From Planctomyces sp. (GTDB lineage Bacteria; Planctomycetota; Planctomycetia; Planctomycetales; Planctomycetaceae): DNA of 64,000 nt. Position numbers and translations under genes: made by a program. The notes beneath the pieces were generated by a model, which made no database searches, had not been told where the DNA came from, and saw nothing but the letters and a program-made list of their open reading frames with translations. The DNA is taken from assembly GCA_016795105.1 (NCBI GenBank), contig JAEUIH010000010.1, positions 1 to 64,000 on the forward strand. Reading direction: 5' to 3'. This document shows positions 1 through 64,000 of this stretch, in pieces (positions within the stretch are counted from its first letter, which is position 1; each line of letters opens with the position of its first letter).

Positions 1-62
1 ATGCGATCTAGAATCCGTTTTTCGACTTCTGGAGAGAGGTCTGAGCTTCCTTGCCCGGACAT
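1..62 (-). CDS. N-terminus of a gene leaving the window, product unknown
   Basis: Read on the minus strand, an ATG at 62-60 opens a frame that stays open to the window edge and gives about 20 residues, starting MSGQGSSDLSPEVEKRILDR. An AAGGAG ribosome binding site (revcomp of 71-76) lies about 8 nt upstream, which makes the start convincing. No family can be named from so few residues. The ribosome binding site lies in one arm of an inverted repeat (64-122), so translation may be controlled by folding of the leader. Confidence 0.6.
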   Translation of the reverse strand, partial: MSGQGSSDLSPEVEKRILDR

Positions 63-63
63 T

Positions 64-122
64 TCGCGGCTCCTTGTAAGAGAGTGGTTGGTGGTTCAAC
101 CTAACTCTAGCAGGAGCCGCGA
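64..122 (-). promoter_or_regulatory. Leader inverted repeat covering the ribosome binding site
   Basis: An 11-bp perfect inverted repeat pairs 64-74 with 112-122, separated by 37 nt. On the minus strand the 3' arm contains the AAGGAG Shine-Dalgarno of the gene starting at 62, and the ATG follows one nucleotide after the stem. Folding would hide the ribosome binding site. It could be a translational control hairpin, or just a palindromic repeat that happens to lie here. Confidence 0.4.
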
Positions 123-148
123 TTTATGAAAATATTGAACGGTATTGA

Positions 149-232
149 GTTTAACGGCTAGCCGCAGGCGTCAGCGGTTTAACGGCTAGCCGCAGGCGTC
201 TGCGGTTTAGCGGTTAGCCGCAGGCGTCAGCA
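149..232. repeat. 28-bp tandem repeat, three copies
   Basis: Three head-to-tail copies of a 28-nt unit (149-176, 177-204, 205-232). The first two differ at one base; the third has a few more changes. The core is GGCTAGCCGCAGGCGTC. There are no spacers between units, so this is not a CRISPR array. No coding sequence is seen between 63 and 541. Confidence 0.85.
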
Positions 233-391
233 TCCATCCCCATCACACGCCCCACTGCTCACTGCAACATCATCACCAAAGTCTGCACAAAACGTCTCGC
301 AGCGGCATATACCCTGCACTGACCGTAAAGCCATGCGATATATACAACATGGTCGACTACGAAGGATACGAGAGAATCCCTTCGTCCCACG

Positions 392-525
392 GTACTCATC
401 ACGCTCCGCCGTGATGTCGAACCCTGGCATCACCTGCGCACGTTGGATGAAAACCAGCCAGCCAGGCAACGTCTGCAATCAGCAGACCTCAGGCGCTGGT
501 CATCACGGCGGAGCGTGATGAGTAC
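392..525. repeat. MITE-like element with 25-bp perfect terminal inverted repeats
   Basis: Bases 392-416 and 501-525 are exact inverted copies (outer end GTACTCATCACG), enclosing 84 bp of unrelated, apparently non-coding sequence. The same ends bound a larger element at 35361-35677, and a single end occurs at about 57804. This fits a small non-autonomous element or REP-type repeat. No transposase is visible in the window. Confidence 0.75.
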
Positions 526-541
526 TTTAGCAGTATTGTCA

Positions 542-1480
542 TCAGGTGTCGGCGGACAGCAGAGTGTTAAGATGTAGTTCCACACATTCTGCGAGCTTGT
601 CGGGGTTATATCCGCCTTCGAGAACGCTCACGAGTCGGCCGCCGGCATGAGTGGCAGCAACCTGCTGGACAAGACGTGTCAGCGTTTCAAAGTCTTCTGA
701 TTCCAGACCAAGGGACCCGACCGGGTCTGCGGCGTGAGCGTCGAATCCAGCGCTGACGATCACCAGTTCAGGGCGGCATTGATCAGCCGCTTTGGTGAGA
801 GCATTTTCGAACGCGGTCAAATAGTCTTTTCGCTTCGTTCCGTACGTTACCGGAAGGTTGAATGTGCTTCCGAGTCCAGGACCACGTCCCGATTCTGTGG
901 CGCGACCAGTGCCTGGATAAAACGGGTACCGATGAGCAGAAAAAAATGTGACCTGTTCATCTTCGTAAAAGATGTCCTGAGTACCGTTGCCATGATGAAC
1001 ATCCCAGTCAACGATAAGTATTCGACTTAACTGCAGTCGTTGAGTTGCAACGCGGGCAGCGATGGCGACGTTTGCCAGAAGGCAAAACCCCATTGCACTT
1101 TCCGGCAGGGCATGATGACCCGGCGGGCGAACCAGACACAATGCCTGCTTGTCTTCCTTCCGAAGAACGCGTTCTACGGCATCAATTGCAGTCCCCGCAG
1201 CATGCCATGCAACCTCGGCGGATTCGCGACTCATGACCGTGTCGACTTCAACTCGCCCTCCACCAGCCGCCGCAACACTATGAAGCTCAGCCAGATAGAC
1301 TTCTGGATGGACTCGAACAAGATCGCGATCGATGGCCTTAACAATCGATGTGTGCCGAACTTTTGTTAACAATCCGGAAGTCTGGAGTCTGTTGTGAATT
1401 ACTTTCAGTCGCCGAGCATGCTCCGGGTGCTGCCCCGTGTCATGATGCAGGAACAGATCATCCGTATAGAGCAGTGTCAT
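542..1480 (-). CDS. Histone deacetylase family (class II-like) metal amidohydrolase
   Basis: A 312-residue protein with the complete HDAC/acetoin-utilisation-protein fold signature. It has RPPGHH with paired active-site histidines (H122, H123), DWDVHHGNGTQ (metal ligands D160 and H162) and SAGFDAHAADP near residue 245, carrying the third ligand. The family removes acetyl groups from lysines or small amines such as acetylpolyamines; bacterial substrates are often unknown. It is predicted cytoplasmic because no signal peptide is visible. It lies 8 bp downstream of the dolichol-kinase-like gene on the same strand, so the two are probably co-transcribed, although no shared function is evident. 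Which acyl substrate it uses cannot be told from sequence. Confidence 0.9.
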   Translation of the reverse strand: MTLLYTDDLFLHHDTGQHPEHARRLKVIHNRLQTSGLLTKVRHTSIVKAIDRDLVRVHPEVYLAELHSVAAAGGGRVEVDTVMSRESAEVAWHAAGTAIDAVERVLRKEDKQALCLVRPPGHHALPESAMGFCLLANVAIAARVATQRLQLSRILIVDWDVHHGNGTQDIFYEDEQVTFFSAHRYPFYPGTGRATESGRGPGLGSTFNLPVTYGTKRKDYLTAFENALTKAADQCRPELVIVSAGFDAHAADPVGSLGLESEDFETLTRLVQQVAATHAGGRLVSVLEGGYNPDKLAECVELHLNTLLSADT

Positions 1481-1488
1481 GGAACTCT

Positions 1489-2241
1489 TCAGAACGGGCG
1501 AAACAGAAAGTGAACAGTTGCCATCACAACTGCAGCGACGGCTCCAACACGAACATTATCGTTGATGCGGGATTTTAACGATTCGGCGAGACCTGCTGCA
1601 ATGACGGCGGGGGCAACGAGACCGACCGATGTGAAAAATGAAACCGAGGGGTCAGCGGCTTCGGGATTGCGAGTTTCCCCGCAATAGATCCACGCTGTCA
1701 TGAAAGTACCGACGGCAAAAAACGACAGCAGCCCAGTCCATGACTTGGCAGTATTCCATGGAAGCCGCCGTCCGCGAAACATAAGTCCAAACAGAGTCGC
1801 AGAGCCGTCTCCAAAGGCAAGTATGGACAGTACCGCAAGTCCAATCTCCAAATGTCGAGGGAACAGAAGAATGGTCAGCAGCACTGAGAATGAATACCCA
1901 GCGACCGCTGCAGTTCCAGTGCCCTCGCCTTTGCGCTGAATCTTTCTGAAATCAAGGAAGATCTTCAATCCGATGGCAACGCTGAAACCAACAATGATCC
2001 ATCTGAGGGTCGGGGTCATCGGATCCGCGTGGGAAACGACGTGCAGAGCAAATGCGAGGAGACCCGGAGACATATGCCAGAAACGCCGACGGAGTTCGCG
2101 GTACGTCAGCGGTCGAAATCCAAACTGTTCCGGCTGTGTTTCAACAAAAACAGGCGCATTTGTTGTCGGGATGCCGGACAAAACGGAATCCAGAGTCTGT
2201 TTTCTCGTCGATGCTGAAGTTGGATCCAGTTTCGTCGACAT
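1489..2241 (-). CDS. Dolichol/phytol kinase-like integral membrane protein
   Basis: About 250 residues if the internal ATG at 2241 is used; an in-frame ATG at 2325 would add 28 residues with no membrane or family character. The protein has about seven hydrophobic segments. It carries the motif arrangement of CTP-dependent dolichol/phytol kinases and the related CDP-diglyceride synthetases: RKIQRKGEGTGTAAVAGY, FGDGSATLFG and a late AESLKSRINDN. Such enzymes phosphorylate polyprenols or transfer CMP to phospholipid precursors at the membrane. It is the first gene of a minus-strand pair with the HDAC-like gene and is divergent from the nucleoside hydrolase. The kinase rather than cytidylyltransferase call is an inference from size and motif order. 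Confidence 0.7.
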   Translation of the reverse strand: MSTKLDPTSASTRKQTLDSVLSGIPTTNAPVFVETQPEQFGFRPLTYRELRRRFWHMSPGLLAFALHVVSHADPMTPTLRWIIVGFSVAIGLKIFLDFRKIQRKGEGTGTAAVAGYSFSVLLTILLFPRHLEIGLAVLSILAFGDGSATLFGLMFRGRRLPWNTAKSWTGLLSFFAVGTFMTAWIYCGETRNPEAADPSVSFFTSVGLVAPAVIAAGLAESLKSRINDNVRVGAVAAVVMATVHFLFRPF

Positions 2242-2675
2242 AGCGGTCCCACTCGGTCGTGTGTTTTCCGGAACGAAGCATACAGTCCAGGAGAATAGAT
2301 CGAAAAGATCAGTTTCCGCCGCCAATAGTTTGATGACGATCCGTCAATACTGAGTGAATCACTGTGACCGCAACGGAATCTTCTTCCATACCTGTCCACC
2401 TAAAGTGCCACCGACACCGTCCAGGGGAAAAGAAGCTGCGGAAATCGGCGGTTTCTGCTGGTCGGTACCGATCGTTTGCAGTCGAAAAGCGACGTTTTCC
2501 GCAGGTCTTGAGCAAACACTTTCTTCACCCCGGATTACTCGCGACCTGCGATGGAACGTGTTATCCTGAAGACGTAGTCTGGTTTGCGTTATCGGCGCCA
2601 GTGCGAGGCGTGAGGCAGGCACAACTACTCGTGTATTTTGAGCCGCAGTACTCTGAGCCATTACAGAGAGATCTT
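2242..2675. other. Divergent intergenic region without a recognised gene
   Basis: Between the minus-strand kinase-like gene and the plus-strand nucleoside hydrolase. The frame of the hydrolase stays open back to 2364, but the extra 104 residues have no signal peptide or family features and precede a good ribosome binding site, so they are treated as non-coding. Promoters in both directions are expected; no clear consensus could be picked out. Confidence 0.5.
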
Positions 2676-3731
2676 ATGCGTTTCATGACTTCAGTTCTGT
2701 TAATCTTCGGAATTTGTGTTCTGCCGACTGCTGGTCTGGCAAACGCCTTCGCGTCGGAACCGTTGCTCGATGAGTCTGGCCCGGTGCGACTGATTTTTGA
2801 TACGGATATCGGAAACGACGTCGATGATGTGCTTGCCCTGGGCACCATCCACGCACTTCAGACGCGGGGAGACTGCGAACTCCTGGCGGTCACGATCACG
2901 AAGGATCATCCACAGTGTGCACCGTTTGTCGATGCAGTGAATACGTTTTATGGTCGTGGAAAGATTCCCATTGGAGTGTGCCACAGCGGGATTACTCAAC
3001 AGCAAAGCAAGTTCACAGTACTTGCGGACATCAAAGACGGTGACCAGCTAAGGTACCCTCATGATCTTTCGGATGGCAGCAAAGCGCCCGATGCTGTCGT
3101 GGTGCTGAGGAGAGTACTGGCTGCTCAACCGGACCAATCAGTTGTGATTGTTCAGGTTGGATTCTCTACAAATCTGGCAAACCTGCTGCTCTCATCTGCA
3201 GATGACATTTCACCACTCAATGGACGTGACCTTGTCAGTCAAAAGGTCCGAATGCTGTCCGTGATGGCCGGGGCGTTTGAACCGATCGATGGCAAAGTTC
3301 ACCTCGAATACAATATTGTTGAAGACATTCCGTCCGCAAAAACACTGGTCAGGTTATGGCCCGGCGAGATTATCTTTAGCGGGTTCGAAATTGGATTGCA
3401 TGCGGCTTACCCGGCACAGAGCATTCTTGAGGACTACAACTACATTGCTCATCACCCGCTATCAGAGTCATACGTTCTGTATGAACCGCCTCCACACAAT
3501 CGGCCAACCTGGGACCTCACCAGTGTGCTATATGCAGTGCAGCCTCATCGAGGTTACTTTGGACGGTCTGATTCAGGAACAGTAACTGTTACGGACAAAG
3601 GAGAGACGGTGTTTACCGCTTCAGAGTCAGGTCGACACACTTACCTGACAATGACCAAAGAGCAGCAGATTCGAGTTGTGGAAGCGCTCGTTCAGCTTTC
3701 AAGTCAACCGCCTGGGCATTTGCCCCAATAG
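2676..3731 (+). CDS. Exported inosine/uridine-preferring nucleoside hydrolase family protein
   Basis: A 351-residue protein starting at the ATG at 2676, which has a GAGAG ribosome binding site and directly begins a signal peptide (MRFMTSVLLIFGICVLPT, cleavage near residue 26). The nucleoside hydrolase calcium-binding motif DTDIGNDVDD is at residues 42-51, followed by the usual alpha/beta core. The family cleaves the N-glycosidic bond of ribonucleosides to give free base and ribose. The signal peptide suggests periplasmic action. The ribokinase gene follows 25 bp downstream, so the pair makes sense as nucleoside scavenging: ribose released outside the cytoplasm, taken up, then phosphorylated. 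Substrate preference is not determined. Confidence 0.85.
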   Translation: MRFMTSVLLIFGICVLPTAGLANAFASEPLLDESGPVRLIFDTDIGNDVDDVLALGTIHALQTRGDCELLAVTITKDHPQCAPFVDAVNTFYGRGKIPIGVCHSGITQQQSKFTVLADIKDGDQLRYPHDLSDGSKAPDAVVVLRRVLAAQPDQSVVIVQVGFSTNLANLLLSSADDISPLNGRDLVSQKVRMLSVMAGAFEPIDGKVHLEYNIVEDIPSAKTLVRLWPGEIIFSGFEIGLHAAYPAQSILEDYNYIAHHPLSESYVLYEPPPHNRPTWDLTSVLYAVQPHRGYFGRSDSGTVTVTDKGETVFTASESGRHTYLTMTKEQQIRVVEALVQLSSQPPGHLPQ

Positions 3732-3756
3732 CACCCGCGAACAACTGAGATTTCCA

Positions 3757-4698
3757 ATGACCGGAGTCAACAAACCAATCAAATCGGTTGTGGTGGTCGG
3801 GTCCATCAATATGGATCTGGTCGTACGCAGTGAACGCCTGCCACGGCCCGGGGAGACGCTGATCGGCCGCGATTTTGATGAGATTCCCGGTGGTAAAGGA
3901 GCGAATCAGGCAGTCGCCGCTGCTCGACTTGGCGCCTCAGTGACCATGATCGGGCGGGTTGGTTCGGACGCGTTCGGGGAAACTCTGCGGCGAGGTCTCG
4001 AATCAGAACATGTTCATGTTCAACATGTTCTGGTCACAGCTGGTGTGAGCAGCGGCGTGGCGGTCATAGGGGTTGAGGACAGCGGCCAAAACTGTATTAC
4101 GGTGGTGCCGGGGGCGAACGGCAGACTGATGCCCGAGGACTTGTCATCCGCAGAAGACGTAATTCGCGTGGCGGATGTGATGTTGCTTCAACTGGAAATT
4201 CCTGTCACAACTGTCTTGGCGGCAATTGACATCGCTCACCGTCACGGAATCCGGATTATTCTCGACCCGGCACCGGCAGTAAAAGTTGTCCCACCTCATC
4301 TGCTTGAAGTTGATCTTGTGTGCCCCAACGAAACTGAAGCGGAGATGTTGACCGGGATTTCGGTGCGTAGTGTGGCAGATGCAGCTAGAGCAGCGAAACG
4401 TCTTCAACAACTGGGCGCGACAGAAGCAATTATCACACTCGGAGATCGAGGCGCCCTTTTCTGTGACCGGAACGGAGTCTGCGAATTGGTCGAACCTTGC
4501 TGTATCAACGCCGTAGATACAACAGCATCCGGAGACGCCTTCGCGGCTGCGCTGGGGCTGCGGATTGCCGAAGGCGCCGATCTCCGCACCGCAGTGCAGT
4601 TTGCGTGTGCGGCTGGTGCCGTTGCCGCCTGCCGTGAAGGTGCCCAACAGGCAATGCCCATCAGAGCGGACGTAGAATCCATGGTGAATCGACAGTAG
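3757..4698 (+). CDS. rbsK: Ribokinase
   Basis: A 313-residue PfkB-family sugar kinase using the ATG at 3757; the longer open frame from 3676 overlaps the preceding gene and adds no family sequence. The ribokinase substrate signature GSINMD and GGKGANQA (residues 45-52) is near the N-terminus. The ATP/anion-hole motif DTTASGD (254-260) has D260 as catalytic base; the common form is DTTGAGD. The enzyme converts ribose plus ATP to ribose 5-phosphate. Immediately downstream of a nucleoside hydrolase, it fits a ribonucleoside salvage operon. No ribose transporter is encoded next to it. Confidence 0.9.
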   Translation: MTGVNKPIKSVVVVGSINMDLVVRSERLPRPGETLIGRDFDEIPGGKGANQAVAAARLGASVTMIGRVGSDAFGETLRRGLESEHVHVQHVLVTAGVSSGVAVIGVEDSGQNCITVVPGANGRLMPEDLSSAEDVIRVADVMLLQLEIPVTTVLAAIDIAHRHGIRIILDPAPAVKVVPPHLLEVDLVCPNETEAEMLTGISVRSVADAARAAKRLQQLGATEAIITLGDRGALFCDRNGVCELVEPCCINAVDTTASGDAFAAALGLRIAEGADLRTAVQFACAAGAVAACREGAQQAMPIRADVESMVNRQ

Positions 4699-4877
4699 TC
4701 TTCACAATTCGGTGACTCTGAACTCAGGATTCCGCATCTGAAACAGTGAACAAACGAGCAGATTCTTCATCTTTTCCAGGTTCTGTTCAACAAAAACTGC
4801 CTTAACAATCATTCTGCTGAATGAAGTTGGTCGCAGCCGTAATCTCGACCTTGACGGTTAGGCAAGAGAGTCCGCGT

Positions 4878-5002
4878 GAAGTGTTAATTTATCGTTTAAG
4901 AGAACGGCTTGCCACGACTTTACCGATCCAGTTGCCCGATGAATTTGAAGATTCGGTAAATGTGTTAACACCGCCTTTGTGCAGACAAAGGAGAAGTGTT
5001 GA
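4878..5002 (+). promoter_or_regulatory. Repeated GTGTTRA motifs and a hairpin upstream of the porin
   Basis: The 400-bp region 4699-5098 has no credible gene. It contains GTGTTAA at 4881, a perfect 10-bp palindrome GTGTTAACAC at 4962-4971 and GTGTTGA at 4996. A 7-bp stem with a 4-nt loop lies at 4974-4991 (CCTTTGT/ACAAAGG). The spacing and repetition suggest operator sites for a regulator of the downstream porin, but no known box (such as a Pho box) can be matched with confidence. Confidence 0.35.
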
Positions 5003-5098
5003 CAAAGACAGGGCGAGCAACGGATTTGCTTGCCAACGAAGCCGAATGAATCGGTTGCCGCTGAAAGATCAAGCAACCAGTCCAGGGAGGGACTTCGA

Positions 5099-6592
5099 GT
5101 GAGTTTCGTTAGAATTCGCCACCTGCTCTTCACGATTGTTATTCGAGTTGTTGCAGTAGGATTTTCCGTGAGTGCGGCAGAAATTGCATACTCACAGGAC
5201 GAAGAGTTACCTTCCGGCGACCGCTTTGAAGCTCAGCTGATGCAGCTTCAGAGACGTATTGAATCACTTGAGGAGCAGAACGGTGCGCTCGAGGAACAAT
5301 TGACTCTGGCAAAGGATACCGATGAGCGTCTGACGAAACTCCAGGATGACCTCGCATCAGACGCAGAGAAAGAAGCGGCCGCCGCAAAGAAGAAAAAAGA
5401 CGAAGATGCGAAGAAGGAAAAGAAGTGGTTCGAAAAGTACTCCATCCGCGGCTACGCACAATTTCGTATCAACGAAGTGGTTCGTGATGACGGACCGGCT
5501 GCTCCGCAATATGTTGGTGACAGTTCCATCGGCGATCGAGAGAGTTTCATCATTCGGCGAGCGCGACTGATTCTGTCGGGTGACGTCTCAGAACACATGT
5601 CGTTGTACTTTCAGCCGGACTTCGCATCATCGGTGACGGGAAGCCCTGACGGAAATCAATATGCTCAGATTCGCGACCTTTACGCAGACGTCTACCTTGA
5701 TGAAAACAGAGAGCATCGGTTCCGCATTGGTCAGTCGAAGGTTCCGTACGGATGGGAAAATCTTCAGTCTAGCTCCAATCGTCTGCCACTGGATCGAAAC
5801 GACGCCCTCAACAGCGCCGTTCGAAATGAACGTGACCTTGGCATCTTTTACTACTACACCCCGGAGGATGTTCAGGACACTTTCAAGTACATCATGGACG
5901 AAGGACTTAAAGGGTCCGGCAACTATGGGATGTTCGGTGTCGGATTCTACAACGGACAGGGCGGTTCAATCAGGGAACAGAACGACAATCTCCATGCTGT
6001 CGCGAGGGTTGCTCTTCCATTCTGGATCAATGACTGCCAACTGGTTGAAGTTGGCATGATGGGTTACACGGGGCGGTACTCAGTGCTGTCATCAACGATC
6101 AGCCCGCTTGGTGTTGGCCCTGCGGTCCGGCCAACCGGAACGGTCGAGACTGATGGCGCTGATGGAATTCAGGACGAACGTCTGGCATGGACGTTCGTTT
6201 ATTATCCTCAGCCCTTTGGATTCCAGTCGGAGTGGACGATTGGTCGCGGCCCGGCACTAAACGATGCACAGACAAATGTGAGCGACGCTCCCCTTTATGG
6301 CGGTTATGCAATGGCAATGTACCGTCATAAGCTGGAAAAAGGCGAACTGCTTCCATTCGCTCGATGGAACTACTTCCAGGGGGGGTACAAGTCCGAACGT
6401 AACGCCCCAATGAGCAGCATCGATGAATGGGAAACAGGGCTGGAATGGCAGTTGTCAAAATCTCTGGAGCTCGTCGCGATGTATACCATCACCGACAGAA
6501 CGAATACTCGCGCCAACAGCACCGCGAATACTCTGTCCTACGAACAGTTCGATGGACACATCCTGAGATTCCAGGCCCAGATCAATTACTGA
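5099..6592 (+). CDS. Phosphate-selective porin O/P family outer-membrane protein
   Basis: The start is taken at GTG 5099, preceded by GGGAGGGA at 5085-5092; it yields a 497-residue protein whose first residues form a signal peptide (cleavage near residue 32, AYS-Q). The mature N-terminus has a predicted coiled coil (about 42-85) and a Lys/Glu/Ala-rich stretch (about 86-112). A long beta-barrel follows with the OprO/OprP signature SFIIRRARLILSG, ending in an aromatic residue (INY) as outer-membrane proteins do. The coiled coil plus barrel is common in planctomycete members. The family forms anion or phosphate channels, though many members are only general porins. The convergent arsenate-reductase-like gene overlaps its last 11 bp. 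Confidence 0.85.
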   Translation: MSFVRIRHLLFTIVIRVVAVGFSVSAAEIAYSQDEELPSGDRFEAQLMQLQRRIESLEEQNGALEEQLTLAKDTDERLTKLQDDLASDAEKEAAAAKKKKDEDAKKEKKWFEKYSIRGYAQFRINEVVRDDGPAAPQYVGDSSIGDRESFIIRRARLILSGDVSEHMSLYFQPDFASSVTGSPDGNQYAQIRDLYADVYLDENREHRFRIGQSKVPYGWENLQSSSNRLPLDRNDALNSAVRNERDLGIFYYYTPEDVQDTFKYIMDEGLKGSGNYGMFGVGFYNGQGGSIREQNDNLHAVARVALPFWINDCQLVEVGMMGYTGRYSVLSSTISPLGVGPAVRPTGTVETDGADGIQDERLAWTFVYYPQPFGFQSEWTIGRGPALNDAQTNVSDAPLYGGYAMAMYRHKLEKGELLPFARWNYFQGGYKSERNAPMSSIDEWETGLEWQLSKSLELVAMYTITDRTNTRANSTANTLSYEQFDGHILRFQAQINY

Positions 6593-7310
6593 CTCTGGAC
6601 ATCATGTACAGCATCTCTGTGGCAATCTGCGCACACCGTTCATCATAGGCTGCTGCTTCGATTGCAGTTCCATCGGCAACTTTCGGATCTTCAAACGGTA
6701 CTGAAACCCGATGCTCACATCCATCCACCACTGGACAGGCGCGATCAGCCTGAGAGCACGTCATGATCGCGATAAATCCTGTGGAGGGATTGGGCGATTG
6801 ATTGAAGACCTTGGAGTAGCAATCCAGCGGCATTTCTTCATCGGAGAATGCAACCGAATAATGCGGGTTCTTCGATGCTTTCTCGGCGATTGACTTCTCG
6901 ATGTCGGACTCTTCGACTGTAGAAACTTTGATTCCGGACCTCTTCAGAGCGGCAATTGTTCTGGGATTCATTGCCGTCGCTTCAGTTCCTCCGGAATAGG
7001 TCTCCACCGGTTTGACTCCGTAATGCACTGCCGCAATTCGTGCCCAAATCTGTGCAAAGTGGCTGCGTCGCGAATTGTGTGTACAGATGAATGTCAATGT
7101 GGCGGTTTCCCCTCGGGAGACACGTGACTTTACTACTGCCGCCAGTTCCTCGAGTGTTTTTCGTCGATGCTCAGGGATTCGGTCGAATTCTCCTGAGCGT
7201 CGAGCGACATACTGTTCGATTTCGGGGAACAGGCGGCCGGTTGAAGGCTGCACCTGAGATGCCGGAATGCACGTGGCAATCACCGCAATTACAGTCAGCA
7301 GTCTCATCAC
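6582..7310 (-). CDS. Exported arsenate reductase / low-MW tyrosine phosphatase-fold protein
   Basis: A 242-residue protein. After an N-terminal hydrophobic signal-like segment (residues 1-18) and a spacer of about 50 residues, a low-molecular-weight phosphatase domain begins. The P-loop is CTHNSRRS (C76, R82). Two further cysteines sit in CSQADRACP (C185, C192), the same spacing as the redox relay of thioredoxin-coupled arsenate reductases, and D208 follows in FEDP. The predicted reaction is reduction of arsenate or phosphotyrosine hydrolysis. The N-terminal export signal is unusual, since ArsC enzymes are cytoplasmic. It is convergent with the phosphate-type porin and overlaps it by 11 bp. 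No ars operon genes are nearby. Confidence 0.75.
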   Translation of the reverse strand: MMRLLTVIAVIATCIPASQVQPSTGRLFPEIEQYVARRSGEFDRIPEHRRKTLEELAAVVKSRVSRGETATLTFICTHNSRRSHFAQIWARIAAVHYGVKPVETYSGGTEATAMNPRTIAALKRSGIKVSTVEESDIEKSIAEKASKNPHYSVAFSDEEMPLDCYSKVFNQSPNPSTGFIAIMTCSQADRACPVVDGCEHRVSVPFEDPKVADGTAIEAAAYDERCAQIATEMLYMMSRVSN

Positions 7311-7362
7311 ATTAACCCTCTTGTCTTGTACTTCAGTCGTCTTCTGAATTCAGAAAGAGTCC

Positions 7363-8139
7363 TCAGAGTCCCACGCCGAATTCGAGCTTTGCGGGAAGCT
7401 TGAGAGTATCCGTCTTTGCGAAATACGAAATCCGCATCTTGACGGACTTTGCTTCTGAAGCGAGTTGCCACGACTTGTTGTAAGTGTAGTCACCGTTGAA
7501 CCCAAAACTCCCGGAACCACCATCGGCGCTTTCGATCACTTCGCCTTTCGCGTCGAGGAACTCGACTGACTTGATTGAGTCAAAGGGCTTCTTCGAAGAC
7601 AACTGAAACGTCTGCTTATACGGATCACCAAACGCTTCGCCCACAGAATCAACGGTGGCTTCGATTGGGCCCAACTTGACGGTAGCGCCTTCCATTAACT
7701 TCACTTCCGAATCGACCGTCTTCAGATCTTTGCCCACAATCAGAGCGAACGTGCCGTCGACTGTTAAAGCGGTCGCTTTCTTAGAAGGAAGTTCTTCGGA
7801 TTTGAACGAGATAATTCCCCGATCGCCGTCTTCTCGAATACTAATATCAAACAAACCATCGAACTGTTCGGTCAACGGCAGTTCTTTACCGTCACTGGAC
7901 TTCACCGTCGCTTTTGACTGTTCACCATCAAGTGAGAGCACCGTTGCTCCAGGAACCACAAAGTAGAGATCCACTTCGAGCCCTGGGGATCGCATCTGCG
8001 ACAAACCCTGACCAAATTCGGACTTTGGATCCTTTTTTGAAATGCTGAACCCGGCAACCTCAATCGAAGGCTTCTCCTGAGCAATCACCGTAGATCCTGT
8101 AAGCAGCAACGCAACCAGAGAACAACTCAGCAATCGCAT
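7363..8139 (-). CDS. Exported hypothetical protein
   Basis: A 258-residue protein starting at the ATG at 8139 with an AAAGGA ribosome binding site; the frame extends upstream to 8202 without a better start. It has a signal peptide (MRLLSCSLVALLLTGSTVIAQ, cleavage near 21). The rest is hydrophilic, with alternating beta-type segments, two similar halves in composition and no cysteines after the signal. It resembles secreted beta-sandwich proteins but no domain family is recognised. It lies between the arsenate-reductase-like gene and the MutS-like gene on the same strand, with gaps of 52 and 151 bp. Confidence 0.6.
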   Translation of the reverse strand: MRLLSCSLVALLLTGSTVIAQEKPSIEVAGFSISKKDPKSEFGQGLSQMRSPGLEVDLYFVVPGATVLSLDGEQSKATVKSSDGKELPLTEQFDGLFDISIREDGDRGIISFKSEELPSKKATALTVDGTFALIVGKDLKTVDSEVKLMEGATVKLGPIEATVDSVGEAFGDPYKQTFQLSSKKPFDSIKSVEFLDAKGEVIESADGGSGSFGFNGDYTYNKSWQLASEAKSVKMRISYFAKTDTLKLPAKLEFGVGL

Positions 8140-8290
8140 GGGTAACAATCCTTTCAGGAGAAAACGGAAAACGCAGTTTGAGACAGTGTCTGAAGGCCCC
8201 ATCGTAATTCAACAGGCGTGCCGGCCGGAATTCAGGAAAAAAAGAATGAATTGACAAAGCAAGACAGGCAATGGGCGGAATTGCCACAAC

Positions 8291-10123
8291 CTACACGTCA
8301 AGTCCCAGCATCCGCATCAGCTCAAGGGCGTTACTTCTCTGTACGACACCATCTCGAAGCTGATAATCAAAGGTCATCTGACCATTCTGAACAGAATCTT
8401 CAAAATGCTTGTTTTCAGCTCTGCCGTCCATCGTCTCGACAATTCGAGTCAGTTCCAGGTCATGCGTGGTCACAAGGCCGATGCTGCCACGATCGACCAG
8501 CGACCGAATCACTGCCTCAGCGCCGCGCCGACGGTCATGAGAATTGGTGCCGTGAAGAATCTCGTCCAGCAGAAACAGGACTGTCCGAGGTTTCATGGTC
8601 AGATCGACCACGCACTTCAGCCGCTGGACAACGGAGAAAAACAGGGATCGCCCTTCCTGAAGAGAATCGCTGACTCGCATCGCCGTCGCCAGCTGAAGGA
8701 TACTCGTGCGGAATTCATCCGCATTGACAACGGCACCACAGTAGGCAAGGACCAGGTTGGTGCCGATCGATCGCAGAAGCGTACTCTTGCCCGACATGTT
8801 TGAGCCACTGACCAGAAGCAGTGGTTGCGTCGGAGTCAGGCTGACATCATTTCTTACGCACGCGGACTTTTGAAGCAGTGGGTGCCCCAGTTGCCGAGCC
8901 TGAAATCCAACCGTCGAATCGTCTATGGTCGGGAGGCAGTAGTCCGGATGTTCAAAATGGAATGCTGCGATCGAAACAGCCGCTTCAAATTCACCGGTTG
9001 CCGCCAGCCATCGTTGCACGTCAGTGCCATGAGCCTGTCGCCAGTGTTCGAGTCTGTCTGTCAGCAGAACCAGAAGTCCTCCCATCCATGCGATGGGGGC
9101 GAAAAACTGATTGCGGAGTGCATTATTGAGCCAGCGAACCAGGGAACTTAACCGTCGGATCGCGGCTGACGCCATCTCCCCGTCGTTGTGGAATTCATCC
9201 TGCAGTGTCTGCAGAGCTGACTCAGTGAAAACATGGTTCTCGAAAAGGATCACAACGTCCGAGAGCTGGTTCAGGGCATGTTCTGCTGAATCCATTTCAG
9301 CGAACACGGTTCGTATCTGATTCCGAGTCATCAGAATCATGGGCCCCTGAAGTATCATCAACATCAACAGAGAAGAAACCGGGAGAACACCCATCAGGAT
9401 GAGAACGACGAGCGGAATACCGGCGATTCCCAACACGGACGACAGAAGGAGAATCCCAAAAGGGATCCTGCGGGCCGGCTGGCGAACCCAGGAGTCCAGA
9501 AGCCGAGCGGCTTCCTTCCAGGAGATCGGATCTCCAACGACTGCCAGAGCTTCTCTGAGTGCCAGTTCATCCTTCAGCGCGATTGCTCTTTTCTGACGAT
9601 CGATAACTTCTGAAGCCTGGGGGACTTCTGTCATCCATCGCGCCAGCGTGCGAATGCCGGGTGCAGTTCGACATTCGTTTAGCAACTGAAACAGAGACCC
9701 CGGACCAAACAAGTCCAAATCCTGAGACCATGGATGAGCGTCACTACGAAAGCTCATCCCCGTTTCAGCGCGATCCGACCATTTTCCAGCGAGGCGATTG
9801 AGGCACATCCTGTAGAAGTCGCGGACATTGCGGTGTTTTTCGAGATTCCTGAGGCAACGAGTGTGCGGACTTAAGAGCAGCAGGAATACACCGCCCGGTA
9901 ACAACATCCAGATCCAGGAGACATCGGAATCCCCAAGACAGATGCAGCCGAGCGCAATGGCTACCAGAAAGACGGCTACCCTCGCATAGACGAACTTCTT
10001 TTCCCGATTCTCAAGCTGTGTTGTCAGGACCTGAATTTCTTCAAGACGTCGGCGATAAGCGTCTTCCGGCCTGGTGCCAACCGTGCTGGCAGGCAGGTGA
10101 CCTTCGTGACGCGGCGAATTCAT
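8291..10123 (-). CDS. Membrane-anchored MutS-family ATPase
   Basis: A 610-residue protein with a C-terminal MutS ATPase domain: Walker A GSNMSGKST (440-448), the DSLQEGRSLFF signature (about 486-496), Walker B FLLDEILHGTNSHDR (D520, E521) and TTHD. It lacks the mismatch-recognition and connector domains of MutS1. Hydrophobic segments occur at about 48-64, 70-86, 222-262 and 341-355, so the ATPase appears membrane-tethered. Such MutS-like membrane proteins are found in Bacteroidetes and planctomycetes and their role is unknown. A DNA-repair role is not supported without the DNA-reading domain. The start at 10123 has a purine-rich site (AGAGAAAGAGA). Confidence 0.85.
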   Translation of the reverse strand: MNSPRHEGHLPASTVGTRPEDAYRRRLEEIQVLTTQLENREKKFVYARVAVFLVAIALGCICLGDSDVSWIWMLLPGGVFLLLLSPHTRCLRNLEKHRNVRDFYRMCLNRLAGKWSDRAETGMSFRSDAHPWSQDLDLFGPGSLFQLLNECRTAPGIRTLARWMTEVPQASEVIDRQKRAIALKDELALREALAVVGDPISWKEAARLLDSWVRQPARRIPFGILLLSSVLGIAGIPLVVLILMGVLPVSSLLMLMILQGPMILMTRNQIRTVFAEMDSAEHALNQLSDVVILFENHVFTESALQTLQDEFHNDGEMASAAIRRLSSLVRWLNNALRNQFFAPIAWMGGLLVLLTDRLEHWRQAHGTDVQRWLAATGEFEAAVSIAAFHFEHPDYCLPTIDDSTVGFQARQLGHPLLQKSACVRNDVSLTPTQPLLLVSGSNMSGKSTLLRSIGTNLVLAYCGAVVNADEFRTSILQLATAMRVSDSLQEGRSLFFSVVQRLKCVVDLTMKPRTVLFLLDEILHGTNSHDRRRGAEAVIRSLVDRGSIGLVTTHDLELTRIVETMDGRAENKHFEDSVQNGQMTFDYQLRDGVVQRSNALELMRMLGLDV

Positions 10124-10183
10124 GTTTCTCTTTCTCTGATCTTCTGCCGAAACAGATTTCTACAGGCGGTGATTGACTGTTGG

Positions 10184-11317
10184 CTATTTGGGGGAGCTTG
10201 TCTGCGAAACAGTCTGACTGCTGTTGCCGTTTCGAATCGCTCCAACGTCAGTGACTCCGCACGATGATAACGCCATCACAGCCATTGCCGATCCTGCGTG
10301 GCTGATGAAGTGATGGTTATCGCGAAACAGAGAACGAGTATACCAGCGGCCGCTCTCACGCTGATTTGCTTTCAGCCAGCTGATGCCTCGCTGAATCGAA
10401 GGTTCTGTCTGCTCAACCTGCGCCTGTCGCAAAACATAGATGATAAACCCGGTTCCGTAACCATCACTGTGTTCCAGGTCCTGCTGCTTGTCGTCTCCAC
10501 GTTCCCATGTTCCAAGTGTGGCCAGTGCCCACCCTCCGTCGGGCTTTTGTATGGATATCAGTCGGCTGACCGTCTGCTGCCGTTCTTCATCTGTCAGCAG
10601 GCCATCGACATAACGAGACGCCCAAAGCACCATCGCTTCGTGGTGAAGTGTTGGAGCAGGATTCGCTTTCAGGTATCGACGAATGCCCTCAAGCCCCTTC
10701 TTCGCGGCATCTGTTTCCGAGTACTTATCTGGTGCGACGCCCGCGGCGATTGCAGCCAGCGTTACACCATAATGGTCATCAGACTCCATCGGCGGCCATT
10801 CGCATTTCAGCCAGCTCCAGCCACCATCTTCCTTCTGAAGCGTCCACATTCGGTCAAGTGCTGTTTTTGTTGTTGGGTGAAGTTTGGCGGTCGTTGCTGA
10901 ATCATTGAAGGCAAGCGCGGCGGCGGTCGCCACAACTTCTGCATCCCATCGTGGCCCGCTCTCCGGCCATCGCTGATTGACGAGTTCCTCAGCAAACGCA
11001 CGCACCGTCTGATGTGCTCCCGTATCGGCGGAGATCATGGGTCGCGCGTACAGATACGCATAGTTCGTGTGGCAGGTGAAACATTTTCTCTCTTTTTGCC
11101 ATGTCAGAGAGGCGGAGTCCAGAAAATGGGCTGCTCGCTCCATTGAGAACTCCGCTGCAATGGGTTCATCAGATGTATTCGCTGCCGGCGCAATGACATT
11201 GTCGAGTGATACATCATCCGCGACAGCGAAAATTGCACTACCAATGCTGACGAAGAGTGCCACTGCGATTGCAAACCCTGAACAGACGGTTGCTCTGATC
11301 GTGCTGCTGTTTGTCAT
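10184..11317 (-). CDS. Secreted prenyltransferase/squalene-cyclase-repeat protein with CxxCH motif
   Basis: About 377 residues. Two ATGs lie at 11323 and 11317; the second gives better spacing to GGAAGG. A signal peptide (about 1-34) is followed by KCFTCH (CxxCH at 79-83), a possible haem c attachment site. An alpha/alpha-barrel repeat domain follows with QW-type motifs QKEDGGW (161-167) and QKPDGGW (257-263). The cyclase catalytic DxDD motif is not seen, so terpene cyclase activity is unlikely. Planctomycete proteins of this type are secreted and uncharacterised. It is downstream of the deacetylase and sulfatase genes (156-bp gap). A haem-bearing repeat scaffold is an inference. Confidence 0.75.
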   Translation of the reverse strand: MTNSSTIRATVCSGFAIAVALFVSIGSAIFAVADDVSLDNVIAPAANTSDEPIAAEFSMERAAHFLDSASLTWQKERKCFTCHTNYAYLYARPMISADTGAHQTVRAFAEELVNQRWPESGPRWDAEVVATAAALAFNDSATTAKLHPTTKTALDRMWTLQKEDGGWSWLKCEWPPMESDDHYGVTLAAIAAGVAPDKYSETDAAKKGLEGIRRYLKANPAPTLHHEAMVLWASRYVDGLLTDEERQQTVSRLISIQKPDGGWALATLGTWERGDDKQQDLEHSDGYGTGFIIYVLRQAQVEQTEPSIQRGISWLKANQRESGRWYTRSLFRDNHHFISHAGSAMAVMALSSCGVTDVGAIRNGNSSQTVSQTSSPK

Positions 11318-11473
11318 CTGCATTTCCTTCCAGGAGTGAAAAACGAGTGGATACGCTATCGGACGGAGGTGTCGGTTTGCAATCGTGGGCGAAAGATCGT
11401 TTCGCATACGGTTCACAGAACTGACTGAGGCAGGGCACTTCTGCCGAAACCAAACCCTGTCCACAACGCGAGG

Positions 11474-12496
11474 TCACAGGACCGCGATCTGATCCAATGT
11501 CGCGAATTCCACTCTGGGTGCCTGACTCTGAACCAGCCGACAGATTGCATCGATTGCTCGAAATTCCGGGTCTGCTGACACAAGGCAGGAAGGATGTGCG
11601 AGAAAGTCGAAAACTGCGGAGTTGTCGATGGCCCATACGATGCTGGCTTCCAACGCTTCCACAAATCCCTCGACTGGCCATCGCCCGGTGCGAAATGCTC
11701 CAATGTCACTGACCGGACTCATTGGAACCTCCACAAGCCCATTTGGATAAGCAAATGGCTGGGCATACTTTTGAGCGTCCACAATCGCCTGAATCACGTC
11801 TCGGCCTGGCCTTTCCTTCGCTTTGCCAGTCGGGTGAGGTGGATAAAGACTGCTCACCCAGGTGTATCCCAGGTCGATAAACAACTTTTGCAGGTCGGGA
11901 CGGTCTCTCAGACCATTTGCAAAGCCGCCCGGCGTCCGAAACCCGTTCGGACGAATCCCAAGACGATGGTTGATTGCCTTTTCGGCAAGCTGGATGTTTT
12001 CGACGACAACTTCCTGAGGTGCCTTACCCCCAATCAGCCACGGCGAACGCTGAAATCGAAACTGAATCTGATCCGGGCTGCTGGCTGTCACATTGACGTG
12101 ATCGTAGGTGTGATTGCCGATTTGATGTCCTTCTGAAATCAGATTCAGCAGCCAGTCGATATTCTCCTGTTCCATCGTCTGGCCAAGTGCAAAGAAGTGG
12201 ATGCGACCTCCGGCAGATTTGACTCTGCGAGCCGCTTCGACTGCGTATGCTTTCGTCGCATCATCGAGATTCCCTTTTTCGTAGTCCCAGTGAGTATCCT
12301 CCCAGTTTGGGAAGTTTCGACTCATCTCGAGGTCAAGCGACACGGCAACTCGGGCCGACTTCTGCGAGACTTGTGCGATCCCTGCGAGAATCGCAGATGT
12401 CTCGTTCAATCCAGGCACCAGCCCCGCTATGCACGCCGCCGAAGAACACAGAAATCGCCGACGTGCCAGCGAAGAGTTTGTGTGCAGCAGATCCAT
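11474..12496 (-). CDS. Tat-type secreted polysaccharide deacetylase (NodB fold)
   Basis: A 340-residue protein with a twin-arginine-like signal (ARRRFLCSSAACIAGL, residues 11-26). NodB motif 1 is SLDLE (D55). Motif 2 is the metal site GNHTYDH (H129, H133). Later motifs FRTPGG and a C-terminal FLAHP complete the carbohydrate esterase 4 / allantoinase-like set. It should remove acetyl (or related acyl) groups from a polysaccharide outside the cytoplasm. Its start codon overlaps the stop of the sulfatase gene by one base (TGATG), so the two are translationally coupled. A joint job in breaking down a modified, sulfated glycan is plausible. Confidence 0.85.
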   Translation of the reverse strand: MDLLHTNSSLARRRFLCSSAACIAGLVPGLNETSAILAGIAQVSQKSARVAVSLDLEMSRNFPNWEDTHWDYEKGNLDDATKAYAVEAARRVKSAGGRIHFFALGQTMEQENIDWLLNLISEGHQIGNHTYDHVNVTASSPDQIQFRFQRSPWLIGGKAPQEVVVENIQLAEKAINHRLGIRPNGFRTPGGFANGLRDRPDLQKLFIDLGYTWVSSLYPPHPTGKAKERPGRDVIQAIVDAQKYAQPFAYPNGLVEVPMSPVSDIGAFRTGRWPVEGFVEALEASIVWAIDNSAVFDFLAHPSCLVSADPEFRAIDAICRLVQSQAPRVEFATLDQIAVL

Positions 12497-14163
12497 CAGT
12501 TCTTCCTTCTTCGTTGTCGGGCAGGTGTACCGGCTTCGGCCGGAATTGGACCGGCCATCGGAGGTGTCTCAAAAAACTCACCGTCGTTCACAAGTCGGGG
12601 ATCCCCTGTTCGCTGCAGCTCTTCGAGTAATTGCCGTTCCATCTGCATTCGGACCGCTTCAAAGGCAGGGTCGCCTGCTAAGTTGTTAAGTTCATCCGGA
12701 TCCAGTTCGAGGTGATAAAGTTCTTCGCGAGGACGCAGTCCGTACATCTTCTCGAACATTGCAGACCATTCCGGGTTGTTTCGATTCATAACAAACCAGG
12801 CCTTTGCCGGGCCGGCATCTTCGTCCGGCAATGTGACGAAGGTCGTCTCTGTGATTTCCTCGGCGCTGGGAGGATCGTCACTGTTCATGAGGTGGAGATC
12901 CCCCAGAGGTGTCCGTTCCGGCTTGAAGTTGATGATGTAGCTGTACTGTGAAGTACGCAGGCATCGCTGCGGATAGGGCAGATGACCGGCGCGGGCCATT
13001 TCCACATGTCGCTCGCGTCCCGTCACCACCCAGGTACGTTCAGGGTCGACTTGCCCCTCGCGATCAGATCTCAACACCGGCCATAATGTCCTTCCGGTCA
13101 TGACATCCGGAGGCTGAAGTCCGGCCGCTTCCAGGATGGTTGGCGCCAGATCCGGAAGATTGACAAAATCATCGACGACTCTGCAACCGTGAACCCCCGG
13201 TCCGGCAACCGCCAGAGCGACTCCGGTACCAAAGTCATAGAGATTGCACTTCCCGTGTGGGAACCCGGGGGCTCCGTGATCACCGGAGACGATAATCAAA
13301 GTATTCTCCATCAGCCCACGTCGGCTAAGTTCTTCCAGATGAACACCGATCGCGGCATCGAACGCCATCACTTCGCCAAAATAGTCAGCGAGGTCTTCAC
13401 GCACTTCCGGCACATCCGGAAGGAAGCCAGGCATTCGCCCAGCAAGCTGATCCGGATTCAGTCCCCAAAGTCGAGCGCCGGAACCTCGAGTCCATTTGCG
13501 ATGAACGTTTGTGGGACCAAACCAGAAACAAAACGGAGAGCCGTCTGGTGTACAATCAAGGAATGAACCAAAGTTCTGGCGGACCTCGTTCAGAATTTCG
13601 ACTTTGCCTGCTTCAATTGTGGCACCGCCATCAACCAGATTTGTCAGATTCTGCGAGAACTGATTGATTCGCCCGCCTGAGGACTGGAACGAGTACTGCT
13701 GTCCGCCAAAACCTGCATCTGCCGGAGTACCCGGGCTCCATACCTTGAAAGACTTGCCAATGTGGTACCCGGCATCTCGCAAAGCCAGTGGCCAAACAGG
13801 GATTTGAGGATCCCAGACAGCACCCTGAAGAATTGCGCCGCGCCCGGTTCGCCAGAAATACTGACCGGAAAGAATTGAACTTCGACACGGTGTACATGAT
13901 GGCGCGTTCACATGAGCGTTCCGAAAAAGAACGCCTCTGGACGCAATCGCATCAAAGTTTGGTGTCTTCAACAGATCCTGATATTGCTGGTGTTTGTTCA
14001 GTTCAGCATATCTGCCGGCAAACCGTCCCCAGTCGTCTGCAAACAGGAACAGAATATTTGGCCGATGATCAGCACCAGATGCCGACTGGCTGATCACTCC
14101 ATGGCAACTCAGCCAAAGACTGAAAATAAACCAAACCAGTGAAGACGTTACAGAACGGCCCAT
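12496..14163 (-). CDS. Secreted sulfatase, formylglycine (Cys) type
   Basis: A 555-residue type I sulfatase with signal peptide (about 1-30). The metal-binding ADDWG is at 42-46. The formylglycine motif CTPCR is at 90-94, with C90 as the residue converted by a maturase. SGDHGAPGFPHGK and the C-terminal sulfatase elements are also present. The start at 14163 has GGAGAG 8 nt upstream. It belongs to the sulfatase expansion common in planctomycetes, which act on sulfated algal polysaccharides. It is coupled to the downstream deacetylase. The only SUMF1-fold protein in this window (33194-34399) seems to lack the catalytic cysteines and is not likely to be its maturase. Confidence 0.92.
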   Translation of the reverse strand: MGRSVTSSLVWFIFSLWLSCHGVISQSASGADHRPNILFLFADDWGRFAGRYAELNKHQQYQDLLKTPNFDAIASRGVLFRNAHVNAPSCTPCRSSILSGQYFWRTGRGAILQGAVWDPQIPVWPLALRDAGYHIGKSFKVWSPGTPADAGFGGQQYSFQSSGGRINQFSQNLTNLVDGGATIEAGKVEILNEVRQNFGSFLDCTPDGSPFCFWFGPTNVHRKWTRGSGARLWGLNPDQLAGRMPGFLPDVPEVREDLADYFGEVMAFDAAIGVHLEELSRRGLMENTLIIVSGDHGAPGFPHGKCNLYDFGTGVALAVAGPGVHGCRVVDDFVNLPDLAPTILEAAGLQPPDVMTGRTLWPVLRSDREGQVDPERTWVVTGRERHVEMARAGHLPYPQRCLRTSQYSYIINFKPERTPLGDLHLMNSDDPPSAEEITETTFVTLPDEDAGPAKAWFVMNRNNPEWSAMFEKMYGLRPREELYHLELDPDELNNLAGDPAFEAVRMQMERQLLEELQRTGDPRLVNDGEFFETPPMAGPIPAEAGTPARQRRRKN

Positions 14164-14200
14164 CCGGATACTCTCCAGAAAACGACTGGTCGGTGTGACA

Positions 14201-14530
14201 TTACTTCAGCAAAAACTGCAACGCGGCTTCACCCGTCTGTCCGGCGGAAACTCCCAGTTTCGCGGCAGCTTCACTCACTTCGACAATTCGTGCGGTCAGC
14301 AAATCTTCAGGTTCAAACAGCGGGTGATCCGGCGTTCCTCGAGCAATCGCGATTGCCATGCCAAATCGATCAGCGACAGCGATATCATAGAGTCCGCAGC
14401 CAATGATCCCTCGGTCTGTATGAATCGCGCAGTACTGTCCCCCGGGCCACCGATAACTTGTGCCCAAAACAGGACCGGATGCTGTGATCAGTACCGCTTG
14501 CCGATGCTGCAACTGAGCAATACTCATCAT
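14201..14530 (-). CDS. DUF1805 family protein
   Basis: A small protein of 109 residues, soluble, with the DUF1805 pattern (GGQYCAIHTDRGIIGCGLYD, then a C-terminal LLTARIVEVSEAAAKLGV). The family is widespread but unassigned. Its ATG overlaps the stop codon of uppS (ATGA, 14527-14530), and a second in-frame ATG follows directly. Tight coupling to undecaprenyl diphosphate synthase is seen here, but whether it reflects function is unknown. Confidence 0.8.
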   Translation of the reverse strand: MMSIAQLQHRQAVLITASGPVLGTSYRWPGGQYCAIHTDRGIIGCGLYDIAVADRFGMAIAIARGTPDHPLFEPEDLLTARIVEVSEAAAKLGVSAGQTGEAALQFLLK

Positions 14531-15315
14531 TTTGTCTCCGACAAACCGCCAAAGCGGCGATCTCTGGCCGCAAAATCACGGCAGGCGGTGTGAAGATCCG
14601 GCTCCCGAAAGTCGGGCCAGTGTCGATCTGTAACCCACAGCTCTGCATAGCTGATCTGCCACAACAGGAAGTTGCTCACGCGAAGTTCACTTGCTGTTCG
14701 AATGACAAGATCCGGGTCTGACATGCCCGCGGTCATCAGGCTCGATTCTACAGTTTCTTCCGTGATCTCAGCAGGATCGATTTTTCCCTCAGCGGCCAAA
14801 ACCGCAATCCTCCGAACGGCTTCTGTGATTTCCTGACGAGCCCCATAATTGACGGCGAGGCAAAGTGTCATCCCGTTGTTCCCGGCAGAGACCTCTTCCG
14901 TTTTGCGAATTTCTTTTTGGATGATCGGATCGAGTTCCTCAACCTTTCCGATGACTCTGAACTTCAACCCCTGACGCATAATCTCGCGTCGCTCTTCGAT
15001 GACATATTGTTTCAGAAGAGCCATCAGCAGAATGAGTTCCCGCCTTGGGCGTTTCCAGTTTTCGTTGGAAAAACAATAGAGCGTCAATTGCTCAAGTCCC
15101 AGTCGACTGCATTCCTCCACCACACATCGTACGGACTTTACACCTCGTCGGTGACCTTCAATGCGCGGAAGGCCCTTTTGCTGCGCCCAGCGTCCGTTAC
15201 CGTCCATAATGATGGCGATATGACGCGGGAGTCGACTGCGGTCGAGCGATCGTTGAGCCAGTTCGGCGTCCGTGTATTCCAGACCTCGTGACAATCCAAC
15301 AGCCTCCAGCCGCAT
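14527..15315 (-). CDS. uppS: Isoprenyl transferase (undecaprenyl diphosphate synthase)
   Basis: A 262-residue cis-prenyltransferase. The signature HIAIIMDGNGRWAQ has the catalytic D38. LYCFSNENWKRP, AVNYGARQEI and the C-terminal RTASELRVSNFLLWQISYAEL are also present, the last a slight variant of the usual RT(G/S)GE(Q/L)R. It condenses isopentenyl units onto farnesyl diphosphate to make the C55 lipid carrier used for cell-wall and surface polysaccharide export. The extra 28 residues before RHIAIIM are typical of a longer N-terminus. Its stop overlaps the DUF1805 gene. Confidence 0.95.
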   Translation of the reverse strand: MRLEAVGLSRGLEYTDAELAQRSLDRSRLPRHIAIIMDGNGRWAQQKGLPRIEGHRRGVKSVRCVVEECSRLGLEQLTLYCFSNENWKRPRRELILLMALLKQYVIEERREIMRQGLKFRVIGKVEELDPIIQKEIRKTEEVSAGNNGMTLCLAVNYGARQEITEAVRRIAVLAAEGKIDPAEITEETVESSLMTAGMSDPDLVIRTASELRVSNFLLWQISYAELWVTDRHWPDFREPDLHTACRDFAARDRRFGGLSETK

Positions 15316-15362
15316 TTCAAAATTTGAGTCTCAACTCAGCCTGATGATCCCTCTGCGTTTCG

Positions 15363-16379
15363 TTACCGAATCTTCGGTTCAGAGCTGACCAGTGCCTTTT
15401 CAATTTCCTGCAGGTTCTTTTCGAGTCGCTTGATCACAGGTGCCGCAGTGTCCGACATTTTCTCGCAGAGGTCGATCCTCACGACCTTCAGCCCCAGAGA
15501 TTCTGCAAAAACTGCGTCGTCCGGCGAACGGTCAGACCTCAACAAAAACAGTGCCGGGGCACCGTTCGCTTCGCTCTTCTTCGCCCGCTCATTAAGAATC
15601 TCCTTCAATTCTTCGCGATCTGAATCGGAGAGCAATTCACCAGGTTCGGGCCAGTGGAGCCATGAAAGTTTCCAGCCAATTCGCCTTGCAAGATACAAAG
15701 GGGCGGATGTATCTGAGAGGACTTCCAACTCGACCCCTTCGCCCGATATCTGTTCAGAAAGACTTGTTATGCTGGCAATCTGTCGTTCAAGATTTTCGAT
15801 CTCGGCCGACAATCGAGCAGTCCGTTGCTCGTAGTCGTCCCTGTGATCGGGCACCAGCTCTGAACATGCTGTCGTGATCCGCTGCAGCTGTGATCCAAGG
15901 AGTTCCGGGTCCAGCCACGTTGCCCATACGGTTCCGGGATGCGAATGTCGGCCGTCGGGGCCATGCTGATGTGTCACCGCATCCGGGATGCGAATCAACT
16001 GATCGTAGTAACCGGAAGAGGTGTCGATCAGTCGAGATTGAGGTACCGTAATTCGATCTCGCCACGGCTCATAGCCCGCTCCCTGAATCAGGATTCTCTG
16101 AGCTCCCTGCAGTTGCTTTACGTCCTTTGAAGTTGGCTTCCACAATCGCGACGGTTTTGATGCCGGGACGACGTTCACGACCTCGACACTGTCGGCCACA
16201 ATTGACCGAGTCAGGTCTTCCAGTACCAGCGACGTGACCGCGATCCCCGCAGATCCACCGGAAGAGGCTTGTACTCCGGCGACATCTTCGCGTGAAGCAT
16301 CACTGCATCCACTCATAAAGGCAGACAACAATGCACAGGACAGAATGAACAGACCCGGAAGTTGTCGCGATAATCTCAT
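15363..16379 (-). CDS. ZnuA-like metal ABC transporter substrate-binding lipoprotein, divergent
   Basis: About 338 residues from the ATG at 16379, which overlaps the asd stop (ATGA). It has a lipoprotein signal (LLSAFMSGC). The fold is that of cluster A-I metal-binding proteins: two lobes, a His-rich loop HQHGPDGRHSH in the first lobe, a WLDPELL motif and a long backbone helix. However, the first two family metal-ligand histidines seem to be replaced: the H of the H-x-YEP motif region is W in LWKPT, and the H of HxWLDP is A. No permease or ATPase gene adjoins it. Metal delivery or sensing of zinc/manganese is possible, but binding must be by an altered site. Confidence 0.7.
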   Translation of the reverse strand: MRLSRQLPGLFILSCALLSAFMSGCSDASREDVAGVQASSGGSAGIAVTSLVLEDLTRSIVADSVEVVNVVPASKPSRLWKPTSKDVKQLQGAQRILIQGAGYEPWRDRITVPQSRLIDTSSGYYDQLIRIPDAVTHQHGPDGRHSHPGTVWATWLDPELLGSQLQRITTACSELVPDHRDDYEQRTARLSAEIENLERQIASITSLSEQISGEGVELEVLSDTSAPLYLARRIGWKLSWLHWPEPGELLSDSDREELKEILNERAKKSEANGAPALFLLRSDRSPDDAVFAESLGLKVVRIDLCEKMSDTAAPVIKRLEKNLQEIEKALVSSEPKIR

Positions 16380-17389
16380 CTGGAATCCTGATGTCTGGCG
16401 AGTAGTTCCGCAATCTGCACGGCATTCGTGGCCGCGCCCTTGCGAAGATTGTCTGAAACACACCAGAACGAAATCGCGTTGGGGTGTGAAAGATCTTTTC
16501 GAATTCGACCCACGAACACTTCGTCTCTGCCATCACAGTTTGAAGGCATCGGGTATTGGGCGTTCGCGGGATCATCAACAACCAGAATTCCTGGCGTGGC
16601 GGCAAACAGCGATTTAGCTTCTTCGACCGACAATGGTCGCTCCGTCTCCACATTGATGCTTTCGCTGTGGCAGTTCGACACTGGGATTCGGATGCAGGTC
16701 GGACATACCTGAATGGTTTCGTCACCCAGAATCTTGCGAGTCTCGTAGACCATCTTCAATTCTTCGCTGGTGTAACCATTGTCTTTGAAACCACCAATCT
16801 GAGGAATTGCATTGAAGGCGATTGGGTACCGAAACGCCTTATACTCGTATTTCGTACCTGCCAGGGATGCCTTTGATCCTTCCAAAAGATCGGCTGTGCC
16901 CTGAAGCCCGGCTCCGCTTGTCGCCTGATACGTACTGACAATCACTCGTCGAACACGAGCAGCATCATGGAGTGGCTTAAGCGCTAGTGCCATTTGAGTG
17001 GTTGAACAGTTTGGGCTGGCAATGATCCCCTTCGCATTCAAGGCCGCTTCCGGATTGATTTCCGGGATCACCAGCGCCACGTCAGGCTTCATTCGCCAGA
17101 AGCCCGATTCATCAATGACCTTCGCTCCCGCCTTCACTGCCGATGGGAGGTACTCCGCAGCAGTCTCGTCCGGCGTGCTGGCTATCACCAGCGAAATCCC
17201 CTTGAAGCAGTCGTGAGTCAACTCTTCCACAACCACCGGTTTGCCCTGAAATTGAACCGACGTACCAGCACTGCGAGCAGACGCGAAGAACCGAAAGCTC
17301 CGTGCCGGAAATTTCCGCTCCTCGAGCAATTGCAGGATGATTCGACCAACTGCCCCTGTTGCACCCACTACCGCTACTGATTCAAACAC
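16376..17389 (-). CDS. asd: Aspartate-semialdehyde dehydrogenase
   Basis: A 337-residue enzyme with the N-terminal NADP-binding GATGAVG (10-16), the catalytic cysteine in ASPNCSTTQ (C128) and a late RIPVSNCHSESINVE containing the active-site histidine. It makes aspartate semialdehyde from aspartyl phosphate, the branch point to lysine/diaminopimelate, methionine and threonine. The start is GTG at 17389 with an AAGGGA site 8 nt upstream. It is followed with a 4-nt overlap by the ZnuA-like lipoprotein gene. A divergent sigma-factor gene starts 216 bp upstream. Confidence 0.95.
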   Translation of the reverse strand: MFESVAVVGATGAVGRIILQLLEERKFPARSFRFFASARSAGTSVQFQGKPVVVEELTHDCFKGISLVIASTPDETAAEYLPSAVKAGAKVIDESGFWRMKPDVALVIPEINPEAALNAKGIIASPNCSTTQMALALKPLHDAARVRRVIVSTYQATSGAGLQGTADLLEGSKASLAGTKYEYKAFRYPIAFNAIPQIGGFKDNGYTSEELKMVYETRKILGDETIQVCPTCIRIPVSNCHSESINVETERPLSVEEAKSLFAATPGILVVDDPANAQYPMPSNCDGRDEVFVGRIRKDLSHPNAISFWCVSDNLRKGAATNAVQIAELLARHQDSR

Positions 17390-17605
17390 TGCTCAATTCC
17401 CTTGCATAACTAAACACATGTCCAGTACCTCGTCGTGAAGGTCGAACGAGAACTACAACAGAACGAAGTCCATGGATTCGGAAAACACTCGATTTTCTAC
17501 CACTGGACACGCTGGACGCGTTCGCGGTCGGGAAAATATCTTCTCCGGCAGGAATTTTGAATTCTGACAGACAAACTTCCCGTCTTCGAGTTTCTGCCAT
17601 AAGCC

Positions 17606-18163
17606 GTGACTACAACAGAGAGAACCGAATTTTTGACGGTTTTTCAGAAGTGTGTTGAGCGATTAACACAGGACACTGAGCTTGCGCTCGGAGAACTGTT
17701 TGATTTGACTGCTCAAAGACTGGTACGGCTGGCAATGACAATTACAGGAAGTCAATCCGATGCTGAAGACGCACTACAAGGTGCGTTTTCCCGCATTGCC
17801 GGAAAGCCGGGACTTCTGGTGAAAGCCGATGCACCCTGGCCATATCTGATCCGAACGGTGCGTAATGAATCTCTGAGGATTATGCAGAAGCGACGGCACT
17901 TTCAGATGGAGACACTGGAAGCGTCATCAACTGCTCGACCTGTAGAGAGCATGCTGGATCAGGAAGAGACATCTGAACGAGTACGTCGGATACTGGAGTC
18001 TCTTCCAAAGAATCAGTACGAGGTCGTGATTCTCAAACATTGGGAAGACCTCACGTTCGCAGAAATCGCGGAGGCCCTTGAGTTGTCTCAGAATACAGTT
18101 GCCAGTCGCTATCGTTATGCAATGGAAAAGCTGCAGCGAAGTTTGGAGCCTCTTGTTCGTTAA
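17606..18163 (+). CDS. ECF-type RNA polymerase sigma factor
   Basis: A 185-residue sigma-70 family protein. Region 2 (about 27-95) contains GSQSDAEDALQGAF and WPYLIRTVRNESLR. Region 4 (about 125-180) has LPKNQYEVVILKHWEDLTFAEIAE followed by a helix-turn-helix. It starts at a GTG with no strong ribosome binding site. It is the first gene of a long plus-strand series leading into the pseudopilus genes; its immediate neighbour is a single-TM protein that could be its anti-sigma factor. A role in switching on the downstream secretion genes is inferred from position only. Confidence 0.88.
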   Translation: MTTTERTEFLTVFQKCVERLTQDTELALGELFDLTAQRLVRLAMTITGSQSDAEDALQGAFSRIAGKPGLLVKADAPWPYLIRTVRNESLRIMQKRRHFQMETLEASSTARPVESMLDQEETSERVRRILESLPKNQYEVVILKHWEDLTFAEIAEALELSQNTVASRYRYAMEKLQRSLEPLVR

Positions 18164-18244
18164 ATGGACATCGTGTTCGTGGACTTCGCCCTCAGACCCT
18201 TTGCAGATCGATGTAAGACAAACTTTTCTCAATACGACAGACCT

Positions 18245-18278
18245 TTTAAACACATCCACGATTTAAACACATCCACGA
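18245..18278. repeat. Tandem 17-bp duplication between sigma factor and next gene
   Basis: Two adjacent identical copies of TTTAAACACATCCACGA (18245-18261 and 18262-18278) lie in the 182-bp gap between the sigma-factor stop and the next gene. The region is A/T-rich compared with its surroundings. It could be a double operator or promoter element, or a simple slippage duplication. Confidence 0.6.
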
Positions 18279-18345
18279 GCAAATTTAAAACAGCGACGAT
18301 GAAGCAGCACACCAAAGTCAGTGAACAAGAGTTGAGACCCCCCCG

Positions 18346-18867
18346 ATGAACGATCCCACCCATTACCGGCCCGACCCAATTATGCCGGAACATCAGCTGA
18401 TCCGAGAAGCGGCCTTTGTCCCATCGCTTTCAAAGGACCTGCGTTCGCGTGTGATGGTTCAGTGCCAGTCGCAGATCCGCGTGTCGCGCTGGAAGCAGAG
18501 GCTGACGCGTGGTGGCGCCGTGATGGTTGCAGCCGGTGTGCTTTTCTTCCTGTTCTTTCGTCCTGAGCCCGGTGTATCGCCTCCGGTCGTCAATGGGAGT
18601 CCTCAACAGAATCTCACGCCGCCAACGCCGAATTCAGGCTATGTTTCGCCAGGGCAGCTTGTCACTCCGGGTCCGTCCGGGGATCTCGGTGTTCCGAAAC
18701 CGGATCGAGGTCCGGAGAATCTCGTCGAGGGAGTTGAAATTCCCATGCCGACACCGGACGAGCGCAGAGCTCCTCAGATTGAGCCAAAAGGTTCAGATGA
18801 GATTAACCTGATCATTGATGAACTTGTCCGCCGCAATCGCCGACTGTGTGGAATGCTTCTGTGGTAA
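18346..18867 (+). CDS. Single-pass membrane protein, possible anti-sigma factor
   Basis: A 173-residue protein. An N-terminal cytoplasmic part of about 55 residues contains basic helices (REAAFVPSLSKDLRSRV). One TM segment at 57-71 is followed by a Pro/Gly-rich outer region of about 100 residues. No family is recognised. The layout (short cytosolic domain, one TM, low-complexity exterior) and the place directly after an ECF sigma gene suggest an anti-sigma factor. It might instead be a structural partner of the pilus-like machine. Its stop overlaps the ATG of gspE (TAATG), so it is coupled to that gene. Confidence 0.55.
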   Translation: MNDPTHYRPDPIMPEHQLIREAAFVPSLSKDLRSRVMVQCQSQIRVSRWKQRLTRGGAVMVAAGVLFFLFFRPEPGVSPPVVNGSPQQNLTPPTPNSGYVSPGQLVTPGPSGDLGVPKPDRGPENLVEGVEIPMPTPDERRAPQIEPKGSDEINLIIDELVRRNRRLCGMLLW

Positions 18868-20033
18868 TGCGTTCGTTCGCTGCGGTGGTTCAAAAGATTG
18901 CTCCAGGGCAGGACATGTATGTCCCAATGATAGTGGATGCGATCCTTTCAGAATCACGCCGACACCACGCCAGCGACGTTCATCTGGTTCCTGGGGAAGA
19001 CGGCCTGAGAATGCAGTGGCGCATTGACGGGGTGCTGACCACTGTGGCAATCTTTGATTCGGAGATTTCCGCTCAGGTGATCGCGAGGCTGAAAGTCCTT
19101 GCCGGTTTGCTGACCTATCGTACGGACGTCCCCCAGGAAGGCAGAATTGCTCGGGAGAAAGTCACTGGCGAAGTGCGGGTTGCCACATTTCCGACGTTAT
19201 ATGGTGAAAAGGCAGCAATTCGCTTATTCGCGGATTCTCAGCAGCTTCAGCGCCTTCAGGAGCTTGGGTTTTCTCCGCAAGTGCTCGCCCCCCTGATTGA
19301 ACATCTGTCAGAAACAGCCGGAGTGATCCTGTTGACGGGGCCATCCGGAAGTGGAAAAACGACCACAGCATATGCCTGTCTGCGAGAAATTGTCTCAGAA
19401 CACGGTGACTCTCGGTGTGTGGTGACTCTTGAAGACCCGATTGAAGTGGCGATCCCTGGGGTTTCTCAATCACAGATACGACCTGCTGCGGGGTTTGATC
19501 TGGCAACCGGGCTGAAGTCCCTGATGCGGCAGGATCCCGACGTGATTTTTGTAGGCGAGATTCGCGATCCGAAAACTGCGGAGACTGTATTTCAGGCAGC
19601 GTTGACGGGTCATCTTGTGATCACAACATTTCACGCAGGCAGTGCGATCGAAGCAGTGACTCGATTGCTGGATATGGGCATTGAACCGTATCTGCTGCGA
19701 AGCACACTGCGGCTTGTCGCTTGCCAAAGACTTCTGCGAAAACTTGCCATAGAGGGACAACTTTCTTCCGAGATTCAGAAACCGCAGACTTCCTCAGACA
19801 AATCGAGTCTGGATTCTGTTTCATACAGCGGCCGTTTTCCACTGATGGAGATCTTTGATCCTGCACCTGCGGAGACTGGTCGAGCAATTCTGGATCGCGC
19901 GGATGCTCGAAGGCTGGCCATAGTAGCGAAAGAGGTCGGGATGACTACACTTCACGATCATGCTCATGAAGCCGTACTTCGTATGCAAACGACCGAATCA
20001 GAAGTCTTTCGAGTCCTGGGGCGTCGATCCTGA
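18867..20033 (+). CDS. GspE/PilB-like secretion ATPase, short form
   Basis: A 388-residue ATPase starting at the ATG at 18867, coupled to the previous stop. It has an N2-like domain (ASDVHLVPGEDGLRMQWRIDG), Walker A GPSGSGKTT (158-166), the Asp box LEDPIE, Walker B VIFVGEIRD (226-234) and a His box TTFHAG. It lacks the N1 domain of GspE/PilB, and the C-terminal cysteine quartet that binds zinc is absent; only one Cys remains in LVACQRLLRKL. It powers extension of pseudopilin or pilin fibres at the inner membrane together with GspF. Size is between PilT and GspE, but the linkage to pseudopilins favours assembly. Confidence 0.88.
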   Translation: MRSFAAVVQKIAPGQDMYVPMIVDAILSESRRHHASDVHLVPGEDGLRMQWRIDGVLTTVAIFDSEISAQVIARLKVLAGLLTYRTDVPQEGRIAREKVTGEVRVATFPTLYGEKAAIRLFADSQQLQRLQELGFSPQVLAPLIEHLSETAGVILLTGPSGSGKTTTAYACLREIVSEHGDSRCVVTLEDPIEVAIPGVSQSQIRPAAGFDLATGLKSLMRQDPDVIFVGEIRDPKTAETVFQAALTGHLVITTFHAGSAIEAVTRLLDMGIEPYLLRSTLRLVACQRLLRKLAIEGQLSSEIQKPQTSSDKSSLDSVSYSGRFPLMEIFDPAPAETGRAILDRADARRLAIVAKEVGMTTLHDHAHEAVLRMQTTESEVFRVLGRRS

Positions 20034-20098
20034 GAGTGATAGCACCCCTGATGTGATGCCACGCCGGTAGAATCGTCCCATCAAATGAACCGAACCCT

Positions 20099-21175
20099 AT
20101 GACAGCAACAGTTTCGCTAACGCTCGAGGACATTCAGCATCTCAGCGAAGAAGTGCATGCGCTGGTCAAGGCTGGACTTCCGCTGGAACGTCATCTGGCC
20201 GCTGCGGGCAGTGGTCGAAGTCAGCGGCTCAAGGTGATGACGGAGAGCATTGCGTCAGAACTGCAGACCGGAAAGCCTCTCCAGCAGGTCGTCGCCGCAC
20301 ATGGAGATGGAGGAAGTCGGATGCTGGCGGCGGCCGTCGCAGCCGGTATCAAGTCCGGAAATCTGGCAACGACAATTGAGACGATGGGAGACTTCGCACG
20401 AGACCTTGTCGACCTTCGACGTCGAATCCTGTCAGCGCTCTCATACCCTGCGCTTGTTGTCGCAGTTGCATGGGTTATGGTTGCTCTCTTTCTGCAGACC
20501 ACACTTGATCGTATTTACATAACTGGCCTGCAGATGGAAATCCCATTCCATCCAATACTCGGAACTGTCCTCCGATGGAACTCGGAGATGCCATGGCTGC
20601 ATTATCTGCTGCCCGCGGTATGTGCCATTCTGTTCCTGTTCTGGGTTGGATCCGGACGTGCTTCAGCCATGGTGTTTCGAGGTCCGGAACTGCTGATCCT
20701 GCTGCTTCCTGGCATTCGTCCGGTGATCCGGGATTTGAGGTTCTATACCATGTCCCGAATCCTGTCAGTGTTGGTGGAAAAAGAGATTCCCCTGCCGGAT
20801 GCGCTGCGTCTGGCTGGTGCCGTTTCCGGAAACCGAGGACTTGACGTGGCAGGAAATTCGGTTGCCGACGCCATGGAAAATGGCGCGACGACAGGTCTTC
20901 CGAGAGGTGGACGCTGGAGGACCGGTCAACTACCACCGATGTTATTTGCCTGCCTGCAGAATGCGGGAGACAGTGAACAGCGGTTTCTGATGCGACTTCG
21001 AGCCGCTTCGGATTTGTACCGATCACGCGTTGAAGTTGGACTGCTGTGGGTCAGATCTGTTTTGCCGGTGTCGATCTTCCTGATTGTTGGCGGTGGCACA
21101 ATGACCATGTATGCAGCATCCGTCTTCTGGCCGGTTCTTGAGATCTACAGAAATCTGGGACAGCCGACAATATGA
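20099..21175 (+). CDS. GspF/PilC-like membrane protein, first of three
   Basis: A 358-residue T2SSF-family protein with two cytoplasmic helical domains (about 12-115 and 215-320) and three TM segments (about 118-138, 166-186 and 325-350). The first domain carries LSEEVHALVKAGLPLERHL and AGIKSGNLATTIETM. It is the inner-membrane partner of the GspE ATPase in pilin and pseudopilin assembly. It lies 65 bp after gspE and overlaps the second GspF gene by 4 nt. Of the three F proteins here it looks the most canonical in having both domains complete. Confidence 0.85.
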   Translation: MTATVSLTLEDIQHLSEEVHALVKAGLPLERHLAAAGSGRSQRLKVMTESIASELQTGKPLQQVVAAHGDGGSRMLAAAVAAGIKSGNLATTIETMGDFARDLVDLRRRILSALSYPALVVAVAWVMVALFLQTTLDRIYITGLQMEIPFHPILGTVLRWNSEMPWLHYLLPAVCAILFLFWVGSGRASAMVFRGPELLILLLPGIRPVIRDLRFYTMSRILSVLVEKEIPLPDALRLAGAVSGNRGLDVAGNSVADAMENGATTGLPRGGRWRTGQLPPMLFACLQNAGDSEQRFLMRLRAASDLYRSRVEVGLLWVRSVLPVSIFLIVGGGTMTMYAASVFWPVLEIYRNLGQPTI

Positions 21176-22554
21176 CACATTACCGTTACCACGCTGAAAC
21201 GACTTTTGGGGTTCCAATCTATGGAACTCAGAACGCCGCGTCCGAGCCGGAACTCCGATCCATTCTGGCGTCCCGAAACCTCAGGCTGGTTCAATGCGGA
21301 GAGCTTGCTGTCGATTCGGCGCTGGCAGATAAGTCTGCCACGATCCCGCGGGCCATACAACTCCGCTTTGGAGAACGTCTGCGCGAAGCGCTGATCACCG
21401 GGATACCGGCACATGAAGCCGTGAGAGCCCTCGCGTCGGAGCCTATCGAGCATCCTGTTGTTTCCATCATGCCGTGGGTGTTTTTGACTTCACTGTTTCT
21501 GTGTGCGACATCACTGGTCTGGGTACTGGTCTACCCACCGGCGCTTGCTGTATATGGAATCGCAGTGGTTGGAGTCCTGATGGTTCTACCGATGAGCTGG
21601 GGACTCGCACAGTACTTCTTTATCGAGCGCCCCCGACGTCTTCTGCATCGGATTGCCGATGATCTCGAACGCGGAAACACAGAATTGCTGCAGGGCGGAA
21701 TTGGGTTTCAGGCAGAGGTCAACGCTGTTCTTCGGTCGGAGATCAGTAGCCAAAAGAAAGCAATGGCTGTTGCAGATTTGATCCCGGCGCTGAACTCAGG
21801 TCGGTTCTTTCAGCATCAGACGCTGCTTGGAGTTGGAGGGCTCTATCTGATCACGTCATTTTTTGCGTTATGCGGATACTGGATCATGGCCTACATGATT
21901 CCACAATATCGCAAGATTTACGAAGACTTCGACACGTCTCTTCCGGTACTAACGGCTGGTCTCGTGAAGATTTCCAGTTGGTTTGAGTTCCTTGGCTTAC
22001 CGGGCCTGATGGTTGTGCTCACGCTGCTGGGGCTTGGGCTGTTCGCGATTGTCGTTATGGCGTCAACGCCTCGACTGAGTGACTTCCTTGCTCAGGTACC
22101 GGTGATTGGACAGAACGCTCAATGGCTCATGCAGGCTCGTGTTGCACGAGTGATTGCATCGTTAGTCCGACAGAATTGTGATCGAGCTGTCATTATTCGA
22201 ACCGCGACTTCAGGAAGCTTCTCGAGGACTCTGCGAGTCGAGGGGGAGTACGTTGCGTCAAATATTGAACGAGGGGGAATCGCTTCCGGAGGAACGACGA
22301 TGCTGTCCAGTCTCCCACTGTCGCTGCTGCTCAGCAAAACGACGGAAGGGCATGAGGGAGAAACTGCATCCTCGCGAATCGCTCAGAGTTTCACCGCACT
22401 TGCATCAATGCTCGAAAGAGCTTGTCAGGGACGGACCGCTTTTCTGATCATGGTGTTTCAGATCGGTCTGACCGTCGTGATGTCCTTCTTTGTAGGCATG
22501 ACTGTGATTGCACTTTTCCTTCCCCTGATGAGACTGCTGAATGATCTCGCCTGA
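21172..22554 (+). CDS. GspF-like membrane protein, second of three
   Basis: A 460-residue, longer variant. Residues 1-60 resemble the small N-terminal domain often found before T2SSF (YRYHAETTFG...GTQNAASEPELRSILASRNLRLVQ). An abbreviated first F domain follows, then extra TM segments (about 100-150), and the family motif PQYRKIYEDFDTSLPVLT (243-260). The second half ends in the typical VGMTVIALFLPLMRLLNDLA. At least five hydrophobic segments are visible, more than the usual three. It overlaps the first GspF gene (ATGA). It is probably a diverged inner-membrane platform protein. Confidence 0.75.
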   Translation: MTHYRYHAETTFGVPIYGTQNAASEPELRSILASRNLRLVQCGELAVDSALADKSATIPRAIQLRFGERLREALITGIPAHEAVRALASEPIEHPVVSIMPWVFLTSLFLCATSLVWVLVYPPALAVYGIAVVGVLMVLPMSWGLAQYFFIERPRRLLHRIADDLERGNTELLQGGIGFQAEVNAVLRSEISSQKKAMAVADLIPALNSGRFFQHQTLLGVGGLYLITSFFALCGYWIMAYMIPQYRKIYEDFDTSLPVLTAGLVKISSWFEFLGLPGLMVVLTLLGLGLFAIVVMASTPRLSDFLAQVPVIGQNAQWLMQARVARVIASLVRQNCDRAVIIRTATSGSFSRTLRVEGEYVASNIERGGIASGGTTMLSSLPLSLLLSKTTEGHEGETASSRIAQSFTALASMLERACQGRTAFLIMVFQIGLTVVMSFFVGMTVIALFLPLMRLLNDLA

Positions 22555-22594
22555 AAAACCCAGCATTCTGAGTCACTCATAGACGGCCAAACTG

Positions 22595-23689
22595 ATGTCC
22601 GGAAGCTACCTTCAAAATCTCCTGTTCTTTTGGAATCGCCCCGAACCGATTCGCCAAACTTCATTGCTGATGATTCTGGCGGCTGGTGTTGGGAACGAGC
22701 ACGCACTGATTGACTCACTTGCGGCACACGCAATGGAATCCGGATCGCCGTGGGGTGATCGCGTCCAGTCATTGCGGCTGCTCATCGAACAGGGAATGCC
22801 TCTGTCGACCGCTCTCGCAAATAATCATGGCCTGCTTCCGGAATCGACTGTGGCAGCGATCCGCGTGGCAGAACAAACCGGTGTCCTGAGAGAAGTTTTG
22901 GCGGACGAGGCGATACGACTTGCAGGTCGAGATCAGTACCAGGGCTCACCTGTCGGTGCCAGCCTGGTGAATTCTCTGATCTGGATGTTCAGCGTCGGTG
23001 TAGCAGCTTCTCTGCTCGTCGGGTTCATCATGGTCTGGATCATCCCAAAGGAAAAGAGAATCTTTGAAGACTTCAATCAACAACTTCCTTCCTTGACCAT
23101 TCTTCTGATTGACTTCTCGGACTGGTTCATGAACTATTGGTATCTGGTGCTTTTCTTTGGCATGACCGTCGTTGGAATCGGCAGTCTCATACTGTTTTAC
23201 GGTCAGTTTCAGTACGTATCTCGAGGCCGACTACTCTTTTCAGAGCAGTTTCCAAGGTACTGGCTGCCGCTCCTGCTTCGAATGTTCAGTGCAGCAACAA
23301 TCGGAAACCGTGATCTCAACGCCACCGTGCATGCACTTCAGAGTGAACTTCGGCCGGGCAGAGCATCGAGAGCGTTCAGCAATCTGCGAGCACAGCTGAG
23401 TGTAGGTGTCTCACTGATCGACGGTCTGATTTCAAGCAGACTCATCAATGTCCGCGAGGCCAATTTTCTCAGGGCAGCAGAGACAAGCTCACACCTCGAC
23501 TGGGGACTCCTGCATCTGAGCCATTCACTTGAACAAAGACGCCTGCGATTTCACTACTGGTTTAGCCAGCTGTTTCACGTCGCGACAACTCTGACAATGG
23601 GGTTTCTGGTGATGTTTGTTGTTGTTGCCCTCTTCCTGCCACTGATCAAGCTGATCAGCGACCTCACCGAGCAGGGAGGTTCAGTATGA
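22595..23689 (+). CDS. GspF-like membrane protein, third of three
   Basis: A 364-residue T2SSF-family protein. The first domain (about 20-115) has LRLLIEQGMPLSTALANNHG and AAIRVAEQTGVLREVLADE. A TM near 130-150 is followed by PKEKRIFEDFNQQLPSLT (151-168). A TM near 180-205 and a last TM with VVALFLPLIKLISDL complete it. It shares the IFEDFxxxLPxLT motif with the second F protein, indicating these two are the closer relatives. It is separated by 40 bp from gene two and overlaps the next pseudopilin-like gene by 4 nt. Confidence 0.8.
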   Translation: MSGSYLQNLLFFWNRPEPIRQTSLLMILAAGVGNEHALIDSLAAHAMESGSPWGDRVQSLRLLIEQGMPLSTALANNHGLLPESTVAAIRVAEQTGVLREVLADEAIRLAGRDQYQGSPVGASLVNSLIWMFSVGVAASLLVGFIMVWIIPKEKRIFEDFNQQLPSLTILLIDFSDWFMNYWYLVLFFGMTVVGIGSLILFYGQFQYVSRGRLLFSEQFPRYWLPLLLRMFSAATIGNRDLNATVHALQSELRPGRASRAFSNLRAQLSVGVSLIDGLISSRLINVREANFLRAAETSSHLDWGLLHLSHSLEQRRLRFHYWFSQLFHVATTLTMGFLVMFVVVALFLPLIKLISDLTEQGGSV

Positions 23690-24168
23690 ACTCATCTCAG
23701 TGTACTGAATGGCGGCTCGCCCGGAAGACCGATGGAGGTCTTGGTATTCGGCCAATTCGGAAGGGATCCCTTCTGACAGAAATGGTCGTGTGTACGGTGC
23801 TGTTGTCTGCCGTGACGGCGGTTCTGGTTCCCACGATTGCCAAAATGATCGAACAACGCAAACTGATTCGGTTTGATGCGATATGTCTGGTGGAGCTCGA
23901 TAACGTCGCCATCGAACTTCAACAGCGAGCTGCCGCGTCCGAGGGCCTGACAGGAATCAAACTCAGTGAGTCTTTTTTGAAACGCTATCCGAACGCCACT
24001 CTGGCGCTTGAAGAAATGCCAGGCACGGAGAAATCCCCTCTGAAATCCGTAAAGATCACGATCCAGAAACCATGGCGGATTCAGGCACCGGATATCCGGC
24101 ATTCTCTGACGATCTGGTTGCCGACCGGAGTTCAGGCACAGAATTCTGAGGAGTCGCCCACCCCATGA
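23686..24168 (+). CDS. Minor pseudopilin-like protein
   Basis: A 160-residue protein with a type IV prepilin-like N-terminus. About 26 leader residues end in RKG, followed by SLLTEMVVCTVLLSAVTAVLVPTIAKM with Glu at position 5 of the mature protein, the classical requirement. The rest is a short globular domain. Length and position suggest a GspH/GspI-type tip pseudopilin. Overlaps (ATGA) with both neighbours indicate a single translation unit. A prepilin peptidase would be needed in trans. Confidence 0.7.
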   Translation: MNSSQCTEWRLARKTDGGLGIRPIRKGSLLTEMVVCTVLLSAVTAVLVPTIAKMIEQRKLIRFDAICLVELDNVAIELQQRAAASEGLTGIKLSESFLKRYPNATLALEEMPGTEKSPLKSVKITIQKPWRIQAPDIRHSLTIWLPTGVQAQNSEESPTP

Positions 24169-24749
24169 GGAGTTTCAAGCGTACCAGACAACCTGTTCAT
24201 CCGCGGTCGGGCGGCATCTTTCAGTACTATTTTGCATACTTACTGATGACAAGCGTAATTCTGTCCAGCGCTGGATTCTGCATTCATCTGACAGTGAAGG
24301 CGTTTGACGATCAGTATGCCGCCACTGTCGCAACTCGCACGACGCTGGCGGTCCGAAAACAGTTTCGACTCGATGAACTTGAAGCAACAACTCTGAATGT
24401 TGTTGACGGTCGGCTGAAGTTTGAATTTGCCGGTGACGGGCAAAGCTCAGCCGATGTATTGGCAGCAGAATGGCGATCCGATCGAAACGTTCTGATTCGT
24501 TCCGTTGTCCGTTCAGGCGGAACCACTGAAAACCGATTCGTCTTTCCGCTGGGATCCAAAATCTCTTTAAAAGAGCTGGATGAACATCGCGCCATTGTGC
24601 GAGTTCAGGATCCATCTCCGCTGCAAGTGCTCGAACGAGAATCGCTACCAGAGAGTAATGGCCAGACAGATGTCGCCACGAAACCGCCAGATATCGAGGG
24701 GTTAGCTGAGGTGGGCTCGTTGGAATTCATCATCAGAGGGGGACATTAA
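24165..24749 (+). CDS. Membrane-anchored minor pseudopilin-like protein (GspJ-type position)
   Basis: A 194-residue protein with one N-terminal hydrophobic helix (about 18-46, FQYYFAYLLMTSVILSSAGF) after a short basic leader with RSGG. The canonical Glu5 is not seen, so processing as a prepilin is uncertain. The rest is a beta-rich globular domain without cysteines. Gene order after the GspI/H-like gene matches GspJ in type II secretion operons. It overlaps its upstream neighbour by 4 nt and its stop shares a base with the next ATG (TAATG). Confidence 0.6.
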   Translation: MRSFKRTRQPVHPRSGGIFQYYFAYLLMTSVILSSAGFCIHLTVKAFDDQYAATVATRTTLAVRKQFRLDELEATTLNVVDGRLKFEFAGDGQSSADVLAAEWRSDRNVLIRSVVRSGGTTENRFVFPLGSKISLKELDEHRAIVRVQDPSPLQVLERESLPESNGQTDVATKPPDIEGLAEVGSLEFIIRGGH

Positions 24750-25195
24750 TGAGACATACTGCCTCTCGTGCTGATCTGAGCAAACCCGCGATTACTCTTC
24801 CGGGCACATCTGCCTTTTCAAATCGATTTAACGGGACAAACCGGGTTGGTGCTGTCTCGGCAATGGTGATTGTCGTTCTGCTTGTCCTTGCAGGCATGAT
24901 TGCAGCTCAGGTCAGAGTGACCATTATGGAGCGTCGCCAGATGCGGCATGAGTTTGAGTATCAGCAGGTGGAGCGTCTGGCTGAGGCCGGCGTTCTTCTG
25001 GTGAATTCGAAGGCATCAGAACCCGAATGGTCGGGAACCACGTGGGAAATACCGTCCGGACAGATTCACCAGACAAATTCGGGAACTGTCCAGATCAGCA
25101 TAAAGCCGGATCGAACCTGGACTGTCACAGCTCGATATCCAGCAAACACCGAACACCCATTTCAGGTTACAAGAACAGGGAAACTTAAGCCATGA
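24749..25195 (+). CDS. PilX/GspK-like small pseudopilin-type protein
   Basis: A 148-residue protein with a hydrophobic helix at about 35-53 (VGAVSAMVIVVLLVLAGMIA), followed by an amphipathic helix MERRQMRHEFEYQQVERLAEAGV. That pattern is usual in PilX/GspK proteins, in which the helix ends in an (Q/E)A-x-x-LAEAG motif. Glu5 is missing, as in GspK. It is shorter than a typical GspK (about 300), lacking the large insert domain. It overlaps the first DUF1559 gene by 4 nt. Confidence 0.6.
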   Translation: MRHTASRADLSKPAITLPGTSAFSNRFNGTNRVGAVSAMVIVVLLVLAGMIAAQVRVTIMERRQMRHEFEYQQVERLAEAGVLLVNSKASEPEWSGTTWEIPSGQIHQTNSGTVQISIKPDRTWTVTARYPANTEHPFQVTRTGKLKP

Positions 25196-26130
25196 TCACT
25201 TTGCTACCTTTCCAGCAGCAAACACGCCGACTCAACCGCGGCTTTACTTTGATTGAGTTGCTCGTTGTGATCGCGATCATTGCAATTTTGATCGCTCTCC
25301 TGCTTCCAGCCGTCCAACAGGCCCGGGAAGCTGCTCGTCGGACCCAGTGCAAGAACAATCTGATGCAGCTCGGTCTGGCACTGCATAATTACGACATGGC
25401 ATTTGAAGCACTTCCACCAGGTTCTGTGAACCCCACTGGTCCGATCTTGTTTGAGCCCGTTGGTTACCACATGAGCTGGATTACTCAGCTACTGCCAATG
25501 ATGGAGCAGAGCAGCCTGTTCAGAGCTGTCAACTTTGATGTCGGCGTCTATGACGCAGCAAACGGCGGTGTGCGATCAACAACAATCGGAGTATTCCGCT
25601 GCCCAAGCGATATTCCTACGTCAGCCGCCATGGCCGGTGGAGGTCCCGGGGTTTCAAACTATGCAGGCTGCACTGGTGGTGATGATGTTCCGATCGATAC
25701 AACCAACAACGGACTCCTGTATTTGAACAGCAGCATCGCGTTCCAGCAGATCTATGATGGTGCATCCAACACTGTGCTTGTGGCTGAACGCGTCCTTGAC
25801 CCCACGCAGGTGGATCACGGTTGGATGTCCGGCACAAATGCGACTCTCAGGAACATGGGAACAGGACTGAACTCCGCGAAGATTCCGGGACTCACAGGTT
25901 TTCGTCCGTCCGGCCAGATGCAGGACCCATTGAATCCGGAAGTTCCTGCGACACAGGTGACCGACCCGAGCGTAGCTGTATCCCCTGGAGGGTTCTCCAG
26001 CCGTCACACTGGCGGAGTTCAGACGTTGCTTGCAGATGGTTCCGTGAGGTTTATCAGTGAGAACGTTGACGTAAGGCTGCGAAAGAACCTTGGAAATCGT
26101 GAAGACATGGAATTGATCGGCGAATTCTGA
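25192..26130 (+). CDS. DUF1559 pseudopilin-like protein, first copy
   Basis: A 312-residue protein with an excellent prepilin N-terminus: short leader ending RG, then FTLIELLVVIAIIAILIALLLPAVQQAREAARR with Glu5. The DUF1559 domain follows, typified by CKNNLMQLGLALHNYD and a C-terminal HTGGVQTLLADGSVRFI. The family is hugely expanded in planctomycetes; its members are thought to be major pseudopilins or cell-surface components but are largely uncharacterised. Being encoded inside the GspE/F cluster marks this copy as a likely dedicated substrate of that machine. Confidence 0.9.
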   Translation: MITLLPFQQQTRRLNRGFTLIELLVVIAIIAILIALLLPAVQQAREAARRTQCKNNLMQLGLALHNYDMAFEALPPGSVNPTGPILFEPVGYHMSWITQLLPMMEQSSLFRAVNFDVGVYDAANGGVRSTTIGVFRCPSDIPTSAAMAGGGPGVSNYAGCTGGDDVPIDTTNNGLLYLNSSIAFQQIYDGASNTVLVAERVLDPTQVDHGWMSGTNATLRNMGTGLNSAKIPGLTGFRPSGQMQDPLNPEVPATQVTDPSVAVSPGGFSSRHTGGVQTLLADGSVRFISENVDVRLRKNLGNREDMELIGEF

Positions 26131-26228
26131 TTCGACGTCTGAGCTGCCTCGGATCGAACCCATCCCGATGCTATGCCGATCTTTAAGACCATGTTTTTTC
26201 TCCTTCCCAGGCTTAAGGGACCGCAATC

Positions 26229-27347
26229 ATGCTTTCTGCAATTCTTCAGCCGCCTCAGATGCCGCGATGGAAACGTCGCGCACGAGGCTTCACACTGCTC
26301 GAACTGATTGTAGTCATCGGAACGATTGCCATCCTGATTTCATTGCTCCTCCCATCAATTCAGCAGTCTCGAGAAGCCGCGCGGAGGACTCAGTGCAAGA
26401 ACAATCTCTTGCAGATTGGACTGGCGTTGAGGAACTACGATTCGCTCCACGAGGTACTTCCTCCGGGCTGTGTCAGTCCCTCAGGTCCGGTGAAAGTCAG
26501 ACAGTCCACCACGTATCGAATTGGCTGGATCGTTCAGATCCTCCCGTTTCTCGACAAAATGCCAATCTATCGCCAGGTGGATTTCGTTCGTCCGCAACTT
26601 TCGATGTTGACGGAAGAGGAAAAACTGCAGCTTCTTCAGCTCGAAGCCGCGATACCAGCAGCCACTCAAGATAGTCAGCCCGTTTACGACGGATCGAATG
26701 GCGGTTTCCCTGGAGAATTCATGGAGTATCAGTATTCGAGCCCCGTATCACTCACGCTTTTAACAGAGCCATCAAGCGGCCCGGGTATTGTGTTTCCGAT
26801 CCTGCATTGTCCTTCCGTCCCGTCGAGTCGAGGGCAGGGACGGTTTGACGATATGGTAGAGTATGCTGCAAATCAGGGGAGCGTCGAAACACCCATTGAT
26901 GCTGGCAATAACGGCCTCTTCTACCTCAACAGTTCACATTCACTTCGATCTGTACCAGATGGGGCATCCAGCACAATCGCAGTTGGAGAACATCTGAATT
27001 CTCCGTCGGGCGATGGTTGGTTTTACGGTGATCGTGCAACAATCCGGAACACAGATCACCCATTGTCAAAATCCTGGAACTCGCCATTGGCCCCCGGTAA
27101 CACACCACCGCCTGAACTGCCGGCTGGCACAAACATCGATGAACTCGATCCGTTAATTGCTGAACAGATCCGAAAAGCCGACGATGAATCAAAGTTTGTT
27201 GGGGGATTCGGAAGCCTGCACGTGAGTACTCACTTTCTGATGGCCGATGGCAGCGTTCGCGGAATCAACGACTTTGTTGCGCCCGAAGTTCTCAGGCGGC
27301 TGGCCAATCGAAACGATGGTGAAGTCATTTCTGACGGCAGCTTCTAG
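26229..27347 (+). CDS. DUF1559 pseudopilin-like protein, second copy
   Basis: A 372-residue protein with prepilin N-terminus [36 protein letters not shown] (Glu5 present). The DUF1559 core is [16 protein letters not shown] and the C-terminal motif is [16 protein letters not shown]. It is 60 residues longer than its neighbour, with inserts around 118-150 and 290-320. A ribosome site AAGGGA lies 7 nt before the ATG. It follows the first copy after 98 bp and closes the cluster. The two diverge enough to have different roles, for example shaft and tip. Confidence 0.9.
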
Positions 27348-27439
27348 GTGTTGCTGATCTGGATTTGGCGTGGAATCACGCGTGCCTCGCTCATCTCAAA
27401 AGCTGCTTTTCGTTCAAATTGCGTTTCAGTGAAGCGTAA

Positions 27440-27502
27440 TTGCGGACGGCCGACGGAGTCTGCCTGCTACAGTAGCAGGCAGACTCCGTCAGCCGTCCGC
27501 AA
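27440..27502. terminator. 63-bp near-perfect hairpin after the pseudopilin cluster
   Basis: Bases 27440-27470 pair with 27472-27502: 30 of 31 positions are complementary around a single-base centre (27471). The stem is GC-rich with the core GACGGAGTCTGCCTGCTAC. It lies 93 bp after the last DUF1559 gene and before the GlmU-like gene. No U-tract follows, so it may be an RNA-end stabiliser or a palindromic repeat rather than a classical intrinsic terminator. The rest of 27348-27615 holds no gene. Confidence 0.55.
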
Positions 27503-27615
27503 CCGCGCACGTATTGCCGCTTTGCGATGATTCTGCGGTTTGACGTCTCCCACTGCCCCACCTGATACAGGAACTTACTCTATCCAATCGTCAGGTGTTG
27601 AGGCAAAATTCGTGA

Positions 27616-28893
27616 ATGCGATACCTCATCTACGAAGACAGTTTGGTGTCCCAGCTCAACCCGATCGCGATGACACGTCCGGTGTTCGAGTTGCTTTGTG
27701 GTCGTGATTCGCTTCGCCGAAGACTTGAACGCTGGTTTCCGGCAGAACAAAACGGTGTTTGGATTCGCTCATGGCTCAAAGAAGTCTACAGCGAGGAACA
27801 TCCGCAGAGCAAAGTGAACGACTTCTCGTGGCTGAGCCAGGCTGGAACGCTCCTGATCAATGGCCGCTGGATACCAGAGAAACGATTTCAGACCGGCGAA
27901 GTCAGCCCTGGATGCGCGGGTTTTGTGAACGGGGAACTCGCATGGATCTTCCTTGAGCCGGAAGAGCTTAACCTGCTGAGCGAGACAGACTTTGATACGA
28001 TCGTTCTGCAGCTTGCGAGAATGCGAAAACCAGTTCGGGCATCCGGAATCCTCGCAAAATATCCGTGGGATCTTGTGAGTGAGAATCGGAGACAACTGGT
28101 CCGGGATTTTCTTGACGAAGGCATGTCCCAGGCACCTCAGTCAGAGCACGTTGTGGTCCTCGGTGATCAGCGGGACATCTATGTCGCAGAACGATCAATG
28201 ATTGATCCATTTGTTGTCCTGGATACTCGGACAGGACCAATCTCAATTGATCGTGATGTTCATATTCAGTCATTCACCAGAATCGAAGGTCCCTGTCATA
28301 TTGGTCGGGGGACAAAGATATTCAGGGCACTGATCCGCAGTGGCACCACGATTGGCGATCATTGTCGTGTTGGAGGCGAAATTGAAGAGTCAATCCTGCA
28401 TGGCTTCGTGAACAAGTACCACGACGGATTCCTCGGACACAGCTACGTCTGCCCGTGGGTCAACCTTGGCGCAATGACTTCGACCTCAGACCTTCGCCAC
28501 GACTACAGCGAAGTGCGAGTTCCTCTTCAGGGTGAGCAAATCAGTTCTCATCTGACAAAAGTGGGATCGTTCATTGGAGATCATTCACGAACAGCCATTG
28601 ACAGCATGTTCAACACAGGTTCCTCCATTGGCATCATGACGATGGTACTACCCGGAGGGCGACTGTTGCCAAGGTACATCCCCTCGTTCTGCAATGTAAG
28701 CTTCGGAGAACTTGCTGCCGACTGGCCTCTGGAAACAAGTATCGCCACAGCAGCAATTGCAATGACTCGCCGAGGTCAGAAAATGACTCCCGCCATGGCG
28801 AGACTGTTCCGAATTCTCTATCAGCAAACCGAACAGGAACGCCAAACAGCCCTCGCCAAAGCCACCCACCGCCGCATCACTCTCTCTAAGTAG
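27616..28893 (+). CDS. Alternative GlmU-like sugar nucleotidyltransferase/acyltransferase
   Basis: A 425-residue protein of the alternative bacterial GlmU family. A short N-terminal nucleotidyltransferase-like region (YEDSLVSQLNPIAMTRPVFELLCGRDSLRRRLERW) is followed from about 200 by a left-handed beta-helix acyltransferase region (HIGRGTKIFRALIRSGTTIGDHCRVGGEIEES). Conserved glycines and HSYVCPWVNLGAMT are present. It is predicted to form UDP-GlcNAc or a related sugar nucleotide for wall or surface polymers. The stop TAG (28891-28893) is the first part of a 70-bp repeat that abuts the gene. The C-terminal 20 residues are basic and low in conservation. Confidence 0.85.
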   Translation: MRYLIYEDSLVSQLNPIAMTRPVFELLCGRDSLRRRLERWFPAEQNGVWIRSWLKEVYSEEHPQSKVNDFSWLSQAGTLLINGRWIPEKRFQTGEVSPGCAGFVNGELAWIFLEPEELNLLSETDFDTIVLQLARMRKPVRASGILAKYPWDLVSENRRQLVRDFLDEGMSQAPQSEHVVVLGDQRDIYVAERSMIDPFVVLDTRTGPISIDRDVHIQSFTRIEGPCHIGRGTKIFRALIRSGTTIGDHCRVGGEIEESILHGFVNKYHDGFLGHSYVCPWVNLGAMTSTSDLRHDYSEVRVPLQGEQISSHLTKVGSFIGDHSRTAIDSMFNTGSSIGIMTMVLPGGRLLPRYIPSFCNVSFGELAADWPLETSIATAAIAMTRRGQKMTPAMARLFRILYQQTEQERQTALAKATHRRITLSK

Positions 28894-29205
28894 GATGGGC
28901 ATTCCTGCCCGTCCACACGCTGGTTCGAGTACTACAACGGCGCAGGGACGGCTCAAAATGTAGGATGGGCATTCCTGCCCGTCCACACGCTGGTTCGAGT
29001 ACTACAACGGCGCAGGGACGGCTCGAAATGTAGGATGGGCATTCCTGCCCGTCCACACGCTGGTTCGAGTACTACAACGGCGCAGGGACGGCTCGGGGAA
29101 GAATCCCCAAGCTACGATTTGTCCACACGCTGGTTCGAGTACTACAATGGCGCAGGGACGTGCTTGGGGAGGAACCCCCAAGCTACTTTGAGGGGGGGGA
29201 ACTGA
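28891..29205. repeat. 70-bp tandem repeat with REP-like hairpin, three and a half copies
   Basis: Copies begin at 28891, 28961 and 29031, each TAGGATGGGCATTCCTGCCC followed by GTCCACACGCTGGTTCGAG and GCGCAGGGACGGCTC. A fourth, partial copy with a changed head spans about 29100-29160. Each unit holds a GGGCA-TTCC-TGCCC stem-loop. An inverted relative lies at 51153-51298. The first base triplet TAG is the stop codon of the GlmU-like gene. The stretch contains no gene. Confidence 0.9.
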
Positions 29206-29895
29206 TCAGCTTGTTTGTTTCCAGAGGGCTTCGAAGGTTTGGGAGAACATTGCAATCAGGCGAGAGTTGTTTGTGATGACGAAGTTTTCTTCGTTGTTTT
29301 CAGCTGCGCCCCGAGTCCAGTTATAACTTCCGTTCAGGAGTAACTGACCATCAAAGATGGCGAACTTGTGGTGCATGTGGTATGCCGATCGATCCACATG
29401 GAGCTCAATGCCCGCCTCGGCCAGTTTGTCTGCATCGGAACCCGGATCAGCCGCCTTGTCGTCATCTGTGATGATCCGGATCCGGATTCCTCGACGATGA
29501 GCCTCCAGGACCGAAGAAGTCAGTCGATCATCCGTGATGGTGAAAACACAGATGTCAACACGACTCTTTGCTTCCGCGAACAGCGACCGAATTCGCTGCG
29601 GGCAATTATCTTTGGGACTGAACCAGGCTTCGACTTCCGAAATTCGATCTGATCCCCCGGAAGCATTGTGCAGGACCTTTAGAACATCTTCCACCCATTC
29701 CAGCACCAGCTTCCCGTTTGTTGCATCGATGGCGCCCCGAGCAAGATCGAAGACGATGTGACGGTAGTTTGCAAGTTGCTGTTCACCGGGTTCGATATGC
29801 TCGAGGACAGCACTCAGGTTTGACTTCTCGCCGCGAGACAAGCGTCTGTCTTCGAGAGTATGTGCCAGCATTTCCTTCAGTTTCTGAGGGTGCAT
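29206..29895 (-). CDS. Phospholipase D-family protein with a single HKD motif
   Basis: A 229-residue protein. An alpha-helical N-terminal part (about 1-85) shows no known domain. A PLD domain follows: IRSLFAEAKSRVDICVFTITDD (103-123), the HKD motif in HHKFAIFD (H175, K177, D182), and NGSYNWTRGAAENNEENFV. One HKD motif suggests that it dimerises, as Nuc and mitochondrial PLD6 do, and acts as a phosphodiesterase or nuclease. There is no signal peptide, so it acts inside the cell. The neighbouring gene on its side is the amidohydrolase, with no evident link. Confidence 0.85.
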   Translation of the reverse strand: MHPQKLKEMLAHTLEDRRLSRGEKSNLSAVLEHIEPGEQQLANYRHIVFDLARGAIDATNGKLVLEWVEDVLKVLHNASGGSDRISEVEAWFSPKDNCPQRIRSLFAEAKSRVDICVFTITDDRLTSSVLEAHRRGIRIRIITDDDKAADPGSDADKLAEAGIELHVDRSAYHMHHKFAIFDGQLLLNGSYNWTRGAAENNEENFVITNNSRLIAMFSQTFEALWKQTS

Positions 29896-29924
29896 AGTGC
29901 GTCGAGACCTTGAAGATGAAGATA

Positions 29925-29951
29925 CGGCACGCTGCGGACTGCGGCGTGCCG
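29925..29951. terminator. Hairpin between PLD protein and amidohydrolase
   Basis: An 8-bp GC-rich stem CGGCACGC/GCGTGCCG with an 11-nt loop (29933-29943) lies between two minus-strand genes. No clear U-run follows. It may reduce read-through from the amidohydrolase gene into the PLD gene. Confidence 0.4.
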
Positions 29952-30002
29952 ATTTAGCGGACGGATGTCGTACAAACGAGTTTACTCAAACACGGACTTC
30001 AA

Positions 30003-31070
30003 TCACTGAGTGAGAAGGCTATAGAACTTCTCCGCGTTTTTATGCAGCAGCTTCTCCTGCTCCGCTTGAGGACGATTAGAAATAATTGTCAGCAAAGTCG
30101 ATACCCATTCCCTGAATGGCGCGCCGAGCAGGCATACAGGCCAGTCACCACCAAAGATGACTCGATCCGGACCAAACGAATCGAGGCAATGGTTGATTAC
30201 CGGGGCGAGCGAATCCGTAAACGGAACACCGGTTGGAGCAGATGCAATAACGCCGGAGATCTTGCAGATCACGTTGGATTGTTCGGCGAGTTGCAGGATG
30301 TTGGCTTTCCACGCTTCGGTATCGTGCTTCGGTGCCTCTTTTCGGACGGACTCAGAGAGAAACGAACCTGGATCTGCATTTCCGCAGTGATCAAGCACAA
30401 AGCGAGTACCGGGGCACTGGCGTACCAGAGTGACGGCGTCGCTGAGATCTTCGGGCCGCATGCACAGGTCAAAGCTCATTCCAATTTCGCCCAGCAAATT
30501 CATCGACCGAACGAACTGCTTTTCGAGGCAGAGACCTCGTGGACAATCGGGCGGATGCAGAACCTGACGAACACCCTTGATTGGCTTAGCCTTCGCGTAG
30601 CGATGGATGTAACGCGCGAACTCTTCGCTGTTTGGCCGGCCGGAAATAACGGCAGCGATTGTGGGAGCATCTCCCTTGCGGCAGATTTCGAGCAGCGTGT
30701 CGGCCTCAGAAATCTGTTGATCCGGGGCAATATCAACTTCCATATAAACGGCCGACTTGATGTTCAGGCCCTCGGTGGCAGCCGCATACTCGTTCAGCCA
30801 ATAAGTCTTTTTCAGAACTTCCGGGGCTCCGTCCAGCCATGGCAGTTTCTGAGTTTCGAGATTCCAAAGATGCTGATGTGTATCAACGATCGGGGTGGCC
30901 AGCATTGCTCTGGCACCAGCAGCCGCCGTTTCAGTCAATGCTCCTGAAGGGTGGGCAAAAGTACGACTTGCGGCGGCTGCACCGCCGACGAGAAGCGCGC
31001 CCGCTGTTGTCAGAAATCGACGACGATCGGTCTGAGCTGAACCGGAGAATCCGGGTTCTACGACTGACAT
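30003..31070 (-). CDS. Tat-exported amidohydrolase-2 (lactonase-like)
   Basis: About 355 residues from the ATG at 31070, chosen because GGAGG lies 9 nt upstream and the twin-arginine signal TDRRRFLTTAGALLVGGAAAAS follows at once. Metal-site motifs of the TIM-barrel amidohydrolase-2 family are present: PIVDTHQHLW, a central VLDHCGN and FGGDWPV. Members include fuconolactone and rhamnonolactone hydrolases and aryl decarboxylases; a sugar lactonase is the best fit to size and the WNLETQKLPWL segment. Its periplasmic location suggests a role in sugar-acid degradation. It is divergent from the formyl-THF cyclo-ligase gene (152 bp between). Confidence 0.82.
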   Translation of the reverse strand: MSVVEPGFSGSAQTDRRRFLTTAGALLVGGAAAASRTFAHPSGALTETAAAGARAMLATPIVDTHQHLWNLETQKLPWLDGAPEVLKKTYWLNEYAAATEGLNIKSAVYMEVDIAPDQQISEADTLLEICRKGDAPTIAAVISGRPNSEEFARYIHRYAKAKPIKGVRQVLHPPDCPRGLCLEKQFVRSMNLLGEIGMSFDLCMRPEDLSDAVTLVRQCPGTRFVLDHCGNADPGSFLSESVRKEAPKHDTEAWKANILQLAEQSNVICKISGVIASAPTGVPFTDSLAPVINHCLDSFGPDRVIFGGDWPVCLLGAPFREWVSTLLTIISNRPQAEQEKLLHKNAEKFYSLLTQ

Positions 31071-31222
31071 CTGAGCATCCTCCAGAAAAGATGGGTGAAC
31101 AACTGCAGCCGGGGACGTTCTGTTTTTAAGGAAGTCAGCGGCAAAAGTTAAGACGGGTTGAAGATCGCTGGAGGGAAGTGTAAAAGCTGCGTCAGAGATT
31201 TTGAACTGATCGGAGGGAATCC

Positions 31223-31828
31223 ATGTCATTCGACGCCGCGGTGCAGGAACGAAAGAACGAATTGCGGAAGCAGGCTCACGCCAACCGCAATGCACAGGAA
31301 AACAAGGACGAGCTGAGTCGCCGGATCGTCGGCGCTTTTATGGCTCTGCCGGAATACGCAGAAGCTCAGACTGTGATGTTCTACATCGACGTCCGCAGTG
31401 AAGTTCGGACTCGACACGACCTGGAACTTGCTCTGCAGTCCGGCAAGCGGATTGTGGTCCCCTGGTGCAACGCAGACGGTGAATTGGAGTTGTTCCACCT
31501 GACCTCCATGGAAGAACTTGAACTTGGCATGTACCGGATCCTTGAACCACGTCCGGAATTGCGGCCGCTGCCGGAAAAGCAGGTCCCCGTGGAGGAACTG
31601 GATTTAATCATGGTGCCCGGTGTCGGATTTGATCCTCGAGGGGCCAGGATGGGACATGGCAAAGGATACTACGATAAGCTCCTCGAACATGCTCGCAAAG
31701 ACACACCGCTGATAGCGCTGGCTTTTGAGTGCCAGGTGTTTGAAGAAATCCCGGTTGCCGGTCATGACGTCTTCATGGACAAGATCGTCACGGAAGATCG
31801 GATCATCGAAGGACGAGGACGTCGATGA
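31223..31828 (+). CDS. 5-formyltetrahydrofolate cyclo-ligase
   Basis: A 201-residue enzyme of the MTHFS family. The N-terminal ATP-binding KNELRKQAHANR is present. The C-terminal signature VPGVGFDPRGARMGHGKGYYDKLLEH (about 133-158) is intact. It converts 5-formyl-THF to 5,10-methenyl-THF with ATP, recycling folate. Its stop overlaps the start of the FhcD gene (ATGA), coupling folate-linked with methanopterin-linked C1 chemistry. The start at 31223 follows a GGAGGGAA site. Confidence 0.92.
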   Translation: MSFDAAVQERKNELRKQAHANRNAQENKDELSRRIVGAFMALPEYAEAQTVMFYIDVRSEVRTRHDLELALQSGKRIVVPWCNADGELELFHLTSMEELELGMYRILEPRPELRPLPEKQVPVEELDLIMVPGVGFDPRGARMGHGKGYYDKLLEHARKDTPLIALAFECQVFEEIPVAGHDVFMDKIVTEDRIIEGRGRR

Positions 31829-32739
31829 CAGCTGAAGTGGAGGATACGTATGCAGAGGCATTTCGCAGCTTGTATGTCGAATTCATGATTACGGCTCGTG
31901 ACCGCAAGTGGCTTGATCACGCCATCAACGCCGCGACAGGTTACGGATCTTCGTCAATCATGTGTGACTGTGAGGCGGGTGTTGATCAATACATCGGTCC
32001 TGACTGTGCAAGCGGAATTGAAACTCCGGATGGTCGACCGGGTGCGATCTGCCAACTGCACGTTCCTCGATTTCGGAAAGATCGAGTCGAAGCCTTAGAG
32101 AAAGCACTGTTGTCGAGAGTCGCACAAAACGTCCTGACGTGCCCGACTGCCAGATGTTTTTCGCTCGATGGGACTCCACCATCCTACCGCCTGGGACGTA
32201 AGCTGGCGTTTTTCGGGGATGGATTTGAGACCGTTGAAGAGCGTTTTGGTCGCAGTATGTGGGTTGTTCCGACGATGGGTGGCGACTTCTGCATTGATCG
32301 TCGGTTCGGCTATCGCGACGGTGTCATGGGAGGAAATCTTTGGTTCATGGCAACATCCGAAGAAGCTTCCCTTCTGGCAGCTGAACGTGCTGTCGAAGCG
32401 TGTCTCAGTGTCCCTGGCGTGATCACACCATTTCCAGGAGGAATCGCGGCGAGTGGCTCGAAGGCGGGCAGCCGATATAAGTTCCTGTTCGCTAGCACCA
32501 ATGATCCGTTCTGCCCGACTCTGAAAGGGCGGCCAGGTGTGGATTCACAACTGCCCGACGGGATTCAATCGGTAATGGAAATCATCATCAACGGACGCGA
32601 TCTATCCACCGTCAGCGCCGCAACTCAGGCTGCAATCGCAGCGTCAAAAGACATTGAGGGTGTTGTGAAAATTACCGCAGGAAATTACGGCGGCCGGCTT
32701 GGAAAAAGCTGGGTCTGGCTTGTGCCGGATCGCCATTAA
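31825..32739 (+). CDS. fhcD: Formylmethanofuran:tetrahydromethanopterin formyltransferase
   Basis: A 304-residue protein matching the Ftr/FhcD family across its length. Recognisable stretches are FMITARDRKWLDHAINAATGYGSSSIMCDCEAG, TPDGRPG, a central MGGDFCIDRRFGYRDGVMGGN and the C-terminal ITAGNYGGRLGKSWVWL. In bacteria FhcD forms part of the formyltransferase/hydrolase complex that passes formyl groups from tetrahydromethanopterin to methanofuran, ending in formate. Planctomycetes are known to carry such C1 genes without being methylotrophs. The other fhc and mch genes are not in this window. It is translationally coupled to the formyl-THF cyclo-ligase. Confidence 0.92.
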   Translation: MTAEVEDTYAEAFRSLYVEFMITARDRKWLDHAINAATGYGSSSIMCDCEAGVDQYIGPDCASGIETPDGRPGAICQLHVPRFRKDRVEALEKALLSRVAQNVLTCPTARCFSLDGTPPSYRLGRKLAFFGDGFETVEERFGRSMWVVPTMGGDFCIDRRFGYRDGVMGGNLWFMATSEEASLLAAERAVEACLSVPGVITPFPGGIAASGSKAGSRYKFLFASTNDPFCPTLKGRPGVDSQLPDGIQSVMEIIINGRDLSTVSAATQAAIAASKDIEGVVKITAGNYGGRLGKSWVWLVPDRH

Positions 32740-32801
32740 CGCGACACTCGGCTCATCAAGTTCACTTCGGACCTGGTACAGCCGAGGAGTTTCAGCATGC
32801 A

Positions 32802-33104
32802 ATGGGACGATCAATGCGATTGGACTTTGTTGCGTACGGAGCAGTGGCCATGTTAGCGGTAGCTGCCTGTCTCTACTGTTTGCATCGGCTTTGTCTGAAA
32901 CTGGAGTCGATGGGACTCTTGTTTTACCTCAACCGTAAATCCTCGACGGGGGCGGCCAGTTGCTTTGTTGCCGCTCGAGAGTTCATCGAACCAGACGTGC
33001 AGCATGTAGAACAAGTGTCAGAACAAATAGAAATCCGCGACGAAAATGCTCTGCCGAAGGACTCGCCCCTGAAAAATCATCTGAAGACACAGGGGACAGA
33101 GTGA
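32802..33104 (+). CDS. Small single-TM hypothetical protein
   Basis: About 100 residues. One N-terminal TM segment (about 9-27, FVAYGAVAMLAVAACLYCLH) is followed by a cytosolic tail rich in charged residues. GAGGAG sits about 12 nt before the ATG at 32802, and a second ATG is at 32814. No family is recognised. It follows fhcD after 62 bp on the same strand and may be co-transcribed. It is accepted because it has an initiation site and a plausible membrane topology, but remains uncertain. Confidence 0.45.
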   Translation: MGRSMRLDFVAYGAVAMLAVAACLYCLHRLCLKLESMGLLFYLNRKSSTGAASCFVAAREFIEPDVQHVEQVSEQIEIRDENALPKDSPLKNHLKTQGTE

Positions 33105-33110
33105 ACTTAG

Positions 33111-33129
33111 CGACTCCCTGAACGAGTCG
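33111..33129. terminator. Short hairpin between convergent genes
   Basis: A 6-bp stem CGACTC/GAGTCG with a 7-nt loop lies just after the small TM protein and before the convergent SUMF1-fold gene. No T-run is visible. It may act as a weak terminator for the C1 operon. Confidence 0.35.
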
Positions 33130-33193
33130 GCGTCTTCCTGATTGAGAATGTGGCGGCAGATGAGATTGCGATGGCAGGTCGTCGAGTAGTGGA

Positions 33194-34399
33194 TTACGGC
33201 GAACCCTGTTGTGGAATACCGATGGCCTCGCGCCCCGAGTTGAGTCGTTCAAGCAGGTCGGATTCAAGCTGTTGGTGCTGAGCGTTCCAGAACAGTGCAA
33301 TTGTGGATGGAGGCAGCGGCTTCAGGGATCGTACGACTCGGAAGCCAATATTCCGCCCCTCGTGAGATGCGAGCCAGTGAACGCTTCGCGGGAGATCCGG
33401 GTCATATTCCCAAAGTGATTCAGATGACGCATGTCGCGCAGCGGATCTCAGGTCTTGTTCTGAATCCAGCCAGCCACCACCTCTGAGTACGCTTTCCATC
33501 TGAGTCGGTACAAATGTAAACGCCGGGTTGGACTTGTTGTTAGTTGCCAGCTCCAGGTAGCCATCAGCAGAGTATTGATCAATCACCCATTCGGCAACAT
33601 TGCCATGCATGTCGAACAGTCCCCAGCGATTTGGTTGTTTTGAAGCGACAGCCGCAGTACCTTCGGGAGCGTTTTCCGTCCCTGCGTCTTTGGAACTCGT
33701 ATAGTGAGCGTACACTGGAAGAGTTTCACTGCTGTTGCCAAAGCAATACGCCGTATCTGACCCTGCCCGACATGCGTATTCCCATTCGACTTCCGTTGGC
33801 AGTCGATATTGTTGGCCGGTCTTTAGAGACAGCCATTTGGAATATTGCTTCGCTCCGTATTGAGTCACCGAAATCACCGGGTGAACCTTATCGCCGAACT
33901 CCTGCACATACGTCGCATCGTAGACTGGTGTCGGTGCTGAGACAGCATCCGGAGTCTTTAAAAGATCCGGAACTGGTTCACCGTCCCATTGTCGTTGACG
34001 AAATTCACTATATAGCCCCTGATAAATTCGATATTCATTCCATGTGACCTCTGTTCGCCCGATCCAGAATGGTGCAACATCAGTTTCGAACTGCGGACCT
34101 TCATCAGGCTCTCTTCCAGGCTCTGACTCTGTTGACCCAATCTGAACACGCCCCCCCGGAACGGGTATCATAATGAAAGTAGTCGGCCGAAGATCTGCAC
34201 CGTTGCCAGCCGTGACTTCTGATGTGTTCTGCAGAGTCACGGTGTATGGAACCATCCAGGTCCCGTCATCCAGTTGGACAAATGGTTGCTCTATGGGGGC
34301 TGCTCGCACAATTCCCGGTTGCTCCCGTTCGTCGTTCGAGACCAGGACCAGGCGTTCAAAGAGGCAGAGGTGAGAGAGTAGACAGAGAAGAATGAACAT
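33194..34399 (-). CDS. SUMF1/FGE-fold secreted protein without catalytic cysteines
   Basis: A 401-residue protein with a signal or anchor segment at 1-20 (MFILLCLLSHLCLFERLVLV). An FGE-sulfatase domain covers about 75-375: GGRVQIGSTESEPGREPDEGP, FWIGRTEVTWNEY, YRLPTEVEWEYACRAG, NRWGLFDMHGNVAEWV and GFRVVR. True formylglycine-generating enzymes have two C-terminal active-site cysteines before GFR; here the stretch SAARHASSES...NIGFRVV has none. It is thus more likely a binding or structural module than a sulfatase maturase. Such domains are common in planctomycetes, often fused to kinases. The start has CGGAGA about 8 nt upstream. Confidence 0.82.
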   Translation of the reverse strand: MFILLCLLSHLCLFERLVLVSNDEREQPGIVRAAPIEQPFVQLDDGTWMVPYTVTLQNTSEVTAGNGADLRPTTFIMIPVPGGRVQIGSTESEPGREPDEGPQFETDVAPFWIGRTEVTWNEYRIYQGLYSEFRQRQWDGEPVPDLLKTPDAVSAPTPVYDATYVQEFGDKVHPVISVTQYGAKQYSKWLSLKTGQQYRLPTEVEWEYACRAGSDTAYCFGNSSETLPVYAHYTSSKDAGTENAPEGTAAVASKQPNRWGLFDMHGNVAEWVIDQYSADGYLELATNNKSNPAFTFVPTQMESVLRGGGWLDSEQDLRSAARHASSESLWEYDPDLPRSVHWLASHEGRNIGFRVVRSLKPLPPSTIALFWNAQHQQLESDLLERLNSGREAIGIPQQGSP

Positions 34400-34430
34400 G
34401 AGCCAATCTCCGGACCCGGAAAATCCAGCA

Positions 34431-35255
34431 TTACGGCTTCTTCAGTCCAGTTTGCAGCATCAGGTTGAGTGTCGTGGAATAAGCCTCGCGAACCCACGTT
34501 TCAATCTGATCCGGATCCGGGGAATACTCCAGCTCAATTGACATTGTACCCTCAATTTGAAGGGCCGCGATTTCTGAAAGATATGGAACGAAGTCGACCA
34601 CACCTCGACCTGGGGGCAGATCACCATGGACCTTCCCATCACAATCGGAAATATGAACATGGATGGCTCGCCCCTTCAGTCGCCGAACCTCTTCTGCCCC
34701 GACACCGGCAAGCTGCAGATGAGAGACATCGATGTTGGCCGCAAAGCCAGGGTGATTTACGTCGTCAAGAAACTGAACCATAGTGTCAACGCTGTTGACA
34801 AGTGAAAGTGGAAATGGTTCCAGCTCCAGAGCAATTTTGACTCCAAACAGTTCAGCAACTTCAGCCAGACGACGACAATTTTCAACGCCGGTCCGCCATT
34901 GCTCAGAGGGAGGAATCACTTCACGATTCCAGATATACTCACCCAGAACCAACAGCAGATTCTCTGCCTCAAGTTCACAGCAGAGGTCCAGAAACTTCCG
35001 GCAGCGTTCAAGATGGAACCGCTGGACGGAAGGATTGAAGTCAATCAATCCGACGGCAACGCAGCAAACAGACACAATTGGCAGCTGCTGCTTCCGGCAT
35101 TCTCGACGAATGAGTTTACGTTCCCGAGCATCGATGTCGAGCGGATCTGTGAAGATGTCGATGCAGTCAAAGCCAATTTCTTTGGTCTTACGAATTCCCC
35201 ATGCAGTATCTTTGCCTGCCTGTGCCCAGGCACTGTTGATCAGTCCAAGCTTCAT
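34431..35255 (-). CDS. Sugar phosphate isomerase/epimerase-like TIM barrel
   Basis: A 274-residue protein starting at ATG 35255; the frame is open up to 35375 but the upstream part has no family features. It belongs to the AP endonuclease-2/xylose isomerase-like barrel family, with the typical MKLGLINSAW start, ALELEPFPLSLV, FAANIDVSHLQL and HVHISDCDGKVHGDLPPGRGVVDF carrying the expected His, Asp and Glu metal ligands. The reaction is presumably isomerisation or epimerisation of a sugar or inositol derivative. It has no signal peptide. The nearest gene on its strand is the FGE-fold gene 31 bp downstream. Confidence 0.82.
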   Translation of the reverse strand: MKLGLINSAWAQAGKDTAWGIRKTKEIGFDCIDIFTDPLDIDARERKLIRRECRKQQLPIVSVCCVAVGLIDFNPSVQRFHLERCRKFLDLCCELEAENLLLVLGEYIWNREVIPPSEQWRTGVENCRRLAEVAELFGVKIALELEPFPLSLVNSVDTMVQFLDDVNHPGFAANIDVSHLQLAGVGAEEVRRLKGRAIHVHISDCDGKVHGDLPPGRGVVDFVPYLSEIAALQIEGTMSIELEYSPDPDQIETWVREAYSTTLNLMLQTGLKKP

Positions 35256-35360
35256 TTTGACGTTCCTGAATTCGTACATCAACAACTCATTCACACGGCA
35301 CAACCGTCCCCTGAATGTATCAGCCAGATCCCAGTGAACGAAGTCTACCCGTGTCTGGAA

Positions 35361-35677
35361 GTACTCATCACGCACCGCCGTGATGACTTAACGTAGGTTG
35401 GGCATTCCTGCCCGACCCCACCCCTGTTCCACCCCTGTCCCGGATTTCTGCCAGGGTTCGAAATCACGGCGAAGCGTGATGACTCAACGTAGGTTGGGCA
35501 TTCCTGCCCGACCCCACCCTGTTCCTCCCCTGTCCCGGATTTCTGCCAGGGTTCGAAATCACGGCGAAGTGTGATGACTCAACGTAGGTTGGGCATTCCT
35601 GCCCGACCCCACCCCCGCTCCACCCCTGTCCGGGATATCTGCCAGGGTTCGACGTCACGGCGGAGCGTGATGAGTAC
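35361..35677. repeat. Palindrome-bounded element with three 96-bp internal repeats
   Basis: Ends at 35361-35385 and 35653-35677 are inverted copies (two mismatches) of the ends of the element at 392-525. Inside, a 95-96-bp unit begins at 35391, 35487 and 35582, each with GTAGGTTGGGCATTCCTGCCC and CACGGCGAAGCGTGATGA. The last unit merges into the right end. The right border base 35677 is the first base of the stop-codon complement of the methyltransferase gene. There is no coding sequence in 35256-35676. Confidence 0.85.
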
Positions 35678-36486
35678 TATGGGATCCAGAGTTTTCCGGG
35701 GGCCGGAGTGGAAGTCCGGGTTTGCTCCTTCTTCCGCAGGAGCCGCGCTTTCATTCGTAGATAGGGAGGCACGAAACGACCTCGATAGCCGAAATGGGAC
35801 ACATCGACCTGATAATCCGCACGCTTCGGTTCGCGAAAGTCCTCGACCACAAATCCCTGTTCGCAAAGTCCCCCGATGAGATCTTCCAGCCGATGCAGGT
35901 ATTCAACGGCGCCGGTTTCGCGGTAACTTTCGTCCTGTTGCTTCGGAAGTGGACCTTTATGAAAGTACTCCACACCAATCACAAACTGATGCCGTTCATT
36001 GCGATGGCTGATCTGCAGACTGACGGGTTGCTTATGTTGACTGATATACAACCCATCGACGCGAAGAACTCTTGCAACCTCACCAAACACAGGACGCACA
36101 TCCGGCACGTAACAGGTACTCACCGGCTGGTGAACAAGATCGAACTGAGAATCCCCGAGAACGCTCAGGTCGTCCATTGAGGCCTGCACTGTCCGCAGTT
36201 TGAGACCTCGACGTTTTGCTTCACGCTCATCAAGTCTCAGCATGGAATCGCTCAGATCGACAACCGTTACGTTTGCTCCCGCGACTGCATAGAGAATTGC
36301 CTGCCATCCGCCTCCGGATGCAAGGCAAAGAACATCCATCCCGGCGATCGTCTTTGGCAGCCAACCGCGGCCATCGAGAACTTTCAGAGGTTCGCGACAT
36401 TCTGCGTCTGAGGCAACTTTTGCAAACAGACTGCCTGTATCAGCAAGGTGATTCCATGCCGTCTGATTTGTGGTTCGATAGTCCAA
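35677..36486 (-). CDS. SAM-dependent methyltransferase
   Basis: A 269-residue class I methyltransferase. The SAM-binding motif VLCLASGGGWQA is near residues 52-63, followed by VTVVDLSDSML, DDLSVLGDSQFDLVHQPVSTCYVPDV, and a Methyltransf_11-type core. The target is unknown. The only usual in-frame start is TTG at 36486, but the frame upstream to 36519 reads IRQLDFIESEF, which looks like natural protein continuous with DYRTTNQTAW. The true start may lie there at an ATT or may have been disrupted by the palindromic repeat ending at 36519. The stop TAG borders the element at 35361-35677. Confidence 0.8.
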   Translation of the reverse strand: MDYRTTNQTAWNHLADTGSLFAKVASDAECREPLKVLDGRGWLPKTIAGMDVLCLASGGGWQAILYAVAGANVTVVDLSDSMLRLDEREAKRRGLKLRTVQASMDDLSVLGDSQFDLVHQPVSTCYVPDVRPVFGEVARVLRVDGLYISQHKQPVSLQISHRNERHQFVIGVEYFHKGPLPKQQDESYRETGAVEYLHRLEDLIGGLCEQGFVVEDFREPKRADYQVDVSHFGYRGRFVPPYLRMKARLLRKKEQTRTSTPAPGKLWIP

Positions 36487-36518
36487 GAATTCTGACTCGA
36501 TAAAATCTAATTGTCTAA

Positions 36519-36570
36519 TAGTCGTGGATCGCTCCGCGATCCATCGCCGCTTACCCGTTCTTCACGACTA
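36519..36570. repeat. Small palindromic repeat between methyltransferase and TRASH lipoprotein
   Basis: TAGTCGTG at 36519-36526 is the inverted copy of CACGACTA at 36563-36570. Inside the left half is a 7-bp stem GGATCGC-TCC-GCGATCC (36526-36542). The complement of 36568-36570 is the stop TAG of the TRASH-like lipoprotein gene. The other end is at the apparent N-terminus of the methyltransferase. This is another REP-like repeat at a gene border. Confidence 0.7.
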
Positions 36571-37614
36571 CTTACCATCACTCTTCTTCTGCATTTCTGC
36601 AGCTCTGGCGATCCAGCGGTCCGGAGCCTCCTCAAACGCGGCCCTGCACCCGGAACAGCAAACCCAATAGTCGCGTCCCTTGTATGTAATGGACATGGTT
36701 CCCAGCCCCTGAGAAATGATGCAGGTTCGCTCGGCATAGTCAGTGTCACTCAATGCGAACGATGTGCCATCTCGCTGCGTTGACACTGTATCGACTCGTC
36801 GCCATGCCGCTTTGCCGCGCCGCTGAGAAATCTCAAGCAGGTATCGGTTACTTTCCTGCTGAGCAAACGCAAACTGCAGGAATTCACTGCCCCCTGAACC
36901 TGCTTCGGCAGGTGGAAGTTCGTTCAATTCAAGACGAAATACCTTGTGCAGTTTGTCGTCGCTTCCAACGACCTCATGCACTTCATCCGTGTAATTCCCT
37001 TCGAACGCACGTGCCCTGCCGTCGGGGTCCTGAGCATCAAGTCGAAACAACTGCTTGTCCGGGAGCCATGTTAGTCGAGCAGTGCGGAGGTATGGACTCT
37101 TGTCGGAGTTCATAATCAATGCCGGCTGATCCGGCTTTGAAGTCAGATCCCAAACCCACTCATGCTGATCAACAGCCTTGAAACCGTCAAATTCTTTGCG
37201 AGTCGTACCACGCCATTTACCGAGCATTACCTGGAGCGGCCTGAGCCTTTCAATGATCGCCTGGATACTCTGTTCCTGATCGGTATCTGTGCCGCCAGCT
37301 CCGGAATTCTCCGACGCCGTTCGCCCGCCCAGTGCTCCAATCGCCAGTGGGGCAAATTCATCTTCTGCCCCTGCGTCGCTGCTTTCACTGCCAGCCTGTG
37401 TTTTCTCGGCCTCTGTTTTCTCAGCCTGTGGTTTCTCAGGCTGTGTCGAAGATTGTTGAGCATCCTCGGGCGGACGGCTCGTTGCCTGAGTACTTTGGGT
37501 CGCTGGCATTTGGTGGGCTGAGGTCAGTTCGGCATTGTCTGCTCCACAACCGGGAAGCAGCAGGATGCAGACAGGAAAGATGAGGCAGCAAAGTCGTCCA
37601 GCATTCAAACACAT
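36568..37614 (-). CDS. Lipoprotein with C-terminal TRASH/YHS-like metal domain
   Basis: About 348 residues from ATG 37614. The lipoprotein signal is CILLLPGC (Cys at about 23). A long low-complexity linker rich in Gln, Ser, Thr, Lys and Glu follows (about 28-90). A beta-rich globular region (about 110-300) contains GKWRGTTRKEFDGFKAVDQHEWVWDL, suggesting a lipocalin-like or DUF1579-like fold. A C-terminal cysteine cluster TCIISQGLGTM...WVCCSGC (about 305-335) fits a TRASH/YHS heavy-metal-binding domain. It follows the prenyltransferase-repeat gene after 52 bp. The metal bound and the partner are unknown. Confidence 0.7.
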   Translation of the reverse strand: MCLNAGRLCCLIFPVCILLLPGCGADNAELTSAHQMPATQSTQATSRPPEDAQQSSTQPEKPQAEKTEAEKTQAGSESSDAGAEDEFAPLAIGALGGRTASENSGAGGTDTDQEQSIQAIIERLRPLQVMLGKWRGTTRKEFDGFKAVDQHEWVWDLTSKPDQPALIMNSDKSPYLRTARLTWLPDKQLFRLDAQDPDGRARAFEGNYTDEVHEVVGSDDKLHKVFRLELNELPPAEAGSGGSEFLQFAFAQQESNRYLLEISQRRGKAAWRRVDTVSTQRDGTSFALSDTDYAERTCIISQGLGTMSITYKGRDYWVCCSGCRAAFEEAPDRWIARAAEMQKKSDGK

Positions 37615-37666
37615 TTTTGAGACTCTTCGTGATCTTGACCTGCAATACTGATCGAACGGATCGAGA

Positions 37667-38770
37667 TCAGCGTTGGTAAATTGGGAGGAAGCCTTTATCA
37701 AGCTGCATGATGATGCAATTCAGAGCTGTCACGTAAACATCTCCAACCTGCTGATCGGGCCAGCCGCCAGCCCCTTTCATTTCGCGGAGAAGTTTTGCAT
37801 TGAGTTCATCGCGGTAGCGAGTCCAGTCGTCTCCACCCTGTCGATACAAAACCTGAGCAAAGTAGAAGTGCATGTAGTGCCAGTGCCCGTTATTTGCATT
37901 TACGGACTTCTCCGGCCAGACATTGCGTCGGCAATAATCTCTCATACGGCCGGTGAGCTCAGTTTCGTATTCGCCAGCATTGAACAATGCTGCGAGAGCC
38001 GCAGCCGTGATTGGTGGACGTGCTCCGCCACCTCGGATGCTGTATTCCACCCCGCCCTGAGGTGTCGTGCACTGATCGATGTACGTGATCGCACGATCAA
38101 TGATCTCCTTTGAAACCGGTATCCCCGCATTGCGGCAGGCGCGCAATCCCTGTACCTGGGTGATGCAGGTGGAACCTTCATCAAAGTCTGAACCTTCTTT
38201 CGCGGAGACGTAACCCCATCCTCCTCGACTTGTCTGTGCGTCGGCACAAAACTGCACAGCCCGCGTCAGCACATCCCGGATTTCTTCGCGTCTCTGAATA
38301 TCTTCTTCTTCACCGAACACCTGGCTGAGGAATACCATGGAGTAGCCATGGCCGTAGGTGTAGTGCCCGTCTTCGCGATAGCCGATCAATCCATTCGGGC
38401 GACTCATCGAGAGTAGAAAATCCACCGCCAGGCGAATTCGCGGAGCATAGCGGCCGGAGGTGGTTGTGGAGCCTTCAGCCAGCATCGCAGTCCCGGCGAG
38501 CGCTGTCATGGCGACACGATACTGTCCCTGATTCGCTTCCCAATATCCCTGCCGCTTCTGGAGAGATGCGAGGTAGTCGAGTGACTTAATTACCGCCGCA
38601 TCCACGGTCGCCTTGGCGGGAGCTTCACGATCCTGAGCGACAGCACTACGAATTGATATCGAACAAATCATCAAGATTGCGAAGCACCCAACCGGCACTC
38701 TCCAAACTGATGAGAGCCAGGCGAGTTCGAATGAACCTTGCAGTCGAGACGTAAAGTTCCTGGAATTCAT
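37667..38770 (-). CDS. Secreted prenyltransferase/squalene-cyclase-repeat protein
   Basis: About 367 residues from ATG 38770. A signal peptide with hydrophobic core GCFAILMICSISIRSAVAQ is followed by alpha-alpha repeats with QKRQGYWE, SRPNGLIGY, AQTSRGGWGY, TTPQGGVEY and AGGWPDQQ. The cyclase DxDD motif is absent. These secreted proteins are frequent in planctomycetes and have no known catalysis. Unlike the copy at 10184-11317 it has no CxxCH motif. It precedes the TRASH-like lipoprotein gene as a likely operon, and is divergent from the PSCyt1/DUF1549 gene. Confidence 0.8.
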   Translation of the reverse strand: MNSRNFTSRLQGSFELAWLSSVWRVPVGCFAILMICSISIRSAVAQDREAPAKATVDAAVIKSLDYLASLQKRQGYWEANQGQYRVAMTALAGTAMLAEGSTTTSGRYAPRIRLAVDFLLSMSRPNGLIGYREDGHYTYGHGYSMVFLSQVFGEEEDIQRREEIRDVLTRAVQFCADAQTSRGGWGYVSAKEGSDFDEGSTCITQVQGLRACRNAGIPVSKEIIDRAITYIDQCTTPQGGVEYSIRGGGARPPITAAALAALFNAGEYETELTGRMRDYCRRNVWPEKSVNANNGHWHYMHFYFAQVLYRQGGDDWTRYRDELNAKLLREMKGAGGWPDQQVGDVYVTALNCIIMQLDKGFLPIYQR

Positions 38771-39124
38771 AAAAGTCCGTTCTGCCAGATTCTGCAAACA
38801 TCCGTTTCGCCACAATGGTTCATGAAAACCGAAATTGACTGCTTGATAAGCAATTCATCATCCGGTGAATTGTTGTCCCGGAAACCATTTGTGGCAAGAC
38901 TGAGGTGAGTGACTTCGGCGAAGATCGAACTTTCCCGGTTCCATCGGATGCACAGATTGACACGCATTTCCTGCGCGGGTAGCCTCAACCAAAGCTGAGT
39001 CTCCCGGCGGATGGCCGGAAACGCTCATTCAGACATTTCGTATCAAGTAGAATTGTTCAATCCCGCCTGCTTTTCCTTCCCAATCGCCATGAGCATGCTG
39101 AATCCTGGAATTCGAAGAAGCAAT
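38771..39124. promoter_or_regulatory. Divergent intergenic region with inverted repeat
   Basis: A 354-bp spacer between two divergent operons without credible coding sequence. A 7-bp inverted repeat CAATTCA/TGAATTG at 38851-38872 with an 8-nt loop could be an operator. No sigma-factor consensus stands out in either direction. Confidence 0.35.
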
Positions 39125-41731
39125 ATGAGTGACTCCCTCTTCATACGCAGAATTTTGGTCCGGATCGCAATTACGATTTGCGTTCTGCTGGGCAGATTGC
39201 ATTTCCCGGCTGCATCTGCGAATGCGCAGGACAAAGCTCAGCAGGGTCAGGAGACGGATCCGGTCAGGTCCTCTACGGAGCGGGCGGTCGAGTTCTCTGC
39301 TGAACAAACAGAGCACTTTCAGACCGAAGTTGTGGAAATCCTGAAAGCGAACTGTCTCAAATGCCATGCCGGAACGGAGCCGAAAGGCGGACTCGACTTG
39401 ACTCAGCGGGCCTCTTTCCTCAAAGGCGGCGATTCAGGGCCGGCATTCGATCAGGCGGATCCAGCGGCAAGTCTGCTGTTGGCGGCGGTTCGATATGAGG
39501 GTCTGGAGATGCCTCCAACCGGGCAACTGTCGCCGAAGGACGTCGAAGCTCTGACAAAGTGGGTTACCGATGGACTTCCATGGCCTCGTGAGCTGGCAAA
39601 GATTGAGTTTGAGGTACATCCCGGGCCTCCGGTTGTGAATGAAGAGTCAAAGAACTTCTGGTCGTTCCGCAAAGTCGTCGAGCCGCCAGTTCCCGACTCA
39701 AAGTCGTTCACTGGAAACGATGTCTGGGCTTCGAATGAAATCGACCAGTTTATTCTTCGCAAGCTGCTGGATGCCGGGCAAACTCCTTCACCTCGCGCGA
39801 CACCGCAGCAGTTGATCCGACGAGCTTACTACGACCTCACCGGTCTTCCACCATCTCTGGAGGCTGTTCACAAGTTTGAGGCCGATCCGAGTCCTCAGGC
39901 ATGGGCGGAGGTCATCGACGAACTTCTGGAGTCACCACACTATGGAGAACAGTGGGGCCGTCACTGGCTGGACCTCGTTCGCTACGCAGAGACTAACAGC
40001 TATGAACGAGACGGTGCAAAACCGCACGTTTGGCGATACCGTGACTACGTAATCCAATCGTTCAACAGTGACAAACCATATGATGTTTTTGTTCGAGAAC
40101 AGTTGGCGGGAGATGAACTGGAGAACTCAACTCCTGAAACCATTATCGCTACAGGCTACTACCGCCTTGGGCGATGGGACGATGAACCAGTCGATCCGGA
40201 ACTCGCCTATTACGACGATCTTGATGACGTGTTGACAACAACCGGCCAGACGTTTTTGGGGCTCACGATTAACTGTGCTCGATGCCATGATCACAAGATT
40301 GATCCAATTCCTGCAAAAGACTACTACCGGATGCTGGGGTTCTTTGTGAACGTGAAGCGGTATGGCAATCGATCCCGTGAATCCGTGGAAGAGGCGTCAA
40401 TCACAGAAATTGCACTTCCGGAAGATGCCGGCTTGCTGAAAGCTGCACTCCAGCAATTTGAAAATGAGATGGCAGAAATCGAGAGGCAGCTGACAAAGAT
40501 TGAAGACAAGGTTCGGCCGGATTTTTCGGGCGTTGAAATCGACGAGTTCCAATACGAAGAGAATCGTGTCCGATTGATGGAGAAGCGTGAAGGCGGGTCG
40601 CTCTCAAAGAACGAGGTGAATCGCTATCGAGATCTCTCGCGACGACGAACATATCTGCGTGAACATCGGCCATCCGGCAATGGTCAGGCATTGTGCGTGA
40701 AAGAGGATCCACAATCGGGGCGAGTTTCACGAGTATTGCTGAGAGGCAGCCCGCATGCTCATGGGGAAGAAGTCACTCCCGGATTTCCATCGGTGCTTTC
40801 ACCGCCGGAAGTCACGATGCCTGAGGTTTCAGCCGATGCAAAGTCATCGGGGCGTCGCAGTGTCCTGGCATCCTGGATCACCAGTCCGGAAAACCCCCTG
40901 ACATCGCGAGTCATGGTGAATCGGATTTGGCAGTACCATTTTGGAAGAGGTCTGGTGAAGACTCCCAGTGATTTTGGTTTTCAGGGAACACGCCCGACAC
41001 ATCCCGAACTCCTTGACTGGCTCGCAGCGCGATTCATCAAAGAAGGCTGGTCAATGAAGGCAATGCATCGATTGATCATGACATCTGCCACCTATCAGAT
41101 GAGTTCAGCGCCGAGAGACGATGCATGGCAGAAAGACCCCACAAACGAACTCTTTTGGCGATTCGACATGCGTCGATTGACTGCAGAAGAAGTGCGCGAC
41201 TCGATTCTGTGGGCCAATGGTACACTGAACCGAGACAGCATGTATGGCCCCTCGATCTTCACGAAGATTCCTCGCGAAGTGATGGCTGGACAGTCGCAGC
41301 CAGGGGCTGGCTGGGGGGACTCGCCAGAACAGGAACGTGCTCGCAGGAGCATTTATATCCACGTAAAACGATCTCTGCTCGATCCGGTTCTCGAGAGCTT
41401 CGATATTGCCGATACTGATCAGTCCTGTCCGGTCCGCTTCGCCACGACTCAGCCCACCCAGGCACTTGGCACACTGAATAGCGAGTTTATCCTTGAACAG
41501 GCTCAGAAGCTTGCAGAACTTGTCCAGGAGGAAACAGGCTCAGATCGGAGTGCTCAAGTCAGAAAAGCCATCGAACGAGTGACTCAGCGAACAGCAACTG
41601 ACGAAGAAGTGAAGTCGGGCGTTCAGCTTTGGGACAAACTCATCAATGAACACAAAATGAATCCCGATCTTGCACGCAGGTATGTGTGCCTGACGATGTT
41701 GAATCTGAACGAATTTATGTACATCGACTAG
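39125..41731 (+). CDS. Planctomycete cytochrome-type PSCyt1-DUF1549-DUF1553 protein
   Basis: An 868-residue secreted protein from ATG 39125 with a signal peptide (about 1-34). A PSCyt1 haem motif CLKCH (77-81) sits in VEILKANCLKCHAGTEPKGGLDL. DUF1549 (about 200-400) has DLVRYAETNSYERDGAKPHVWRYRDYV and a second CxxCH, NCARCHDHKIDPIP. A short coiled coil (about 430-520) is followed by DUF1553 (about 580-830, TSRVMVNRIWQYHFGRGLV). Such proteins are exported, presumably haem-bearing, and nearly always paired with a DUF1501 gene, as here (15 bp downstream). They are thought to act in polysaccharide breakdown, but no biochemical function is proven. Confidence 0.92.
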   Translation: MSDSLFIRRILVRIAITICVLLGRLHFPAASANAQDKAQQGQETDPVRSSTERAVEFSAEQTEHFQTEVVEILKANCLKCHAGTEPKGGLDLTQRASFLKGGDSGPAFDQADPAASLLLAAVRYEGLEMPPTGQLSPKDVEALTKWVTDGLPWPRELAKIEFEVHPGPPVVNEESKNFWSFRKVVEPPVPDSKSFTGNDVWASNEIDQFILRKLLDAGQTPSPRATPQQLIRRAYYDLTGLPPSLEAVHKFEADPSPQAWAEVIDELLESPHYGEQWGRHWLDLVRYAETNSYERDGAKPHVWRYRDYVIQSFNSDKPYDVFVREQLAGDELENSTPETIIATGYYRLGRWDDEPVDPELAYYDDLDDVLTTTGQTFLGLTINCARCHDHKIDPIPAKDYYRMLGFFVNVKRYGNRSRESVEEASITEIALPEDAGLLKAALQQFENEMAEIERQLTKIEDKVRPDFSGVEIDEFQYEENRVRLMEKREGGSLSKNEVNRYRDLSRRRTYLREHRPSGNGQALCVKEDPQSGRVSRVLLRGSPHAHGEEVTPGFPSVLSPPEVTMPEVSADAKSSGRRSVLASWITSPENPLTSRVMVNRIWQYHFGRGLVKTPSDFGFQGTRPTHPELLDWLAARFIKEGWSMKAMHRLIMTSATYQMSSAPRDDAWQKDPTNELFWRFDMRRLTAEEVRDSILWANGTLNRDSMYGPSIFTKIPREVMAGQSQPGAGWGDSPEQERARRSIYIHVKRSLLDPVLESFDIADTDQSCPVRFATTQPTQALGTLNSEFILEQAQKLAELVQEETGSDRSAQVRKAIERVTQRTATDEEVKSGVQLWDKLINEHKMNPDLARRYVCLTMLNLNEFMYID

Positions 41732-41746
41732 AATCCTGGTGATCTG

Positions 41747-43207
41747 ATGACAACTCAAAATTTCTGTGGACGAACTCGTCGGGAAATGCTCTGGCAAACA
41801 GGTGCCGGATTTACTGGTGTTGCGCTTTCCGGGCTGCTCCAGCAGGACGGATTCTTTGATTCACAGGCTGTCGCGGCGGATGGAGTGACAGAGTGGAAGA
41901 ATCCACTGTCTCCCAAAGAACCGCATATGCCTGCTAAGGCAAAGAGTGTGATCTTCCTGTACATGTATGGCGGCCCAAGCCATATGGATACATTCGATTA
42001 CAAACCATCCATGTATGGCATGGATGGCAAGACGATCGAAGTCAAGACCTTTGGTCGCGGAGGCCATCGAAACCAGGGACGCATTGTCGAACCCCGGTGG
42101 AAATTCAAGCAGTATGGCCAGTGCGGAAAATGGGTCAGCGATCTGTTTCCAAATCTGGCGACATGCGTTGATGACATCGCATTTGTGCATTCAATGACCG
42201 CGGATTCACCGATTCACGGTTCCGCGATGCTGATGATGAACTCCGGAAAGATTCTGAGTGGTCATCCCTGCATGGGGTCGTGGGTGACTTATGGGCTTGG
42301 AAGCGTCAACGAAGACCTGCCAGGATTCGTCGTAATGCTGGATCCCCGCGGTGGTCCGATCAGCGGTGCCAAGAACTGGAGCAGCGGCTATATGCCAGCC
42401 ACCTATCAGGCAACCATGATGCGATCGAACGGGAATCCAATTCTAGACCTCGCACCTCCACAGGAATTGGGGACAGCCGCTCAGAGAACTCTGCTGGATT
42501 CACTGCGGTCGTATAACGAGCAGCACAGGGCTCCCCGAGCAGATAACTCGAACCTGGCCGCACGAATTGCCAGCTATGAACTTGCATTTCGAATGCAGGC
42601 CGAAGCTCCTGAAGCAGTGGACATCTCAAGGGAAACCGATGCCACTCAGGAATTGTACGGCATGAAGGATGCACGCAGCGAGAAATTCGGACGCCAGTGC
42701 CTGCTGGCACGACGGCTCGTGGAACGAGGTGTACGCTTCGTTCAGATTTACTCAGGTGGCGCTCACAATGACGACAACTGGGATGCTCATACAGATATGG
42801 AGAGCAATCACAATCTGCACGCCGGAGAAACCGATAAGCCAATCGCCGGACTGATCAAAGACCTCAAAGATCGAGACATGCTGAAGGACACGCTGATCGT
42901 CTGGGGTGGAGAGTTCGGACGTCAGCCGACGGCCGAATATGCTCAGGGAAGTGGTCGCGACCACAACAGTTATGGCTTTACAATCTGGATGGCAGGCGGG
43001 GGCATCAAAGGTGGCGTAAGTTACGGAACCACTGATGAACTCGGCAGCCGCGCAGTGGATGACGTTTGCCATGTCAAACACATGCATTCAACGATCCTCC
43101 ATCAGCTCGGTCTGGATCCAATGAAGCTGTCCTACTTCTTTGGAGGTCTGGATAACAAGCTGGTTGGAGTCGAAGGCGCACAGCCGATCTGGAAGATTAT
43201 GAGCTGA
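41747..43207 (+). CDS. DUF1501 family secreted protein
   Basis: A 486-residue protein with a twin-arginine-like N-terminus (TRREMLWQTGAGFTGVALSGLL). The alkaline-phosphatase-like DUF1501 core has VIFLYMYGGPSHMDTFDYKP, FVHSMTADSPIHGSAMLMMNSG, YSGGAHNDDNWDAH and VWGGEFGRQP. It is related to sulfatase/phosphatase folds and may be a hydrolase. It is the standard partner of the PSCyt1-DUF1549-DUF1553 protein; the two are in one operon and probably work together outside the cytoplasm. Catalytic activity is unproven. Confidence 0.92.
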   Translation: MTTQNFCGRTRREMLWQTGAGFTGVALSGLLQQDGFFDSQAVAADGVTEWKNPLSPKEPHMPAKAKSVIFLYMYGGPSHMDTFDYKPSMYGMDGKTIEVKTFGRGGHRNQGRIVEPRWKFKQYGQCGKWVSDLFPNLATCVDDIAFVHSMTADSPIHGSAMLMMNSGKILSGHPCMGSWVTYGLGSVNEDLPGFVVMLDPRGGPISGAKNWSSGYMPATYQATMMRSNGNPILDLAPPQELGTAAQRTLLDSLRSYNEQHRAPRADNSNLAARIASYELAFRMQAEAPEAVDISRETDATQELYGMKDARSEKFGRQCLLARRLVERGVRFVQIYSGGAHNDDNWDAHTDMESNHNLHAGETDKPIAGLIKDLKDRDMLKDTLIVWGGEFGRQPTAEYAQGSGRDHNSYGFTIWMAGGGIKGGVSYGTTDELGSRAVDDVCHVKHMHSTILHQLGLDPMKLSYFFGGLDNKLVGVEGAQPIWKIMS

Positions 43208-43302
43208 AGCAAACAGAGGTTGGGACGGAGTGAATGAAATCCCTTACTCGTGGCCTTATCGTTCTGAGATCATCGGCTGCAGCGTCACCGGAGGCCAATT
43301 GA

Positions 43303-43755
43303 ATGAGTGCGGACGATCCTGCGGTCGCTGCTTCGTTCGGAGGCCGCCTGACACAATCTGCCGTTCGAGCAGCAACTGTGGCGATCATCGCAGCAGTGCT
43401 CTCTGCGGCTATGTCTGTTGTGTTCTGGGAACTTCAGCAGCCAGATGCTGATTTGAAACCTGAACAGCAGCAGTCCTTTCGTAAGTATAAAGAATCGATG
43501 TATCCGGAAGTCTTCGTTCGACCATTTGCTTACATCTTCCTTCTTGTATCGGTGGCAGTGTTCGCTTCAACGTTTCCGCCAAAGCCAGCGCGTTTCACAG
43601 TGTCTCTCGGAATAATGACTGTCGTTGCTGCGATCGCATATGTATTAACAATGCCGATGAAGTTCGAAGGGCCGAACGATCTTGCTGTATGTGCCAGTAT
43701 TGTACTGACCGGAGCCTTTGTGACGCAAACGGGGTTTCGACCGGGTTGGGAGTGA
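43303..43755 (+). CDS. Small integral membrane hypothetical protein
   Basis: A 150-residue protein with four hydrophobic segments (about 22-44, 73-91, 99-119 and 126-142). Between TM1 and TM2 is a charged loop KPEQQQSFRKYKESMYPE. No family is recognised. It follows the DUF1501 gene by 95 bp on the same strand. The stop codon TGA at 43753 coincides with the first bases of a G-rich 16-bp tandem repeat. Confidence 0.6.
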   Translation: MSADDPAVAASFGGRLTQSAVRAATVAIIAAVLSAAMSVVFWELQQPDADLKPEQQQSFRKYKESMYPEVFVRPFAYIFLLVSVAVFASTFPPKPARFTVSLGIMTVVAAIAYVLTMPMKFEGPNDLAVCASIVLTGAFVTQTGFRPGWE

Positions 43756-43810
43756 TTGGGGGTGGGAGTGACTGGGGTTGGGCGTGACTGGGGTTGGGCG
43801 TGACTGGGGA
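43753..43810 (+). repeat. G-rich 16-bp tandem repeat
   Basis: Units TGATTGGGGGTGGGAG, TGACTGGGGTTGGGCG (twice) and a partial TGACTGGGGA run from 43753 to 43810. Runs of three to five G occur regularly, enough for a G-quadruplex on the plus strand. The first TGA is the stop codon of the preceding membrane protein. Confidence 0.8.
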
Positions 43811-43844
43811 ACTGAAGTTTGAATGCAACGGGGGCGAGGCGGAC

Positions 43845-43861
43845 GGCACATGGAATGTGCC
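43845..43861. repeat. REP-like hairpin before DUF1801 gene
   Basis: GGCACAT-GGA-ATGTGCC, a 7-bp stem with a 3-nt loop, followed by TGCTAC, words shared with the hairpin at 27440-27502. It ends 24 bp before the DUF1801 start, so it may sit in that gene's leader. Confidence 0.5.
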
Positions 43862-43885
43862 TGCTACTTTGGGGAGATTCAAATA

Positions 43886-44275
43886 ATGCATCCTGATACG
43901 GCCAAGTATAACGACCTGCTGAGTGCGGAAGATGACGCGATCTGTGAGCGTCTGGCACGAGCCATTGATGAAGCACTTCCTGAAGCGGAGAACAGGATTT
44001 GGCACGCGCATCCGGTTTGGTTTCTTGATGGAAATCCGGTCGTCGGATACAGCAAATTGAAGGACTGCATTCGACTGCTGTTCTGGAGTGGCCAGTCGTT
44101 TGAAGAAGACGGCTTGAAGCCCGAGGGAAAATTCAAAGCCGCTGAAGCGCGTTATACGGCTGAAAGTCAGGTTGTGAAGAAAGACCTGAAACGCTGGCTT
44201 TCAAAGGCACGCGACATTCAATGGGACTACAAGAACATTGTCCGCCGCAAAGGAAAACTGGAACGGCTTAAATGA
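43886..44275 (+). CDS. DUF1801 family protein
   Basis: A 129-residue protein from ATG 43886, which has GGGGAG about 10 nt upstream. It matches the DUF1801 (YdhG/YjhX-like) family: ENRIWHAHPVWFLDGNPVVGYSKLKDCIRLLFWSG in the middle and a Lys/Arg-rich tail. It is soluble and small; the family is uncharacterised. It stands alone on its strand between a repeat region and the convergent DUF808 gene. Confidence 0.8.
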   Translation: MHPDTAKYNDLLSAEDDAICERLARAIDEALPEAENRIWHAHPVWFLDGNPVVGYSKLKDCIRLLFWSGQSFEEDGLKPEGKFKAAEARYTAESQVVKKDLKRWLSKARDIQWDYKNIVRRKGKLERLK

Positions 44276-44339
44276 TGTGTGCTTTATTCGCACATTGGAA
44301 TTCATTGACAGCGATTGACTGATCGTAACGCAATCGTCC

Positions 44340-45284
44340 TTAATGGTGCACAACGTCGTTTTGCGACTTCGAAAAGCGTTTTCGAGCGAAGTTAATGGTG
44401 CCGACGACGATTGCACCTGCGATCAGACCCACGACCAGACCAAGAAACGCGTTGACGGCCCAGCTCGCGGCATTATTGAGCTGCAAGGCCTGAATGCGGT
44501 CATCAATCGCATGACCAATTGGTTCATACGAATGAAGCAGAATTCCACCACCAACCCACAACATTGCAGCAGTGCCGACAACACTGAGTACCTTCAGAAG
44601 CATGGGCATCGACTTGACAACTCCGCGACCGAATTTTCGAGTTCCCGCTCCTTTGCCGGTGTTCACAAGATACAGACCCCAGTCATCTGCTTTAAGAATG
44701 ATGGCAACGAACCCATAAACGCCGGCAGTCATCAGTATTGCCACCACGGACAACACGACCACCTGTTGAATGAGAGTCGTGTCCTTGACCTGATAATACG
44801 CGATTGCCATGATTTCGGCGGACAGGATGAAGTCAGTGCGAATCGCTCCCGCTGTTCGCGTTTTCTCCAGATCTTCCGGAGTAATCGCGACCACATCGGC
44901 AACGTTGCGACTCTCCGGAGTCCTCCGATGCTGAAAGGCGTACAGAAGCTTTTCGACGCCTTCAAAGCACAGGAATAAGCCCCCGACTCCCAGCAGCCAT
45001 TTGATGGACCATGGTGCGAGGTACCCCAGCAACATCAGACCTGGCATCAAAAGTAACAATTTGTTGCGGATCGATCCCTTGGAAATATTCCAGACGATTG
45101 GGATTTCCCGCTTCGCTGACAGCCCGATTACATACTTGGGAGTTACAGCAGCATCATCAATCACGATACCTGCAGCTTTGCCGCTTGCTTCCGCTGCCTG
45201 AGAAGCCACATCATCAATAGAAGCTGACGCCGCCTTGAAGATTGCAGCCACGTCGTCCAGTAACGCCAATAACCCGGAACTCAT
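44340..45284 (-). CDS. DUF808 family inner-membrane protein
   Basis: A 314-residue protein matching the YedI/DUF808 family. The N-terminus MSSGLLALLDDVAAIFKAAS is followed by DDVASQAAEASGKAAGIVIDDAAVTPKYV, then about six TM segments with GYLAPWSIKWLLGVGGLFLCFEGVEKLLYA and a C-terminal TM hairpin. The family is widespread in bacteria and thought to be a transporter or membrane organiser, with no known substrate. It is a monocistronic minus-strand gene, convergent with the DUF1801 gene (64 bp). Confidence 0.9.
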   Translation of the reverse strand: MSSGLLALLDDVAAIFKAASASIDDVASQAAEASGKAAGIVIDDAAVTPKYVIGLSAKREIPIVWNISKGSIRNKLLLLMPGLMLLGYLAPWSIKWLLGVGGLFLCFEGVEKLLYAFQHRRTPESRNVADVVAITPEDLEKTRTAGAIRTDFILSAEIMAIAYYQVKDTTLIQQVVVLSVVAILMTAGVYGFVAIILKADDWGLYLVNTGKGAGTRKFGRGVVKSMPMLLKVLSVVGTAAMLWVGGGILLHSYEPIGHAIDDRIQALQLNNAASWAVNAFLGLVVGLIAGAIVVGTINFARKRFSKSQNDVVHH

Positions 45285-45533
45285 TCGCGTGCATTCTGTC
45301 TGAATCAGGTAGACAACCGTTTATCCGCTCATCACATGACTGATGGCCATCATATCGGAGAACTTGTTCCTGCAACATCCTGACCTGCATCAGATTCTGA
45401 ACCTGAAGGACTTCGACTCCATCAACTGCATTGGCGCGTCCTAAGTTTTGTTCCATAATCGCCCCAAGGGGCTGCGGAGACATTCAAGCACCATTACCGA
45501 ATTGACACTGAAGTGACCTATAGGAGTTCAAAC

Positions 45534-46301
45534 ATGCGAATGCCGTGCTTAGGTTGGTTGATTCTGTCTGCAGTGATGGGAATCGGCTGTCAATCAAAAT
45601 CCGACTCGGACAGTTCAACGGCGTCTTCCAGCAGTACTTCCTCTGACACTGTTGAGACGGGAACGAGTACTGGCGACGTCACGAAAATGGCCCAGACGGC
45701 CGAACAACTGCGAGCGGCGATGACCGCCCCGGAGATCATGAAGCTGGACTCCGACGGTATGGCGGACTCGACGTTGCGCGGGCTGCGGCAACGTGAGGCA
45801 GGTGATTCATTCATGCGTCAGTTGATCTCGAACGGGAAGGCAGCTGACTCCGAGATTTGGAAGTTAATGAACGACGAAGACGAAAGTGTGCGGCGGTCCG
45901 TTACCATACTGTTAGAAAAGGGACGGGTGGATGCGGCTGGCAAGCCACTGGAAATTCAGATGATTCTCGACCTGCACATACCACTGTTTGAACGGGCGCT
46001 GGAGTCAGATGATGAACAGGTTCGGTATTTTGCATGCAACGCGCTTGGCAATTTTTCAACCTGGTCCGATGGCTGTCTTGAGAGACTGACGGAGACGTTG
46101 CCCAAGCTTCGAGAATTGAAGGATGATCCTGACAAGGATGTTCGCGGCGTCGCCTGGGCAGCAAGTAATTTCATCACCTCGGAGCTGTCGAGGAAAGCAG
46201 CAACTCCGGAAGCTCGAGCATCTGCCGTAAAGGCATTGGAGCAGCTCAACCAGGAGAACAGGTGGGATTCAGGCAACAGCGATCCGGAACCTGCAAAGTA
46301 A
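45534..46301 (+). CDS. HEAT-repeat lipoprotein
   Basis: About 255 residues from ATG 45534 with TAGGAG 7 nt upstream. A lipoprotein-like signal (LILSAVMGIGC) is followed by a Ser/Thr-rich linker (about 20-50). The remainder is alpha-helical with HEAT-like repeats (LMNDEDESVRRSVTILLEKG, ESDDEQVRYFACNALGNF, DDPDKDVRGVAWAASNF). It probably acts as a protein-binding scaffold in the periplasm. No catalytic motif is seen. It is convergent with the glutamine amidotransferase gene. Confidence 0.7.
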   Translation: MRMPCLGWLILSAVMGIGCQSKSDSDSSTASSSSTSSDTVETGTSTGDVTKMAQTAEQLRAAMTAPEIMKLDSDGMADSTLRGLRQREAGDSFMRQLISNGKAADSEIWKLMNDEDESVRRSVTILLEKGRVDAAGKPLEIQMILDLHIPLFERALESDDEQVRYFACNALGNFSTWSDGCLERLTETLPKLRELKDDPDKDVRGVAWAASNFITSELSRKAATPEARASAVKALEQLNQENRWDSGNSDPEPAK

Positions 46302-46373
46302 CCATCAGGCTGCGCGAAATATGTCCACGTTCTGGCCCCTTGCGGGAATGCAGTTCGAGTGGCTTTCGTCATG

Positions 46374-46391
46374 CGGAGCGTTATGGCTCCG
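46374..46391. terminator. Hairpin between convergent genes
   Basis: CGGAGC-GTTATG-GCTCCG, a 6-bp stem with a 6-nt loop, lies between the HEAT lipoprotein and the convergent glutamine amidotransferase. It may terminate transcription from both sides; no U-run is present. Confidence 0.4.
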
Positions 46392-46397
46392 TTCCGC

Positions 46398-46979
46398 TCA
46401 GAGCCTCAGGAAATTTCCAAGGAGCCGATAGCCGTCGGTCGTGAGGAAACTTTCCGGGTGAAACTGAACGCCGTGAACCGGGAAGTCACGGTGCTGAAGT
46501 CCCATCACTTCAAAGGACTGGCCTTCGTCATGAACCCAGGCAGTCACTTCGAGACAGGGCGGTACCGTTTCTTTAGGCACGATCAGGCTATGGTAACGGG
46601 TTGCCACAAACGGATTGGGCAGATGTGCAAATACACCTGAGCCGGTGTGGCTGATCATGGATGTCTTGCCATGCATAAGCCGCTGAGCTCTGACGACCTT
46701 GGCACCGTAGACTTCTGCGAGGCACTGATGACCGAGGCAAACGCCGAGCACCGGGATCCGAGGACCGAAGTGTTCGATGACATCCCGAGACAGTCCAGCT
46801 TCGGCTGGAGTACAGGGGCCGGGCGAGATGATGATTCTCTCGGGGTGCAGATCTTCAATCTGCTCGAGCGTGATTTGATCATTCCGCTCGACGCGTATTT
46901 CCGCTTTCGGGTCTATCTCACCGATTCTCTGCACGAGGTTGTAAGTGAACGAATCGTAGTTATCGAGCAGAAAAATCAT
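46398..46979 (-). CDS. Class I glutamine amidotransferase (TrpG/PabA type)
   Basis: A 193-residue enzyme from ATG 46979 (a longer frame from 47012 adds 11 hydrophobic residues with no family match). The N-terminus MIFLLDNYDSFTYNL, the oxyanion stretch ISPGPCTP, the nucleophile elbow GVCLGHQ (C81) and the catalytic FHPES are all present. It supplies ammonia from glutamine to anthranilate synthase or aminodeoxychorismate synthase. The chorismate-binding large subunit is not encoded nearby, so tryptophan versus folate use cannot be settled; one protein often serves both. Confidence 0.9.
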   Translation of the reverse strand: MIFLLDNYDSFTYNLVQRIGEIDPKAEIRVERNDQITLEQIEDLHPERIIISPGPCTPAEAGLSRDVIEHFGPRIPVLGVCLGHQCLAEVYGAKVVRAQRLMHGKTSMISHTGSGVFAHLPNPFVATRYHSLIVPKETVPPCLEVTAWVHDEGQSFEVMGLQHRDFPVHGVQFHPESFLTTDGYRLLGNFLRL

Positions 46980-47241
46980 CGCGGCGAACCAACCCTGGAG
47001 AATGAAAAACACGGAGCAACGAATTATCTATCGACGCCGTTGAGACAATCAACCTTGCAGAATTCATTCCTTACCGATTGTGGCAAACTAGGGGAAATAC
47101 GTCACAAATATTGCCTGAAACGCGGCAGCCGAGCCATCTGAGAGGCCATGCAGACGATTGACTGCATCGTACGACCCGAATGTTCCGAAAATGACGATAA
47201 CGGATTTTCGCTTCGTCTTTATAGAACAGGTGGGGAAGGCC

Positions 47242-47964
47242 ATGAGGAAGATCGGCCTGGTGCAGTTTGCACTTTTGATGGTGGTCGCGTGCAGCGGATG
47301 CTCAACCGGCCCCACATTCTTCGAGAGGAAGGATCCTTACAGCCACCATGAGCCGGGCTCAGATGCCTGGTGGGCTGAGAAGGCCGCGCTTCCGCCGGGC
47401 GTCCGCCAGACGACCTACAAAGGCAAGCAATGGCCAGCTCGCCCACGCTCAAACATGGAAAAACAGCAGTTCTCGCACACCTATTACAGCGAACACTACT
47501 GGCCATTGCCGTACGTTTGCCAGGATCGAGCATACGTGCACGCCGCGATGGAGCAGCAGACGGCTTTAGGCTGGCAGGAGGATACCACGCTGTTTAACCG
47601 TCACTTTGAACCTGAGACACAGCAATTGACCCGAGCCGGTCAGCGACACCTGGATTACATCCTGCATGTTGTTCCGCCTGAACGTCGTGCCGTGTACATT
47701 CAGTCAACCTACGACCCAGCTGTGGACTCAATGCGTACAGAAGCCGTCAATGCAGCGATGGCAGAATACAATGCAAGCGGGAATCCAGTGGACGTCGCAG
47801 TTCGTGATTGTCAGGAACTGAGCCGTCCGGCGAAAGAAATTTCACGGATTAACCAGCTGTACTACAGCTCAATCCCCGCCCCACGTCTGAAAGGATCGGG
47901 TGGAGGAAGCAGCACTGGAGCCGCAGCAGGTGGTGGAGCAGCAGCCGCGCCGTCATCAAACTGA
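47242..47964 (+). CDS. Hypothetical lipoprotein
   Basis: About 240 residues from ATG 47242, with a GGGGAAGG site in front. A lipoprotein-like signal MRKIGLVQFALLMVVACSGC has two candidate lipid cysteines (C17, C20). It is a hydrophilic, Tyr/Trp/His-containing protein with RHLDYILHVVPPERRAVYIQSTYDP, reminiscent of OmpA-like peptidoglycan-binding starts (a Q-x-G-x-x-H-L-like pattern), and a Gly/Ala-rich tail. No firm family. A TPR lipoprotein gene follows after 210 bp on the same strand. Confidence 0.55.
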   Translation: MRKIGLVQFALLMVVACSGCSTGPTFFERKDPYSHHEPGSDAWWAEKAALPPGVRQTTYKGKQWPARPRSNMEKQQFSHTYYSEHYWPLPYVCQDRAYVHAAMEQQTALGWQEDTTLFNRHFEPETQQLTRAGQRHLDYILHVVPPERRAVYIQSTYDPAVDSMRTEAVNAAMAEYNASGNPVDVAVRDCQELSRPAKEISRINQLYYSSIPAPRLKGSGGGSSTGAAAGGGAAAAPSSN

Positions 47965-48174
47965 CAGTTGAGACATCTGCAGGTTCTGCCGATTCAGTGG
48001 CAGACCTGCAGAAACACGTCAGTGAAACTGCAATTCTCGTCACCGCGGGTACAAGGGATTTCCCGCACACGCGATCGCCAGGTTCGGTAGATTTCAGACA
48101 AGTCGGCCGACCTGCCGATCAGACCGACGGGGTGGAGTGTTCCGATGATTTGCCATCCCGCATGGAGGTGCATC

Positions 48175-49314
48175 GTGGTTCGAACATCGCTAACTTGTCT
48201 TTTGACTCTTACCCTGATCGCAACAACAGGTTGCCAGTCCGGGGGACTTAAGGACAGTTGGGCACGCCTGACAACGCGGAAAGCTGATAAGCAGGAGCTG
48301 ACTCCGCAGTTCAAAGAAGCTCAACGTATGCTCAAAAATCCTGAGCAAACGCTTGTGGCAATGGCACGCTGGAAAGAAGACAACGAAGAATACGCTGAGG
48401 CTCGCGAAAAGTATCGCGAACTGTTGCTTGCCTACCCCGACAATCTCGAGGCACAACTCGGTCTTGCTCGCATTGAAATGGCAACCGGACGTCAGCAGCA
48501 GGCGGAAGAACAGCTGTCGATCCTGGCGAAGAAGCATCCCGACAATCTTCAGGTAGCGTCTGAGCAGGCACGGCTCTACTCGCAACGAGAAGATTGGGGC
48601 CGCGCTATTTCAATCCTGAATGCCGCCAGCGATCGACACCCCGATGATCAGTCCATCCGCTACGAGCTTGGCGTGGCATACGCGCGATCAGGTCAGGTCG
48701 AGGCGGCCGTGCCACACCTGACGTTCGCGGTTGGTGAATCCGCTGCGAAGTACAACATTGGTTATATGTTGTATGAGTCGGGCAACAAGGCTGAAGCAGC
48801 CGAGTGGCTTGAAAAGTCTCTCAGGTCTCATCCTGATGAACGCACGTCATATCAGGCGAAGGCACTGCTGGCACAGTTGATTCCCTCGGAACAACAGCAA
48901 ATCGTGCAATCCAGCCACGCTCCTTCGGCTGGGCCTGTCATTGCTCCATCAATCCAGCCCAGACCACGACAACAGAGAATGAGCGAACCTGTTCGAATGG
49001 GTTCACAATTTGAAGACGATCAATACTCTTCAGCAACCAAATCAGAAGTCGGTAGTCCATCTGCCCTTCAGGCAGTCTCCTTTACTCAGCCGGCAACTCC
49101 GGTCGGTTTTGCATCGTCTCCTCAGGTTGTCGGACAAACCTCTGATGCTGCCGTGTCGGCCTCAAACGGCAAGGCTGTCTATTCGATGGACAATGGAATG
49201 ACTGTGCCTCAGTGGTCGGGACCTGCAGCGAAACCGCAGACCCCTCCTCAAGGTGCATCCGCACCTGGTCCAAACGCTCCAATCGAACCGCCGGCATGGC
49301 GAGCTCGACGGTAG
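48175..49314 (+). CDS. TPR-repeat lipoprotein
   Basis: About 379 residues; the start is taken as GTG 48175 because GGAGGT lies 7 nt upstream and a lipoprotein signal (LTCLLTLTLIATTGC, lipid Cys about 20) begins at once. TPR-type helix pairs cover about 45-235 (EEYAEAREKYRELLLAYPDNLEAQLGLARIE and others), showing protein-interaction function. The C-terminal 140 residues are Pro/Gln/Ser-rich and probably disordered. It is probably co-transcribed with the preceding lipoprotein. It may scaffold an envelope complex; the partner is unknown. Confidence 0.75.
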   Translation: MVRTSLTCLLTLTLIATTGCQSGGLKDSWARLTTRKADKQELTPQFKEAQRMLKNPEQTLVAMARWKEDNEEYAEAREKYRELLLAYPDNLEAQLGLARIEMATGRQQQAEEQLSILAKKHPDNLQVASEQARLYSQREDWGRAISILNAASDRHPDDQSIRYELGVAYARSGQVEAAVPHLTFAVGESAAKYNIGYMLYESGNKAEAAEWLEKSLRSHPDERTSYQAKALLAQLIPSEQQQIVQSSHAPSAGPVIAPSIQPRPRQQRMSEPVRMGSQFEDDQYSSATKSEVGSPSALQAVSFTQPATPVGFASSPQVVGQTSDAAVSASNGKAVYSMDNGMTVPQWSGPAAKPQTPPQGASAPGPNAPIEPPAWRARR

Positions 49315-49394
49315 TGACGAATGGTGATGAGTTGCTATCATGGGATATGTTTCGTTTCAGCTTCATGTCCCGTTCAGCAACTGCACTCTGACCT

Positions 49395-51140
49395 ATGTTT
49401 CGACTGCTCGTCTTTTACCACGGTCGTCGAATTGAGCGAGAATTCTTTCTTGAGGCAGGAAAGCCACTGCAGATCGGCCGGTCCGAGGATTCCCCGATTC
49501 GCGTAGACTGGGACGAACGAGTATCGCGGCGACATGCCGAGGTTGTGCCCGGTGCAGAACATATTGCCATCATCCGCCTGCCGGAATCATCCAATCCTGT
49601 TTTTGTTGATGGTGAAGCTGTTCAGTCATCGAAAGTGCGTCCGGGCCAGTCGTTCGTGATCGGAGCGTCCCGGTTTGAAGTCCAGTTGGTGTATCAGAGT
49701 GATTCGCCTGGGCATCAACCAGTCCAGCAACTCGCCATCGATCGCCAGCAACTACAGCGAATTCGCTATGACGACGCAAACAAGCGGATTGATGTGCTGA
49801 CGAGCTTACCGGCTGTGATCCGTGAATCAGGCGTTGAACGTGACCTGCATGTTCGGCTGGTGAGCCTCCTTCTGGCCGGGATTCAAAATGCCGATGGTGT
49901 CGCCGTTGTCGGACTGGCAAACGATGGAAAACCGCGCACGTTCCATATGGAGCAGCGATTTGAAACGGGCACATCGCTGCAGCCGAGTGCCAGGCTGATT
50001 GCCAATGCAATGAACCAGAGAAATTCCATCCTGCACACCTGGGATCCCGGAAAAACAGACGATCAGGCGTATACTCAGGTTGCTGGCTTCAACTGGGCAT
50101 TCTGCACTCCGTTTTCAGACGTAGGAGGAGAACGAGCATTCTATGTGACCGGACGAAGTGAGTTGAATACAGAACAGCGTCTCCACGCCGACATTAAGTT
50201 CACAGAATTCATCGCTGATATTGTGGGGTCGCTGCAAAGACAGCGACAGCTGGAGCGGCAGCAGTCCGGTCTTCGCCAGTTCTTCTCTCCTCCGATCCTC
50301 GAAGCCCTCGGCCAGGATCTTGACACGTCCCTGCTGGAGCCTCGAGAGTGTGACGTTACGGTTTTATTTTGTGACCTGCGCGGCTTCAGCCATCATGCCG
50401 AAGAGTCGTCCGACAATCTGACCGGTCTCCTCGAAAGAGTGAGCCTGGCACTGGAAGTCATGACAAGCCAGATTCTCAGATTCGGCGGAGTGACCGGCGA
50501 TTTCCAGGGAGACGCTGCTCTTGGATTCTGGGGATGGCCAATCGCATCAGAAGAAGCACCGCTCAATGCCTGTCGGGCTGCACTGGCGATCCGCGAGGAA
50601 TTTGCAAAAGCTCAGGCCGATCCAGCTCATCCACTGCGTGACTTTGAGACGAGTATTGGGATCGCCTATGGACGAGCAGTCGCCGGAAAGATTGGTACTC
50701 GTGAACAGGTTAAGGTCACCGTCTTTGGCCCCGTCGTTAACCTCGCAAGTCGACTCGAAAGCATGACCCGCGAGCTTCATGTTTCCATTCTGATCGACGA
50801 ATACCTCGATCGGCAGATTCGCGAGCGAATGCCACACTCAGAAGGCCGAGTGCGCAGACTGCTCCATGTACTGCCATACGGAATGGATCGATCGCTGGTG
50901 GTTAGCGAACTGGTTCCTCCCGAGTCGAAACTTCCAGTGCTTACGAATTCTCATCTGGCAGATTTTGAACGTGGTGTGGAGTGTTTTCGGCGAGGTCAAT
51001 GGGCTGAAGCGTGGCGGTTCCTGCACAGTATGCCTGCCGATGACAGAGCTCAGGACTTTCTTGCAATGATGATTACTCAACATGACCGCAAGTCGCCCGC
51101 CGACTGGGACGGAATCGTAAAAATCAAAAAGAAGTCCTAA
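49395..51140 (+). CDS. FHA-GAF-class III adenylate/guanylate cyclase
   Basis: A 581-residue signalling protein. An FHA domain occupies about 3-105 (PLQIGRSEDSPIRVDWDERVSRRHAEV), binding phosphothreonine. A GAF-like region spans about 130-290. The class III cyclase domain covers about 315-500: metal-binding VLFCDLRGF (first Asp) and a second Asp in GDFQGDAALGF, plus the transition-state Asn and Arg in VNLASRLE. The substrate-specifying position reads VTVFGPVVN, so ATP versus GTP is unclear. It ends with a TPR-like segment. It suggests that Ser/Thr kinase signalling is coupled to cyclic nucleotide output. No kinase gene is next to it. Confidence 0.88.
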   Translation: MFRLLVFYHGRRIEREFFLEAGKPLQIGRSEDSPIRVDWDERVSRRHAEVVPGAEHIAIIRLPESSNPVFVDGEAVQSSKVRPGQSFVIGASRFEVQLVYQSDSPGHQPVQQLAIDRQQLQRIRYDDANKRIDVLTSLPAVIRESGVERDLHVRLVSLLLAGIQNADGVAVVGLANDGKPRTFHMEQRFETGTSLQPSARLIANAMNQRNSILHTWDPGKTDDQAYTQVAGFNWAFCTPFSDVGGERAFYVTGRSELNTEQRLHADIKFTEFIADIVGSLQRQRQLERQQSGLRQFFSPPILEALGQDLDTSLLEPRECDVTVLFCDLRGFSHHAEESSDNLTGLLERVSLALEVMTSQILRFGGVTGDFQGDAALGFWGWPIASEEAPLNACRAALAIREEFAKAQADPAHPLRDFETSIGIAYGRAVAGKIGTREQVKVTVFGPVVNLASRLESMTRELHVSILIDEYLDRQIRERMPHSEGRVRRLLHVLPYGMDRSLVVSELVPPESKLPVLTNSHLADFERGVECFRRGQWAEAWRFLHSMPADDRAQDFLAMMITQHDRKSPADWDGIVKIKKKS

Positions 51141-51152
51141 CCCCCCACCCAA

Positions 51153-51298
51153 ATGTAGCTTGGGCATTCCTGCCCGAGCCACCCCTGCGCCGTTCCCGCC
51201 CGAGCCACCCCTGCGCCGTTCCTGCCCGAGCCACCCCTGCCCGAGCCACCCCTGCTCGAACCAGCGCGTGGACGGGCCGGAATGCCCATCCTACGTTT
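51153..51298. repeat. Dispersed repeat relating to the 70-bp family, mixed orientation
   Basis: Starts with GTAGCTTGGGCATTCCTGCCC, passes through several copies of CGAGCCACCCCTGCGCCGTT, and ends with the inverted form of the unit seen at 28891-29160 (CTCGAACCAGCG...GGAATGCCCATCCTAC). It forms a GC-rich mosaic between the cyclase gene and the convergent pseudo-receiver gene. It probably arose by nested copying of REP-like units. Confidence 0.75.
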
Positions 51299-51949
51299 TC
51301 AGGCAGTTGCCTTTAGGGACGATCGCTGTGACTCCAGCCGTTGTTGACTCCATCTTCGTACAAGACAAACAACGCGTTCGAGAGTATCCCGATCAAAGTA
51401 CTCAAGGCGTTCCTTGCCGGCGAAAGGGTAGTCGACCGATCGAATGATTCGGATCAGTTCCGACGTAGAAAGGTTTTCTCGAATGTCGGCGGTGGTCAGT
51501 CGAGCAATTGCGACAAGGTCCGGAGTTGTGACAGGTTCCATGGGCTCTCTTCCTGATGTTTGAAATCCTTCAACTGACCACACCCGGTCCGGAAACAATT
51601 CTCCAAGCACGAATCTCAACTCCGCAGGCTCAAACGGCTTCTCCAGCACATGAGCAAACCCGGCGCTGACTGCATCATAGACGACTCGGAGATCGACATG
51701 ACTGGCCATCAGCACACCGCACACATTGCCGTTGGCCTGACGAAGTTGAGTAAACAGCTTGACTCCGTTTCCGTCCTGAAGACCATGCGAGATAAACATC
51801 AGGTCGAACGAATGTGAAAGGTTGCGTTCAAAGGCCTGAACCTGATCGACTGCGACTAGGACGTCCAATGGCAAAGTACTCAGAAGACTGTGCAACTGCC
51901 GCACGCTCTCCCGGTCACTGTCGATGATCAAGACCTTCGGATGCTCCAT
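51299..51949 (-). CDS. Receiver-like protein lacking the phospho-acceptor aspartate
   Basis: About 216 residues from ATG 51949. The CheY-like fold is evident: acidic pair IIDSD (D10, D12), YDAVSAGFAHVLEKPFEP with the conserved Lys. The position of the phosphorylated Asp is Ser (DLMFISHGLQDGNG, S54). It is therefore a pseudo-receiver that cannot be phosphorylated in the normal way. The C-terminal 90 residues are helical and not a recognised DNA-binding domain. No sensor kinase is adjacent. Its gene is convergent with that of the FHA-cyclase. Confidence 0.72.
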   Translation of the reverse strand: MEHPKVLIIDSDRESVRQLHSLLSTLPLDVLVAVDQVQAFERNLSHSFDLMFISHGLQDGNGVKLFTQLRQANGNVCGVLMASHVDLRVVYDAVSAGFAHVLEKPFEPAELRFVLGELFPDRVWSVEGFQTSGREPMEPVTTPDLVAIARLTTADIRENLSTSELIRIIRSVDYPFAGKERLEYFDRDTLERVVCLVRRWSQQRLESQRSSLKATA

Positions 51950-52266
51950 CCCTCGGGCTCCGGTGATTGCCTGGTAACGGACCTCTGTCTGGAAGCGGCT
52001 CTCACGCACAATGAGACTCGAATCGCTTCGCTGCCGTTGAGAACAAGATGCAACTCAAGTGCCAGAGCGTCGGAAAAAGCAAGCGAATTCCAAAAGACGC
52101 CAAAATCCACTATGGATTCTTCGCATTTCACTTGCGTACGACCGTATCATTATGCCTACAACAGCCCGAACTTATGCCATTACGTGCCTGAAGCCTGAGC
52201 ATTTCGCAAGTTTGCGCGGCAGAGTTTCCCGCAGGATTTCTCTGGAATCATGTGCATCTGGTCAGG
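51950..52266. other. Intergenic region without a recognised feature
   Basis: A 317-bp stretch between the stop of coaX and the start of the pseudo-receiver gene, both minus strand. Open frames on the opposite strand do not show family or compositional signs of coding. A promoter for the pseudo-receiver gene is expected but none was identified. Confidence 0.4.
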
Positions 52267-53130
52267 TCAGTGCGGGCTTCTCCGCATCGATTCACGCTGC
52301 TTCGCACAACCCAGCATGGCCAGTCCATGTAATGCCAAACTGTCCACAAACTGAGCATCTGGAAGAAAGCGAACCAGTTGCCGACCTCCGCCGCCCGAGA
52401 CAAAAACTCTTGGACGGTCACTCTGACCGAGGCGAGACACTGAAAACGCCGTCAGACCGGCGGCCAGTTCTCGGACCGCTCCAAGCTGTCCGTAAAACAG
52501 GCCCGCTCTCATCGCAGCTTCTGTATTTCGACCGGGTAATTCCGGTGCATCGGTGAGTTCATTGTCCATGTTAAGGAGGGGAAGTCGAGCCGTGTAGTCA
52601 TGCATCGCAAATGCTGACAACCTCAATCCTGGAAGAATGCTCCCTCCTCGAAACACACCATCCTGAGTTAACAAGTCCACCGTCGTCGCAGTACCCGAAT
52701 CTACCGCAATCACTGCGTCACGACACAATGTCATCCGCCACGCCGCCCAGACATTTAGCAGTCGATCGATCCCAACACGATCTGGTGACTCCACATCAAG
52801 CTCGACCGGGACCTGCCGATAACTGGTAACCACTTCCGGCTTCACCAGAGATACTGGCCAATTGTCCAGAAGGGCGTCTCGAGTTTCCGGGTCACTGCCA
52901 GCAATCAACGCCCGCACATTTGGAGTGTGCAATTCCGGAAACTGCACTGCACACTCCGCCAGCCAGCGACTCAATTCATCCTGCGGTGATCCATCCTGAG
53001 CGGCCACACAGGCTGTAATCTGTTCGGCTGTCGGCAGAGACGTTCCATTGTCGCGAAAGATGCCGAACTTGATTCGAGTATTGCCGACATCCACGGCAAC
53101 GATCAACTGAGAACCTATGCCGCCTTCCAT
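52267..53130 (-). CDS. coaX: Type III pantothenate kinase
   Basis: A 287-residue ASKHA-fold kinase. The N-terminal phosphate loop is VAVDVGNTRIKFGIF, followed by SPDRVGIDRLLNVWAA, the second phosphate motif AVDSGTATTVD and GGSILPGLRLSAFAM. It phosphorylates pantothenate, the first step to coenzyme A, and needs a monovalent cation. An AGGAAGG site lies 8 nt before the ATG. It follows pntB by only 3 bp, so it is the last gene of a transhydrogenase operon. Confidence 0.93.
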   Translation of the reverse strand: MEGGIGSQLIVAVDVGNTRIKFGIFRDNGTSLPTAEQITACVAAQDGSPQDELSRWLAECAVQFPELHTPNVRALIAGSDPETRDALLDNWPVSLVKPEVVTSYRQVPVELDVESPDRVGIDRLLNVWAAWRMTLCRDAVIAVDSGTATTVDLLTQDGVFRGGSILPGLRLSAFAMHDYTARLPLLNMDNELTDAPELPGRNTEAAMRAGLFYGQLGAVRELAAGLTAFSVSRLGQSDRPRVFVSGGGGRQLVRFLPDAQFVDSLALHGLAMLGCAKQRESMRRSPH

Positions 53131-53133
53131 CGA

Positions 53134-54579
53134 TCAGCCTTCCTGAAGCGCCTTCACGATTTCCACGATGGCCTTCTTACCGTCGGCAAACAGCATCAAC
53201 GAATGGTCCATGGCAAACAGAGGATTGGGAATCCCGGCAAAGCCAGGACTCAAACTGCGTTTTACGTTGATCACCGATCTCGCCTTATCGACATCAATAA
53301 TCGGCATCCCGGCAATCGGGCTGTTTGGATCTGTGCGAGCAACCGGGTTCACCACATCGTTGGCTCCCAGCACAATCGCCACATCGACCTGGTCCATCGT
53401 CGCGTTGACTTCGTCCATTTCCTTCAGACGTTCATAAGGAATGTCTGCTTCAGCGAGCAGCACGTTCATATGCCCCGGCATTCGGCCAGCAACCGGATGG
53501 ATCCCAAATTCCACCTCGATGCCTCGAGAGACCAGCAGATTTGTGAGGTCTCGGACGGCATGTTGAGCCTGAGAAACCGCCATACCATAGCCTGGAATGA
53601 TGAGTACCTTCTGAGCAACTTCCAGCATCATTGCGACCTCTTCCGATGAGGTTGATTTGACGTTGGCATAAACTTCATCGGCCGACGCTGACGACCCTTT
53701 CGCCTGAAGAGTCCCGAATAACACCGCCCAAAGCGACCTGTTCATTGCATCGCACATAATTTTCGTCAGGATGACGCCCGACGCTCCCACAAGTGATCCG
53801 GCGATAATCAACAGGTTATTGTTGATCACAAACCCTGTGGCAGCGGCCGCCAGCCCGGAGTAAGAATTCAGAAGTGCGATCACAACCGGCATGTCGGCCC
53901 CGCCGATCGAAATCACCAGCAGGATGCCAAGTGCCAGCGAAAGCAGCGTCATCAACCAGAACCAGAGGTTGGCATGCCCTGGATTCAGGACCATCAACAG
54001 GCAAAGGCCCAGCGCTGAGGCAGTGAGGCCGATGTTGGCGAGATTCTTCCAGGGCTTATTGAAGTCTCGAACCCACTTCAATTCCTCAAGCTTCGCCCAG
54101 GCCACAAGGCTTCCAGTCAGCGTAATTCCTCCGATTAATCCAGATGCCGCGGTTGCCGTCAGTACATCAGCGATTGCCAGTTTTGCTTTCAATGCTGCGT
54201 CAAATTGTCGGCCTCCCAGATATGCACCGGCAACAAGTACCGATGCTGCTCCACCCAAACCATTCAACAGCGCCACAAGCTGAGGCATGGCGGTCATCTG
54301 GACTCGCAACGCGAGCACGGTACCAATCACCGATCCCACTGCAATTGCTGCAAGTATCCACGTCCAGCTGAGTACATCTCGATGCAGCAGGGTGGCAACC
54401 ATCGCCAGAAGCATTCCAATTGCGCCCAGCAGGTTCCCTCGAACGGCTGTGCGCGGTCTGGTCATCCCCTTCAGCCCAAGAATGAACAGAACTGCAGAGA
54501 CCAGGTAACAGATGTCAATGATCGCGATGCTCACAGGATAGTTTCCACGCTGAGTTAATGAACGGTTCACATCTGACAC
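53134..54579 (-). CDS. pntB: NAD(P) transhydrogenase subunit beta
   Basis: A 481-residue membrane protein with about eight or nine TM helices (SIAIIDICYLVSAVLFILGLKGMTRPRTAVRGN onward). The cytosolic NADP-binding domain III begins near 295: VLIIPGYGMAVSQAQHAVRDL, GRMPGHMNVLLAEADIPY and VVNPVARTDPNSPIAGMP. The complex uses the proton gradient to transfer hydride from NADH to NADP+. The start codon is GTG at 54579; a second GTG at 54534 (before AGCATCGCG) would fit the family N-terminus equally well. Confidence 0.92.
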   Translation of the reverse strand: MSDVNRSLTQRGNYPVSIAIIDICYLVSAVLFILGLKGMTRPRTAVRGNLLGAIGMLLAMVATLLHRDVLSWTWILAAIAVGSVIGTVLALRVQMTAMPQLVALLNGLGGAASVLVAGAYLGGRQFDAALKAKLAIADVLTATAASGLIGGITLTGSLVAWAKLEELKWVRDFNKPWKNLANIGLTASALGLCLLMVLNPGHANLWFWLMTLLSLALGILLVISIGGADMPVVIALLNSYSGLAAAATGFVINNNLLIIAGSLVGASGVILTKIMCDAMNRSLWAVLFGTLQAKGSSASADEVYANVKSTSSEEVAMMLEVAQKVLIIPGYGMAVSQAQHAVRDLTNLLVSRGIEVEFGIHPVAGRMPGHMNVLLAEADIPYERLKEMDEVNATMDQVDVAIVLGANDVVNPVARTDPNSPIAGMPIIDVDKARSVINVKRSLSPGFAGIPNPLFAMDHSLMLFADGKKAIVEIVKALQEG

Positions 54580-54597
54580 AAAGAACGCGAGAACCCG

Positions 54598-55011
54598 TCA
54601 CTTCTTTGATTTGAACATTGCCAGCATTCGATTCGTGACCACAAATCCGCCAACAACGTTGATCGTGGCAAGGACGACACCAATCAGTCCCAGTCCACTT
54701 GCCAGCCATCCGCTTCCGTCACCCGAAACCAGAATTGCACCCAGCACGGTAATCCCGGAAATTGCATTTGACCCCGACATGAGTGGCGTATGAAGTGTCG
54801 GTGGAATCTTTGCGATGATCTCCACACCGACAAAAACGGCGAGGACGAAAATCGTCAACAGCAGCATCAACTGACTGCTGCCACCCGAAGCCGCTTCGGC
54901 CTGAGCAGCCACCTCTGCGATTTTATCGGTTGCGTCTGCAATCACGTCTGCCGCCTTTTCGCCTGCCTGAGCGAATGTCAGCCACGAATTGAGCATTGAG
55001 GTTGCATTCAT
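54598..55011 (-). CDS. NAD(P) transhydrogenase subunit alpha, membrane part
   Basis: A 137-residue protein with a 45-residue Ala/Glu-rich N-terminus and four TM helices (LLLTIFVLAVFVGVEIIAKIPPTLHTPLMSGSNAISGITVLGAI). This is domain II-alpha of transhydrogenase, split from the soluble part as in Rhodospirillum-type PntAB. Its ATG overlaps the stop of the pntAA-type gene (ATGA), and pntB follows after 18 bp. Confidence 0.9.
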   Translation of the reverse strand: MNATSMLNSWLTFAQAGEKAADVIADATDKIAEVAAQAEAASGGSSQLMLLLTIFVLAVFVGVEIIAKIPPTLHTPLMSGSNAISGITVLGAILVSGDGSGWLASGLGLIGVVLATINVVGGFVVTNRMLAMFKSKK

Positions 55012-56183
55012 GTCAGTCCCCCTGCACCAATGAGTTCCAGCACTTTCGGATGAACAATACTGCCATCGCGTGCGACCAGAGTTTCCCTGATAATTTCGTC
55101 GGTCGTGTCGATTTTCATTTCTCCACCTTTGACGATCAACTGGAGAAACGTCGTGATGTTCTTACTGAACATCTCGCTGGCGTGGACCGGAACTGTCGAT
55201 GCCAGATTCATCGGGCCAAGGATTGTCACTCCCTGGTGCACGATCGTGCTGCCGGCTTGTGTCAATTCGCAGTTGCCACCACGTTCCGCAGCAATATCAA
55301 CAATCACCGATCCCGGCGCCATGGCTTCTGCCATTGCCCGAGTCACAAGCACAGGCGCTTTCCGTCCAGGAATTGCAGCGGTCGTGATAACGATATCCAC
55401 CCCGGCTATCACCTTCAGCAAAGCCTCCTGCTGTTGGCGGTAGAATTCGTCACTCATCTGTTTGGCATAGCCGCCCTGACCTTCGCCGGATTCTGTCTTA
55501 ACATCCAGTTCAACGAACTTCGCCCCGAGACTCTCTACCTGTTCTTTGACAGCTGGTCGTATGTCGTAACCAAAGACGACGGCGCCAAGCCTCTTCGAAG
55601 ATGCAATCGCCTGCAGGCCCGCAACGCCCGCACCAATCACCAGCACGCGTGCCGGTTTGAGCGTTCCGGCAGCGGTCATCATCATGGGGAACATTCGAGG
55701 CGCCGCAGACGCAGCCATCAGCACAGCCCGATACCCGGCAACCGTTGCCATCGACGAAAGTATGTCCATGCTCTGTGCACGAGTAATCCGGGGAACCAGT
55801 TCCAGTGCAAAGATCGTCGCACCGGTTTCTGCCGCCTTCCGCAGAGGCCCCGGACACCACAATGGTTCACAGCCGGCAATCAGCAGCTGAGATCTCCGCA
55901 GCAGCTTGCTGTCTTCTGTACCGGTCTCTCCACAGGCACCCAGCGACCGCACCTGAAGAATAATGTCGCTCGAAGAAAAGACCTCCGCTCGATCAGCAAC
56001 GATCCGAGCCCCCTTTTCTTCATATTGAGCATCTGGAAATCCAGCTGCCAGTCCTGCTCCGGCCTGAACAATTACGTTCATCCCCGATTTTTTGAGCGCT
56101 GTCACCGACGCAGGAACCAGGGCTACTCGCTGCTCCGCAGGATCTGCCTCCTTCGGAACGCCCACCGTCAAAGGGTTCGCCAT
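55008..56183 (-). CDS. NAD(P) transhydrogenase subunit alpha, soluble NAD-binding part
   Basis: About 391 residues from ATG 56183; a start at 56204 would add seven residues. It is related to alanine dehydrogenase: TVGVPKEADPAEQRVALVPASV, the NAD-binding VLVIGAGVAGLQAI (about 170-183) and the VDIVITTAAIPGRKAP loop. It is domain I of the proton-translocating transhydrogenase. It overlaps the membrane alpha subunit gene, forming a pntAA-pntAB-pntB-coaX operon. The gene opposite starts 165 bp upstream. Confidence 0.92.
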   Translation of the reverse strand: MANPLTVGVPKEADPAEQRVALVPASVTALKKSGMNVIVQAGAGLAAGFPDAQYEEKGARIVADRAEVFSSSDIILQVRSLGACGETGTEDSKLLRRSQLLIAGCEPLWCPGPLRKAAETGATIFALELVPRITRAQSMDILSSMATVAGYRAVLMAASAAPRMFPMMMTAAGTLKPARVLVIGAGVAGLQAIASSKRLGAVVFGYDIRPAVKEQVESLGAKFVELDVKTESGEGQGGYAKQMSDEFYRQQQEALLKVIAGVDIVITTAAIPGRKAPVLVTRAMAEAMAPGSVIVDIAAERGGNCELTQAGSTIVHQGVTILGPMNLASTVPVHASEMFSKNITTFLQLIVKGGEMKIDTTDEIIRETLVARDGSIVHPKVLELIGAGGLT

Positions 56184-56348
56184 GACGAAGTCTGTCTCCC
56201 ACAAGGATCGTTTTCGGGTCGATCATCATTTTCCGGCCAGTCGCGACTTGTCGCCGCGGGCGACTTTATATGAGATCCCGCTTCAAGTCGCCAGGCACCA
56301 ACCTGGCACATTCCCGATGATGATATTTGTCTCGCGAAACCAACAACT

Positions 56349-56891
56349 ATGCAGGTCCGGATTGCTCAGTGCTCTGTCGAGCTCATTGAAGGTGATATTA
56401 CTCAACAACAGGTCGACGCGATCGTCAACGCAGCTAATTCAGAGCTCGCTGGCGGTTCAGGCGTGGATGGCGCGATCCATCGCGTCGGCGGTCCCGCATT
56501 GATGCAGGAAACCGCCGAAAAGTACCCCAACGGCTGCCCAGTCGGCAGTGCTGTGGTGACTTCTGCCGGTGCTTTAAACGCCAAATACGTCTTCCATGCG
56601 GTGGGCCCCGTCTGGAAAGGTGGGAAATCGGGAGAACCTGCTCTTCTCGCGTCCGCATTTCGAACGTGCCTGAAGCTGGCCATCGAAAACAAATGCCAAA
56701 GCATCGCGTTTCCAGCACTCAGCGCTGGTGCATATGGCTACCCAATGGATCTCGCCGCCAGTAACTCCCTGAAAACGACAATTGACTTCATCCGCTGGCA
56801 CAAAGCTCCCACTCTCGTTCGCTTTGTACTGTTCGGAGCAGGTGCGTATGGCGCATGGTGTCGAGCACTGGAAGAAGTGGTCCCACGATGA
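56349..56891 (+). CDS. Macrodomain protein (O-acetyl-ADP-ribose deacetylase type)
   Basis: A 180-residue protein consisting of a single macrodomain. ELIEGDITQQQVDAIVNAANSELAGGSGVDGAIHR holds the ADP-ribose-binding Asp/Asn, and the second loop is FPALSAGAYGYP. It matches the MacroD/YmdB type, which hydrolyses O-acetyl-ADP-ribose or removes ADP-ribose from acidic residues. The stop overlaps the start of an alpha/beta hydrolase gene (ATGA). Confidence 0.92.
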   Translation: MQVRIAQCSVELIEGDITQQQVDAIVNAANSELAGGSGVDGAIHRVGGPALMQETAEKYPNGCPVGSAVVTSAGALNAKYVFHAVGPVWKGGKSGEPALLASAFRTCLKLAIENKCQSIAFPALSAGAYGYPMDLAASNSLKTTIDFIRWHKAPTLVRFVLFGAGAYGAWCRALEEVVPR

Positions 56892-57823
56892 AAAGTCTCT
56901 CCGGCGAAGCCATCCGCTCTTATACCACCTCGGATGGCTACCCAATTCAGTTCCGACACTGGAAAGCAATAGCACCGGCTGATTCTTCACCGGCTGATTC
57001 TTTGCCTGCGGGTTCTTTGCAGAGCCATTCTCCGAGAGCGATTCTTGTCGCGGCTCATGGAATCCAGAGTCATTCGGGCTGGTACCAGTATTCGAGTGAA
57101 CTGCTGGCGGCGCAGGGCTTCGAGGTCTATTTTGCTGACCGGCGCGGATCGGGATTGAATTCCGAGGATCGCGGTCATGCGCCGCATGGCGACCGTCTGA
57201 TCAATGATGTGCGCCAACTGATTCAGATTGCACGCGATGATCATCCGGGACGACAGCTGCCTGTCGTGTTGATGGGGATCAGCTGGGGCGGAAAAATCAT
57301 GGCTGCCCTTGCAGCAAAACACCCGGCCGACTGCAGTCAGCTTGCACTTCTGTACCCCGGCCTTGAACCCTTCCTCCGACCAACACTCTTTCAACGATTC
57401 CAGCTGCAGGTTGCTCGAGACTTTGAAATCCGTCGCAAACCCGTTCCGATCCCGCTTCGCGACCCGGCTCTGTTTACCGACGATCCTGCGGCTCAGAAGT
57501 TCATCGCCGATGATCCGCTTACGATTCACACGGTCACCAGCGGATTCATGAATGCCGGCATCGATCTGCACCGAACTCTCAGCGGCTCGCAAACCGGTAT
57601 CACATGCCCAACACTGGTCATGCTTGCAGGGAAGGACAAGATCATCGACAACCAGAAAACCCTCGCCCTGCTCACCCGCCTCTGCCAGACATCCCTGACC
57701 GCAGAACTCTACCCCCACGCCTGCCATACTCTGGAATTCGACCGCGACCGAAACCACATCATCACCGACCTCACCCGCTGGCTCAATTCCAAAACCCAAA
57801 GTACTCACCACGCTCCGTCGTGA
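56888..57823 (+). CDS. Alpha/beta hydrolase, monoglyceride-lipase/lysophospholipase type
   Basis: About 311 residues from ATG 56888 (overlap with the macrodomain stop). It has the Hydrolase_4 pattern: ILVAAHGIQSHSGWYQ oxyanion region, FADRRGSGLNSEDRGHAP, nucleophile GISWGGK (Ser about 143), Asp in MLAGKDKIIDN and His in ACHTLEFD. Acylglycerols or lysophospholipids are likely substrates. No signal peptide is seen. The C-terminal residues after LNSK (TQSTHHAPS) and the stop are encoded by a dispersed repeat end (57804-57825), so the native C-terminus has probably been replaced. Confidence 0.85.
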   Translation: MKSLSGEAIRSYTTSDGYPIQFRHWKAIAPADSSPADSLPAGSLQSHSPRAILVAAHGIQSHSGWYQYSSELLAAQGFEVYFADRRGSGLNSEDRGHAPHGDRLINDVRQLIQIARDDHPGRQLPVVLMGISWGGKIMAALAAKHPADCSQLALLYPGLEPFLRPTLFQRFQLQVARDFEIRRKPVPIPLRDPALFTDDPAAQKFIADDPLTIHTVTSGFMNAGIDLHRTLSGSQTGITCPTLVMLAGKDKIIDNQKTLALLTRLCQTSLTAELYPHACHTLEFDRDRNHIITDLTRWLNSKTQSTHHAPS

Positions 57824-58180
57824 TGACGAATCCAGGCAACCCCTGCTGACGATGTGCAAGCCCTCCGGGCTTAACGCAATTTCTTGATTCAAAACGCAGC
57901 CATGGCTGCGATTCAGGCCCAGCGGGCCGACACATCGTGAGCCCGTGGCGTAAGCCACGGGTTGACGAGCCAATTTGCAGCCAAAAGCCCGGAGGGCTGA
58001 CACATTGCGACTGAGCTGCGTATCGCATACCGAACCACCGGGTGTTGATGTGTCGGCCCGCAGGGCCTTGTTGCAGCGTTTTTGTGGCCGTCACCGGGGC
58101 CTGACGACCACGGCTGACGATGTGCCAGTCCTCCGGTCTTAACGTAATTTCATGATTCAAAACACAGCCCTGCCTGTGCC
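57804..58180. repeat. Cluster of REP-like repeats between hydrolase gene and pgi
   Basis: One end of the 392/35361 family at 57804-57825 is followed by paired units. CCTCCGGGCTTAACGCAATT...GATTCAAAACGCAGCC at about 57860-57902 recurs with some changes at about 58130-58170. Between them are inverted words CGGCCCGCAGGGCC and AGCCCGGAGGGCTGACACAT. A GNRA-loop hairpin lies at 57942-57961. The 490 bp 57824-58313 hold no gene; open frames here on either strand are repeat-derived. Confidence 0.75.
57942..57961. repeat. 8-bp stem with GTAA tetraloop
   Basis: CCCGTGGC-GTAA-GCCACGGG is a perfect hairpin with a GNRA-type loop when read on the plus strand. Hairpins of this kind are common in planctomycete intergenic regions. 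It lies inside the repeat cluster upstream of the pgi 3' end. Confidence 0.7.
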
Positions 58181-58313
58181 TCGCTTCACAATCCGCTCGC
58201 CTCCCGAAATCTGCTGGACGCCCCCTCTGCCATTTTCGCGCTCGTGCTCGTAATCGATTGCGAGTGGCACGCGATTCACAGTGATCCCACGGTCAAGCTT
58301 ACCAAAGTTCCCC

Positions 58314-59720
58314 CTACAACCCCAGATTTGCCTGCATGTTCTTCTTATACGCTTCAACACCCGGCTGACCGTACGGATTGGTGCTCACAAGTCGACCTTC
58401 GACGACTGTTGCCAGCATCAGCATCTGGAACAGCTGACCGATGGAATGTTCGGTGATCGCCGGCAAATGGAGATCTGTCGTTGGGCGGCGATCGTCAGCA
58501 TACGCCTGATTGGTCCCGTCAATGGCAGCCTGCAGGATCTTTGGCAGCGGGCAACCGGCGAGCACATTCAGCTGATCGTGATCCAGATGGTGTGAAGGGA
58601 TCGTCAGCGGCAATTGCCGAGCAGTTCCGGGCAGCAGATTGGTAATCAGCTTGTCACGTCGACCTTCCTGATGTTGTTGTCCTCGGCTGTGCAGGTCACG
58701 AGTATTCACGACCGTGATTGGAGTTGCTCCGCGTTCGTGTTTGCCGAGACTTTCAGACAGGAGTTGATCGTACCAGAGCCCGACGGCTTCCAGCTTGCAA
58801 CCCCAGGTTGACAGAATTCTCTGGTTCATACCATAGTCAACTTCAAAGAGATGACTCACGGCCGTGTAATCCAGCACAACATTCTTCCCGAATGATGAGC
58901 GCCGAAAATCGGCCGTCAAATCCGCAGCTCCCTGAAGCAGGGCTCGAATATTCAGCCCCGCGATCGCCGCAGGCAACAGCCCCACGGAAGTCAGCACAGA
59001 AAAGCGGCCGCCAATCCCGTCAGGAATCGAAAAGATGTCCTGGTACCCCGCTGCGTTCGACAATTTTCGCAGACGACCGGAATCACCGGTGACAGGGACA
59101 ATCAGCTTTGTTGACTCAGACGGAAACCGACGTTCAATCATCTCGCGAAACGTTCGAAACGCGGCTGCCGTTTCCAAAGTGCCCCCCGACTTGCTGATGA
59201 CGACCAATGCGGTTCGTCCATCCGGTCCGCCCGAACTGCCAGCCGTCGCTGCTCGGCGATCCAGCAGCTCAAGCAGAGTCCGTTGATGATCAGAATCGAC
59301 ATTCCAGCCGTCAAAATAGATTCGAGGAATTCCATTGCGTTCTTCGCGATTCATCTCATTGTGAAATGGTGGTTTGAGAGCCTCAAACATGGCCCTCATT
59401 CCCATATAAGAACCACCAATTCCCAGGACAACCACTGAATCCGCCGACGAACGAATTCGGGCAGCACACGCTTCAATCCTGGCAACAAGACTGTCCGCTC
59501 CGTTCCGCTTCAGATCATCCAGAAGTTCTTCCGGCCACTGTATAAAACCAGCATCCAGCGGCTGCTTCTCGACCGGAACACTACCTCCACTCTGCCAAAG
59601 ATCGACATCGTTGAGCACTTCGTTGCGAGCCGCATCGAGAGCTCCTCGCAGTGACTCGAGGCGTCCATCCGGGACAAGTTTCATCGCGGCGTCAGGTCGA
59701 TAGGTAATCAGTTCGCTCAT
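58314..59720 (-). CDS. pgi: Glucose-6-phosphate isomerase
   Basis: About 468 residues from ATG 59720; an extended frame to 59816 adds 32 residues without family match. It shows the SIS-domain isomerase pattern: VVLGIGGSYMGMRAMFEAL, VVISKSGGTLETAAAFR, GGRFSVLTSVGLLPAAIAGL, and a C-terminal NPYGQPGVEAYKKNM. It interconverts glucose 6-phosphate and fructose 6-phosphate. The neighbouring upstream gene on the strand, 61 bp away, encodes a 6-phosphogluconolactonase-type protein, placing two hexose-phosphate-related functions together. Confidence 0.93.
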   Translation of the reverse strand: MSELITYRPDAAMKLVPDGRLESLRGALDAARNEVLNDVDLWQSGGSVPVEKQPLDAGFIQWPEELLDDLKRNGADSLVARIEACAARIRSSADSVVVLGIGGSYMGMRAMFEALKPPFHNEMNREERNGIPRIYFDGWNVDSDHQRTLLELLDRRAATAGSSGGPDGRTALVVISKSGGTLETAAAFRTFREMIERRFPSESTKLIVPVTGDSGRLRKLSNAAGYQDIFSIPDGIGGRFSVLTSVGLLPAAIAGLNIRALLQGAADLTADFRRSSFGKNVVLDYTAVSHLFEVDYGMNQRILSTWGCKLEAVGLWYDQLLSESLGKHERGATPITVVNTRDLHSRGQQHQEGRRDKLITNLLPGTARQLPLTIPSHHLDHDQLNVLAGCPLPKILQAAIDGTNQAYADDRRPTTDLHLPAITEHSIGQLFQMLMLATVVEGRLVSTNPYGQPGVEAYKKNMQANLGL

Positions 59721-59781
59721 ATCTGTTTGACTTTCGTGACTGCGTAGAGTTTGCAGTTTCGTGGGAGTTCGTAAATTGGCA

Positions 59782-61017
59782 TTATTCGATGAGAACACAG
59801 ATTGCAGCCGGTGCAAACACGCTCGACCCCGCCCATGTCAGCTCACCGGATGTCTGATCGACTTCAAATACACCGAGTGTATGAGAATCCTGACCGGCAA
59901 CCAACAACCAGCGTCCGGAGGGATCGAGGTTAAAGTTTCGAGGAGTTGCCGCGCGGGCGTTTTCCCGTTCAATCAGAGAAAGACGGCCGGATGCTGAATC
60001 GACTCGAAACGCAGAAATTGTGTCGTGTCCGCGATTCGCTGAATAGACAAACTTGCCCGACGGATGAACTCGGATCTCCGAGGCACTCACCGCCTTCTCC
60101 TTTGCTTTCTCTGCATCCGGGACTGTTGGCACTGTTTCAATCGGCGTCAATGTTCCCTGATCCGCATCCCACGCAAATGTGGTGATCGTGAGCGACAGTT
60201 CGTTCAATACCCATGCAAACCGTCCGGTTGGATCGAACTTCATGTGTCGAGGCCCCCCGCCTGCAGGAACTGTACCGGCTCCGTTTGCCACGAGAGTCGC
60301 GGTTTCAGGTTTGGCAGAGTACACCACGACTTTGTCGAGCCCAAGGTCCGGGACCAGAACGAAACGATTGTCGGGAGAAAATCCCGCCCAGTGAGCATGC
60401 GACCCGTCCTGACGTCCAGGAACTGTCCGAGATCCTCCTTCATGATCGACCAGTTGAGTTCGTTCGCGGAGTGAGCCATCGGCATTGAGAGCAAACGCCG
60501 CCACCGAGCCGCCTCCGTATTGAGCCGACACCAGCATACGGCCCGTGGCATCTACGTTCAGATGAGTCGCTCCGCCATCGCCAACTTCAACTGAGTTCAG
60601 GAACTGCAGTTGAGGCAATTGCTCGGCAGTGACCTGTTCCGGCCGAATGACCCGGTATGCAACAATCGATGGCTTGCCATCCACGTTTGCCCCGGCATAA
60701 AGAGTTGCCCCGTTCGGATGCATCGTCACCCACCCCGGCCCATCTGCTTCAGCGGCAATGACCGGAGGAGACAGTTTTCCGTTCTGCGGATTGAGCGTAC
60801 AAACGTAGATCCCCTTGCTGAGCGGATTTCGACCGGTCCCAATCCAAACAGTCCGAACGGGTTCCTGCACCATCCCACACAATGACGGCGGAATCGCGGC
60901 GTCCGATCGCTTGATGACAAGGAGTGCCAGGACGATCAATACGAGCTGTACCGGGCGAAGCTGAAGAGTCGCAGGAAACGCTGCAGACAGAGAAGCAAGA
61001 CGCAACATGCGAGTCAT
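59782..61017 (-). CDS. Secreted lactonase family protein (7-bladed beta-propeller)
   Basis: About 411 residues from ATG 61017 (CGGAG about 9 nt upstream; a second ATG at 61008). A signal or anchor (LVLIVLALLVIKRSDAA) is followed by repeated propeller blades with WVTMHPNGATLYAGANVDG, THLNVDATGRMLVSAQYGGGSVAAF, HWAGFSPDNRFVLVPDLGLDKVVVY, GPRHMKFDPTGRFAWVLNEL and PRNFNLDPSGRWLLVAGQDS. It is the YbhE/Pgl-type lactonase family. Export makes a role as the cytosolic 6-phosphogluconolactonase doubtful. It is followed by pgi. Confidence 0.85.
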   Translation of the reverse strand: MTRMLRLASLSAAFPATLQLRPVQLVLIVLALLVIKRSDAAIPPSLCGMVQEPVRTVWIGTGRNPLSKGIYVCTLNPQNGKLSPPVIAAEADGPGWVTMHPNGATLYAGANVDGKPSIVAYRVIRPEQVTAEQLPQLQFLNSVEVGDGGATHLNVDATGRMLVSAQYGGGSVAAFALNADGSLRERTQLVDHEGGSRTVPGRQDGSHAHWAGFSPDNRFVLVPDLGLDKVVVYSAKPETATLVANGAGTVPAGGGPRHMKFDPTGRFAWVLNELSLTITTFAWDADQGTLTPIETVPTVPDAEKAKEKAVSASEIRVHPSGKFVYSANRGHDTISAFRVDSASGRLSLIERENARAATPRNFNLDPSGRWLLVAGQDSHTLGVFEVDQTSGELTWAGSSVFAPAAICVLIE

Positions 61018-61246
61018 GAAACAGCTCCGGAAACAGGCAAACGCCAGGAAGGACAAAACAAACCCGAATTCAAACCACCCGAATTTCGAAAAACGAGTCG
61101 CCCATACGATGTACCCACTGAAATTCAGAAAATTCCGATCCAGATCCCAAACGTGGAAACTCGTTGACGGAACCCAACCCCCTGCTACAATCCTCCGCTT
61201 TTGAGAACGGTACCACAAAAAACCAGTACTCGTTTCAAATCCAACA

Positions 61247-61321
61247 CGGGGTGTAGCTCAGCTTGGCTAGAGCGCTACGTTCGGGACGTAGAGGCCGCAG
61301 GTTCAAATCCTGTCACCCCGA
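61247..61321 (+). tRNA. tRNA-Pro, anticodon CGG
   Basis: A full cloverleaf: acceptor CGGGGTG/CACCCCG, D stem GCTC/GAGC, anticodon stem CTACG/CGTAG with loop TTCGGGA (anticodon CGG at 61282-61284), T arm GCAGG-TTCAAAT-CCTGT and discriminator A. CCA is not encoded. The 3' half is the integration target of the adjoining element. Confidence 0.95.
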
Positions 61322-63068
61322 TTTCAGAAGCCTTGTTTGCAAACCCAGCAAACAAGGCTTTTTTGCTGGATATTTCGAGGTTTTCAGCATTCTGCAGAGC
61401 TGGGTCACCAACAGCTGCGATCCTCGCTGAAGTGTCAGCAAATGCCATGTTTTGACTCGAAACGTCAGAAGTTGGTGCAACATCTGGTGCAACGAAATCT
61501 GAACGCCTCCCTTCAGTGCCAGTCGCCTTCATGAGTTCGCGCTGTGGACTGGGATCGTCGATCAGTGGCAACGATGGCAGAGCGTCCAATGCTCCCTCGA
61601 TGTCGAGCAGCCGAGGGTCTGTGTAAACGTTCATAGTCAACCCGATGTCGCTGTGCCTCATGGCGGCCTGTGCGGTCCGCGGAGCAACACCACCTTTCGA
61701 AAGCAGAGTTCCGAACGAGTGTCGCAGAGCGTGTACGTCGATCGTCCAGCCCCGCTCGTCACGCTTCGGGATGCCAGCTGCTACGAGGTCGCGGTCGAGA
61801 ATGCGAACCAAACCGGCCGGGACGGTAAACAGAGGCGTATCGAGCGGCAGAGGGGCCTCAGCGTCGCGTTGAAACCTGAGTGCGATTCGCTCACCATCCG
61901 TGTCGGTAAACCCCTGACGTTCATTCCTGAGCGTTTCGCGCCATCTCCGCAGGTCATCGGCCAGATCAGCCCGGAGCGGAATAGCGGCTCGCTGGCGATT
62001 CTTCGTCTCATCGGAGTTCATATTGATCACGGGTATCGGACCGTCAAGGTCCAGATGTCCGACAGTTACGGCCGCCAACTCACCTTTGCGGAGTCCAGTG
62101 AGAACGAGAGTCTTGAAAATCAAAGCCCGTTCTCGGCCAAGTCGATCCAGTTTCGCGATGTGGTCAGGACTGTTCTTCAGACGCTCACGACCACGCTCAA
62201 CCGCTGCGTCGAGGTCGTCCAACGTTAAGGCAGCGTAAGTCCACTTCTTGCGTTTCTTCCCGGTAGAGGGATCGGGAGAGGATTTCTCCGGTGGTTTCTC
62301 CGCTGAGATCGGTTGCCGGCCGAATTCAGCGATTGGACGCCACCGAGCAACTCGCAGCAGCTTCAGCAACTCCTGTTCAGTCAGCGACCGCCGCTTACGT
62401 CGGGGATGCGCACTTGCGTCCAGTTTTGGCACATCGTTGAACGGGTTCACCAACATCCGCCTGTTGCGAACGCACCAATTCGCGAAAATGATCAATTCGT
62501 TGCGAAATTCGTTGATATTCGCAGGGGACATTGTGCCTGCCAGCTGCTCGCGCATCCAGCGGTCAAGTGCTTCACTTTGAAGGTCCGAGAGGACTCGAAA
62601 CCCGCATTCTTTTGCAAGTCGGGTCAGACGAGCACGAGTATTGTTCTGTCCCATCTGAGTCACACCGTTTGGTGCGCGTTTCGTTCGGCGGCACACGAAG
62701 TGCTCGACGTGAGTCAGGAACGGCACGTCCTGCTGATTCGCGATTTTGTCCTCAGCCGGCGAAATGATCTTCGCCAAGACCAGTTCTGCCCGCCGCTCCA
62801 ACTCGCCAAGTACGGCCCGCGCCGCCATTTCATCCCGGCATCCTGTTGCGACTTCGCGGACGATGCCCTCTCCATCTCGATACCGCGCTGTGAACGTCCC
62901 TGCTGTGTCGACGATGCGTGGCAAGCCGTCTTTTCCGATTGTCACCCGAGCTGTGCGTACACGGCCTCTGGAGGGCTTCCAGCGTGCGTACTGCTCACCC
63001 TGCTTCGTGAAGAGCTCGGCGTTCTTTGGCATGGGTCGAGTCACGGTTTTCCTGAAAACAGTTCCCAC
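61275..63068 (-). CDS. Tyrosine recombinase/integrase
   Basis: A 597-residue phage-type integrase starting at GTG 63068. The core-binding domain is near 115-215. The catalytic set is complete: R327 in LTGLRKGEL, H446/R449 in HALRHSFGT, H472 in MRHSD and Y482 in MNVYTDPR. A long charged insert (about 245-280) is unusual. After the catalytic domain another 110 residues continue; the last stretch IGVTGFEPAASTSRT is antisense tRNA-Pro sequence, and the stretch before it is the antisense tRNA terminator. The enzyme joins the element to the tRNA target and removes it again. Confidence 0.93.
   Translation of the reverse strand: MGTVFRKTVTRPMPKNAELFTKQGEQYARWKPSRGRVRTARVTIGKDGLPRIVDTAGTFTARYRDGEGIVREVATGCRDEMAARAVLGELERRAELVLAKIISPAEDKIANQQDVPFLTHVEHFVCRRTKRAPNGVTQMGQNNTRARLTRLAKECGFRVLSDLQSEALDRWMREQLAGTMSPANINEFRNELIIFANWCVRNRRMLVNPFNDVPKLDASAHPRRKRRSLTEQELLKLLRVARWRPIAEFGRQPISAEKPPEKSSPDPSTGKKRKKWTYAALTLDDLDAAVERGRERLKNSPDHIAKLDRLGRERALIFKTLVLTGLRKGELAAVTVGHLDLDGPIPVINMNSDETKNRQRAAIPLRADLADDLRRWRETLRNERQGFTDTDGERIALRFQRDAEAPLPLDTPLFTVPAGLVRILDRDLVAAGIPKRDERGWTIDVHALRHSFGTLLSKGGVAPRTAQAAMRHSDIGLTMNVYTDPRLLDIEGALDALPSLPLIDDPSPQRELMKATGTEGRRSDFVAPDVAPTSDVSSQNMAFADTSARIAAVGDPALQNAENLEISSKKALFAGFANKASEIGVTGFEPAASTSRT
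61328..61364 (+). terminator. Intrinsic terminator of tRNA-Pro
   Basis: A perfect 13-bp stem AAGCCTTGTTTGC/GCAAACAAGGCTT with a 7-nt loop, followed by a T-run (61359-61364). It begins 7 nt after the tRNA. Antisense, the same bases encode residues near the C-terminus of the integrase. Confidence 0.9.
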
Positions 63069-63243
63069 TTCAAGCCCCTTCTTCCTTCAACCTCTGACCA
63101 CAAGCACCAGATCACCGCCAGGCTCGACGTTGCATCTCATCTTTGGTAACCTTCCCGCGCGCCCGCGCGAGGGAACACATATTTGTCGAGTGGTTGACGA
63201 GCCAAAGCCAGATTTCCCCTCAGAAATCCGTCCTGATCGCCCA

Positions 63244-63465
63244 TCACTCGTCCTCATCTCTCACCAGCACCAAACCGAAATGAGCAGCGAGCTTGTCAGC
63301 ACAGTCGAGCCTCAGGCTTTGTTCTCCACTGAGGAATCGGCGGATCGAGGCACGCTCCACACCAGCGGCTCTGGATAAAGTAAGCAGCGGGATTCCCGAC
63401 TTGCGAATGGTCTCTCGGAGAACGTCAGACATTGTTGGAGGTTCTTTTCTCTTCGGTGTTGCCAT
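63244..63465 (-). CDS. Small XRE-type helix-turn-helix regulator
   Basis: About 73 residues from ATG 63465; the frame is open to 63492. Residues 20-65 form a Cro/C1-type HTH: TIRKSGIPLLTLSRAAGVERASIRRFLSGEQSLRLDCADKLAAHFGL. It probably controls integrase or excision genes. It is 175 bp upstream of the integrase on the same strand. Confidence 0.8.
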   Translation of the reverse strand: MATPKRKEPPTMSDVLRETIRKSGIPLLTLSRAAGVERASIRRFLSGEQSLRLDCADKLAAHFGLVLVRDEDE

Positions 63466-63655
63466 AGTGGGATAACTATCCCATTCCGGCAATACGTTGG
63501 CAAGAGTCTTCCCGGGAATATTTCCGGTGATCTCCCAACTCTTTGTCGTGTGTCCGAATCGTCCGTGCGGTCCTTTAGTTGCCTTCCAAAACGGGATCCG
63601 CTGGCATTCGGCAACGAATCCTAAGGATGATTAACAACACATTTCCGCCAGGTTC

Positions 63656-64000
63656 TCACCCCAGCTTTAATGACATGCTGTAGCCCCTACGCTTGAATGC
63701 TGCTTCGAACGCCTCGGCCACGAATGGAAGATCTCGCTCCGTCGCGAAGATTGAATCGTGCAATGTCATGAAGAACATTTCTGGCCGGCTAACAACCAGA
63801 TCTGCCGCTACGGTGTGGATTACGAGATCACTTTCAGCCCGTTGGAGCAGCCGAATCAGGTTTGCGTGCTCGGCTCCATCTCGGTTTACGCTACGGATGA
63901 AGTTGTAAACTGTCGGGAAATGCTCGCGGAACACGTCCTCGACGGCGCTCCGATAAGTGCCACGCTTCGCCAAAACGTCCGTCAGGAAACGTTTCTTCGC
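63656..64000 (-). CDS. C-terminal part of an element gene cut by the window edge
   Basis: The frame is open from 64000 down to the stop at 63656, with no credible start (only TTG at 63973), so this is the 3' end of a larger gene. The sequence ends LIRLLQRAESDLVIHTVAADL...MTLHDSIFATERDLPFVAEAF. The LHDS(I) motif in a polymerase-like C-terminus is a weak resemblance only; no family is assigned. It is probably an element replication or maintenance gene. Confidence 0.6.
   Translation of the reverse strand, partial: AKKRFLTDVLAKRGTYRSAVEDVFREHFPTVYNFIRSVNRDGAEHANLIRLLQRAESDLVIHTVAADLVVSRPEMFFMTLHDSIFATERDLPFVAEAFEAAFKRRGYSMSLKLG

Follow-up and report, generated by a model that had tools for sequence, protein, structure and literature searches.

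An N1-less GspE/PilB-type ATPase and three ancient GspF paralogs in a conserved planctomycete cassette

The window—the whole 64,000-nucleotide stretch of Planctomyces sp. contig JAEUIH010000010.1 analysed here—contains, on its plus strand, an open reading frame (ORF) of 388 amino acid residues at 18867..20033, with the ATG at 18867 and the stop codon at 20031–20033. The ATG overlaps the stop codon of the ORF before it (TAATG), and from stop to stop the reading frame spans only 403 amino acids. In a profile search, PF00437 matches positions 8–370 of the product (E=1.7e-84), and all of the ATPase motifs are present: the Walker A motif GPSGSGKT, TLEDPIE, RQDPDVIFVGEIR, and the His box TFHAG. With its Walker A, Asp box, Walker B, and His box on an N2D and CTD core, the protein has the make-up of a GspE/PilB extension ATPase, and the ORF is an intact gene of this type. 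The original prediction of a 388-residue ORF with all of the ATPase motifs was confirmed in coordinates, length, and motifs by the ORF check and the alignment.

Two plus-strand genes precede the ATPase. The first, at 17606..18163, encodes an ECF-type sigma factor; it adjoins the ATPase in five relatives (L123, L125, L133, L145, and L157), and its product may be a regulator. The second, at 18346..18867 and directly upstream of the ATPase, encodes a protein with one transmembrane segment and a Pro-rich outer part, possibly an anti-sigma factor. Profile searches with this protein gave no family match and no N1 or GspL/PilM match. Elsewhere, the ORF lies beside the ATPase only in L123 and L157, and we rejected it as a general adaptor for the ATPase because only these two other genomes have it.

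The ATPase gene is followed on the same strand by three genes of the GspF type. F1 (20099..21175, 358 amino acids; PF00482, E=3.8e-25) is a full-length GspF/PilC-type platform protein, with two helical-bundle domains in the single-chain AF2 model (pLDDT 83.4). F2 (21172..22554, 460 amino acids) overlaps F1 by 4 nt and is a divergent paralog without a Pfam match, assigned to GspF by its NCBIfam profile (TIGR02120, E=8.7e-16) and its position. F3 (22595..23689, 364 amino acids; PF00482, E=1.6e-20) is the third paralog.

Next in order are the putative filament subunits, all on the plus strand. The first, p1 (23686..24168), overlaps F3 by 4 nt and is a GspI/ComGE-like minor pseudopilin (KG|SLLTE...); its NCBIfam ComGE match (E=2.8e-5) is under the cut-off, and its orthologs carry RRGFTLIE-type signals at a conserved position. 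The GspJ-like minor pseudopilin p2 (24165..24749) overlaps p1 by 4 nt and has no Pfam match; its signal is degenerate in the window's genus, while its orthologs, again at a conserved position, have RRGFTLMEV-type signals. A GspK/PilX-like minor pseudopilin without Glu5, p3 (24749..25195), has orthologs in the same place in most cassettes, and its class is read from the N-terminus, with no family match. Judged by N-termini and position only, p2 and p3 are thus pseudopilin-like. Finally, D1 (25192..26130), which overlaps p3 by 4 nt, is a DUF1559 pilin-like protein with an H-X9-DG C-terminus (PF07596, E=3.7e-56; N_methyl, E=5.2e-9; TIGR04294 match) and the candidate major pseudopilin, and D2 (26229..27347; PF07596, E=3.9e-41) is a second DUF1559 protein, also found in close relatives. 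Both DUF1559 pilins carry type III signals.

The order ATPase-F1-F2-F3-p1-p2-p3-D1 recurs across genera, and the four-base overlaps at F1/F2, F3/p1, p1/p2, and p3/D1 suggest coupled translation. A scan for promoters and terminators returned fewer sites than in shuffles. The cassette supplies the pilins, the platform, and the ATPase of a minimal type IV filament system, and an A24 prepilin peptidase, encoded elsewhere in the genome and unlinked, completes this core. Profile searches of the cassette genes recognised no GspC/L/M, no PilM/N/O/P, and no secretin, and no secretin was found on the window's contig (C11). The claim that GspL/PilM partner genes are absent stands for the cassette, where none of GspL, GspM, PilM, or PilN was recognised; outside the cassette, the genome encodes a PilM (C33) and four MshEN-bearing ATPases.

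The GspE profile aligns to the ATPase from profile position 109 to its end, and the PilB profile from position 177, indicating that the protein consists of the N2D and the CTD, and has no N1. Consistently, the single-chain AF2 model (pLDDT 87.9) shows the N2 and CTD domains behind an N-terminal lead of 18 residues. An overlooked N1 domain was sought and not found: the 403-residue frame holds no N1/MshEN/GspE_N domain upstream of the ATPase, as the profiles align from N2 only, and the long upstream frames of the few orthologs tested are devoid of MshEN, which does appear in the N1-bearing control L118. A missed upstream N1 is thereby ruled out, and the predicted absence of N1 holds. Moreover, it extends beyond the window. 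Among 294 genomes sampled across the phylum, 49 have an ATPase match at E<=1e-128, with open frames of 381–579 amino acids in 48 of the 49 listed, and within the window's class about 40 of the 52 sampled genomes possess an ortholog. In a tree of 92 rows, thirty orthologs from planctomycetes group together in a single clade (SH-aLRT 99), and the sister of this clade is a Hydrogenedentota protein (SH-aLRT 98) in which likewise no N1 was seen. Judged from these sequences, the absence of N1 is a trait of the whole ortholog clade. In one ortholog (L036/L145, G023:C271), the ATPase is broken by a single in-frame TAA in an otherwise complete cassette, reflecting either a pseudogene or an assembly error.

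To which branch of the secretion ATPases does this protein belong? In the profile comparison with PilB, PilT, GspE, TadA, and FlaI called for by the original prediction, GspE (TIGR02533) scored best, with 316.7 bits against a cut-off of 630.25, followed by PilB (TIGR02538; 285.4 bits, cut-off 675.65). ComGA (NF041000) reached 214.4 bits, also below its cut-off of 300, and TadA, archaeal FlaI, and VirB11 gave 39.8, 57.0, and 46.9 bits, none of them the best. A retraction motor or another PilT/PilU-like ATPase that merely resembles GspE would share the two-domain, N1-less size, and the AU test on a 52-row tree permits the clade to branch next to the PilT root (p=0.523). The PilT profile (TIGR01420), however, yields only 133.8 bits against a cut-off of 319.1, whereas the two PilT proteins of the same genome pass with 444.7 and 381.2 bits. 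In addition, the PilT-type rows form their own clade outside the ATPase orthologs in the 92-row tree, the top Foldseek matches of the model are PilB, PilF, and GspE, with PilT more than ten orders of magnitude behind, and the cassette contains no second ATPase. The placement within PilT that was looked for as a refutation was thus not found; profile and fold exclude a PilT identity, while the AU test leaves the branching near the PilT root unfixed, and we regard a PilT/PilU-like motor as highly improbable. The 92-row tree had also hinted that the N1-less state arose independently from that of ComGA. We withdrew this proposal because the AU test lends it no support: shared ancestry with ComGA is compatible with the data (p=0.495), so that a common origin is neither shown nor excluded. 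A very divergent second GspE/PilB-like ATPase (L011; G000:C244:29362-30513, minus strand; at most 484 amino acids) has about 70 residues before N2, apparently again no N1, and an extremely long branch.

In the GspF tree, F1, F2, and F3 form three clades (SH-aLRT 99, 95, and 99, respectively), and 41 other sampled GspF proteins constitute a single clade (SH-aLRT 97) separate from all three. In the PulF trimer, the proposed channel is lined by the Tyr-Pro and Glu-Pro residues, whose conservation among GspF/PilC homologs has been described (PMC10790770). Tyr-Pro in TMS1 is present in 40 of the 41 other GspF proteins, as compared to 32/32 for F1, 17/25 for F2, and 0/24 for F3, and Glu- or Gln-Pro in TMS3 in 37 of the 41, as compared to 1/32, 10/25, and 8/24. 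F1 of the window keeps the TMS1 Tyr-Pro and is without the TMS3 Glu, F3 has lost the TMS1 Tyr-Pro while keeping an IFEDF..LP loop motif, and neither F2 nor F3 of the window has the channel motif. The full motif is reliably kept in none of the three. On this comparison, the three paralogs represent distinct, ancient clades that have lost different parts of the Tyr-Pro/Glu-Pro motif. In the window's subgroup, F2 no longer has either channel motif and carries an extra hydrophobic hairpin following its first cytoplasmic part. One contig without a T2SSE ATPase match carries a lone GspF-type protein (L213; G000:C222:29888-30847, minus strand; 362 amino acids).

As predicted, the four-cysteine metal site of the C-terminal domain is absent from the window ATPase: the corresponding segment (QRLLRKLAIEGQLSSEIQKPQTSSDKSSLDSVSYSGRF) contains zero cysteines, and the AF2 model has a low-confidence loop, residues 297–316, at the expected place of the zinc knuckle. 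Treating the lost cysteines and the absent N1 as parts of a single design was wrong. At least one CxxC pair, often in the arrangement LCxC...GCxxC, is kept in 45 of the 49 aligned orthologs, that of G050 among them, and the proteins without one are that of the window, those of its congeners G001 and G003, and that of G036. By this alignment, the cysteine loss is lineage-specific, having occurred in the window's genus and in a second lineage, in comparison with the clade-wide absence of N1, and it therefore gives no information on membrane coupling in the family. Two losses that seemed one event in a single sequence can now be told apart, and three non-equivalent GspF paralogs are more striking than the missing cysteines. 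We propose that the zinc knuckle is dispensable in the window's genus and was lost recently.

Zinc coordination is reported to be essential in EpsE/PilB (PMC11656802), and its loss here, along with that of the channel motif from F2 and F3 of the window, could mean that the cassette is the remnant of a T2SS or type IV pilus system decaying as it loses function. Against this explanation, which we consider very doubtful, the catalytic motifs of the ATPase are invariant even across distant orthologs, and many genera preserve both the order of the genes and their open frames. Moreover, the probable counterpart of the cassette in Planctopirus limnophila (see below) is among the notable loci in the main text of an essential-gene screen (PMC10632474).

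How regularly do three GspF genes accompany the ATPase? In almost every comparable machine, the platform is encoded by a single gene. Here, a block with exactly three was observed in 34 distinct genomes—28 distinct loci (30 listed, two of them duplicates) plus six genomes with the ATPase elsewhere—and more than three were never seen. In some genomes the ATPase gene is divergent or at another place, and the six ATPase-elsewhere genomes that were followed all have a complete F1-F2-F3-p1-p2-p3-D1 block at the other site. The F1 tandem was found in all eight tested genomes with the ATPase, and the 12 class members lacking the ATPase all lacked the tandem as well. Three is not absolute, since two GspF genes occur in a Gemmataceae cassette (L055) and G004 (L139) shows two beside the ATPase.

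How is an ATPase without N1 coupled to the membrane? Gene content strongly suggests that coupling occurs via the N2D to GspF-type proteins only, and the presence of three GspF genes per ATPase, together with their co-occurrence, strengthens this case. We consider it fairly probable that the cassette is a minimal, planctomycete-specific, Com-pilus-like pseudopilus assembler with its motor coupled in this way, probably to a heteromeric platform. The ATPase would form the usual hexamer and use its N2D to grip the platform's cytoplasmic domains, in line with the models for PulE:PulF and Tad; with N1 and a GspL/PilM-type partner both absent, this contact would be the only physical coupling of the motor to the membrane. 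F1, F2, and F3 would together make up a single heteromeric platform, in the simplest case a 1:1:1 heterotrimer, with their six different cytoplasmic domains facing the six ATPase subunits. PulF is supported as a trimer, and was modelled 3:6 on the PulE hexamer through the N2D (PMC10790770). ATP turnover would then lift the DUF1559 and p1–p3 subunits into a filament staying in or crossing the periplasm, giving a pseudopilus of D1 with p1–p3 as minor subunits. That the three ancient, non-equivalent GspF paralogs form an obligate heterotrimer, driven by the N1-less ATPase without a GspL/PilM stator, we regard as about as likely as not on the present sequence comparisons.

The paralogs might instead build three separate homomeric platforms that share one ATPase and differ in their pilin-like substrates, or in whether they act in assembly or in disassembly. 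Multiple platform/ATPase sets per genome are known, as with the Haloferax PilB-PilC paralogs, and the 55 DUF1559 matches in the window genome offer many possible substrates. This arrangement appears unlikely: F1, F2, and F3 are adjacent, with their order fixed in 34 genomes, and are accompanied by one ATPase and one p1–p3 set, and complementary subunits fit the incomplete channel motifs better than self-sufficient ones. The prediction had named GspF-type proteins as the membrane partner, which remains the best choice; the generic partner it implied gives way to three that are nearly always present together, non-equivalent, and ancient.

Its further claim, that coupling runs only through these proteins, is likewise the best reading of the cassette, tempered by PilM and the four MshEN-bearing ATPases encoded elsewhere; such PilM and MshEN proteins could act in trans. 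An N1 function might be supplied by a stand-alone MshEN domain in a 358-residue membrane protein on C88, by PilM on C33, or by the one-TM protein at 18346, with its ORF overlapping the ATPase start. No such gene travels with the cassette: the 18346 ORF accompanies the ATPase in just two other genomes and lacks a family match, and the C88 protein is unlinked and resembles a J-domain/MshEN regulator. Supply in trans is accordingly a rather remote prospect, and coupling by GspF-type proteins is the reading we retain. The C88 protein (L196; G000:C88:95697-95957, minus strand) seems to have a J-domain-like N-terminus, with hydrophobic segments at its C-terminus, and is encoded outside any pilus operon seen.

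One of the closest known systems is the Com pilus of monoderms (ComGA/ComGB), which likewise combines an N1-less extension ATPase with the absence of PilMNOP, GspL/M, and a secretin, and which runs on ATPase and platform alone (PMC10191384); the ComGA rows L175 and L176 are likewise short. The cassette differs in its three GspF proteins as compared to one ComGB, its diderm host, its DUF1559 pilins, and its sub-threshold ComGA score. It shares with the T2SS the best-scoring profiles, GspE for the ATPase and GspF for F1–F3, as well as the GspI/J/K-like small proteins, with all T2SS-type scores under the NCBI equivalog cut-offs; unlike the T2SS, it has no N1, three GspF proteins, and no recognised GspC, GspL, GspM, or secretin. 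A platform from more than one gene, as proposed here, has a precedent in the heteromeric platform of Tad/T4c pili (PMC12019362, PMC10191384). TadB and TadC, in contrast, are half-size, single-domain proteins, whereas F1 is full length with two bundles in its AF2 model, and the cassette ATPase is not TadA-like.

A 2023 Tn-seq paper on Planctopirus limnophila (PMC10632474) noted in its main text an operon of unknown function, Plim_0410–Plim_0401, in which six planctomycete-restricted genes follow four T2S-annotated ones; that main text contains no domain, platform, or motif analysis of it. The layout is that of the window cassette, and on this likeness, which rests on gene order, the operon is probably its counterpart. 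No earlier description of the N1-less motor or of the three-paralog platform was found in the literature searched, outside which most subscription papers lie. As far as was found, the cassette is a real, conserved, and apparently uncharacterised variant of a known machine type, and our proposal offers a specific idea of what this widely conserved planctomycete operon may do.

The cassette bears on two questions about type IV filament motors: the number of platform subunits per motor, and the need for N1/GspL-type anchoring. For the platform, a dimer, a trimer, and a tetramer have each been put forward (PMC10790770, PMC6711533), and homo-oligomeric platforms are hard to test genetically. With a platform naturally split into three distinguishable subunits and a motor without an adaptor, stoichiometry becomes testable by co-purification and deletion, and tools for genetic work in this phylum are reported (PMC11958385). 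If the heterotrimer is true, gene content alone would fix the three-per-hexamer stoichiometry argued over for GspF/PilC.

DUF1559 proteins occur, apparently in numbers, in class members without the ATPase system (eight candidates scored per genome). A strict dependence of this family on the cassette machine is thereby rejected, and many DUF1559 proteins must therefore be served otherwise or never assembled. For the same reason, D1 is a candidate, not an established, dedicated cargo. The ATPase and a cassette of the window's Planctomycetaceae subgroup also appear in a metagenome-assembled genome labelled Candidatus Kuenenia stuttgartiensis (L045; CAMAVB010000079.1), a label that, to judge from these genes, is probably wrong.
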